Of a DNA stretch of 33,705 nucleotides, positions 1 to 33,705 are shown one piece after another. Each line of letters begins with the position of its first letter. The first letter of the stretch is position 1. The translations under genes were made by a program, and so were the position numbers. The notes under the pieces were generated by a model. The model was given only the letters and a program-made list of their open reading frames with translations, was not told the DNA's origin and searched no databases. This stretch comes from Armatimonadota bacterium (GTDB lineage: Bacteria > Armatimonadota > Armatimonadia > Armatimonadales > Armatimonadaceae): assembly GCA_026392155.1 (NCBI GenBank), contig JAPLCP010000066.1:1-33705 (forward strand). Reading direction: 5' to 3'.

Positions 1-2
1 AG

Positions 3-158
3 GGGTTCGAGCCTGCCGAGCGCCCGGTCAAGCCGGAAGATTTAGCGGCGACGATCTACCAGTGCCTTGGCATTGACTACACCCAGTCCCTGACGTCCCC
101 GGAAGGCGTGCGTGTCACCCTCTCACGAGGCGGTCGTCACATCGGCGAGCTGGTCTAA
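3..158 (+). CDS. DUF1501 family protein, C-terminal fragment
   Basis: The window opens inside this gene; only the last 51 codons are present and they end with TAA. The readable tail contains 'KPEDLAATIYQCLGID' and ends 'GGRHIGELV', which is the usual C-terminus of DUF1501 proteins (sulfatase-like, mostly exported proteins abundant in Planctomycetota and relatives). In those genomes DUF1501 genes usually sit beside DUF1549/DUF1553 cytochrome-type proteins and WD40 proteins, matching what follows here. The next gene starts 4 nt after the stop, suggesting one transcript. Function of DUF1501 is not established. The call rests on a short tail only. Confidence 0.7.
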   Translation, partial: GFEPAERPVKPEDLAATIYQCLGIDYTQSLTSPEGVRVTLSRGGRHIGELV

Positions 159-162
159 TCGC

Positions 163-570
163 ATGATTCGAAATATCCACATCGCGCCGGCGTCGTGGGC
201 TACGATGCAGCCGGTTTCGTCGGCGATATTGCTTGCGGGCAGTGGCATTCAGCACGACCGCGAGACCGAGAACATCACGCTGATTGAGGCGGAGGTTGTG
301 GATACCGAAGGCTTTGCTCCGGGCGAGTCGCGGCGCAATATCACGGTCACCGGGATCGCGCTCAATCCGCTCGTCGGCAAGCGTTTTCGGGTAGGAAGTG
401 TGCTCTGTGAGGGTACGGAGCTGTGCCAGCCCTGTGCCAAGCTCGAAGCCCACACACAGCGCCCCGGGCTGGCGCGGCGGCTGGTCAATAAAGCGGGGAT
501 TCGGGCACGGGTGCTGGAGGAAGGCGAGATCCATGTGGGCGACACGATCACAGAAGAAACCGGCGGCTAA
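163..570 (+). CDS. MOSC domain-containing protein
   Basis: This 135-residue protein is almost entirely one MOSC domain, the fold found at the C-terminus of molybdenum-cofactor sulfurases and in stand-alone sulfur-carrier-like proteins such as YiiM. Visible family signatures are the start 'IRNIHIAPASWATMQPV', the 'GESRRNI' segment (residues 54-60), 'LVGKRFRVG' (70-78) and a cysteine pair 'LCQPCAKLE' at C88 and C91, where the conserved sulfur-binding cysteine is expected. I chose the ATG at 163, which begins exactly at the domain; an upstream ATG at 112 in the same frame would overlap the preceding gene by 47 bp and add unrelated sequence. The WD40 gene starts inside its 3' end. The substrate is unknown; this is a small, minimal member. 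Confidence 0.8.
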   Translation: MIRNIHIAPASWATMQPVSSAILLAGSGIQHDRETENITLIEAEVVDTEGFAPGESRRNITVTGIALNPLVGKRFRVGSVLCEGTELCQPCAKLEAHTQRPGLARRLVNKAGIRARVLEEGEIHVGDTITEETGG

Positions 571-1618
571 ACCGGCGCCACCCAAAACTCCCCCGTCGGA
601 CGGGGGGCGGGGGGGAGCCATTGCCACCAAGCTCCCTCCGTGCTGGGCGGTGGCTTTCTCGCCCGATGGCGTGCGGCTCGCCGTCGGAACCTACCGCCGC
701 GTTGTGGTCTATGAAGTCGCCAGTGGCAACAAGCTCTCCGACTGGATGGTTGCGAGTGATGCGGTTCGTGCGCTGGCATTCTCTCCCGATGGAGCCGTGC
801 TCGCCGCAGGAACGGGTGTTCCGGGGGTAAGTGGGGCGATCCTACTCCTCAATACTACCACCGGACAGGTGCTCAAGCCGCTCAAGCCGCACTACGACAC
901 CGTCGAGTCCGTTGCGTTTCTGGGAAGCCAGATCCTCTCTGCTGCCAACGACGAGAAAGTTTGTGTGACAGACTCCGTAACGGGCCAGAACATTGGGACG
1001 CTCTCGGAGCATGTCGGGCGGTGTCTGAGTGTGGCCGTGCCAGGCCGCACGACGACCCAAGACGGGGGAGCGCTCTTTGCCACGGGCGGGGCAGATAAGA
1101 TGTTCAAGGTCTGGGACGCGGAGAAGCGCCGGGTCGTGGTGAACTTTGATCAGTGCGGTAGCGTGGTTTGGTGCGTTGCCGCGCTTGCCCAACCAGGGCG
1201 CTTTCTGGTAGGAAGCGGCGATGGGGCACTGCGCATCTTTGGCGTGCGCTCCGATGGCAAGGCCCGCGATCCCAAAGAGCCAGATCCGCGCACGGGGTTT
1301 GTGGGGCAGACCTTTGGCGGAGCCCACCCCGATGGTGTCTATGCTGTCGCTGTGGCCCCCAATGGCCAGACGGTTGCCTCGGGTGGGGCAGATAAGAAAG
1401 TTAAGGTCTGGAACTTAGGCCGAAATCGCATGGAAAAAGAGTTCACCGAGTCAATGAGTGACATCTGGGGGCTTGCGATCTCCCCCAATAGCCAGCTTCT
1501 GGCCGCCGCCTCGCTTGATGGCCGTGTTCGTCTCTACGATATTATCCAAAACAAGCTCGTGCGCGAGCTGCCGCCCGCCCCGACAGCAACGCCCAGCGCA
1601 CCAGGAGTGCCCCAATGA
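533..1618 (+). CDS. WD40 repeat beta-propeller protein
   Basis: The 361-residue product is a chain of WD40 blades. Clear blade cores are 'AVAFSPDGVRLAVGT', 'ALAFSPDGAVLAAGTG', 'FATGGADKMFKVWDAEKR', 'AVAVAPNGQTVASGGADKK' followed by 'VKVWNLGR', and a last blade ending 'AAASLDGRVRLYDI'. I take ATG 533 as the start because GGAGGAAGG lies 8 nt upstream (516-524); the frame stays open to 398 but without such support. It overlaps the MOSC gene by 38 bp, and its stop overlaps the next ATG (ATGA). No signal peptide is visible; the N-terminus is basic and Pro/Gly-rich, encoded by a GC palindrome. WD40 proteins next to DUF1501 and CXXCH proteins are a recurring arrangement in Planctomycetota-like genomes; a scaffold role is inferred. 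Confidence 0.85.
   Translation: MWATRSQKKPAAKPAPPKTPPSDGGRGGAIATKLPPCWAVAFSPDGVRLAVGTYRRVVVYEVASGNKLSDWMVASDAVRALAFSPDGAVLAAGTGVPGVSGAILLLNTTTGQVLKPLKPHYDTVESVAFLGSQILSAANDEKVCVTDSVTGQNIGTLSEHVGRCLSVAVPGRTTTQDGGALFATGGADKMFKVWDAEKRRVVVNFDQCGSVVWCVAALAQPGRFLVGSGDGALRIFGVRSDGKARDPKEPDPRTGFVGQTFGGAHPDGVYAVAVAPNGQTVASGGADKKVKVWNLGRNRMEKEFTESMSDIWGLAISPNSQLLAAASLDGRVRLYDIIQNKLVRELPPAPTATPSAPGVPQ
590..606. repeat. GC-rich perfect palindrome inside the WD40 gene start
   Basis: CCCCCGTC at 590-597 and GACGGGGG at 599-606 form an 8-bp perfect inverted repeat around one base, followed by a further G-run to about 616. It encodes the low-complexity 'PPSDGGRGG' stretch between the presumed start codon and the first WD40 blade. 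It may be a small repeat element that landed in a tolerant N-terminal tail; copies elsewhere in the genome cannot be seen from this window. Confidence 0.5.
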
Positions 1619-3771
1619 AGCCTATGCTCGGACTGATCTTAGCACTGACACTTGTCAGTGCCGCTTTTGCCCAGAACCCACGTATTGCGGCGCTCTACCC
1701 AGCGGGGGCGCAGGCGGGGCAGAGTGTGGAAGTGGCGATTCGAGGGGGAGGACTTGCCGGAGCCAAGCGTGTGGTGGTCAATGGCGCTCCTGGCGTCAAA
1801 GCCGAGCTGGTCGGTGGCAGTACCCAGGCCGATGATACGGTTCGTCCACTCTTCAACACCAAGTGTGTCACCTGTCATGAGTCGCGCTCGCCCGACAACC
1901 GCACGATGTCGCCAGAGCAGTGGGCCTCGACCGTGGATCGGATGATCACGGCCCGTGGGGCAGATATTAAAAAAGACGACCGCGATAAGATCGTCACCTG
2001 GCTTCAAGCAAGGGCCCGAGCCGGACAGGTGACGGCTAAGATCAGTGTCGCTGCCGATGCCCCTCCCGGCGTGCGCGAGGTGCGATTGGTGACAGAGCAG
2101 GGGGTCTCGACACCGTTTTCGTTTGAGATTGGGGGGCTTCCGGAGCTGCTGGCATTGCCGAACACGACCCTGAATGTGACTCTACCGACCGTGATCAATG
2201 GTGCGCTCACACAGTCCGCACAGCGCGATAAGTTTGTGTTTACTGCCAAAAAAGGTGAGGCTCTGACCTTCAACCTGAAAGCTTATCGTCTCAATGAGCA
2301 GTGCCCAATGTTCTTTAATCCGGTGCTCTATCTCTACAATGCCAAGGGCAAAGAGCTGGCCAAAAGCCTGGGGCGTATTGATATTGACCCGATCCTAGAG
2401 TGGGTCTGCCCCGATGATGGTGAGTATACACTGGTGACTCGGGACTTGCTCTGGAAAGGTAATCCGGCCTCAATCTACCGGCTGGCGATGGGGAACCTGC
2501 CTGCCGATCTCACACTCTCGAATCTCGTGGGCCGCCCGGGCAAGAGCTTCTCCGCGAGCATGGGCAGTCTCTCGGTCGAGGCGCAGCTGGACCGTGATGC
2601 AGCAGGTGTGACAATGGTGCCTACCCCGCTGGGCGACTCGCCGGTGCTGGTGCGCGATCTCCCCGATGGTGGGGGGGCGGTGGAAGTGGGACTGGCGACG
2701 GCAGTGACACTACCCGCGATGTTCTCCGGTCGGCTCACGCAGGAGCGCCAGGTGGATCGCTTTAAAGTGCTGGCACTCAAACCGGGGATGGGACTAGAGC
2801 TCTACACCAAGCGCCTTGGCTCGTCGCTACGTCCCCGTGTGACCATAAAAGACGAAAAAGATGCCGTGGTGCAGACCCGCGTGATGGATGGCGACGAAGA
2901 GCTGCGGATGCCAGGCTGCTTTCCCAAGGCCGCTGAGTATATAGTCGAGGTCACGGACTCACTGGCCTCAGGGGGAACCTACTGCTGGGAGACCATTGGT
3001 GCCGGAATCCCGGACTTTTCCCTCACCGTCACGCCCGATGGAGCCAATCTCGCACCGGGGCGTCGCGCGGCACTTCTCGTGCGTGCTACCCGCCGTGAGG
3101 CACTTCAAGGCCCGATCACCCTCAAGCTCAGGGGATTGCCTTCGGGAGTGAAGGCCGAAGTGGGGGTGATTCCCCCTGACGACGATAAGGCGCTGATTCT
3201 GATCTCCGCCGACGATCAGGCGGCGCTAGGTGGGGGGACGATCACGATTGAGGGAACCACAGAGCTTTCCGATAGTCAGGGCAATGTCCATACCCTTAAG
3301 CGGCAGGCTCGCCCGATAGAGCTCTACCGAACCCAGAACAACAACTTGCGCCCCATTGATCGTGGAGCCGCGTTTATCGGCATTGCACGTGAGGAGCCAC
3401 CGTTTGGCCTCTCCGTACAGGGAATCGAGAGCTTGGATCTGGGGCCTGGCAAGACCGCAACTGTGACCGTGAAAGTCGTGCGTCCCACCAATGGCCGCAG
3501 TGATGTGGTCATCACGGTGCTAGGCTTGCCGCCAGGCATTACCATTAACCAGACTGCGATCTACATTCCAGGTAACAAAGATGAAGCGGTTTTTACCCTT
3601 CGGGGATCAGATAACTCCAAGTACCTAGGGACACGTGATGCGAAGCTTCCTCCTCTAAAGTTTGTCTTTGTCGGAGCCACAGGAGGTCGCAACACAGACG
3701 CGCCCACGGACAGCACCGCCCCAATTATTGTAACGGCACCTCGTGAGGGTGGCATCAAGATCGGACGCTAG
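1615..3771 (+). CDS. Exported PPC/Ig-like protein with inserted CXXCH cytochrome c motif
   Basis: This 718-residue protein begins with a signal peptide (residues 1-19, ending 'LVSAAFA'). Residues about 21-67 look like the first half of an IPT/Ig-like domain ('LYPAGAQAGQSVEVAIRG'), and residues about 138-172 look like its second half ('ADAPPGVREVRLVTEQGVST'). Between them is a mini cytochrome c: C84-V-T-C87-H88 with a plausible axial methionine at M110 ('DRMITARGADIKK'). Residues about 180-300 resemble pre-peptidase C-terminal (PPC)-like beta sandwiches ('DKFVFTAKKGEALTFNLKAY'), and further beta-rich, Ig-like repeats follow to the end. The ATG overlaps the WD40 stop (ATGA), indicating translational coupling. 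A covalently bound haem in the periplasm or at the surface is expected; electron-transfer partners are unknown. Confidence 0.75.
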   Translation: MKPMLGLILALTLVSAAFAQNPRIAALYPAGAQAGQSVEVAIRGGGLAGAKRVVVNGAPGVKAELVGGSTQADDTVRPLFNTKCVTCHESRSPDNRTMSPEQWASTVDRMITARGADIKKDDRDKIVTWLQARARAGQVTAKISVAADAPPGVREVRLVTEQGVSTPFSFEIGGLPELLALPNTTLNVTLPTVINGALTQSAQRDKFVFTAKKGEALTFNLKAYRLNEQCPMFFNPVLYLYNAKGKELAKSLGRIDIDPILEWVCPDDGEYTLVTRDLLWKGNPASIYRLAMGNLPADLTLSNLVGRPGKSFSASMGSLSVEAQLDRDAAGVTMVPTPLGDSPVLVRDLPDGGGAVEVGLATAVTLPAMFSGRLTQERQVDRFKVLALKPGMGLELYTKRLGSSLRPRVTIKDEKDAVVQTRVMDGDEELRMPGCFPKAAEYIVEVTDSLASGGTYCWETIGAGIPDFSLTVTPDGANLAPGRRAALLVRATRREALQGPITLKLRGLPSGVKAEVGVIPPDDDKALILISADDQAALGGGTITIEGTTELSDSQGNVHTLKRQARPIELYRTQNNNLRPIDRGAAFIGIAREEPPFGLSVQGIESLDLGPGKTATVTVKVVRPTNGRSDVVITVLGLPPGITINQTAIYIPGNKDEAVFTLRGSDNSKYLGTRDAKLPPLKFVFVGATGGRNTDAPTDSTAPIIVTAPREGGIKIGR

Positions 3772-3776
3772 TTCTT

Positions 3777-4502
3777 TTGGACACCCACCTTCATCACACC
3801 ACTCCGCCGCACCACGACCACCACCATGAGTCGCACTTTCAGTCGTCGGAGAGCGTCCGCGATGTCGTTATCGGGATGGCCGATGGGCTTACGGTTCCCT
3901 TTGCCCTTGCCGCCGGTCTCTCGGGCGCGATTTTGGGAACCAATATCGTGGTCACCGCCGGGCTGGCCGAGATTGCAGCAGGCTCGATTGCGATGGGGCT
4001 TGGCGGCTATCTTGCCGCGCGAAGTGAGCTAGAGCACTACCAGAGTGAGAAGAAACGGGAAGCCTGGGAGGTCGTCCATAAGCCTGAGGCTGAAGCCGCC
4101 GAGATTCGTGAGGTTTTTGAAGGGTATGGCTTGACTGAGACAGAGATCGCCCCGATTATCGCCGGGCTGGAGCGAAACCCGGAGGCCTATGTCCAGTTCA
4201 TGATGCGCTTTGAGCTTGGCCTAGAAGAGCCCGATCCCAAGCGCGCCCTTCAAAGTGCGGTCACGATTGGAGTTTCCTATATTGTCGGGGGGCTGATTCC
4301 TCTCGCTCCGTATGTCTTTTTGAAGTCTCATGCTGAGGCATTTCGCCTTTCTTGCATCGTCACGCTGCTTGCTCTTTTTGTTTTTGGCTTTGTCAAAGGA
4401 CGATTCACGGGAAGCAATTCCTGGCGGAGCGCTCTAGAAACCGCTGGCATTGGTGGGATTGCGGCGGCCGTGGCCTATCTTCTCGCAAAAGCCTTTGGAT
4501 GA
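3777..4502 (+). CDS. VIT1/CCC1 family iron/manganese transporter
   Basis: The 241-residue product has a His-rich cytoplasmic N-terminus (residues 5-19), then the family signature 'VRDVVIGMADGLTVPF' with 'ALAAGLSGA' in the first membrane helix. A second helix follows ('AEIAAGSIAMGLGGYLAARS', about 66-85), then an acidic cytoplasmic metal-binding domain with many glutamates (about 86-155, 'SELEHYQSEKKREAWEV'), and three C-terminal helices. This matches VIT1/CCC1 proteins, which export Fe2+ or Mn2+ from the cytosol by proton exchange. The start is a TTG at 3777: there is no in-frame ATG until residue 34, inside the first helix, and the His-rich tail is typical of bacterial members. It lies 5 nt after the preceding stop, so co-transcription with the haem protein is likely. 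Confidence 0.88.
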   Translation: MDTHLHHTTPPHHDHHHESHFQSSESVRDVVIGMADGLTVPFALAAGLSGAILGTNIVVTAGLAEIAAGSIAMGLGGYLAARSELEHYQSEKKREAWEVVHKPEAEAAEIREVFEGYGLTETEIAPIIAGLERNPEAYVQFMMRFELGLEEPDPKRALQSAVTIGVSYIVGGLIPLAPYVFLKSHAEAFRLSCIVTLLALFVFGFVKGRFTGSNSWRSALETAGIGGIAAAVAYLLAKAFG

Positions 4503-4536
4503 TTTAAAAATTCTCCCGCACAGACCGATTACTTTT

Positions 4537-4557
4537 GTTACAATGCAGTCAGAGGTG
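4537..4557 (+). promoter_or_regulatory. Extended -10 promoter and ribosome binding site for the 4563 gene
   Basis: TACAAT at 4539-4544 is preceded by TG plus one base (extended -10). No good -35 is present at the expected distance. AGAGGTG at 4551-4557 is a Shine-Dalgarno sequence 5 nt before the ATG at 4563. This would start a new transcript for the 4563-7301 genes. Confidence 0.5.
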
Positions 4558-4562
4558 TTGTC

Positions 4563-4799
4563 ATGGATGAACAATTTATTTGCCCTTTTCCCTGGAAGTG
4601 GTCTATGATCTACGAAAAGCTCCATCGTGAGTGGACAGAGCGTGGCGATGAAGACGTGCCCGAGCCACCCCATCTTTTGCCTGCCATGACCAGTGATGGT
4701 CATCGTCAAGATCGCTGGCAAGAGACCGTGGAGTGGGCTGAGCAGCATGGTTTTGAAATTCCGCCTATTAGTGAAGACGAAAAATACTATAAGATGTAG
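4563..4799 (+). CDS. Small hypothetical protein
   Basis: This 78-residue soluble protein is rich in Trp and acidic residues ('CPFPWKWSMIYEKLHREW', 'PEPPHLLPAM') and I do not recognise a family. It is supported as a gene by a good Shine-Dalgarno (AGAGGTG, 5 nt spacing), an upstream extended -10 element, and by its stop codon, which lies inside the ribosome binding site of the next gene. The pattern of 'W..iy..LH.eW' followed by a proline-rich hinge and 'DRWQETVEWAEQHGFEIPP' looks like a compact helical domain. Nothing points to a role. Confidence 0.7.
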   Translation: MDEQFICPFPWKWSMIYEKLHREWTERGDEDVPEPPHLLPAMTSDGHRQDRWQETVEWAEQHGFEIPPISEDEKYYKM

Positions 4800-4805
4800 G
4801 AGTCT

Positions 4806-7067
4806 ATGAGGTTTGCCGCACCACCGCTTTTGTTAGTCGGATTTGTTCTTCTTTTTTACAGTAAATTGATGACAGGCAACGAGAGCCTGGTGCGGTTGGG
4901 CGAAGATGGCCCCCTTTTCTATTACCCCTCGCGGGTCTTTGCGCAGGAGTGTCTCCGTTCGGGTGTTTTGCCACACTGGAAACCCTATAGTTTTGCGGGA
5001 ATGCCGTTTCTGGCCAGCCTAGAGTCGGGCTTTTTCTCGCCTTGGTTTTGGCTAACAGTGGGGCTACCCGCAGGTCTTGGACTTCTGTGGGGCATGCTGG
5101 CGAACCTCTGCTTAGGGGCAGTCGGGATGTACTTTCTGCTGCTCCATTACACGCGCTCCGAACCCGCTGCGCTGTTCTCCGGGCTCGCCTTTGTGCTCGG
5201 GACGTTCTTCACGACCCGCGTGGGTTTTGGGCACTTCCCTGTGATTGAGGCCGCGATAGGCATGCCTTGGCTCTTGCTCGTGACCGAGAAGGTACTTTCA
5301 GAGCCGCAGGGCTGGCGCTGGTCGGTGCTCTTAGGAGCACTCTATGGAGCTAACTTGCTGGCGGGGTTTCCCGAGATTAGCTTTATGGTCGGTGTTGTCT
5401 TCACGCTACGCTGGATAATTGGCCTTCGTCTCGCACCGGTTGCCCTAGCAGTGCGCTATGGTATCGTCGTTCTGATCTCTCTTGGTACCTCTGCGATTCA
5501 GCTTTTCCCCGCACTCACGGTACTGGAGCGGACATCTCGTATGGCACTACCTCTCTCTTTTATCCAAGAGCAGTCCGTGCCTCCTCTAGCACTGCCGACT
5601 TTAGTCGTCCCCGATCTCTTAGGTAGTGCCGCGGCGCATAACGCCCTTCTCAAAGGCCCAAGTGTGGAGATGCCGGGGTATGTGGGTGTTCTGACACTTC
5701 AATTTGCTCTTGTAGCGCTCTTACTGGCACGACGGCGGCGGACTTGGTTTTTTGGGGCACTGGCGCTTGGGGGGATTCTGCTGGCAATGGGGGCGTTCAA
5801 TCCGCTTTACCCCTTTTTATCGAAGCTACCGGGTCTGAGCTTGATTGCTCGCCCGACGCGCTGGATGTTTCTATTTTCGTTCTCTGTGCCTGTGCTTGGA
5901 GGACTAGGGCTTAGTGCCCTGCTAGCCGCTGACAAAAGCACTCTTGAGAAGCTTCGCCCTTACTTTGTCGGTCTTTTGCTACTGGGGCTCGTTGTGCTCA
6001 TCGCCGTGGTTGTCGGTCATGGACGATTGATGGAGTGGGGACAGGCTCAGATTCACGCCCGCTATCCAGATCACCCCGAACGCCAGCTTGCTAAGCTTGA
6101 GGGAATGTTGGCTGGGCAGCGTCTTGGATTGGCACTCTTTGTCGCCTGGTCTGGAGCTGCTCTCCTTTTTTTGTTTCTGCGCTCACCCCGACGGGTCTAT
6201 CTGCCTGCCATCGTCCTCTTTTTAGACCTCTGGCTCAGCAATGCGAAGTACCTCTCTTTGCCTCAGCCCATCTCTCCACTGCCCATGGAGTTATTTCATG
6301 CAATGCTGCCTTCGGATGCCAAAGATTTTCGCTTTCTCCCACTGGAGAAGTCAAAGTTATGGCCTGAGGCAGGGGTTTTTTCTCATCGCAATAATGCCGT
6401 GGGTTACGACTCTCTTACCAGCAAGGAGCTATTTCAATATCTCGCAACCGCTTTTGGAAAGTCATCCCTTGAGATTGACCCACTCAGCCCGACCACAACA
6501 CCCCAAGACTGGCCACTGACCCAAGCGAGTCTACTCGACCGACTTGGAGTGCGCTATGTCATCAGTGAGCTACCGCTTCCCTTTCCTCGGCTCTCTCAGA
6601 CCCTCTATCGCCGTGACTCTGCGCTACCCTTGGCATCTGTAGCCACAAACTGGGTTGTCGAGGCAAGCCCCACGAAGATGCTGACGAAGCTAAGCACGCT
6701 CCCCGGCGACACGGCTGTCGTCATGCGATCTGTGGATCAAAAAAGCGCAAGCCATCCCAGGATGGTTGCTACGACGCGTCCCGATCCGAACACGATCGAG
6801 ATAACCCTGAACGGCGCCTCTGGTCTCTTGGTAATACATGAGGCCTATTACAAAGGCTGGGAGGCAACCATAGATCGTCGGCTCACACCAGTCATGATCA
6901 GCGACTATCTCTTTATGGGGGTACTGGTTCCCCCTGGTACTCAGAAAGTTCGCCTCACGTATCACGCTCCCTACTTCCGCGAGGGGAGCTCTGTCACAGG
7001 GATAACGGGAGCAGGGCTGTTAATTTTCCTTGTGGTTTCAGTGGCAAAACGCCGAAAATTCAGGTAA
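4806..7067 (+). CDS. YfhO-family polytopic membrane protein
   Basis: The 753-residue protein has about twelve hydrophobic segments spread over residues 1-480 and a soluble C-terminal region, then a last membrane helix (about 728-745). The segment after the first helix, 'DGPLFYYPSRVFAQECLRSG' with 'GVLPHWKPYSFAGMPFLAS', is the typical first extracytoplasmic loop of YfhO/GT-C-like proteins, and the C-terminal 'EAYYKGWEATID' with 'GVLVPPGTQKVRLTYHAPYF' is the characteristic YfhO end. B. subtilis YfhO acts in glycosylating lipoteichoic acid; most homologues are unassigned, presumably lipid-linked sugar transfer or flipping. TAGGAG lies 5 nt before ATG 4806 and contains the preceding stop, so the two genes are coupled. 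Confidence 0.8.
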   Translation: MRFAAPPLLLVGFVLLFYSKLMTGNESLVRLGEDGPLFYYPSRVFAQECLRSGVLPHWKPYSFAGMPFLASLESGFFSPWFWLTVGLPAGLGLLWGMLANLCLGAVGMYFLLLHYTRSEPAALFSGLAFVLGTFFTTRVGFGHFPVIEAAIGMPWLLLVTEKVLSEPQGWRWSVLLGALYGANLLAGFPEISFMVGVVFTLRWIIGLRLAPVALAVRYGIVVLISLGTSAIQLFPALTVLERTSRMALPLSFIQEQSVPPLALPTLVVPDLLGSAAAHNALLKGPSVEMPGYVGVLTLQFALVALLLARRRRTWFFGALALGGILLAMGAFNPLYPFLSKLPGLSLIARPTRWMFLFSFSVPVLGGLGLSALLAADKSTLEKLRPYFVGLLLLGLVVLIAVVVGHGRLMEWGQAQIHARYPDHPERQLAKLEGMLAGQRLGLALFVAWSGAALLFLFLRSPRRVYLPAIVLFLDLWLSNAKYLSLPQPISPLPMELFHAMLPSDAKDFRFLPLEKSKLWPEAGVFSHRNNAVGYDSLTSKELFQYLATAFGKSSLEIDPLSPTTTPQDWPLTQASLLDRLGVRYVISELPLPFPRLSQTLYRRDSALPLASVATNWVVEASPTKMLTKLSTLPGDTAVVMRSVDQKSASHPRMVATTRPDPNTIEITLNGASGLLVIHEAYYKGWEATIDRRLTPVMISDYLFMGVLVPPGTQKVRLTYHAPYFREGSSVTGITGAGLLIFLVVSVAKRRKFR

Positions 7068-7079
7068 AGTTAGAGTATT

Positions 7080-7301
7080 ATGATTGAGCTTTTCTTCACA
7101 AAGTTGAAATGGCAGCACCGTGCATTGCTGGCATGGGGAGGAACCCTAACGGGCATTGCGATTCTCTTCACGATTGGTCGCCAGGATTTTGTGGCCGCGC
7201 ACCCTGTCGAGCAGCAGTTCCTGACATTTGCGGGTTGGGGACTTGCCTTTTGGGGGCCGATTGTCCTTGCCATTTTTGAAGGTGAGCGCATGGATCGCTA
7301 G
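7080..7301 (+). CDS. Small two-helix membrane protein
   Basis: The 73-residue product has two hydrophobic stretches, roughly residues 16-33 ('ALLAWGGTLTGIAILFTI') and 47-65 ('FLTFAGWGLAFWGPIVLAIF'), with a basic start and end. It follows the YfhO stop by 12 nt and is directly followed by a terminator, so it is the last gene of that transcript. There is no clear Shine-Dalgarno; GGTAAAGTTAG, a weak relative of the leaderless promoter motif, lies 9 nt upstream of the ATG. No family recognised. Confidence 0.65.
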   Translation: MIELFFTKLKWQHRALLAWGGTLTGIAILFTIGRQDFVAAHPVEQQFLTFAGWGLAFWGPIVLAIFEGERMDR

Positions 7302-7330
7302 CGGGGCACCACAAAAATTAGGTGTTATAA

Positions 7331-7374
7331 AATAACCGCGAGCTGGTTTTTAGCCAGCTCACGGTTATTTTTTC
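7331..7374. terminator. Bidirectional rho-independent terminator
   Basis: An 8-bp stem (AATAACCG with CGGTTATT) continues after one mismatch into a 7-bp stem (GAGCTGG 7340-7346 with CCAGCTC 7354-7360) around a 7-nt loop. On the plus strand it is followed by a T-run from 7367. On the minus strand it follows the stop of the 7700 gene, whose last codons lie in the T/A-rich arm. It separates the two convergent transcripts. Confidence 0.9.
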
Positions 7375-7700
7375 TTTTTGCGCTCGCGCCTAATTTTGCC
7401 TTCGCGCAGTGCCTCGGTTCGAATGTGTGCCGCTCGCTCGCGCTCTTCCCGTTCGCGCCACCAGCGTTTCTCCGCTTCGTCACGCTGGTCTTCACGCCAG
7501 CGGCGCACGGCTACCTGGACGGGTGGCTGTAGGTAGATTGTGATGGCTAGAGCCGTCCCAACGAGGGGAAGAGACCATTTGCCTCCGATTTGGAAGCGTA
7601 GCTCCTGTGAGGCAACTAAGCAGGCAAAAAGCGCTGTGACTAATACTAGGACGAGAAACCATCCTAGATCGAATGTTTTGGGTTTTTGTCTCTGTTGCAT
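7365..7700 (-). CDS. Small membrane protein with basic, charged tail
   Basis: The 111-residue protein has two hydrophobic helices (about residues 13-31, 'LGWFLVLVLVTALFACLVA', and 43-58) and a very charged Arg/Glu/Lys C-terminal half, probably a long cytoplasmic helix ('REREERERAAHIRTEALREG'), ending in a lysine run. I prefer ATG 7700 over the GTG one codon upstream. A possible promoter with -10 TATACT lies at 7736-7731, at the end of the VOC gene. The stop lies within the bidirectional terminator. No family recognised. Confidence 0.65.
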   Translation of the reverse strand: MQQRQKPKTFDLGWFLVLVLVTALFACLVASQELRFQIGGKWSLPLVGTALAITIYLQPPVQVAVRRWREDQRDEAEKRWWREREERERAAHIRTEALREGKIRRERKKKK

Positions 7701-7738
7701 CACGGCTAGAAGAGTTTATTTAGTGATCAAAGTATACC

Positions 7739-8143
7739 TTAAAGTTCGTCATTTTGGAAGAACTCCCAGGTTTCTTTGTCTGGCCCTAAAAAGAAGCCTA
7801 CCCGAATGGTTTTCCCATTGACATCTACACTTTTGGGCTCGATCGTGATCGTGCAACCTAGTTCTCTTACTTTTTCAATATCGGTATCTACATCTGTGGA
7901 GCGTAGGGCAACATGAAAGAATTGATTTCCTTCGATGATCTCGGTGCCCTCTGTGCAGGCAAAAAGCTCTAGGTAGTTTCCATCTCCTAGGTCTAGTAGG
8001 GCGATACGTTTTTCACCCTCACCCCAAGAGTGCGCGATGGGAAAACCCATGCCTTCGGTGTAGAAGGCCAGTGATTTATCAAAATTTCGAGCACGTAGAG
8101 CAATGTGATGGAAGCCACCTTGGCTAAAGCGCGATGTAGACAT
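7739..8143 (-). CDS. VOC family (glyoxalase/bleomycin-resistance-like) protein
   Basis: The 134-residue protein is a single vicinal-oxygen-chelate unit of two beta-alpha-beta-beta-beta modules. Module 1 runs 'GFHHIALRARNFDKSLAFY' to 'GDGNYLELF'; module 2 runs 'FFHVALRSTDVDTDIEKV' to 'GPDKETWEFFQ'. The four expected metal ligands are present as H12/H13, E59, H77 and E127. Family members act on small electrophiles, catechols or antibiotics; the substrate cannot be read from sequence. AGGAA lies 9 nt upstream of ATG 8143 and overlaps the stop of the upstream unknown gene, so it is the end of a run starting at the Mur ligase. Confidence 0.88.
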   Translation of the reverse strand: MSTSRFSQGGFHHIALRARNFDKSLAFYTEGMGFPIAHSWGEGEKRIALLDLGDGNYLELFACTEGTEIIEGNQFFHVALRSTDVDTDIEKVRELGCTITIEPKSVDVNGKTIRVGFFLGPDKETWEFFQNDEL

Positions 8144-8155
8144 ACTAAAAAATTC

Positions 8156-8641
8156 CTATTCTATGGGCTCCAGAGTCACCTGGGTTTTTTGATTACGGAT
8201 GGGTTTGAACAAGTCCGTGGGGAGGACAAAGGCTATGGTTGTGCCACCTGGCCAGGAAATCGTCTGGCGCAGGCTCCGGTCACGGATCACTTTCCCATCC
8301 GAGGTTTCTGTAAACTGAACGACAAAGGCAAGGCGACCTTCAAGTGGTTTTCCGGGAGCCACTTTTGCGGTGATTGCCAAAAGGCCAGCCTCTCCCCAGT
8401 GAAAGTCTGAGAGGGAGATGCGCTTCAGCTCCTCACGTGTGAGCAGCGGAGCACGTGGAGCAACAATAAACGAGGACTCCCAGCGATTGTTGCGCCAGAC
8501 TTCCACCACGCCACGCACGAGATGCCGCCGGACTAAAGTGGGGCCAAGCTGTTGGTACTCCCAGGCATTGAGTGCCCAGAAGATCGCTCCGACGACAAGC
8601 ACAAAAGCAGCGATACCGCCACTGAGAAGTTTTCTATTCAA
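8156..8641 (-). CDS. Hypothetical membrane-anchored protein
   Basis: The 161-residue protein has one N-terminal membrane helix (about residues 7-25, 'SGGIAAFVLVVGAIFWALN') and a soluble extracytoplasmic domain of predicted beta strands ('GRLAFVVQFTETSDG', 'TTIAFVLPTDLF'). No family recognised. Its ATG overlaps the stop of ygfZ (ATGA), so it is translationally coupled to an Fe-S cluster repair factor; whether the roles are linked is unknown. Confidence 0.7.
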   Translation of the reverse strand: MNRKLLSGGIAAFVLVVGAIFWALNAWEYQQLGPTLVRRHLVRGVVEVWRNNRWESSFIVAPRAPLLTREELKRISLSDFHWGEAGLLAITAKVAPGKPLEGRLAFVVQFTETSDGKVIRDRSLRQTISWPGGTTIAFVLPTDLFKPIRNQKTQVTLEPIE

Positions 8642-9423
8642 TGGACGACCCCGCTGGCTGAGCCAACTTGAAGGGATGTATCTATTGCCGCGAACTCATT
8701 GCGAAGATAGCCGAGTGCCACAGGCTGGCCGAGCGTGGGACCAAGAGCACAGGAGGTTACCCAGCCGACTTCTTTATCGTCCCTGAAAATCGGAGTTTTG
8801 GGGGCGACGAGCTCTGTGAGAGTGAGACGCACCAAAGTCCGGTTGGTATGGCCGCGTGCATCAATGCGAGCGACGACTTCTTGGCCTACGTAGCAGCCTT
8901 TTTTGTAGTGAATCGCGCGGCTGGCCTGCCCTGTCTCGGGTGCCAGCGTCTTTTCGTCGAAGTCTATACGGCCTCGTGGAATCCCCGCTTCGATCCGCAG
9001 GCCCTCGTAGGTCGCTTCCTCGTAGCCGACCAAGCCTGGCGGAGGGGCATCGTAGACGAGCCAGCCGAGTCCGTTGAAAACGCAAGGCTCGTCGGGTTTG
9101 GTGCCATAGACGAAGTAGGTGGTCGCTGCACTAGAGGAAATCTTGACCCGCTCCATAACCAAGTGATGCTCCAGAGACTCCGCCAGCGCCACCCCCCAGC
9201 CTGGCTCGGTGCTCAGGAGTAAAGAATCTTCGAGGCAGAGCACCAGCAGGTCGGCGATGATCTGCCCTTTGCTCGTGAGATGAAAGGCATAACAGCCCTC
9301 GCCTGGTGTGAGCGAGGCGATGTCGTTGGTGACCATGCCTTGCAAAAAGCCTTGGCGATCCCTACCCGTGAGGCGAAGAATGTCCCGCTCTAAGGGAACA
9401 TAGAATGTCGGGGGCAAGCTCAT
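8638..9423 (-). CDS. ygfZ: Folate-binding Fe-S cluster repair protein YgfZ
   Basis: The 261-residue product is a GcvT-like protein. It carries the diagnostic YgfZ motif K-G-C-Y-x-G-Q-E as 'KKGCYVGQEVVARID', with the functional cysteine at C177, and the N-terminal 'LTGRDRQGFLQGMVTNDI' typical of the family. YgfZ uses tetrahydrofolate and its cysteine to maintain Fe-S enzymes, notably radical MiaB-type proteins, in the cytosol. At about 260 residues it is somewhat shorter than E. coli YgfZ (326). Its start overlaps the Mur ligase stop by 4 nt and its stop overlaps the next start, making a coupled chain of genes. Confidence 0.9.
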   Translation of the reverse strand: MSLPPTFYVPLERDILRLTGRDRQGFLQGMVTNDIASLTPGEGCYAFHLTSKGQIIADLLVLCLEDSLLLSTEPGWGVALAESLEHHLVMERVKISSSAATTYFVYGTKPDEPCVFNGLGWLVYDAPPPGLVGYEEATYEGLRIEAGIPRGRIDFDEKTLAPETGQASRAIHYKKGCYVGQEVVARIDARGHTNRTLVRLTLTELVAPKTPIFRDDKEVGWVTSCALGPTLGQPVALGYLRNEFAAIDTSLQVGSASGVVH

Positions 9424-10796
9424 CGGGCCTCCAGTGAGTGAACTAGCTCGCGGCCAAACTCCGTCAGCGAGGGGTCGCGTGCTCCCATGATCAGAATCAG
9501 ATCGCCGGGGTGCGCTTCTTCAAGTAGGCGCTTTTGGAGCACCGCGCGGGTTTCGGCAAACTCGGCGTTTTTGCCCTTTGCCACGATATCAGTGACGATC
9601 TCGGCGGCGGAAAAATCTCGTTGCGCCGTGCCACCCGCGTAGAAAATTTCCAGGAGCCAGAGTCTATCGTCGGGGCGGAGCGCGGTGGAAAACGACTCCA
9701 CAAAATCGGGACGTAGAAACCGAGTCGGGGTGAAGCCGTGCGGCTGGTAGATTGCCAGAACCCGGCTCCCACGCAGGTGCGCGGTCTCGATAGCGGCTTG
9801 GACTTTCACGGGATTGTGCGCGAAGTCGTCAATGACTTCGATCTCATCCACCACGCCCAAGCTCTGGAAGCGCCGGGCAACCCCTTGGAAGAGGGCTAGA
9901 GGCGTGACCATCTCGTCCAAGGCGACCCCAAGCGCCTGGCAAACGGCAATCGCGGCGAGGGCATTGTCAATATTGTGCTTGCCTGGAACGGGTAGGGTAA
10001 AGCGGGTAGTACCCACGCGAAAAGCGCTTCCTATAGAGGTCAGCGATAGATCCTCGCCGCGTATTTTTGCGCCGTCACCAAAACCGAAAACCGTGCTCTT
10101 GTCTTTGAGATGCGTAAGGTTCTCAGCCTCGCCCACGATAAATGCACCGGTGGTCTGGGCACGAAAGCGAGCAAAAAGCTCCGCGACTTCGTCTACCTCT
10201 TTATGGTCTTTAGACAGATTGAGCACAATGCCGATGTGTGGGGCGTACTGAACAATCGAGCCATCACTCTCATCCGCCTCAATCACGAGTAAGTCCGAGC
10301 CGCCGAACCAAGCATTGCCGATCAGCCCTTGCTTCTCCAGGCAGACGAGATTACCGCCTGTAATCACCGAGGGCTGCCGTCCCACACCTTGGAGAATCTC
10401 GAAGATCATGGCGACCACGGTAGACTTGCCGCTTGTGCCTCCCACGGCAATGGTTCGGTACTGCGCCGCGAGCCGGGTGAGCATCTCCGCTCGATGAACG
10501 ATGGGAATGTCTTGCGCTTTGGCCGCGACATAGTCCGCGACGGTGGCCTCGACGGCGGTGGAGACGATGACGCTCTGACAGTCGGGGCCAACGCCACTGC
10601 CATCTTGGGGGTAGATCACGATCCCTTGTTTTTCCAGCGCCGCTCGTGTGGCCGCTTGCTCTCCTTTGTCTAGCGCACGGTCGCTCCCGCTGACTTTCGC
10701 AGCGGTCATGGCCTGGAACTGTGCAAGCGCACTCATTCCGCTCCCTGCGACCGCTGTGTAGTGATACCGCCTAGCTGTTGTCTCGTCCACGGGCAC
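9420..10796 (-). CDS. Atypical Mur ligase family protein (MurC/Mpl-like)
   Basis: The 458-residue protein has all three Mur ligase domains: an N-terminal Rossmann-like domain ('VAGSGMSALAQF', where MurC has GIGGxGMS), a central ATPase with P-loop 'GGTSGKST' (residues 119-126) and 'VIEADESDGS', and a C-terminal domain with 'DDFAHNPVKV'. MurC normally reads GTHGKT and HHPTE, so this is a divergent clade rather than the housekeeping MurC; it might join an amino acid or peptide to a UDP-sugar or another acid. The GTG at 10796 overlaps the upstream stop by one base (TAGTG), suggesting coupling. A second GTG at 10790 sits 7 nt after a TACAAT box and could be a leaderless start, losing two residues. 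Downstream is ygfZ. Confidence 0.78.
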   Translation of the reverse strand: MPVDETTARRYHYTAVAGSGMSALAQFQAMTAAKVSGSDRALDKGEQAATRAALEKQGIVIYPQDGSGVGPDCQSVIVSTAVEATVADYVAAKAQDIPIVHRAEMLTRLAAQYRTIAVGGTSGKSTVVAMIFEILQGVGRQPSVITGGNLVCLEKQGLIGNAWFGGSDLLVIEADESDGSIVQYAPHIGIVLNLSKDHKEVDEVAELFARFRAQTTGAFIVGEAENLTHLKDKSTVFGFGDGAKIRGEDLSLTSIGSAFRVGTTRFTLPVPGKHNIDNALAAIAVCQALGVALDEMVTPLALFQGVARRFQSLGVVDEIEVIDDFAHNPVKVQAAIETAHLRGSRVLAIYQPHGFTPTRFLRPDFVESFSTALRPDDRLWLLEIFYAGGTAQRDFSAAEIVTDIVAKGKNAEFAETRAVLQKRLLEEAHPGDLILIMGARDPSLTEFGRELVHSLEAR

Positions 10797-10804
10797 TATT
10801 GTAC
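10787..10804 (-). promoter_or_regulatory. Leaderless-type -10 element before the Mur ligase
   Basis: On the minus strand GGGTACAATAG ends the upstream gene; the TACAAT hexamer is followed by 7 nt and then the second in-frame GTG (10790). This matches the GGGTANAATA pattern seen before six other genes in the window. Confidence 0.5.
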
Positions 10805-11500
10805 CCGGTACTCAAAACTGCTGTAGGCAAAGTAGCTCCGGTAGAGAAGCGCTTGGACTTGTGGCACTAAGGGGTAGAAAAAGATCACCCCCACGAGTGC
10901 AAGGGGCCAGGCGACTGTCCCCATCACCGCACCCGCCGCGCCACTAAGCAGGCTCAGGCACATCCCAAAGAGTGTCGCCTGAAGAAGCTCGGGCTGGAGG
11001 GTCTGGATGCTCAGGCGAATGGTCTCGGTGACGGAGAGCTTTCTATCAGCGAGGATCGGACAAACCAATAAAAACATTCCCTCTAGAATCAGGCCCGGAA
11101 TCGTGTACATGGTGAAGCCAAGCTGCACGCCTAGCGCTGCCACCACGGATGTCGCCAGCGTGATCCAGAACCCCGCCGCCGGTGCCAGCAGTCGCTTCAG
11201 GCGCACAGGCTCCCCGGAGAGCTGATCTAGCGCAAGGCGCGTCAGACCCGTTTGAAAGGCGCGACTGACTCCCGCCACCAGAACCCAGAAGAGAATCATG
11301 ATCAGATAGAGCTTCAGCGGGCTGTCGTGCTCGGGAGACTTCACGACGCGCAGGAGCAAGAACCAGATCCCCACTTGGAGACCACAGCAGATCACCGATG
11401 CCGTCAGCCAGAGCCCAAGATGCTTTCGGTAGAGCGCCCAGGCATTGATAATCAGCCCTTTGTGAAGGTGCGCCGAGGGCGGCGGAGGACTCATAGACAT
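10796..11500 (-). CDS. Polytopic membrane protein, unknown
   Basis: This 234-residue protein has about five to six hydrophobic segments, for example 'LTASVICCGLQVGIWFLLL', 'LYLIMILFWVLVAGVSRAF' and 'WPLALVGVIFFYPLVPQVQA'. Its plan (cytosolic Pro-rich N-terminus, 'AWALYRKHLGLWLTASV', 'KLSVTETIRLSIQTLQPELL') is the same as in the neighbouring 11505-12269 protein, so the two are probably distant paralogues of the glycerophosphodiester phosphodiesterase membrane-domain/DUF975-like type. I use ATG 11500: GGTGGAGG lies 11 nt upstream; the frame extends to a TTG at 11527 inside the upstream gene. Confidence 0.65.
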   Translation of the reverse strand: MSMSPPPPSAHLHKGLIINAWALYRKHLGLWLTASVICCGLQVGIWFLLLRVVKSPEHDSPLKLYLIMILFWVLVAGVSRAFQTGLTRLALDQLSGEPVRLKRLLAPAAGFWITLATSVVAALGVQLGFTMYTIPGLILEGMFLLVCPILADRKLSVTETIRLSIQTLQPELLQATLFGMCLSLLSGAAGAVMGTVAWPLALVGVIFFYPLVPQVQALLYRSYFAYSSFEYRVQ

Positions 11501-11504
11501 GAGC

Positions 11505-12269
11505 TTACTGGCCTCCACCACTTTCAAAGCGCTCTGGGTAGAAGTTGCGGTACATCAGTGCCATACAAAGGTAGTACAGAGGGAGTGTGAAGATCATCCC
11601 GATTCCACACGCAAGACTACCAATGCTACTTGCCATACTGGCGACCAAGATAAACGCAAGCGCGATCCAGATCTCTGATTTCAGCTTTGTCCAGCTCTCT
11701 TTAATGGCATCAACGGGGCTCATATTCTGATCAAGCACGAGAAGAACCGAGAGGGAAGAAAGCGCACCGGCAATATAGCTAGGCAGCGATGTCACGATGC
11801 TCGTGAAGGGGCCAAGGATAGGGGATAGAATTGCTCCTAAGACTCCACCGACGAGTCCGCCAACAAGCCCAAGGAGGAGGAGAAGTCCCAAGACGGGGCC
11901 AGCTTTGTTGATATTGGCAAACATGTCCCCCAAGCTAAGTGTCTGACCGCGTAGCTGTTTTAGAGCCATCTGGTACATTCCGCTCGTTATGATGGTGGAA
12001 AGTGCAATAAGCCCGACGAACATGAGAATGCCAGGGCCGATCAGTGTGGCGGGATTGATCCTCTCACCCTGACGCATCAGGCCCGCAATCAGCATCACAT
12101 AGAATGGGATGACGACTGCGGCAATACTGAAGGTTGCTATGGCTCCTGCGCCAACCCAGGCTCCGAGCTGTTTCTGCAGAAGCTGAAAGGCGACTCCAAT
12201 GTCCTCGAAGCGCACTCGTTGCGCGGGGGGAGTGTACTGGGGGGGCTGTTGATCTTGACCGGAATACAT
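11505..12269 (-). CDS. Polytopic membrane protein, unknown
   Basis: This 254-residue protein has a short Gln/Pro-rich cytosolic N-terminus ('YSGQDQQPPQYTPPAQRVR') and about six membrane segments rich in Gly, Leu and Ser ('GLLLLLGLVGGLVGGVLGAI'). The helical segment 'NMSPVDAIKESWTKLKSEIW' resembles the amphipathic stretch of DUF975-like membrane proteins, which have no settled function. ATG 12269 follows AGAGAGG at 8 nt and a TATACT -10 box at 12317-12312; the upstream in-frame extension lacks support. It heads the operon with the 10796-11500 gene and the Mur ligase. Confidence 0.65.
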   Translation of the reverse strand: MYSGQDQQPPQYTPPAQRVRFEDIGVAFQLLQKQLGAWVGAGAIATFSIAAVVIPFYVMLIAGLMRQGERINPATLIGPGILMFVGLIALSTIITSGMYQMALKQLRGQTLSLGDMFANINKAGPVLGLLLLLGLVGGLVGGVLGAILSPILGPFTSIVTSLPSYIAGALSSLSVLLVLDQNMSPVDAIKESWTKLKSEIWIALAFILVASMASSIGSLACGIGMIFTLPLYYLCMALMYRNFYPERFESGGGQ

Positions 12270-12311
12270 GGGGCTGTCCTCTCTGAATAGACGGAGTAAC
12301 CGAACAACCCT

Positions 12312-12317
12312 AGTATA
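12312..12317 (-). promoter_or_regulatory. -10 box for the 12269 membrane protein operon
   Basis: TATACT on the minus strand lies about 42 nt before the ATG at 12269, giving a leader of about 36 nt that carries the AGAGAGG ribosome binding site. No convincing -35 at 17 nt. Confidence 0.4.
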
Positions 12318-12337
12318 GCGCGAAGTCAACGGCTGCG

Positions 12338-12793
12338 CTATTTCACGCGGCTATCTACCACAATGACCGGCATCGGCAGCGCGGCGAGGAGCTTGTCCGC
12401 CTCAGACGGAGCGCAGGGCTCGTCGGTGTGGTTGAAGTGGCTCCCAATCACAATCAGATCGTAGTGGTTTTCTTGTGCCTCGATAATGAGGGCCTGCGCG
12501 GCATCATCGGCGACTTGGATACGGGTGCGGACGTAGTAGCCGTAGTCACGCAGAAACTTTCGGGACTGATCCAGCGCCTGCTCTGCGTGTCTCCAGCGAG
12601 CCTGTCGGATCGTGTCCATCTCAGGGCTCGTTCCCTCGGTATGGGGAACCGTCGCGAGCAGGGTCATCTGGGCACCGGTGAGAGGCACCATAAGACGCGC
12701 CGCTTCTAGTAGAGTGCGCTGCGAGAGCGGCGTGCAGTCCACGGGCACAAGTACTTTGGTGTAGGCAATTCGAAAGAGGGGTTCTAGTCTCAT
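12338..12793 (-). CDS. Universal stress protein (UspA family)
   Basis: The 151-residue product is one Usp domain: first strand 'YTKVLVPVDCTPLSQRTLLEA', middle 'MTLLATVPHTEG', and the C-terminal 'YDLIVIGSHFNHTDEP' to 'LPMPVIVVDSRVK'. In ATP-binding members a G-x2-G-x9-G-S/T loop follows 'vvGS'; here 'IGSHFNHTDEPC' departs from it, so ATP binding is doubtful. ATG 12793 is chosen because GGAG lies 10 nt upstream and the domain begins there; the frame runs on to 12904 without support. A TAAAAT box at 12834-12829 is a likely -10. It lies downstream of a two-component system, in line with stress regulation. Confidence 0.82.
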   Translation of the reverse strand: MRLEPLFRIAYTKVLVPVDCTPLSQRTLLEAARLMVPLTGAQMTLLATVPHTEGTSPEMDTIRQARWRHAEQALDQSRKFLRDYGYYVRTRIQVADDAAQALIIEAQENHYDLIVIGSHFNHTDEPCAPSEADKLLAALPMPVIVVDSRVK

Positions 12794-12828
12794 TTTAATA
12801 AATCTCCAAACGGTTATCTGATGCTCTG

Positions 12829-12834
12829 ATTTTA
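12829..12834 (-). promoter_or_regulatory. -10 box for the universal stress protein
   Basis: TAAAAT on the minus strand overlaps the stop codon of the small cysteine protein. It gives a leader of about 28 nt including the GGAG ribosome binding site at 12807-12804. Confidence 0.4.
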
Positions 12835-13068
12835 GGGGGTATTGGCCCGTGGTGAATCTGCGATTTGGCGGATTCGGCGAGCGGCGACAATGCGGCGTGC
12901 ACACAGGGGGCAGTAGTGTTTCCAGAGAGCGCTCTCCTGCACGAAGAGCCAGCGGGAGGGAGCAGGCTCTGTAGCAAGCGAGGTACGGAGCAACACAGGA
13001 GCGGGAACCGAGGCATCACAGCCTGGCCCATCACAATGCAGGCGGCGCCCATTCGTAGACCGACTCAT
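12832..13068 (-). CDS. Small four-cysteine (probable zinc-binding) protein
   Basis: The 78-residue protein has two cysteine pairs, C12-D-G-P-G-C17 and C53-P-L-C56, separated by a segment with 'SRWLFVQESALWKHY'. This is the layout of a small zinc ribbon or treble-clef-like protein; similar 'CDGPGC ... W ... CP.C' proteins occur widely without assigned roles. Reality of the gene is supported by a TATGAT box (13080-13075) placed exactly 6 nt before the ATG, the leaderless spacing seen elsewhere in this window. A competing minus frame (12795-13052) lacks such features. It sits between the response regulator and the universal stress gene. Confidence 0.6.
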   Translation of the reverse strand: MSRSTNGRRLHCDGPGCDASVPAPVLLRTSLATEPAPSRWLFVQESALWKHYCPLCARRIVAARRIRQIADSPRANTP

Positions 13069-13074
13069 GGGAAC

Positions 13075-13080
13075 ATCATA
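13075..13080 (-). promoter_or_regulatory. Leaderless-type -10 element, small cysteine protein
   Basis: TATGAT on the minus strand is followed by GTTCCC and then the ATG at 13068, so transcription should start at or next to the start codon. Confidence 0.5.
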
Positions 13081-13122
13081 GGTGAGCCGTCAGATAAAAT
13101 CGTCCGCCAAACGGCGTATTTA

Positions 13123-13797
13123 TTAATGATGCGTGGAGAGCTTGGGGAGATCCGCCTCGCTGATAAGTCCCTGGCGCGCGGCCCAGACGGCTGCTTGAAC
13201 CCGATCCGAGACTCCGAGCTTGCCGATAATATGTTCCACGTGGGTCTTGACCGTGCCCTCGCTGATGAAGAGCACCCCACCCATCTCGCGGTTGGTCAGG
13301 CCCGTTGCCATGAGCTTGAGGACTTCCTCTTCCCGCTTGGTCAGCGGCTCGATCAGGTCGGCGGCTTGTGCAGCCTCTCCGACCACCCGCAGAGAACGGA
13401 TGAGATCCTGGGTAGAGAGAAGCTGCTCCCCCCGAAGAACCGCACGCATCGCGTCTCGCAGTGCCTCGTGCTCGATTCCCTTGAGCAAGTAACCGGCGGC
13501 CCCTCCCGCGACGGCACGGGCCATGTACGTGGGGTTGTCGTAGGTGGAGAGCATCAGAACGACCGTTTTGGGGAGTGCGGCCTTGATTGCCACGAGGGCG
13601 CTGAAGCCATCGCCACCCGCCATCCGGATATCCAAAAGGACTAGATCGGGTTTCTTTTCTTCCGCAACCCTAATTCCCTCCGCACCCGAAGACGCTTCCC
13701 CGATAACGTCGAACTCCGTGCCGCGTAGCATGGCCTTGACGCCGCCTCGGACAATCGCGTGGTCGTCTACCAACAAGACCGTGTAGTTACTACTCAC
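13123..13797 (-). CDS. NarL/FixJ-type response regulator
   Basis: The 224-residue regulator has a receiver domain with acidic pocket D11/D12, phospho-acceptor D56 ('LVLLDIRMAGGDG'), S84 and K106, then a LuxR-type helix-turn-helix ('LTKREEEVLKLMATGLTNRE', 'SEGTVKTHVEHIIGKLGVSD'). It is the partner of the histidine kinase encoded just upstream: its GTG start (13797) overlaps the kinase stop by 8 nt. The pair resembles NreB/NreC- or LiaS/LiaR-type systems. Targets are unknown; the closest downstream genes are a small cysteine protein and a universal stress protein. Confidence 0.92.
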   Translation of the reverse strand: MSSNYTVLLVDDHAIVRGGVKAMLRGTEFDVIGEASSGAEGIRVAEEKKPDLVLLDIRMAGGDGFSALVAIKAALPKTVVLMLSTYDNPTYMARAVAGGAAGYLLKGIEHEALRDAMRAVLRGEQLLSTQDLIRSLRVVGEAAQAADLIEPLTKREEEVLKLMATGLTNREMGGVLFISEGTVKTHVEHIIGKLGVSDRVQAAVWAARQGLISEADLPKLSTHH

Positions 13798-14974
13798 TTA
13801 ACAACTCCTCATGATAGGGTGCAGGGAAGCTGGCCGTCAGCTGGGTGCCGGTGCCAGGGGCGCTCTCAATCAGCAGCGTTCCCTCTAGCAGGCGCACACG
13901 CTCGGTCATGCCGTGTAGCCCGATATGCTTGTCATCGGCTTGAATCCCCTTAGGATCAAACCCCATTCCATCGTCGCTAATGCTCAAGATTAAGACGTGA
14001 TCGCTCTCGCGAAGCAGGGTTACCTGGATGCGTTGCGCGACGGCATGCTTGCGGGCATTGGTGAGGGCTTCTTGGGCGACCCGATAGACCGCCGTCACCA
14101 GGGGCACGCTGAAGCGCTCCCCCTCGACATCGTGCAAAAAGTCCGCGTCGGTCCACCCGGCCCGCTGCTTTTCCTCTTGAACGAGCTGTGCCAGGGCGCC
14201 TGCCAGCCCCATATCATCCAGCGCGAGTGAGCGTAGCCCATTGATAAGCCGCCGCGACTCGATTACCGCATCTTTGAGGTACTGAAGGCCCAACAAGAGA
14301 TCCTCATCGTCGTGGTTGTGCACGCACTGGAAGGCGGAGAGGTGCATGTGGGCGGCCATGACATACTGCGTAAGGCCATCGTGCAGATCGTAGGCGACGG
14401 CGCGGCGCTCTTCTTCTTGTGCCGTGATGAGACCTGCAACCAGAGAGCGCTGGCGCTTGAGGAGCTGCCAGTTTCGGATGGCGACAGCCAGGTGCATCGA
14501 GAGGGCCAGAATGGTCTGCTCATCGCCTTCTGTGAACCCACCAGGCTTCTCTGTCAAGTAGATACTTCCGAGAATGGTCTGCTGGTAGCGGATGGGAACT
14601 CCGAGAAAGCTATCCATCGGCGGGTGGTGTGGTGGTATTCCGACTGCTGACGGATGTGTCCCGAGTGTCTCCAGCCGAAGTGGTGTGGTGCGCTGGAGCA
14701 AGAGGCCCAGAATGCCACCCCCATGTGGCTTGGCTCCGATCGTGGCTTCTTGCTCGTGGGTTAGCCCTGCGGTGAGGAACTCCTCTAGCTCCTCCCCATC
14801 CGCACGGGCGATGCCGATGGCACAGTAACGCGCCCCAATGAGCTTTCGTGCAGACTCTGCAAACTGCTGAAGTGCCTCTTCACCCGTCAGACTGGCGAGC
14901 ATCTCGGAATGAATGTGATCCGAGACACCACGTAGCCGTGCATCGTCGCTCGTTTTAAGGTCGTTGTCTTGCAC
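13790..14974 (-). CDS. GAF-domain sensor histidine kinase (HisKA_3 type)
   Basis: The 394-residue kinase has no membrane segments. Residues about 25-172 form a GAF sensory domain ('ARYCAIGIARADGEEL', 'FLGVPIRYQQTILGSIYLTE'). The HisKA_3 dimerisation helix carries the phospho-histidine H198 in 'RRAVAYDLHDGLTQYV'. The HATPase domain follows, with N-box 'VAQEALTNARKHA' and G-box 'SDDGMGFD'. A cytosolic GAF suggests sensing of a small diffusible ligand, redox state or gas; two histidines near 116-117 are not a clear haem site. The GTG at 14974 lies 8 nt after a perfect TATAAT that contains the ribokinase stop codon, so the kinase can be transcribed from its own promoter. The response regulator gene overlaps its end. 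Confidence 0.9.
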   Translation of the reverse strand: MQDNDLKTSDDARLRGVSDHIHSEMLASLTGEEALQQFAESARKLIGARYCAIGIARADGEELEEFLTAGLTHEQEATIGAKPHGGGILGLLLQRTTPLRLETLGTHPSAVGIPPHHPPMDSFLGVPIRYQQTILGSIYLTEKPGGFTEGDEQTILALSMHLAVAIRNWQLLKRQRSLVAGLITAQEEERRAVAYDLHDGLTQYVMAAHMHLSAFQCVHNHDDEDLLLGLQYLKDAVIESRRLINGLRSLALDDMGLAGALAQLVQEEKQRAGWTDADFLHDVEGERFSVPLVTAVYRVAQEALTNARKHAVAQRIQVTLLRESDHVLILSISDDGMGFDPKGIQADDKHIGLHGMTERVRLLEGTLLIESAPGTGTQLTASFPAPYHEELLSE

Positions 14975-14982
14975 TAAAGGCT

Positions 14983-14990
14983 ATTATACC
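14983..14990 (-). promoter_or_regulatory. Leaderless-type promoter of the histidine kinase
   Basis: GGTATAATAG on the minus strand carries a perfect TATAAT (14988-14983) 8 nt before the GTG start, and the TAA of the ribokinase gene lies within it. A TTGCCC at 19 nt upstream is a possible -35. Confidence 0.6.
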
Positions 14991-15862
14991 GTCACCTCAT
15001 CGCGATAGGGCAAGCCCGGCTGCGCCCCCGCCCGCGTCACTTTTACGGCAGCAGCGGCGCAAGCAAAGACAATTGCACGATCCAGCGGCTCTCCACGGGC
15101 CAGCTCGACCGCCAGAGCGCCGGTGAAGCAGTCGCCTGCCGCAACCGTGTCCACGGGAATCACCGAGGGAGCGGGGAAGCTCTGCGGAGACGTGCCGAGC
15201 TGCTCAAGCTGCGCTCCCCCGGCCCCGAGCGTGGTGATGAGGGTCTTGACTCCCCCGGCCAGAAGCGCCGCGCTTCCTCCAAGTAGCGCGCACTCGCTCT
15301 GGTTGGGCGTGAGAATCGCTAGCTTCACTAAAATCTCCCGAGGCAGAGCCCGCGCCGGGGCCGGGTTGAGCAGCACGGGAATCCCGCGCGAAAAGCCTGC
15401 TTCCACTGCGGCAAAGACCGCCTCATCGGGGATTTCTAGCGAGAGAACGATAAGTTTCGCTTCGTCAAACGCGGCGCTGGCGGCGGCGATATCGGCAGCA
15501 CGGAGGCAAGCGTTGGCCCCTGGGGCGACCACTATGCTATTCTCTCCCGTGATTTGATCTACGGCGATGAGCGCTACGCCCGAGGCAACACCGGGCGTGG
15601 TGAAGACAAAGTGCGTGTCCAGCCCCTCACGCTCGAAGCTCGCCCTCGCCGCCGTCCCGTAGGCATCGTCGCCGACACGGGCGATAAAGCAAACATCGCC
15701 TCCCAGACGCGCTGCGGCCACGGCTTGATTTGCCCCCTTGCCGCCCGCGACGGTCTGAAGCGCCCCCCCCAAGATCGTCTGGCCAGGCGCGGGGATTTTG
15801 GGGACGGCGACAACGAGGTCCGTGTTGGAGCTACCCACGACGACGATCTTAGGATGCATCAT
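14984..15862 (-). CDS. rbsK: Ribokinase (PfkB family sugar kinase)
   Basis: The 292-residue product shows the PfkB family signatures: N-terminal 'VVVGSSNTDLVVAVPKIP', the sugar-binding 'GGKGANQAVAAARLGG' and C-terminal 'DTVAAGDCFTGALA' with the catalytic aspartate D244 and anion hole. These, and the length, fit ribokinase, which phosphorylates D-ribose to ribose 5-phosphate in the cytosol. No ribose transporter or RbsD lies nearby, so the physiological substrate could be another pentose or a nucleoside. The ATG at 15862 (a second follows directly) is 6 nt after TAGAAT, part of a symmetric divergent promoter with the next gene. Confidence 0.88.
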   Translation of the reverse strand: MMHPKIVVVGSSNTDLVVAVPKIPAPGQTILGGALQTVAGGKGANQAVAAARLGGDVCFIARVGDDAYGTAARASFEREGLDTHFVFTTPGVASGVALIAVDQITGENSIVVAPGANACLRAADIAAASAAFDEAKLIVLSLEIPDEAVFAAVEAGFSRGIPVLLNPAPARALPREILVKLAILTPNQSECALLGGSAALLAGGVKTLITTLGAGGAQLEQLGTSPQSFPAPSVIPVDTVAAGDCFTGALAVELARGEPLDRAIVFACAAAAVKVTRAGAQPGLPYRDEVTV

Positions 15863-15867
15863 GGAGG

Positions 15868-15898
15868 TATTCTACCTGGTGCATCGTCGGGTAGAATA
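15868..15898. promoter_or_regulatory. Symmetric divergent leaderless promoter pair
   Basis: TATTCTACC (15868-15876) and GGTAGAATA (15890-15898) are perfect 9-bp inverted repeats. Each arm contains a TAGAAT -10 box for one direction: minus (15874-15869) for ribokinase, plus (15892-15897) for the 15904 gene. Each box is 6 nt from its start codon. The two hexamers are separated by 17 bp, so each occupies the -35 position of the other. Confidence 0.7.
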
Positions 15899-15903
15899 GG
15901 TTT

Positions 15904-17094
15904 ATGCTGGCACCTTTCTTATGCCTCCTGCTGATCCTCACTGAGCCTATTTCTTATAAAATTGCCTTCATGGATGGCACGAAGACCGCTGCGAAGCTCA
16001 CGCTCTCGGCAAGCCCCGACGGGCCGGTGCGTGTCGAGTCCGACGATACCATCTCCACGTTTCGTCCCTATGCCGTCAGTGGTGCCACAGCGACCGTCGT
16101 GGGAAAGCTCTCGCGCTGGGAAGCCTTGCCCATCCGAGGGGGCTGGAAGCTCCAGAAGCCACTGGGGGGCGTGATTCCACTAGACGCGCCGCTACTCACC
16201 TTCCACGACCTGCGGCTCTTTCTGGGCAAGCGGATCGCGGAGCTCGAGGTGGCCGGCAAGCCGCTGCGGTTCTGGCAGCTTGGCTACACCAGCGAGCGGC
16301 CCGCACTGGACTTGGTGGAGCTGACATCGGATGGCACGATTCCGATGCAGGTGGGGGGCAAGCGGGTAGTCGCCAAGCGCTACCAGGCCAAGGTGACCCT
16401 GGGGCTGAACCAGAAAGTCGAGCGCAGCACGATCCATCTGGGGCCGTCGGGGGAGCTAATCAATGCGAGCCCACCCTTTGTGAGTGCGGACTTGCGGGCA
16501 CAGACACTTTTGGCGGAAGCGCCGAGTGGTGGACTGGTCATGACCTACCGCCTGCCCGGCTACACCCTTCGTGCGGAGCCATCCGAGGGAGGCTACCAGG
16601 TAAAAGTGCTGGTGGACGATAAGGCGATCCCGGGAAGTGTCATCACGGATCTGACGGGCAAGCCACTTCGCATCGAGAACGAGTTTCCCGGCAAACCCTT
16701 TGTCGGACTGGTCGAGTCGGGGAGCTTGAACTGGAGCATGGACACCCCTCAAATCTCCCGGACGGTCTTGCCTGACCCTGACGACATTGTGCTCTTTCCA
16801 CCCCAGCTCTTTGCCACGGCGGCGTGGGAGAAGAGATTCACGTCGGTGGGCGAGTCGCATGAGGCGGTTCTTTTGCTGATGCATGATGGCCTCCCCGATG
16901 AGCTCACGATTGAGCGCGTTGCCGACCCTGCCGAGGGCTTGCACCGCTATCGCTTTACCAGCGAGAGCTTTAAGGCCGATTTCATCACCGACGGCACTCG
17001 ACTACGCCTCTTGCGCCGTCCCGAGGGGAGCCAAGTGGTATCTGGTGATGGCGAGACGCTAGGAGCGGCCTTCCCGATCCTCGCCTGGCCGTAG
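15904..17094 (+). CDS. Hypothetical exported protein
   Basis: The 396-residue protein has a short hydrophobic N-terminus (residues 1-14, 'MLAPFLCLLLILTE') that could be a signal peptide or lipoprotein-like leader, with a cysteine at position 7. The rest is predicted beta-rich: 'ELEVAGKPLRFWQLGYTSER', 'AKVTLGLNQKVERSTIHLG' and 'GLVMTYRLPGYTLRAEPSEG' look like antiparallel strand pairs. I do not recognise a family. The ATG is 6 nt after a TAGAAT box, so the messenger is probably leaderless. Its last 36 bp overlap the end of the convergent aminotransferase gene. Confidence 0.7.
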   Translation: MLAPFLCLLLILTEPISYKIAFMDGTKTAAKLTLSASPDGPVRVESDDTISTFRPYAVSGATATVVGKLSRWEALPIRGGWKLQKPLGGVIPLDAPLLTFHDLRLFLGKRIAELEVAGKPLRFWQLGYTSERPALDLVELTSDGTIPMQVGGKRVVAKRYQAKVTLGLNQKVERSTIHLGPSGELINASPPFVSADLRAQTLLAEAPSGGLVMTYRLPGYTLRAEPSEGGYQVKVLVDDKAIPGSVITDLTGKPLRIENEFPGKPFVGLVESGSLNWSMDTPQISRTVLPDPDDIVLFPPQLFATAAWEKRFTSVGESHEAVLLLMHDGLPDELTIERVADPAEGLHRYRFTSESFKADFITDGTRLRLLRRPEGSQVVSGDGETLGAAFPILAWP

Positions 17095-18261
17095 GCTGTG
17101 TAGGAGTGCCGTCGCACGCTCCAGAGTCTCGGGCTTTTTGCAGTAGCAGAAGCGAATGAGCCGGGCACCGTCGGCACGGTTTTTAAAGAAGCTACTGCCG
17201 GGCACTATCGCCAGGCCCCGCTCACGCACCAGCCACTGCGCCAGTGCTTGGTCATCGGGGAGGCCGAACGCTTCTAACCAGCGCGACGCGTCGGCGAGAA
17301 TGTAGTAGGCTCCGGGCGGTGTCTCCGCGATAAGGCCGACGTCGCGCACGACTTGCAGAAAGCGATCCCGCTTCTCTTTGTACTTTGCCGTCAGCTCCGC
17401 GTAGTAGGAGTCCGGGAAGCCCAGCGCCACGGCCGCGCCCTCCTGAAGCGGTGCGGCAGCTCCTACCGTCAGAAAATCATGGACACGCCGGATCGCTACG
17501 GTCGCTTCTGGGGGGGCGATGAGCCAGCCGATTCTCCAGCCTGTCGCACTGTAGGTCTTAGAGAGGCCGGTGATCGTCACCGTGCGCTCCGCCATTCCCT
17601 CAAGATCCGCGAGGCGGCGGTGCGCGCCGTCGTAGACTAGGTGCTCGTAGATCTCATCGGTGATCGCAACAACGTCCCACGTCTGGCAGAGCGCCGCAAT
17701 CCAGCCCAGCTCCTCGGCTGTGAAAACTTTCCCCGTGGGGTTGTGGGGCGTGTTGACGATAATCGCTCTTGTTTTCTCATTAAACGCCGCCGCCAGCTCC
17801 TCAGGATCGAGCCGCCACGTCGGGGCATGGAGTCGCACGAATCTTGGCGTTGCGCCCGAGAGCACGGCATCCGGGCCGTAGTTTTCATAGAACGGCTCAA
17901 AGACAATCACTTCGTCGCCGGGATCGGTGAGGGCCAGTAGCGCTGCCATCATCGCCTCGGTTGCGCCACAGGCTACCGTGATCTCCCGCTCTGGATCAGG
18001 GCGAACTCCATAGTGTCGCTCCGTTTTTACCGCAATCGCTTCTCGTAGCGACTTCGCGCCCCAGGTAATCGCGTACTGATTGATGTCGCTCTGAATCGCT
18101 GCGCACGCCGCCTCTTTCATCGCCTCGGGTGCTGGAAAGTCTGGAAAACCTTGTGCGAGATTGACGCCGCCGGGGCCACCATGGGCCAGAAAAAGGCGGG
18201 TCATCTCCCGGATCACGGACTCCTGAAACTGTGCGGCTTTTTGCGACGTACGAATGGGCAT
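17059..18261 (-). CDS. Class I/II PLP-dependent aminotransferase
   Basis: The 400-residue enzyme has fold-type I aminotransferase landmarks: 'NLAQGFPDFPAPEAM' at the N-terminus, 'NTPHNPTGKVF' with PLP-binding N174, 'ITDEIYEHLVYDG' with D202 and Y205, the Schiff-base lysine K235 in 'GLSKTYSATGWRIGW', and the substrate-carboxylate arginine in 'ARLIRFCY'. The 'LAQGFPDF' start is typical of kynurenine/glutamine transaminase and methionine aminotransferase (YbdL-like) members, so an aromatic or methionine 2-oxo acid is the likely partner. Cytosolic. The ATG is 8 nt after TAAAAT, within a symmetric divergent promoter. The frame overlaps the convergent 15904 gene by 36 bp. Confidence 0.88.
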   Translation of the reverse strand: MPIRTSQKAAQFQESVIREMTRLFLAHGGPGGVNLAQGFPDFPAPEAMKEAACAAIQSDINQYAITWGAKSLREAIAVKTERHYGVRPDPEREITVACGATEAMMAALLALTDPGDEVIVFEPFYENYGPDAVLSGATPRFVRLHAPTWRLDPEELAAAFNEKTRAIIVNTPHNPTGKVFTAEELGWIAALCQTWDVVAITDEIYEHLVYDGAHRRLADLEGMAERTVTITGLSKTYSATGWRIGWLIAPPEATVAIRRVHDFLTVGAAAPLQEGAAVALGFPDSYYAELTAKYKEKRDRFLQVVRDVGLIAETPPGAYYILADASRWLEAFGLPDDQALAQWLVRERGLAIVPGSSFFKNRADGARLIRFCYCKKPETLERATALLHSLRPGEDREGRS

Positions 18262-18268
18262 GGTGGCC

Positions 18269-18302
18269 TATTTTACCCCGGTTCACCGTGCGGGGTAGAA
18301 TA
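18269..18302. promoter_or_regulatory. Second symmetric divergent promoter pair
   Basis: TATTTTACCCCG (18269-18280) and CGGGGTAGAATA (18291-18302) are 12-bp inverted repeats with one mismatch and a 10-bp centre. The left arm holds TAAAAT reading toward the aminotransferase (8 nt before its ATG); the right arm holds TAGAAT (18296-18301) reading toward yaaA (12 nt before its ATG). The -10 hexamers are 20 bp apart. Confidence 0.65.
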
Positions 18303-18313
18303 CGACCCAGACC

Positions 18314-19099
18314 ATGCGCATCCTGCTTCCGCCCTCAGAGGGTAAGACGACACCAAGTAAAGGCAAGCCGTTAGAGCTCGCAAGCCTACTCTTCCCCGAG
18401 CTTGCCGCGCCACGCCAGCAGCTTCTGGATACACTTACCACGCTCTGCACCAATGAGCCTCAGCAGGCGCGGCGAGTGCTGGGGCTGACCGAAAACCAAA
18501 CCGACGAAGTCTTACGCAACCAAGGACTCTTGAGTGCGCCAACAGCCCCGGCGTGGCAGGTCTACACCGGCGTGCTCTACGGCCAGCTCGATACGGCGAC
18601 TCTTACCCAAGCCCAGCGGCAGAAGCTCACCGACTCGGTCTGGATCGCCAGTGCGCTCTTTGGTTTTGTCGGGTTCGCCGATCCGATTCCCGCCTACCGC
18701 CTCTCGGGAGACGCGACTCTCCCCGGACTTGGTGGCCTGGCGGGCTTCTGGCGCGACTCTCTTACGCCGCTCTTGGAAAGTCAGTCCGAGCTCTTGCTCG
18801 ATCTACGCTCGGGGAGCTACGTGAAGCTAGGGCCGCTGCCTGCCTCTGTGGCGGAGCGTGCCGTGGTGCCGCGCGTGCTTCAGAAGATGCCTACGGGGCC
18901 GCCTAAGCTCATCACCCACTTCAATAAAGCCACCAAAGGACGCATCGTCCGAGCGATCGCACAGTACCGGGGGAAGCTTCGAACCGCACAAGATCTAGCG
19001 CAGCTTGTTGCCACTCTGGGAGCGGATGTGGAGCTTTTGCCTCTTACGAAGCCGGGCCAGGCGCAACAGCTTGAGATAGTGCTACTCAACTTAGGGTAA
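18314..19099 (+). CDS. yaaA: YaaA family peroxide stress/DNA-binding protein
   Basis: The 261-residue protein matches the YaaA (DUF328, UPF0246) family: start 'MRILLPPSEGKTTP', middle 'VYTGVLYGQLDTATLTQAQR', 'WIASALFGFVGFADPIPAYRLS' split by the family's usual spacing, and the conserved 'GRIVRAIAQYRGKLRTAQDL' near the end. E. coli YaaA lowers intracellular free iron and protects DNA under peroxide stress; the fold has a helix-hairpin-helix-like DNA-binding cradle. Length agrees with the family (about 255-260). It has a short leader (12 nt from TAGAAT to ATG) without a Shine-Dalgarno. The kinase-like gene follows 12 nt after its stop. Confidence 0.88.
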   Translation: MRILLPPSEGKTTPSKGKPLELASLLFPELAAPRQQLLDTLTTLCTNEPQQARRVLGLTENQTDEVLRNQGLLSAPTAPAWQVYTGVLYGQLDTATLTQAQRQKLTDSVWIASALFGFVGFADPIPAYRLSGDATLPGLGGLAGFWRDSLTPLLESQSELLLDLRSGSYVKLGPLPASVAERAVVPRVLQKMPTGPPKLITHFNKATKGRIVRAIAQYRGKLRTAQDLAQLVATLGADVELLPLTKPGQAQQLEIVLLNLG

Positions 19100-19106
19100 A
19101 ATAGGA
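19092..19106 (+). promoter_or_regulatory. GGGTAAAATA -10 element with AGGAGG
   Basis: AGGGTAAAATAGGAGG overlaps the end of yaaA: a TAAAAT box is followed directly by a strong AGGAGG ribosome binding site and, 9 nt after the hexamer, the ATG at 19112. Translation may come from read-through using the AGGAGG or from a leaderless start. Confidence 0.45.
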
Positions 19107-19111
19107 GGCAC

Positions 19112-20986
19112 ATGAGGCTTAATCAGGCGGAGGCTAGCGAGAGTAGTTACAGCAGTACTCGGCAAGGGCGCTCTGAGTGGCCCGATGCAGTGGCCTACCG
19201 CGAGGCAATCCAGAGTCCAGGACTAACCTTAGGTGATCCCTTACTGACCGGGGTGAAAGTCGCGGAGAACCGGCAGGGGCTGCCCATTGCCTACACGGGG
19301 CGCTTTGCCGTGGTGTTTCGCCTACGCGGCCACGATGGCACGGACTGGGCGCTACGCTGCTTTACCAACCCGCAAGGAAGCTACGGAATCACTCGGGGGA
19401 CACGCTACCGACTTCTGGCCACGCAGATCGCCAACCTCGACGATGTCTTTGTGCCGTTTCGCTTTGTGGAGAGCGGGATGCGGATCGCGGGGAAGTGGTA
19501 CCCGACCATTGCGATGCGCTGGGCACAGGGAACGACATTAGGGCGCTGGGTAGAGCACAACCGAGACAATCCCGAGCGCCTGCGTCGCTTGGTGGGCTCG
19601 CTGGGGGAGCTACTCCAGCGCTTGGAAGCCGCGAGCATGGCCCACGGCGACTGGCAGCACGACAACCTCCTGATCAACGATGATGGTAGCCAGATCACTC
19701 TTGTGGACTACGATGGAATGTTTGTGCCAGGGCTGGAGGGCTATCCGTCGCCGGAGCTGGGGCACGTAAACTACCAGCATCCAGAGCGGCAAGTCCAGCA
19801 CTTTGGAGTCGGGCTGGACCGCTTTGCCTGCCTCGTGATGCAGACGGCTCTGCTGGCGATTGCCCGCGATCCAAGCCTCTGGATCAAGTTTGGCGATGGT
19901 GAGAGCCTTCTTTTTAAAGCCTCGGATCTACGCGACCCGGAAGGCTCGCCCGTCTTTTCCGCACTGCGGGCACAAGCGGAGCTAGATCAGGACAAAGAGC
20001 TCGCGGACTCTCTGGCTCGTCTGGGCGATGCCCTCGCCCACGGCCCCGACTCCACCTTGCTTCCCACGATTATCACGGAGCCGCCCAAGCCACTCCCCGC
20101 AGAGCTTGTTGGCCCCCCCGAGCCCACGGTTCAGGAACGCCATGAGAAGGCCGAGAACTTAGACTGGATTCAGACCTACAGCGAAGTGGTCACGCACGAC
20201 AAGTGGTGGCAGGCGGGCACCAGCTACCGCCACATGGGGCAGCGCCAGGCCACCAAGGATGTCTTCCGCTACCTAAACCAGCTCAATGAGTCGGTATTTG
20301 CCGAGAAAGAAAAGAGTAATCTCTTCGCCGTCCGGGCGGCGCTGGCGGGCGTATTGGTGGTGGCACTGCTCCTTGCGCAGGTGGTGCCAGGAACCTACTT
20401 GCCGCTGTTCTTGCTCCTCTGGCTAGTCAATGCTGTTGGGATTGGCTACGCCAACTGGCCCCACCGCAAGCTCCTCGATGAGCTCAACGCCGAGATCGCC
20501 AAGATGACCCAGCTTGCCGCGGAGCGCAAAGACCGGGTTGCCACCCGCAACCGGGGAGCCTCGCCGCAGGCCTTGCAAGCCGCTCAAGGGGCGCAAGCGG
20601 ACTATGTGGCGGAGAAATTGCGCCAAGTTCCGGTGAACCGCGTGATTACCATTCACGGGATGCCGGTTCAGGTCAAGCGTGAGCTGGAAGCGGTCGGAGT
20701 GACCAACGCGCTGGAGCTCTCGCGCCGCACCAATCTACCCGGCATTCCGCAGCACCAGATCACGACTCTCCAAACGTGGTGCCGCGAGATGGAAAAAGAG
20801 TTTGAGGACGAGTGGCGCAAGTTCAGTGCATCGGCGAAGAATGTCAATGTCGATATCCAGCGCCTAGAGATGGAAGTCGCTGAGTTTGAGCGGGAGAGCA
20901 CCCGGCTTCAAAAAGAGCGCGAGCAGTTCCCCACGACGACCCTACGCGCCTATCTGAAGAAGCTCCTGCCCTTTCTGAAGATCTGA
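19112..20986 (+). CDS. Kinase-like protein with membrane helices and helix-hairpin-helix-like region
   Basis: In this 624-residue protein, residues about 60-240 form a protein-kinase-like fold: 'TDWALRCFTNP' (R82 where the ATP-anchoring lysine is usual), catalytic loop 'HGDWQHDNLLI' (H178, D180, N185) and metal site 'LVDYDGMFVPGLEG' (D199, D201). The 'SPELGHVNYQHPER' segment is typical of the atypical kinases found with vWA and PP2C partners in bacterial ternary systems. Two adjacent membrane helices follow (about 408-455), then a helix-hairpin-helix-like stretch ('VITIHGMPVQVKRELEAVGV') and a long coiled coil to near the C-terminus. No vWA or phosphatase gene is adjacent. xerC-like gene starts 5 nt after its stop. 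Confidence 0.7.
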   Translation: MRLNQAEASESSYSSTRQGRSEWPDAVAYREAIQSPGLTLGDPLLTGVKVAENRQGLPIAYTGRFAVVFRLRGHDGTDWALRCFTNPQGSYGITRGTRYRLLATQIANLDDVFVPFRFVESGMRIAGKWYPTIAMRWAQGTTLGRWVEHNRDNPERLRRLVGSLGELLQRLEAASMAHGDWQHDNLLINDDGSQITLVDYDGMFVPGLEGYPSPELGHVNYQHPERQVQHFGVGLDRFACLVMQTALLAIARDPSLWIKFGDGESLLFKASDLRDPEGSPVFSALRAQAELDQDKELADSLARLGDALAHGPDSTLLPTIITEPPKPLPAELVGPPEPTVQERHEKAENLDWIQTYSEVVTHDKWWQAGTSYRHMGQRQATKDVFRYLNQLNESVFAEKEKSNLFAVRAALAGVLVVALLLAQVVPGTYLPLFLLLWLVNAVGIGYANWPHRKLLDELNAEIAKMTQLAAERKDRVATRNRGASPQALQAAQGAQADYVAEKLRQVPVNRVITIHGMPVQVKRELEAVGVTNALELSRRTNLPGIPQHQITTLQTWCREMEKEFEDEWRKFSASAKNVNVDIQRLEMEVAEFERESTRLQKEREQFPTTTLRAYLKKLLPFLKI

Positions 20987-20991
20987 CTCCG

Positions 20992-21825
20992 ATGGGCATT
21001 GACGATTTCCTGACGCATCTTCGTGCGGAGCGCGGCCTTTCGGAGAACACAGCAGCGGCCTATCGGTGTGACCTTGCGCAGTGGGAAAAGAGCCAGCTCC
21101 CTCTCACCCCCGAGGGGATTGAGCGTTATCTGGCGCAGCTTTATGCCAAAGGCATGGCCCCAAGCACGATTGCCCGGAAGCGTGCCGCACTGTCGTCGTA
21201 CTGTCGGTTTCTGAGCCGTGAGGGAGAGCTGGAGACCAACCCGGTGGCGGTGGCCGTAGGCTTAACACGCCTGGAGCGCAAGCTGCCTCATACGCTGACG
21301 ACCGCGCAGCTTTTGGAGCTGCTTCGTACCCCCGACCGTACCACGGCAAAAGGACGGCGCGATGCAGCACTGTTAGAGCTACTCTACGCAGGTGGCTTGC
21401 GTCTTTCGGAGGCGCAGCACCTGCGCTGGGGCGATCTTTCCCCCCAGCAGGGGAGCATTCTCGTGCGTGGCAAGGGCGGAAAAGAGCGCTATGTGCCGCT
21501 AGCCGCTGTCGTGTTTGAAAGCCTGCTGACCCTGCGCCCCGATGGGGTCGATGCAAAGCCGCTTGACCCTGTTTTTGCGGGAGTGGGGCGGGTGACTCTC
21601 TGGCGGGCGGTGAAGGAGAATGTCGCGGCGGCTGGGCTCGGAGAGAGACCCTCGCCGCACTGGCTACGTCATAGCTTCGCCACCCATCTGCTCAACCACG
21701 GTGCGGATCTACGGGCCATTCAGGAGCTGCTGGGCCACGCTCGCATTACCACCACCCAGATCTACACCCATGTCGCCACCGAACGTCTGCGTGTCGCCTA
21801 CCGCGCTGCGCATCCACGGGCCTAG
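20992..21825 (+). CDS. XerC/XerD-type tyrosine recombinase
   Basis: The 277-residue enzyme has an N-terminal SAM-like core-binding domain ('FLTHLRAERGLSENTAAAY', residues 6-24) and a C-terminal catalytic domain with the complete set of tyrosine-recombinase residues: R137 ('GGLRLSE'), K161 ('RGKGGKERYVPL'), H223 and R226 ('HWLRHSFATHLL'), H249 ('LGHARI') and nucleophile Y258 ('TQIYTHV'). Xer proteins resolve chromosome dimers at dif; this one is slightly shorter than E. coli XerC/D (298). I cannot tell XerC from XerD or exclude an integron- or phage-like role, but the closeness to housekeeping genes and lack of att-like repeats favour a Xer role. It ends before a bidirectional terminator. Confidence 0.9.
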   Translation: MGIDDFLTHLRAERGLSENTAAAYRCDLAQWEKSQLPLTPEGIERYLAQLYAKGMAPSTIARKRAALSSYCRFLSREGELETNPVAVAVGLTRLERKLPHTLTTAQLLELLRTPDRTTAKGRRDAALLELLYAGGLRLSEAQHLRWGDLSPQQGSILVRGKGGKERYVPLAAVVFESLLTLRPDGVDAKPLDPVFAGVGRVTLWRAVKENVAAAGLGERPSPHWLRHSFATHLLNHGADLRAIQELLGHARITTTQIYTHVATERLRVAYRAAHPRA

Positions 21826-21856
21826 TCTCTCAGAGACGCACGCTTCCTATCGAACC

Positions 21857-21900
21857 TAAAAAAACCAGCCTCCACATGAAAATGCGGAGGCTGGTCTTTA
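21857..21900. terminator. Bidirectional rho-independent terminator with GAAA loop
   Basis: ACCAGCCTCC (21864-21873) pairs with GGAGGCTGGT (21886-21895); after one mismatch three more pairs close a GAAA tetraloop (21878-21881). On the minus strand the stem is followed by seven Ts, so it mainly ends the S6-SSB-S18 transcript; on the plus strand the weaker TCTTTATA tail serves the Xer gene. Confidence 0.9.
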
Positions 21901-21930
21901 TACGCTTAACCGTATCGTCGCAGGTTTTAC

Positions 21931-22188
21931 TTAGACACCGTCGGCGACAAACGGGAGCAGGGCGATCTCACGAGCACGCTTGATGGCCTGTGCCAGCGGA
22001 CGCTGGTGCTTGGCGCTGGTGCCGGTGGTACGGCGGGGCAGGATCTTGCCGCGCTCGCTGACAAAACGTCGCAGAAGAGAGACGTTCTTATAGTCAATGA
22101 AATCTACTTTCTGCACGGTGAAGTAGCAGACTTTTCGCTTGACTTTTTTGAATTTACGGGGCTTAACCGTCTTTGAAATGGTTGCCAT
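21931..22188 (-). CDS. rpsR: 30S ribosomal protein S18
   Basis: The 85-residue product has the basic N-terminus and the S18 core '[20 protein letters not shown]' and '[20 protein letters not shown]', followed by '[11 protein letters not shown]'. S18 binds S6 on the platform of the 30S subunit. AAGGAAAATTAAA precedes the ATG and closely resembles the initiation region of rpsF. Gene order rpsF-ssb-rpsR is the classic arrangement; L9 (rplI), often next, is absent here and a terminator follows instead. Confidence 0.97.
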
Positions 22189-22211
22189 TTTAATTTTCCT
22201 TAGCTCTATTA

Positions 22212-22754
22212 CTACTCAGCAAACGGGTCGCTGAGGTCGCTGTCATCGTAGTTATTCTCGGGCATCTGCCGTGCACGTCCACCGCCACCACCTGCGTAGC
22301 CAGCCTGTGGGCGTGCCGCCGGTGCTGCGGATCGCTCGTAGCCGCCACCCCGTGCTGCCGGAGCGGCTGCGGGTTGCTCATAGCCACCTGCATAGCCGCC
22401 CGCCTCACCACCTTCTCCGTCACGGGCTCGGTCGAGCCCCTTGAGGTTGTCGGCGACGATCTCAGCGGCCTTGCGCTTCTGGCCATCTTGGGTCTGGTAC
22501 TCACGGATCTGCAGGCGGCCCTCGACGGCAACCAGCCTGCCTTTGGTGAGATACTGCGACGCAAACTCGGCACTCTGGCGCCAAGCGACGATGTCAATAA
22601 AATCGGCTTGCTTCTCCTGCCCTTGTTGTCGGGCTTCTTGAGAGAGGGGCCGATCCACGGCGATTCGAAACTGTGCCACGGCGATTCCCGAGGGGGTATA
22701 TTTCAGTTCGGGATCTGCTACCAGACGCCCGATTAAGATCACGCGATTCAACAT
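22212..22754 (-). CDS. ssb: Single-stranded DNA-binding protein
   Basis: The 180-residue SSB has an N-terminal OB fold (residues 1-105: '[20 protein letters not shown]', 'FRIAVDRP', '[20 protein letters not shown]', '[18 protein letters not shown]'), then a Gly/Ala/Gln-rich flexible linker and an acidic tip ending 'DLSDPFAE'. It binds ssDNA, presumably as a tetramer, in replication and repair. ATG 22754 begins exactly at the conserved start and has AAGGAT about 9 nt upstream. The usual SSB tip ends in D-I-P-F with phenylalanine last; here two residues follow it. Confidence 0.95.
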
Positions 22755-22852
22755 TCTCTTTTTATCCTTCACTCACAGACAATCTGTAAGTCACTAAAGT
22801 CAACACTCACTTCACCTAGCCCTTAAGAGCGTCTCCCAGCGCTGGTGATCAA

Positions 22853-23317
22853 CTACTCCTCGTCGCCCTCGGCATCCGGAATCTCGAGTGCTTCGTCCTC
22901 TGAGGTCGAAGTTCCCAGGTCTGTGATGGGCTGAGGAGCCAGAGGCGCGGCAGCGGCGCGGGCAGCGGCCTCACGCTCGCGGCGCTCTTGCTCAGCGGCA
23001 CGAGTCTTGGAGGGGAACCGGTCCGCCTTCGGATCTTGCTTGACGATCATGTGGCGAATCACATCATCACTGATCCGGAAAATACGATCCAGCTCACTCT
23101 TTGCGGCTGCATCGCTGAGGAAGTTCACGACGATATAGCGACCTTCGCGGTGGCCTTTAATTTCGTAAGCCAGTCGTCGCGGGTCCCAGATATCAACATC
23201 TTCGACAGAGCCATTGCTCTTGGTGATGACACCGTTGTACTTGTCGAGGATCGCCTTTACCTGGTCTTCGGCCAGGGTCGCGTCCACGATATAAATAGCC
23301 TCGTAGGCTGTTGCCAT
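22853..23317 (-). CDS. rpsF: 30S ribosomal protein S6
   Basis: The S6 ferredoxin-like domain spans residues 1-100 ('YEAIYIVDATLAEDQVKAI', 'DIWDPRRLAYEIKGHREGRY', 'IVVNFLSDAAAKSELDRIFR', 'DDVIRHMIVK'). A 50-residue Ala/Arg- then Glu-rich tail makes the protein longer (154) than E. coli S6 (131-135 residues, itself with an acidic tail). AGGGAG lies 9 nt upstream of the ATG. It forms an operon with ssb and rpsR; S6:S18 commonly represses its own leader in many bacteria. Confidence 0.96.
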   Translation of the reverse strand: MATAYEAIYIVDATLAEDQVKAILDKYNGVITKSNGSVEDVDIWDPRRLAYEIKGHREGRYIVVNFLSDAAAKSELDRIFRISDDVIRHMIVKQDPKADRFPSKTRAAEQERREREAAARAAAAPLAPQPITDLGTSTSEDEALEIPDAEGDEE

Positions 23318-23384
23318 TTTAATTCTCCCTATGGTCTAGAATTTCGGCCTCTTCTTCGTACAAGAGAGGCAGGGTATGAGATAA
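23318..23384 (-). promoter_or_regulatory. rpsF leader with possible S6:S18-type hairpin
   Basis: Between rpsT and rpsF the minus-strand leader has a hairpin (GCCTCT at 23370-23365 with AGAGGC at 23352-23347) directly followed by CGAAA, so that the sequence reads GGCCGAAA. The known S6:S18 leader motif has a CCG bulge beside a hairpin. An upstream CCCT could also pair with the AGGG of the ribosome binding site. Resemblance only; no conserved second stem was confirmed. Confidence 0.3.
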
Positions 23385-23654
23385 CTACGCCTTGACGGCT
23401 GCTGCGGCCCGCTTCATCAGACGGGACTTGCGGCGCGATGCGGCGTTCTTGTGGATGATACCGCGCTTTGCGGTTCGGTCAATCACGGAGACAGTCGCGG
23501 AGAGCGATGCTGCGATCTCCGCTGCATCACCACCACGAATGGCAAGGGAAGTCTTCTTGACGAAGGTCTTCATCCGGCTCTTCGCGGCGTTGTTGCGATC
23601 TCGGCGCTGCCGAGAACGGATTACATCTTTAACGACCGATTTGATATTGGGCAT
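23385..23654 (-). CDS. rpsT: 30S ribosomal protein S20
   Basis: The 89-residue, very basic helical protein matches S20: 'MPNIKSVVKDVIRSRQRRDR', 'NNAAKSRMKTFVKK', and the C-terminal 'GIIHKNAASRRKSRLMKRA', the last being the family signature. S20 binds 16S rRNA early in 30S assembly. AAAGGA lies about 10 nt before the ATG. It is followed on the same strand by rpsF, an unusual but not unique order. Confidence 0.96.
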   Translation of the reverse strand: MPNIKSVVKDVIRSRQRRDRNNAAKSRMKTFVKKTSLAIRGGDAAEIAASLSATVSVIDRTAKRGIIHKNAASRRKSRLMKRAAAAVKA

Positions 23655-23669
23655 GTAACTTTCTATCCT

Positions 23670-24209
23670 TTATTGTGTAGTAAGCGCAGAATCTGGTTGT
23701 AGCTTCTGCATAAGATCTCGTGCAAAGAGGGAAACTTTTCCCGTCATGGAAGCAAGATTCATCTCCATCAGAACCTTGCCATCAAGGGTAACTCCCTCAG
23801 GGACTTCCCGTTGCACATCGGTATTGACCAAGCGAAAGCGCGTGTTCATGCGTGATCCCGCTTGCTCTAAATAGGTTCGTAGCTCTTTGAGAGAGTCTGC
23901 GGCTTTTTGAGGTTCCGCCTGGACTTCCGGAGACCAGGAGTAGCCAATCGTGACAACTTTGTTCGCTCCTTTAGAGCCGATAGACGCATCTGGAGGAAGG
24001 CCTAGTAGCTCGCCTGCCATGTTCGGAGCATCTCCGTAGGTCTGTGTCTGACGCGGTTGCGCCGCCGCGGCCTTGTTTTCTTCCTCTTGACGAAGCTCAC
24101 TGTCCGACTTGGGCCGACTCTCGAACTGGGCTCGGTTGAGTAGAACCATCCCACCGAGACAAGCTCCGACGATAACAAGTAGGAGAGGTGTGTTGTTCTT
24201 GGGTCTCAT
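23670..24209 (-). CDS. Hypothetical membrane-anchored protein
   Basis: The 179-residue protein has one N-terminal helix (residues about 7-25, 'NTPLLLVIVGACLGGMVLL') and then a charged Gln/Glu/Ala-rich linker and a small soluble domain ('SKGANKVVTIGYSWSPEVQA', 'SRMNTRFRLVNTDVQREVPE', 'KVLMEMNLASMTGKVSLFAR'). No family recognised. Its ATG overlaps the stop of the upstream 117-residue gene (ATGA), so they form a coupled pair just before the ribosomal operon. Confidence 0.65.
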   Translation of the reverse strand: MRPKNNTPLLLVIVGACLGGMVLLNRAQFESRPKSDSELRQEEENKAAAAQPRQTQTYGDAPNMAGELLGLPPDASIGSKGANKVVTIGYSWSPEVQAEPQKAADSLKELRTYLEQAGSRMNTRFRLVNTDVQREVPEGVTLDGKVLMEMNLASMTGKVSLFARDLMQKLQPDSALTTQ

Positions 24210-24559
24210 GAAGCACTCGCCTCCGGGATTCCGAGCGCTTTTAATTGCTCGCCACCGCCCGCACCCGCGGTAGCAAGTATACGCTCCCGAATGACTTCCA
24301 TGGGCAACGCTGCCTGCATAACCGCTTCCCGCAGAAACGTCTCCCGATCTTTAGAGAGGAGCAAGTCTAGCACCGAGATGCCTAATGTTTCCGAGATTGC
24401 GGCGAGGGCAGGGGAGAGAGCATGGATCTCATCTTCGGCACGGGCACGCTGCATTCCCTGATGAAGCTGTAGCTCTCGGATGGCGTTCTCGACCGGCGCC
24501 ACGAGCACACTGTACTCATTGACTTTTTCCTGAATCAAACTAGCCACTTCTGAAGACAT
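24206..24559 (-). CDS. Hypothetical helical protein
   Basis: The 117-residue cytosolic protein is predicted to be mainly alpha-helical ('EKVNEYSVLVAPVENAIREL', 'LGISVLDLLLSKDRETFLRE'). I do not recognise a family. AAGGTGAGG lies 7 nt before the ATG, and a TATACT box stands further upstream (about 24599-24594) facing this gene, in the intergenic region shared with the divergent 24643 gene. It is coupled to the anchored protein downstream by an ATGA overlap. Confidence 0.65.
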   Translation of the reverse strand: MSSEVASLIQEKVNEYSVLVAPVENAIRELQLHQGMQRARAEDEIHALSPALAAISETLGISVLDLLLSKDRETFLREAVMQAALPMEVIRERILATAGAGGGEQLKALGIPEASAS

Positions 24560-24642
24560 GCAAAAACCTCACCTTATTTTGGCGCAACGGCTAGTATATC
24601 GTAGGGAGGAGATAGCGTCAACCTCCACGAATAATTACTTTG

Positions 24643-25158
24643 ATGCTACAAAAGATACTAGAGCGGGAGCTTGCCAGTGGGTTTTCATCGCTGCCAGGCA
24701 CCCACATTAAAGGAACACTCCCCGTTCCGGGCGCACTGCTCAACCAGGCGCTCAAGGACGCTCTCGCGAAAAAAGGTGGCCCCATAAAAGGCGTGATGGT
24801 AGCGCTTCTCGAAGGCAATAAAGCCATCGCGGTGGTTGCGATCGATCAGTTTCTCCTGCCCAAGACCCTGGAGCTGCCCTTTACTATCGAGCCCCTAGTC
24901 GCTAAAGACGGCAAGCTGATCGCGGTGATCGAGCTGGAGCCGCCAGGGGGGCTTGTTGGGGTGCTGATTCCGTTACTGGCAGGACTGATGCCCGGAGTGA
25001 CGGCCAACGGCACGACGCTGAGCATCGATCTGGGGGCACGGGTGAAAGAGAAAAGTGGGCATGACGTTGCGCCTCTGATCGAGAGCCTGACCCTAAGCAC
25101 GCGCCGAGGCTTTTTGGACATTGCGTTCTCCCTGCGCGTCCCGGAGGAGAAGGCATGA
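24643..25158 (+). CDS. Hypothetical protein, related to the next gene
   Basis: This 171-residue protein has an N-terminal motif 'SLPGTHIKGTLPVPGALLNQAL' split into 'HIKGTLPVPGALLNQALKDA' that recurs in the downstream protein as 'EIEGVIPIRQELINETITQG'. Its end 'LSTRRGFLDIAFSLRV' likewise matches 'EVTAEDGKLTIAFHVKV'. The middle contains a hydrophobic Gly/Leu/Pro-rich stretch ('PPGGLVGVLIPLLAGLMPGV') that could be a membrane-contacting segment. The fold is probably alpha/beta, perhaps lipid- or apolar-ligand-binding, but no known family is recognised. ATG 24643 is chosen over the TTG one codon before. No Shine-Dalgarno is near the start. Confidence 0.65.
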   Translation: MLQKILERELASGFSSLPGTHIKGTLPVPGALLNQALKDALAKKGGPIKGVMVALLEGNKAIAVVAIDQFLLPKTLELPFTIEPLVAKDGKLIAVIELEPPGGLVGVLIPLLAGLMPGVTANGTTLSIDLGARVKEKSGHDVAPLIESLTLSTRRGFLDIAFSLRVPEEKA

Positions 25159-25430
25159 GAGAGCTGCTAGAGAAGATCTTGTCGGGGGGGGCGAAAGAGC
25201 TGGCGGGGCTGGAGATCGAGGGGGTGATCCCGATCCGTCAGGAGCTGATCAATGAGACGATCACTCAGGGGCTGAAACAGGGACTGACCAAGGAGATCGA
25301 GCTTCCTAAAGAGGCAAAAGCGCCTGAGGCCTCCCAGATCAATGCGCTTCTGGCTCACGTGAAGCGCGCGGAAGTGACTGCAGAAGACGGTAAGCTGACC
25401 ATTGCATTTCACGTGAAGGTGACTTCCTGA
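25155..25430 (+). CDS. Hypothetical protein, shorter paralogue of the previous gene
   Basis: The 91-residue product looks like a condensed version of its upstream neighbour: both have 'L..G..ikG.iPi...liN..l..gl' near the N-terminus and an 'l.iaF.vkV' strand at the end, with the central hydrophobic part missing here. GGAGGAGAAGG precedes the ATG, which overlaps the upstream stop (ATGA). Tandem related genes with coupled translation suggest that the two products act together. No function can be assigned. Confidence 0.65.
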   Translation: MRELLEKILSGGAKELAGLEIEGVIPIRQELINETITQGLKQGLTKEIELPKEAKAPEASQINALLAHVKRAEVTAEDGKLTIAFHVKVTS

Positions 25431-25434
25431 CCTC

Positions 25435-26154
25435 ATGAGTTTTATCACCGAGGGGTTTCTGGCTAGCATTCCCGTGCTGTCTGCCGACGAAGCGGCAGTG
25501 GTTCGGGAGCAGTTTAATGACCTAGAGGCGCGGGTGGGGCGGGAGACGGCGCAGATCGGGCTTCTGGATCGGCATCACGATGAGCCGTTTATCGCCGCAC
25601 TGGCACGACACCCCAAAGTGCTGGAGGCGGTGGAGCGCGCGCTGGGGCCGGATTTCTTTCTTCTGGCGACCCACTTCTTCTGTAAGTACGGCGAGGGTGA
25701 AGCGGCATCGACGTTTGTGGCATGGCACCAGGACGTCACCTACTGGGGACTGGAGCCTGCCACGGCGGTGACGGTCTGGCTGGCCATTGACGATGCCGAT
25801 GAAGAGAATGGGTGCATGCGGGTGATCCCCGGCTCGCATGTTGCCGGGATTCGGGAGCACGCGACGGCCCAACAAGCGGGCAACTTGCTCAGTATCAACC
25901 AAGAGGTGCTGGTGACGCAAGACGAAGAGGCGAGCGCGGTGAACCTTCCCCTGAAAGCGGGGTTTGCATCGCTGCACGAGGGCTGCCTGATCCATGGGAG
26001 CCTGCCCAATAGGTCAACGCGGCGGCGCTGTGGCCTCACCCTACGCTATGTCCCGACAGAGGTCAAGCAGAGCACGACCAACTCGCAGGGCAAGCGCTGG
26101 CACCCCACTCTGGTGCGCGGTATTGATCGGTATAGACACTGGACAGAAGAGTGA
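25435..26154 (+). CDS. Phytanoyl-CoA dioxygenase (PhyH) family protein
   Basis: The 239-residue protein has the Fe(II)/2-oxoglutarate dioxygenase ligands H98-x-D100 in 'AWHQDVTYWGLEP' and H187 in 'EGCLIHGSLPN', plus arginines after it ('RRRCGLTLRYVP') for 2-oxoglutarate. 'AIDDADEENGCMRVIPGSH' is the family's most conserved stretch. PhyH members hydroxylate diverse small molecules, often lipids or natural products. It lies 4 nt after the pair of small related proteins, so it may act in the same pathway; the substrate is unknown. Confidence 0.88.
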   Translation: MSFITEGFLASIPVLSADEAAVVREQFNDLEARVGRETAQIGLLDRHHDEPFIAALARHPKVLEAVERALGPDFFLLATHFFCKYGEGEAASTFVAWHQDVTYWGLEPATAVTVWLAIDDADEENGCMRVIPGSHVAGIREHATAQQAGNLLSINQEVLVTQDEEASAVNLPLKAGFASLHEGCLIHGSLPNRSTRRRCGLTLRYVPTEVKQSTTNSQGKRWHPTLVRGIDRYRHWTEE

Positions 26155-26162
26155 CAGCTGCG

Positions 26163-26216
26163 CTAGTGCGCCAGATAGGCCTTGAGGGCGTCTTTCCAGT
26201 CCGGCACCACCTCTCG
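26163..26216 (-). pseudogene. Possible C-terminal remnant of an RmlD-like gene
   Basis: Read on the minus strand, a stretch of 17 codons after an in-frame TAG gives 'REVVPDWKDALKAYLAH' and then a stop. This resembles the last residues of the intact dTDP-4-dehydrorhamnose reductase in this window ('LPHWQDAIRAYL'). No continuation of the family is readable upstream. It looks like the leftover end of a second, deleted copy. The match is short and the call is tentative. Confidence 0.3.
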
Positions 26217-26314
26217 CTATTTGCCTAACACGCAGTCGGGCAGCTAAAGCAGCCCGCTGGTGCGGCAAGAAGGCTAAAGCCCTCTCTGACCCTTGTGGTC
26301 AGCGAGGGCTTCTC

Positions 26315-26440
26315 ATTGCTCAGCACGCTTTCTGTGATGCTCATAGCCCTCTCGGAGGTGCTCATGGCCGTCTCCGAGATGCTCATCGTTTGTTCTGACA
26401 TACTCATGGTGCTCTCGGAGGTGCTCATTGCCAGTTTTGA
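26315..26440. repeat. 21-bp tandem repeats, six units
   Basis: Six consecutive 21-bp units, the first and last more diverged, follow the pattern GRTGCTCATRGCCNTCTCSGA. Unit boundaries are 26315, 26336, 26357, 26378, 26399 and 26420, with no gaps. Because the period is a multiple of three both strands stay open: plus reads hydrophobic heptads ('LSEVLMAVSEMLIV'), minus reads 'MSTSEST', 'MSMSEQT', 'MSISETA' heptads. No start codon with a ribosome binding site proves either is translated. Confidence 0.8.
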
Positions 26441-26513
26441 ACAACTCGGGAGGCATTCCCATGAGATCTTCTGGCTCTCACCAGAACTCAGGACTGCCTC
26501 CCCATCGAACCGC

Positions 26514-27425
26514 TTACTTTCGGCGGCGCTTTGCCAGCACCGCAACGCCGCCAAGGGCAAGAAGAACCAGCGTGCCGGGTTCGGGGGCGGCGCTGGAGAG
26601 AGCAGGAGAAAATGCCAGGCCGCCAGGTGAGTTCATGTTGCCTGAGATGCTGCTCTGAAAGACACCCGCGGAGTTGAACCTGCTGATCGTATTGTTGCCT
26701 AAATTTGCCGCATAGAGGTTTCCCGTGGAGTCGAATGCTACGTCTACGGGGCCATCCAAATTAGTGTTAATATTGCCCTGATACGCGCCTGCTGCATTAA
26801 ATATACTAATCGTGTTGTCGCCAAAATTTGCCGCATAGATATTGTTACTTGCATCTATTGTCAGGCCGTAAGGGAAGTTTAGGTTGGTGCTGATACTGCT
26901 AATAAAGGTACCCGCGGAGTTGAACCTGCTGATCGTATTGTTGCCCGCGTTTGCTGCATAGAGATTACCACTGGAGTCAATGGCCAGGCCTATGACCCCA
27001 CTTAGGTTGGTGCTGATGCTACTCTGAAAGACACCCGCGGAGTTGAACCTGCTAATGGTATTGTTGCCCGAGTTTGCTGCATAGAGATCTCCACTGGAGT
27101 CAATGGCCAGGCCTATGACCCCACTTAGGTTGGTGCTGATGCTACTCTGAAAGACTCCCGCAGCGTTGAACTTGCTGATGGTATCGTTCCCCCCATTCGC
27201 TGCATAGAAGTTGCCGCTGGAGTCGAATGCGATCCGAGCGGGGCGATTTAAGTTGGTGCTAATGCTGCTCTGAAAGACACCTGCGGGGTTGAAGATGCTG
27301 ATCGTATTATTGCCAGAAGCTGAATTTGCAACGTAGAGATTCTGTGCGTGTGCGGTTATTGCGGTGAGTGTGGCGCTACTGAGGAGGGCTAGTGCGGTGA
27401 GAGGGATAAGAGAGCGAAGAGTCAT
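26514..27425 (-). CDS. PEP-CTERM surface protein with NHL-like beta-propeller repeats
   Basis: The 303-residue protein has a signal peptide (residues 1-27, 'ALALLSSATLTAITAHA'), about six repeats of 41 residues ('GLAIDSSGNLYAANAGNNTI' then 'SRFNSAGVFQSSIS') forming an NHL-type propeller, and a PEP-CTERM sorting signal at the end: 'APEPGTLVLLALGG', hydrophobic helix and 'KRRRK'. PEP-CTERM proteins are processed by an exosortase and displayed on or released from the surface; no exosortase gene lies in this window. Repeats 3 and 4 are nearly identical at DNA level. The ATG has no close Shine-Dalgarno; AGGAA lies about 16 nt upstream and TACACT is a possible -10. Confidence 0.88.
   Translation of the reverse strand: MTLRSLIPLTALALLSSATLTAITAHAQNLYVANSASGNNTISIFNPAGVFQSSISTNLNRPARIAFDSSGNFYAANGGNDTISKFNAAGVFQSSISTNLSGVIGLAIDSSGDLYAANSGNNTISRFNSAGVFQSSISTNLSGVIGLAIDSSGNLYAANAGNNTISRFNSAGTFISSISTNLNFPYGLTIDASNNIYAANFGDNTISIFNAAGAYQGNINTNLDGPVDVAFDSTGNLYAANLGNNTISRFNSAGVFQSSISGNMNSPGGLAFSPALSSAAPEPGTLVLLALGGVAVLAKRRRK
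26961..27180 (-). repeat. Near-identical 123-bp repeat units in the PEP-CTERM gene
   Basis: Two neighbouring copies beginning at 26961 and 27084 share nearly all bases over about 95 bp (for example both contain GGCCAGGCCTATGACCCC), while the other repeat units of the gene are more diverged. The period of 123 bp equals 41 residues. This indicates a recent duplication or gene conversion within the propeller. Confidence 0.75.
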
Positions 27426-27574
27426 TAGGGGTGTTTTACTTTCCTGAGTGTATTGAGCGGATCTTAGGGAACGGGGTACCTGGATGGCGGGGAGCCGATG
27501 CTATCCCGATGAACCAACTGGGTGGCTGATGCCATAGGTATTTATACTGAGCAGCCACCTGGAAAGTCTAGGTT

Positions 27575-27630
27575 GTTCCCGAAAGTGAAACAGAGTTCCC
27601 GTTGTTGAAACAGCCTGAACAATCTAAAAT
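27575..27630 (+). promoter_or_regulatory. Promoter with two direct operator-like repeats
   Basis: GTTCCCGAAAGTGAAACAG (27575-27593) and GTTCCCGTTGTTGAAACAG (27595-27613) are 19-bp direct repeats with a 20-bp period, about two helical turns, and 15 of 19 bases identical. The second covers the -35 hexamer TTGTTG (27602-27607), which is 17 bp from the -10 TAAAAT (27625-27630). The ATG follows 17 nt later, without a ribosome binding site. Confidence 0.65.
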
Positions 27631-27647
27631 AATGGCTGTTATACGTC

Positions 27648-28970
27648 ATGGAGCTAAGTGCGTTTCTCAAAGAGCTAGTACGAAAAACGGAGCTTTCGAC
27701 CGTTGTGTGTGCGGAGCAGACCGGCGTGAGCCGGACATCGCTCTGGCGCTGGTTGAGCGGCAAGTCCCTTCCGCGTGATATCGAGCTAGAGTCGCTCCTG
27801 AAGGTGCTGACAAGTGATCCTCAGATACGTGCACGTGCCTTTACCCTCTTGGAGCAAGCGCGGGGCGGCGGGGTTCTACGGCTCCAGGAAAAAGTCGGGA
27901 TTCCTCTCTTAGACCGCAGCATTCTCTTGGTGGCTCTGCGTGAGCGTCGCGGCTGGAGCCAGACCTTTGCCGCAGAGCAGGCAGAGATTCCCCGCTCGAC
28001 CCTGGCAAACTGGGAGCGGGGTGCCAAGTGGCCCAGCACCGACCGCCTCCACACGCTCTGTTTTCACTACCAGGCCACGCACGGCGAGTTCCTGGCGCTC
28101 ACACTGCCCTTCACCAGTGCCGGAGTGTACCTAGACGAGTCCCTCGACTTGGTTGAGATTCGTCAGCGCTTCGAGCGAGATGCACTGGGGCAGGTAGATC
28201 CCATCGCCACCATGATTCTCGCACAGCGCCTCGGCCAGCTCGCGCTAACCGACCCCGAGGCAAAGGCGCTCCTCTGCCGCGCCTACGCTCACCTGGGAAA
28301 TCTCTTTCCTTTGATACAGACGCGCCCCCGAACGAAGTACTTTCTTGACCTCGTAGCGAAGCTAGAGCCGGAGGGCTCCTCGGAGAACTTCTTTCAGTAC
28401 ACGCTCTCCCTCACACACTTCATACGCGAGCAGTTGATTTATCTTCCCACTGGCCCCAAGGGAGACGAGCTGAAGCGGAAGGTTAAGCCAAAGATTGGAA
28501 GGCAGTGTGAGCTTGTCTTGGCGAAAGTCGAGAAATATGTGGAGGACATGCCTCTACCTCTCCAAATTCGCTGGCTCGATCACATGGCTCAAGCTAAGAT
28601 ACAGCAAGGTGATTTCAAAAGCGCGACAAACTTCATTGAGAGAACAGACCGTGTTTTTGAGGAGTCTGGGGATAGTTTTATCTACGGTCGTTTAGCGGAG
28701 AGAGTACATCGCTATATGAACATGAAAGAGTACGAAAAGGCAATTAACATGATTCCAACGAGTGGATATAGTGACGAGCTGATTTTTCTCGATTTTAGTT
28801 ATTTCCGAGCGGCTTGCCTATACCAGCTAGGAAGTGTTCATGAGGGAGTTAAGCTGGCGGAAGACATCTATAGGCGTTTACTGAGTATGCCTGTCCCTTC
28901 TCCAGGTTCGATCAGGATGTTAGAGCGTTTTCTCGAAGACCATGCGCTGAGAATGACGATGAAGTCCTAA
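27648..28970 (+). CDS. Double helix-turn-helix regulator with TPR-like C-terminal domain
   Basis: The 440-residue protein has two N-terminal HTH regions: residues about 10-50 ('VVCAEQTGVSRTSLWRWLSG') and an XRE-type domain at about 92-145 ('ERRGWSQTFAAEQAEIPRST', 'LANWERGAKWPSTDRL'). Residues 180-435 are helical repeats resembling TPRs ('AQAKIQQGDFKSATNFIER', 'HRYMNMKEYEKAINMIP', 'AACLYQLGSVHEGVKLAEDI'). This architecture recalls RRNPP-type peptide-responsive regulators, although those have one HTH. Direct repeats across its own -35 box suggest autoregulation. Codon use toward the 3' end (from about 28450) is more AT-rich than the 5' end. It is convergent with rmlD and overlaps it by 4 bp. 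Confidence 0.78.
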   Translation: MELSAFLKELVRKTELSTVVCAEQTGVSRTSLWRWLSGKSLPRDIELESLLKVLTSDPQIRARAFTLLEQARGGGVLRLQEKVGIPLLDRSILLVALRERRGWSQTFAAEQAEIPRSTLANWERGAKWPSTDRLHTLCFHYQATHGEFLALTLPFTSAGVYLDESLDLVEIRQRFERDALGQVDPIATMILAQRLGQLALTDPEAKALLCRAYAHLGNLFPLIQTRPRTKYFLDLVAKLEPEGSSENFFQYTLSLTHFIREQLIYLPTGPKGDELKRKVKPKIGRQCELVLAKVEKYVEDMPLPLQIRWLDHMAQAKIQQGDFKSATNFIERTDRVFEESGDSFIYGRLAERVHRYMNMKEYEKAINMIPTSGYSDELIFLDFSYFRAACLYQLGSVHEGVKLAEDIYRRLLSMPVPSPGSIRMLERFLEDHALRMTMKS

Positions 28971-29836
28971 ACGCACGGGGTATCGCATATTAGGTACGCC
29001 CGTATAGCGTCTTGCCAGTGGGGGAGCGTGTCCATCCCACGTAGCGCGAGCATCCGTCGCTCCAGGGGCGAGACTTGGGGGCGCTTGGCGGCGGGCTTGG
29101 CGGTGGCCACATACTCGGCGAAGGTGGTTGCGAGAACTGGGGTGCTTAGTCCTGCCTCGGCAACAATAAATCGGGCAAACTCAAGAAGTGAGCACTGGCC
29201 CGCGTTGGCGACATGGTAGGTTCCTGGAAGGGGATCCGCCGCGAGATCCAGAAGCACACGAGCGAGATCCACCGTGGATGTCGGGCTGATGAGCTGATCT
29301 TCCACAAACGTCAGGCTCGGGCGCGACTGTGCGGCTCGCACAATCGTGTCCACCAGGTTCTTGCCGTGCTTGCCGTAGAGAAACGAGGTTCGGGCGATCA
29401 TGCTGTGGCTCGGGAGAGAGTGGCGGACGAGACGCTCCCCCGCTTCTTTGCTCGCGCCGTAGACACTCTGCGGGTTCACAGGGTCAAACTCGTGGTAGGC
29501 ACTGCCCTTAGTTCCGTCGAAGACAAAGTCGGTAGAGACTTGGAGGAGCCACGCCTTTGTCTCGGCGCAGACGGCTGCCAGATGGGCCGCCCCCAGTGCG
29601 TTAAGCCGCCACGCTGCCTCAGGCTCGCTCTCAGCACCGTCTACATTGGTCCACGCCGCGCAGTTCATCACCGCGTCAGGGCGGTGGCTAGCAAGGCAGG
29701 CCTTGACAGCGCTTAGGTTCGTAATGTCGAGCGCCGTGCGACCTGCCAAAGCAACAATGTCGTGGCCTCGGCGCTGTGCCTCGGCCACGACATCACATCC
29801 TAGCATTCCCCCTGCGCCCACAATCAGTAGTTTCAT
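28967..29836 (-). CDS. rfbD: dTDP-4-dehydrorhamnose reductase
   Basis: The 289-residue enzyme is an extended short-chain dehydrogenase: 'LIVGAGGMLGCDVVAEAQRR' (NADPH-binding GxxGxxG), 'DITNLSAVKACLASHRPDAV', 'NCAAWTNVDGAE', 'STDFVFDGTKG' and the catalytic Y-x3-K in 'VYGASKEAGERLVR'. 'RTSFLYGKHGKNLVDTIVR' is also typical. It makes dTDP-L-rhamnose for cell-surface polysaccharide. The other rml genes are absent from the window. A GGAGGAGAGG ribosome binding site precedes the ATG and is contributed by the flanking inverted repeat. The last residues 'ICDTPCV' after 'AIRAYL' are unusual. Confidence 0.88.
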   Translation of the reverse strand: MKLLIVGAGGMLGCDVVAEAQRRGHDIVALAGRTALDITNLSAVKACLASHRPDAVMNCAAWTNVDGAESEPEAAWRLNALGAAHLAAVCAETKAWLLQVSTDFVFDGTKGSAYHEFDPVNPQSVYGASKEAGERLVRHSLPSHSMIARTSFLYGKHGKNLVDTIVRAAQSRPSLTFVEDQLISPTSTVDLARVLLDLAADPLPGTYHVANAGQCSLLEFARFIVAEAGLSTPVLATTFAEYVATAKPAAKRPQVSPLERRMLALRGMDTLPHWQDAIRAYLICDTPCV

Positions 29837-29856
29837 AACCTCTCCTCCTCAGCCCT

Positions 29857-29941
29857 CCTCTCCCGGACGCTCGTACCTCGCTGGGAAAGGAGGGAGCCTC
29901 AAAAGCCCCTTTCCCAAGGAGGTACGACTGCCCGGGAGAGG
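29857..29941. repeat. Long imperfect inverted repeat between citrate synthase and rfbD
   Basis: Arms 29857-29890 and 29908-29941 pair over 34 positions with only a few mismatches (CCTCTCCCGG outermost, TCGTACCTC, TGGGAAAGG innermost) around a 17-nt loop. Pyrimidine/purine-rich outer parts extend the symmetry to roughly 29840-29954. It has no T-run on either side, so it resembles a REP/MITE-like element more than a terminator, though it may stop or stabilise the citrate synthase messenger. Confidence 0.8.
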
Positions 29942-29956
29942 GGTTGGGGAGAGGTC

Positions 29957-31144
29957 TTACTCCCGCTCGTCCATAGGGACAAACGAGAGACCACGTGGCC
30001 CGGAGTAGATTGACTCAGGCCGGATGATAAGGCTCTTAGGCATCTGCTCCAAGATATGGGCCGTCCAGCCACTGGTTCGTCCGACCGCAAACACCGGGGT
30101 GAATATCTCCGAGGGAATGTCAACGGCATGTAGAATTAGGGCCGCGTAGAGCTCAACATTGGCGCGGAGCTTGTTGCCTGGCTTGCGCTTCTCTAGCTCA
30201 TCCACCGTAGTCTGCTCCACGATCTTGATCAAGTCAAGGAGATGATGGTCGCCGGTCTCGTCTGCCATCTTATCGGCGGCATCGGAGAGAAGGGCGGCGC
30301 GGGGGTCACGCACTTGGTAGACACGGTGTCCGAAGCCCATGATGCGCTCCTTGCGATCCAGCGCGGCGCTAATCCAAGGCTGCGCATTCTCCGCCGTCCC
30401 AATCTCATCAAGCATATCCAGCACGGGGCCAGGGACACCACCGTGGAGCCAGCCCTTGAGCGCCCCAATCGCGCCCGTCAGCGCCGAGACCATGTCCGAG
30501 TTTGTAGACTGAATCACGCGGCCTGCAAATGTGGAGGCATTAAACCCATGCTCGGCGACGGCCACTAAGTAGGCATTGAGCCCTGCCACACGCGCCCTGC
30601 TCGGCTCCTTGCCCTCTAGCATGTAGAGAAGACCCTCTGCGAGACCGTGTTCGGGCTTAGGGGTGACTAGCTCTAGGCCCTCGCCTAAGCGATACCCGTG
30701 CGCAACCACAGCGGCGATCTGCGCCTGAAGGCGCGCCGCACATCGCAGTGCCGAAGGCATGTCCGCGGGAGCATTGATCGGCCAATCCACTGCATCATCG
30801 CCAATGGTCAGTGTTGAGACCCCGATCCGCAGAATATCCATTCCATTGGCATAAGGGGCACAGGCCCGAAGTGTTGCCAGGGTGGGTTCTGGCAGCTCAC
30901 GCGCCGCCGACATCTCCGCCTTGAGGGCATCGTACTCAGCGCGGTTGGGGAGCTTGCCGTGCCAGAGTAAATAGCAGACTTCCTCAAACTCGACATTGCC
31001 AGACAGAGAGCTGATATCGTAGCCACGTAGGGTCAGCTTTCCGTTCTGTCCATCTACTTCCGCGATCTCAGTCTTGGCAGCGATAACGCCCTTTAAACCA
31101 TCGTAGATCTTAGGTTCCGTTGTCTGGGTTTCGGGAGAACTCAT
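29957..31144 (-). CDS. gltA: Citrate synthase
   Basis: The 395-residue enzyme is of the short, Gram-positive/archaeal-like type I class. Landmarks: 'GKLTLRGYDISSL' (N-terminal lid), 'AEHGFNASTFAGRV' (H199), 'LHGGVPGPVLDML' (catalytic H234), 'GFGHRVYQVRDPRA' (H273), 'FAVGRTSGWTAHILEQ' and 'RPESIYSGP'. It condenses acetyl-CoA and oxaloacetate, the first TCA cycle step. Where nearly all members have the catalytic aspartate in N-V-D-F-Y, this one reads 'NVELY' (E331). 2-Methylcitrate synthase is an alternative. A strong promoter (TTGACA-18-TACTAT) precedes it. Confidence 0.9.
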   Translation of the reverse strand: MSSPETQTTEPKIYDGLKGVIAAKTEIAEVDGQNGKLTLRGYDISSLSGNVEFEEVCYLLWHGKLPNRAEYDALKAEMSAARELPEPTLATLRACAPYANGMDILRIGVSTLTIGDDAVDWPINAPADMPSALRCAARLQAQIAAVVAHGYRLGEGLELVTPKPEHGLAEGLLYMLEGKEPSRARVAGLNAYLVAVAEHGFNASTFAGRVIQSTNSDMVSALTGAIGALKGWLHGGVPGPVLDMLDEIGTAENAQPWISAALDRKERIMGFGHRVYQVRDPRAALLSDAADKMADETGDHHLLDLIKIVEQTTVDELEKRKPGNKLRANVELYAALILHAVDIPSEIFTPVFAVGRTSGWTAHILEQMPKSLIIRPESIYSGPRGLSFVPMDERE

Positions 31145-31184
31145 GTTTTTCTAAACAATCCTTTTCGGAGGGAATAACCGTGGG

Positions 31185-31214
31185 ATAGTACCCCGGTTCC
31201 CATTTTTCTGTCAA
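31185..31214 (-). promoter_or_regulatory. Sigma70-type promoter of citrate synthase
   Basis: On the minus strand TTGACA (31214-31209), an 18-bp spacer and TACTAT (31190-31185) precede the citrate synthase ATG by about 40 nt, leaving a leader of about 34 nt with a distant AAGGA. The -35 lies just after the stop of the upstream TolB-like gene. Confidence 0.7.
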
Positions 31215-31216
31215 CG

Positions 31217-32422
31217 TTATTTCTTGGCGATAGTTGGTGACCAGGCCAGTGAGTGTGCTCGGCCTTTGCGATGGGTGAGGTTCAGCGGGGTGGCCGTGCC
31301 GGTTGATGGAATGATAAGAAGGTCACTCACAGATATAAAGGCAAGGGAGCTACTATCGGGCGACCAAGCGATCGCACTCACGGGCTTGTCAAAGATGCGC
31401 TGAGGCGGCTCTTGTGCCGCAAGCCCTCCGATAAAGAGCCCTACCTTATCGGCATCACCCTCATTTGCAAAAACACCCACCGTTTGATTGTTGGGAGCGA
31501 TGGCAAAACCCGTAGGGGCAAAAGGAAATGGGATGGCATTGGCAGGCTTAAAAGAGCTGTCAAAGCGCACCAGAAACGCCTGGCCCTCCATGGCATCGGT
31601 CTGTTCGCCAAGCTGGCTCAGGAGTCCCGTGAGCTGCTCGGCGGCAGCCTGTCCTTCCTCCGTGTTCTTGGGGGTAGGAAGCGTGATGGGCTCTTTCAGG
31701 GGGGAGCCACTATCAAATAGAACCACAAAACTTCCATCGCTGAGTGCCTGGAACTGAAGCTTTTGGGCGGAACCCAGAAGCGCGAGGGTCTTGTCGTTCT
31801 TGAGATAGACCGCCAGCACCTCGCCCCGCTCACGCTTGACAGCGGCAAGAATAATCTCGCCACCATTGGCCACGGCGAACCGGGCGACGCCTCCCTCGGC
31901 AAAGAGGGCACCCAGCAGAGCGTTGTCTCGCTTGTCTTGAACCGTCGGGAAGATCGCCGTGGCATCCGAAGCGTCGGTCGTTGTCCTTGCGACTTTTCCG
32001 CTATCCAGAAAAAAGAGGTCGCGATCACTGCTAAACAGAGGCAGCTCTTTGGTCGCTGATGTGGTGGTAAGGGTGATGATCTTACGAGCCGGAGCCGCTT
32101 CTGTCAGGCTAATTTGGCGCACACTGTCCAAGCTACGGTCCGCGGTAAAGGCAAGGTGCTGGCCGTCTTGGGAGAAGACCACTTCATCTTCCTGTGCGGA
32201 GGTATTGGTGAGGCGCGTGGGCTCACCGCCGGTTGCGCTGGCGAGATAGAGGTCCGTTTGCCCGTCTTTTTCCCACGCAAAGGCGATCTTGCCCGCCGTA
32301 CTGGGAACACCCGCAAAGGGAAGAGGAAAGCCGCGATAACCCCAGAGGGCGAGGCCCCCAAAGATGCCCAGCGCAAGCACGACGAGAAAAAGATTTCGCA
32401 GAGTGAATATTTTAGGACGCAT
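31217..32422 (-). CDS. Membrane-anchored TolB/PD40-like beta-propeller protein
   Basis: The 401-residue protein has an N-terminal membrane helix (about residues 11-31, 'NLFLVVLALGIFGGLALWGY') and an extracytoplasmic propeller with PD40/TolB-type blades: 'GKIAFAWEKDGQTDLYLASA', 'GGEPTRLTNTSAQEDEVVFS', 'DGQHLAFTADRSLDSV' and 'ISAIAWSPDSSSLAFISVS' like repeats near the end. Such proteins are usually binding scaffolds at the envelope. I chose ATG 32422 because the upstream extension to 32455 lies inside the DUF2231 gene and adds no family sequence. No other genes of a Tol-Pal system are present. Confidence 0.75.
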   Translation of the reverse strand: MRPKIFTLRNLFLVVLALGIFGGLALWGYRGFPLPFAGVPSTAGKIAFAWEKDGQTDLYLASATGGEPTRLTNTSAQEDEVVFSQDGQHLAFTADRSLDSVRQISLTEAAPARKIITLTTTSATKELPLFSSDRDLFFLDSGKVARTTTDASDATAIFPTVQDKRDNALLGALFAEGGVARFAVANGGEIILAAVKRERGEVLAVYLKNDKTLALLGSAQKLQFQALSDGSFVVLFDSGSPLKEPITLPTPKNTEEGQAAAEQLTGLLSQLGEQTDAMEGQAFLVRFDSSFKPANAIPFPFAPTGFAIAPNNQTVGVFANEGDADKVGLFIGGLAAQEPPQRIFDKPVSAIAWSPDSSSLAFISVSDLLIIPSTGTATPLNLTHRKGRAHSLAWSPTIAKK

Positions 32423-32429
32423 AGTGAAC

Positions 32430-32900
32430 TCAATAACCGCGCGCGACGTAGCCACCGAGATAGCCCGTGTAGCCCATTGCCACCGCCGCTAGTAGCGCGA
32501 CAATAAGATAGATAATATAGGTCTGGCCCGCCTTGCGATCCCAGGTGCTGCGGGCAACCCCAAAATCACTGGTTGCACTTCGCCAAAGAAGTAGCAGCAG
32601 CAAGACGATACTGCCGCCTAGGGCGAAGTTACGGTGCCGGAAGAGGTGCTCCGCAGGCTCCGTGACCCATGGGTCGGCCTTGAACCAGCCAAGCTGTCCC
32701 CAGAGACCCGAGACAATCGCCGGAACCGAGAGGACAACGGCCACGACAAGTGACCAGAAACCAACCGTGCGCCACTCTTTTTTTCCAAAGAGCTTACTGC
32801 CGATATCGAAGGCAACGGAAACAAGAGCGAGAGCGAGAGCGAAGTGGACGCTGGCACCGTGAAGATGTTGCCAGAGCTTTATAGGGTCTTCCTGAGGCAT
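32430..32900 (-). CDS. DUF2231 family membrane protein
   Basis: The 156-residue protein has four membrane helices and the DUF2231 pattern: 'HLHGASVHFALALALVSVAFDI' near the N-terminus with paired histidines (H13, H14-like and H19), 'WSLVVAVVLSVPAIVSGLWG', 'EHLFRHRNFALGGSIVLLLL' and a last Gly-rich helix 'AAVAMGYTGYLGGYVARGY'. Histidines at helix ends suggest haem or metal binding, as proposed for the family; its role is unproven. GGGAG lies just before the ATG (5-nt gap). The TolB-like gene starts 7 nt after its stop. Confidence 0.8.
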   Translation of the reverse strand: MPQEDPIKLWQHLHGASVHFALALALVSVAFDIGSKLFGKKEWRTVGFWSLVVAVVLSVPAIVSGLWGQLGWFKADPWVTEPAEHLFRHRNFALGGSIVLLLLLLWRSATSDFGVARSTWDRKAGQTYIIYLIVALLAAVAMGYTGYLGGYVARGY

Positions 32901-32945
32901 AACACTCCCATGATACAGAACGTGAGCCGGTTAAGCAAAATTCTC

Positions 32946-32974
32946 TTGCCGAATCTAAAGTTCTAGTTTACAAT
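32946..32974 (+). promoter_or_regulatory. Sigma70-type promoter of the 33051 gene
   Basis: TTGCCG (32946-32951), a 17-bp spacer and TACAAT (32969-32974) form a standard promoter. Transcription would start near 32981, leaving a leader of about 70 nt that begins with the direct repeats and ends with GAAAGG before the ATG. Confidence 0.6.
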
Positions 32975-32983
32975 GTGCGCGTT

Positions 32984-33016
32984 GCGACTCTGACGTGTGT
33001 CGCGACTCTGACGTGT
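32984..33016 (+). repeat. Two exact 15-bp direct repeats in the leader
   Basis: GCGACTCTGACGTGT occurs at 32984-32998 and again at 33002-33016 (period 18 bp), directly downstream of the predicted transcription start of the 33051 gene. Confidence 0.85.
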
Positions 33017-33050
33017 CCGTTTGAGAATGTTTTCAGAAAGGTTTTTGATT

Positions 33051-33569
33051 ATGAAAGTCGCGATCTGTGTTTTTAGTTTACTGTGTATGCCTGGTCTTGT
33101 GTCGGCACAATCAGGCCCTCCTGGTGGTGGCTCTCAAGGAGGCGGATCTGGTAGTGGTTCAGGTGGAGGGAGCGGTACCGGAGGGGGAACTACGATTCCA
33201 TCTTTCCCTGGTAACTTTAGCGCTGGCCCGATTCCTACGATGTCTCTAAGTGACCGTGTACTGGCCGAATGGGTACCTGGCGATAAAATGATGCCAACGC
33301 AAATGAGTGGTTCTAGTCCTGTTGGTTTCCCCAATCCACCTATGAGTGTTGTTCCGAAAGCTTCATATGATATTAAATGGCAATTGTTAGATCGAAATAG
33401 CCCTACTTTAGTGCCTATGCATGGCCTGAATTGCCTTGCCAATATACTATCAGGTACAGGAGCAACAGGAGGGTGGGATGGTAACGACCCTGGAGCAACA
33501 ATACTGATCGATGGTACAACTGCTGGAGGTTATGCTTCGCCATCAGCAGGTATAATGGTTGGTTTATAG
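33051..33569 (+). CDS. Glycine-rich exported protein, probably truncated
   Basis: The 172-residue reading has a signal peptide (residues 1-19, 'MKVAICVFSLLCMPGLVSA'), a Gly/Ser/Thr linker (about 22-52, 'GGGSGSGSGGGSGTGGG'), and a following domain ('SLSDRVLAEWVPGDKMMP', 'ASYDIKWQLLDRNSPTLVPM') I do not recognise. ATG 33051 is chosen because GAAAGG lies upstream and the signal peptide starts there; an in-frame ATG at 33021 adds ten residues. The frame ends just before a transposase reading in from the other side, so the original C-terminus has probably been cut off by insertion of the element. The region is more AT-rich than the rest of the window. Confidence 0.6.
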   Translation: MKVAICVFSLLCMPGLVSAQSGPPGGGSQGGGSGSGSGGGSGTGGGTTIPSFPGNFSAGPIPTMSLSDRVLAEWVPGDKMMPTQMSGSSPVGFPNPPMSVVPKASYDIKWQLLDRNSPTLVPMHGLNCLANILSGTGATGGWDGNDPGATILIDGTTAGGYASPSAGIMVGL

Positions 33570-33575
33570 TCCTCG

Positions 33576-33705
33576 TCAATTAGATTGATAGTATCCACAG
33601 TGCCGAAAACAAGAGCGAGCCAAGGTATCCGGAATAGCCGACAAAGCATCGGCAAGCGCTTGCTCGCGACCAGCGTCCTCACGAGGGCCAGCACGTCGAA
33701 TCAGG
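33576..33705 (-). mobile_element. IS630-like transposase, C-terminal part at window edge
   Basis: On the minus strand a frame enters from beyond the window and ends with 'SCFRHCGYYQSN' and TGA at 33578-33576; before it, 'ALADALSAIPDTLA' is visible. The end '..F.HCGY' preceded by 'ip' and a helix is the usual C-terminus of IS630/DDE-superfamily transposases. Only 43 codons are present. The element's terminal inverted repeat should lie at about 33540-33575 but could not be identified without the other end. Confidence 0.6.

Follow-up and report, generated by a model that had tools for sequence, protein, structure and literature searches.

A regulator from a tandem-HTH/TPR family of Armatimonadota probably controls itself and a divergent secreted-protein gene through twin intergenic sites

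Introduction

AraC is transcribed divergently from its target and represses its own synthesis. In the case of XylS at the Pm promoter, two 15-bp direct repeats are read by the two recognition helices of the protein, and binding is sequential and cooperative (PMC5481539). Peptide-sensing regulators of the RRNPP type are recognized by a different signature, namely a receptor of 250-500 aa with TPRs and a directly adjacent gene for an exported propeptide (PMC10075063). Our literature searches found no work on regulators in which tandem HTHs are joined to TPRs, nor on regulators of PEP-CTERM proteins in Armatimonadota. Here we analyze such a gene from an Armatimonadota genome (G000; 4.77 Mb in 228 contigs), where it lies in a stretch of 33,705 nucleotides that we refer to as the window.

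Results

The regulator gene (27648..28970, + strand) is an ORF of 440 aa with an ATG start. HTH domain 1 (aa 1-58; 27648..27821, +), delimited with the family alignment and the structure model, is diverged and reads WLSG against the family consensus WESG, while HTH domain 2 (aa 90-152; 27915..28103, +), delimited in the same way and by HTH_31, is the best-conserved part of the family. Both HTH regions are covered by Pfam HTH_31/HTH_3 (5.8e-18, with aa 94-147 as the strongest segment), and scores of 65.4 bits for HTH_31 (cut-off 27) and 51.3 for HTH_3 (cut-off 23) place the protein in the XRE (Cro/CI) superfamily. The AraC-type model HTH_18 was absent from the Pfam scan, in which the HTHs above cut-off were all XRE-type; the regulator is therefore to be placed outside the AraC/XylS family. 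The C-terminal part (aa 158-440; 28119..28967, +) gave weak TPR-type matches in the domain scan and is predicted by AlphaFold2, from the regulator aligned with nine relatives, to fold entirely into helices that form a TPR superhelix, beginning near aa 158 and running to aa 440. The model has a mean confidence of 76.7 and a pTM of 0.50, with pLDDT of about 85-93 over the two HTHs, and by structure comparison its TPR part resembles (Z up to 17) TPR superhelices from functionally diverse proteins, among them Rap and NprR. Both the Pfam matches and the model bear out the preliminary description of this locus, which had proposed two DNA-binding regions and a TPR-like domain. PADLOC matches to RmrA and capH covered the HTH only and were discarded.

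On sequence grounds, the window gene is a member of a lineage-specific Armatimonadota family, defined here by two XRE HTHs, a TPR domain of about 280 residues, a length of 400-470 aa and GDLLRALR/WE motifs; the window protein keeps LL-AL-R, W-E and WPS-LH-LC and lacks GD. Neither Pfam nor NCBIfam holds a full-length model for this family. A protein search of 61 genomes gave matches in nine, its own genome counted. With a profile, 60 of 291 Armatimonadota genomes gave a match, and some 40 of these matches spanned all or nearly all of the protein; a scan of genome contigs with the single protein as query gave no match. Its own genome holds no full-length paralogue, and no plasmid relatives were found. 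About 44 relatives were collected and 42 aligned; the HTH pair and the long C-terminal domain are present in every aligned member, and those aligned with the window protein are 19-24% identical to it. The window gene lacks a close orthologue (the best matches, at 32-40%, cover the HTH part only), which makes classical footprinting of the operator by comparison impossible. Named relatives belong to Armatimonadota, Chthonomonadaceae and Fimbriimonadales, and a single member, L135, lies outside Armatimonadota in a MAG labelled Chloroflexi. Because none of 300 other genomes of that group holds a member, L135 is likely a transfer or a mislabelled contig. In this contig, the exact motif GAAAGTGGAACG lies 18 bp before the start of the gene (3207-4577), and the neighbour is a divergent gene for a secreted protein.

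The divergent partner in the window (26514..27425, - strand) encodes, according to the domain scan, a secreted NHL beta-propeller protein of 303 aa with a signal peptide and a PEP-CTERM tail. Across the family, the upstream neighbour is divergent in 24 of the 36 homologues for which a neighbour was called, and it looks secreted in 16 of these 24 (the window is counted, and several members may come from one genome) against 14 of 84 background genes (p=5.8e-6), the background being divergently paired genes taken from the window and from twenty 20-kb regions in related genomes. Counted by genome, 15 of 20 have a secreted-looking divergent neighbour. In a held-out set of twelve members plus L135, the same was true of 5 of 6 divergent neighbours (p=0.0014), while twenty other XRE regulators of the same genomes, used as control, gave 0 of 6. 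When all neighbours are considered, the family has 30 of 76 secreted-looking (one of them, a dTDP-rhamnose-type reductase downstream of the window gene, being a likely false positive) versus 2 of 37 for the other XRE regulators. Genes and signal peptides were called with home-made rules that were the same for cases and controls; the signal-peptide rule is simple, as it misses L053_2 and L064 and passes the pilin-like proteins L083 and L196. Partners include NHL/PEP-CTERM proteins (window and L050, the latter of the ScyD/ScyE family), HAF repeats, an SBBP propeller, a PEP-CTERM trypsin, and TIG/beta-helix, LamG/Big, CAP, secretin and matrixin-like proteins. Since divergence from a secreted-protein gene is a family trait, the divergent PEP-CTERM gene pointed out in the preliminary description is indeed relevant.

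Several loci are worth recording in their own right. In L050 (G003; 2-1063, 1511-2812, 3287-4546), a ScyD/ScyE-type PEP-CTERM gene is flanked by two family regulators. In L053 (G001; 4004-7774), two adjacent family paralogues with a near-identical promoter motif each have their own divergent secreted gene, one for a secretin-domain protein and the other for a CAP protein. A family of secreted proteins longer than 1200 aa recurs beside regulators, in several orientations, in L059, L060, L065 and L057; its members start like YxYNxTxxTxNQxMW, and the one in L059 carries TIG and beta-helix. In the window, a short run of GTGCTCAT/ATGCTCAT-type repeated units lies at 26330-26430, in the interval from the PhyH gene to the PEP-CTERM gene.

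Two putative operators lie in the 222-bp gap between the regulator and its partner, namely repeat 1, GTTCCCGAAAGTGAAACAG (27575..27593, +), and repeat 2, GTTCCCGTTGTTGAAACAG (27595..27613, +), which are identical at 15 of 19 positions and 20 bp apart from start to start. Repeat 2 overlaps the regulator's -35 box (TTGAAA; 27605..27610, +), found by consensus scan together with a -10 box (AATAAT; 27628..27633, +) 17 bp further on and 14 nt ahead of the start codon; the layout given in the preliminary description was thus found in place. For the divergent gene, a weak candidate -35 (TAGACT; 27565..27570, -), read by eye and missed by the consensus scan, lies 5 bp from repeat 1, and a candidate -10 (TATAAA; 27541..27546, -), likewise read from the sequence, 18 bp from that -35. 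An additional half-site-like GAACAATCTA (27617..27626, strand not assigned) is inverted relative to TAGGTTGTTC at 27569-27578 (9/10). Each 19-mer can also be read as an inverted repeat, though an imperfect one, of the form (T/A)GTTCC-N7-GAAACA, so that a direct repeat of whole sites and a set of four half-sites are both possible. A repeat at least as good was reached in 18 of 2000 dinucleotide shuffles of the gap, any offset from 10 to 60 being counted, i.e. about 1% by chance. No further exact copies of either repeat occur in the 4.8-Mb assembly, as fits the expectation for a dedicated local operator, and, with 2 mismatches allowed, the repeat pattern has 19 matches versus 91 for its reversed control. 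The preliminary description had suggested a search for paralogues sharing these repeats; none is found in the genome, the whole assembly having been searched for copies.

Further features of the gap are a GAAAGTAAAACA on the - strand at 27432-27443, which agrees with the GAAAGTGAAACA of repeat 1 at 11 of 12 positions, lies 6 bp upstream of the PEP-CTERM start codon and could be a third site or chance, and the short distance of 14 bp from the end of the -10 box to the ATG, with no Shine-Dalgarno seen in 27633-27648. Given this spacing and the missing Shine-Dalgarno, the regulator may be transcribed as a leaderless mRNA; homologues with short leaders also occur repeatedly. No Rfam model matched the gap at a score close to its cut-off.

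Upstream of the homologues, the expectation that the repeats would be kept in the same place held in part: the same sequence is missing in most of them, but three have repeats with the 20-bp offset and many have a related half-site motif. Besides the window, four homologues have a direct repeat of at least 14/19, in three of them (L050, L056, L074) at exactly 20 bp, with the offset kept and a sequence unrelated to that of the window. This exact offset, at the same threshold, occurs in 3 of 33 intergenic homologue upstreams versus 1 of 137 in the background (p=0.023). Autocorrelation over the homologues without the window gave 20, 21 and 10 as top offsets for 19-mers; offset 20 (p=0.007 for 19-mers) and offsets 10/11 (p=0.0007), all multiples of the helical turn, were above the non-coding background. 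Several of these statistics, patterns and thresholds were partly picked after the data had been seen.

An unsupervised search of the upstreams returned a GAAAttGcAacA-like motif, in most cases oriented like the gene; within f30, whose homologues are not independent of one another, it scored 76 versus about 42 in shuffles. The pattern RAAANTGNAACR, written after f30, f14 and the window had been inspected, matches 16 of 42 upstreams with at most 1 mismatch versus 1.6 expected on either strand, and all 16 matches are on the gene's own strand; GAAAGTGAAACA of repeat 1 fits it exactly. Out of sample, it occurs exactly in L135, which had no part in the making of the pattern, and in 0 of 12 held-out distant f14 members. 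This type of motif is clade-limited, and we read this as a site that diverges along with its protein. Transfer was weak, in that a profile trained on f30 alone did not find the sites of other families overall (Fisher p=0.20); the first training had picked up the -10 box only. No enrichment of inverted repeats was seen upstream of the homologues, and no upstream stood out against its shuffles. Similarity between the recognition helices of HTH1 and HTH2 did not correlate with 10-bp repeats (rho -0.02), which weakens the step of the model below in which each HTH takes one groove.

Discussion

We favor, with moderate confidence, a one-component transcription factor that would bind cooperatively at direct repeats, repress its own gene, control the divergent gene and sense a cue through its TPR domain. 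By analogy, the likeliest mechanism would be AraC/XylS-like in its logic, and the regulator probably controls both itself and the divergent secreted-protein gene through the twin intergenic sites. A single monomer would read each 19-bp repeat, its two HTHs entering consecutive major grooves, and cooperative binding would place two such monomers next to each other on the same DNA face. As repeat 2 holds the -35 box and repeat 1 is 5 bp from the partner's candidate promoter, the complex would cover the former and adjoin the latter, with negative autoregulation on one side and either activation or repression of the partner on the other. The TPR domain would set the binding state by sensing a cytoplasmic cue, be it a peptide, a protein partner or a small ligand. 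We infer the cooperative binding, the autorepression, the partner control and the TPR sensing; the arrangement of two sites on one face over a promoter does fit the cooperative autoregulation of the preliminary description, with the binding itself inferred.

A more conventional possibility, which we regard as rather unlikely, is that of an ordinary XRE repressor controlling only itself, for which each 19-mer would be an inverted repeat bound by a dimer with one HTH per monomer, two dimers would stack at the tandem operators, and the second HTH and the TPR domain would serve dimerization or sensing. Palindromes are in fact the classical sites of XRE repressors, the window repeats fit TGTTCC-N7-GAAACA and AGTTCC-N7-GAAACA, and visual inspection shows a palindrome in CGTTCC-N10-GGAACG, the L082 site of f14. 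The homologue upstreams, however, are enriched in direct repeats (10/11 and 20/21 bp) and not in inverted ones, and secreted divergent partners recur across the family. It is improbable that the repeats arose by chance or are left over from a former promoter and the protein acts elsewhere: the shuffles of the gap and the lack of repeats this strong in most homologues would agree with it, but the 20-bp offset recurs in three homologues and an oriented motif lies upstream of many. Weakest is the proposal of a peptide-sensing, RRNPP-like cell-cell signalling regulator outside Firmicutes, very improbable in our view because, in spite of an HTH and TPR architecture of fitting length, a PlcR TPR profile match (E 1.3e-4) and a whole-chain Foldseek list led by Rgg2, PlcR, PrgX and ComR (all weak; best E 0.005 for Rgg2 and PlcR, TM-score about 0.2-0.3), the TPR resemblance is of a general kind, LGN, Rap and KLC being matched alike, no small exported propeptide gene or other short secreted ORF adjoins the window gene, whose end overlaps a convergent gene by 4 bp, and such ORFs stand beside 2 of 44 family genes versus 3 of 205 background genes, leaving a resemblance that is architectural.

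Within the favored AraC/XylS-like reading, a more speculative extension, to which we give little credence, is a secretion-coupled feedback in which the TPR domain would sense the unexported form of the partner or a peptide from signal-peptide or PEP-CTERM processing. If true, each family member would be a dedicated gauge of one surface protein, with an AraC-like DNA logic built from XRE domains.

These findings add a regulator family in a phylum for which there is hardly any work on gene regulation, and many uncharacterized secreted beta-propeller, HAF and PEP-CTERM proteins of Armatimonadota gain a probable dedicated regulator. Among known systems, single-HTH XRE repressors such as SinR, P22 C2 and ClgR share with it the HTH fold and operators that overlap the promoter, but have one HTH per monomer, mostly palindromic operators and no TPR. 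The RRNPP/RRNPPA regulators (PlcR, Rgg, PrgX, NprR) have the same order of XRE HTH and TPR within 250-500 aa; they differ in having one HTH instead of two and an adjacent propeptide gene that is missing here, and in belonging to another phylum. Closest in arrangement are AraC at araI1-I2 and XylS at Pm, with two HTHs per monomer, two direct-repeat sites and overlap with the polymerase site, whereas the HTHs of the regulator described here are of the XRE/Cro-CI type and N-terminal, its sensor is a TPR domain, and there is no sequence relation. If the DNA logic proposed here is true, AraC-type control, in which monomers with two HTHs read direct repeats spaced by two turns and the target is divergent, would have originated twice, the second time from XRE domains.
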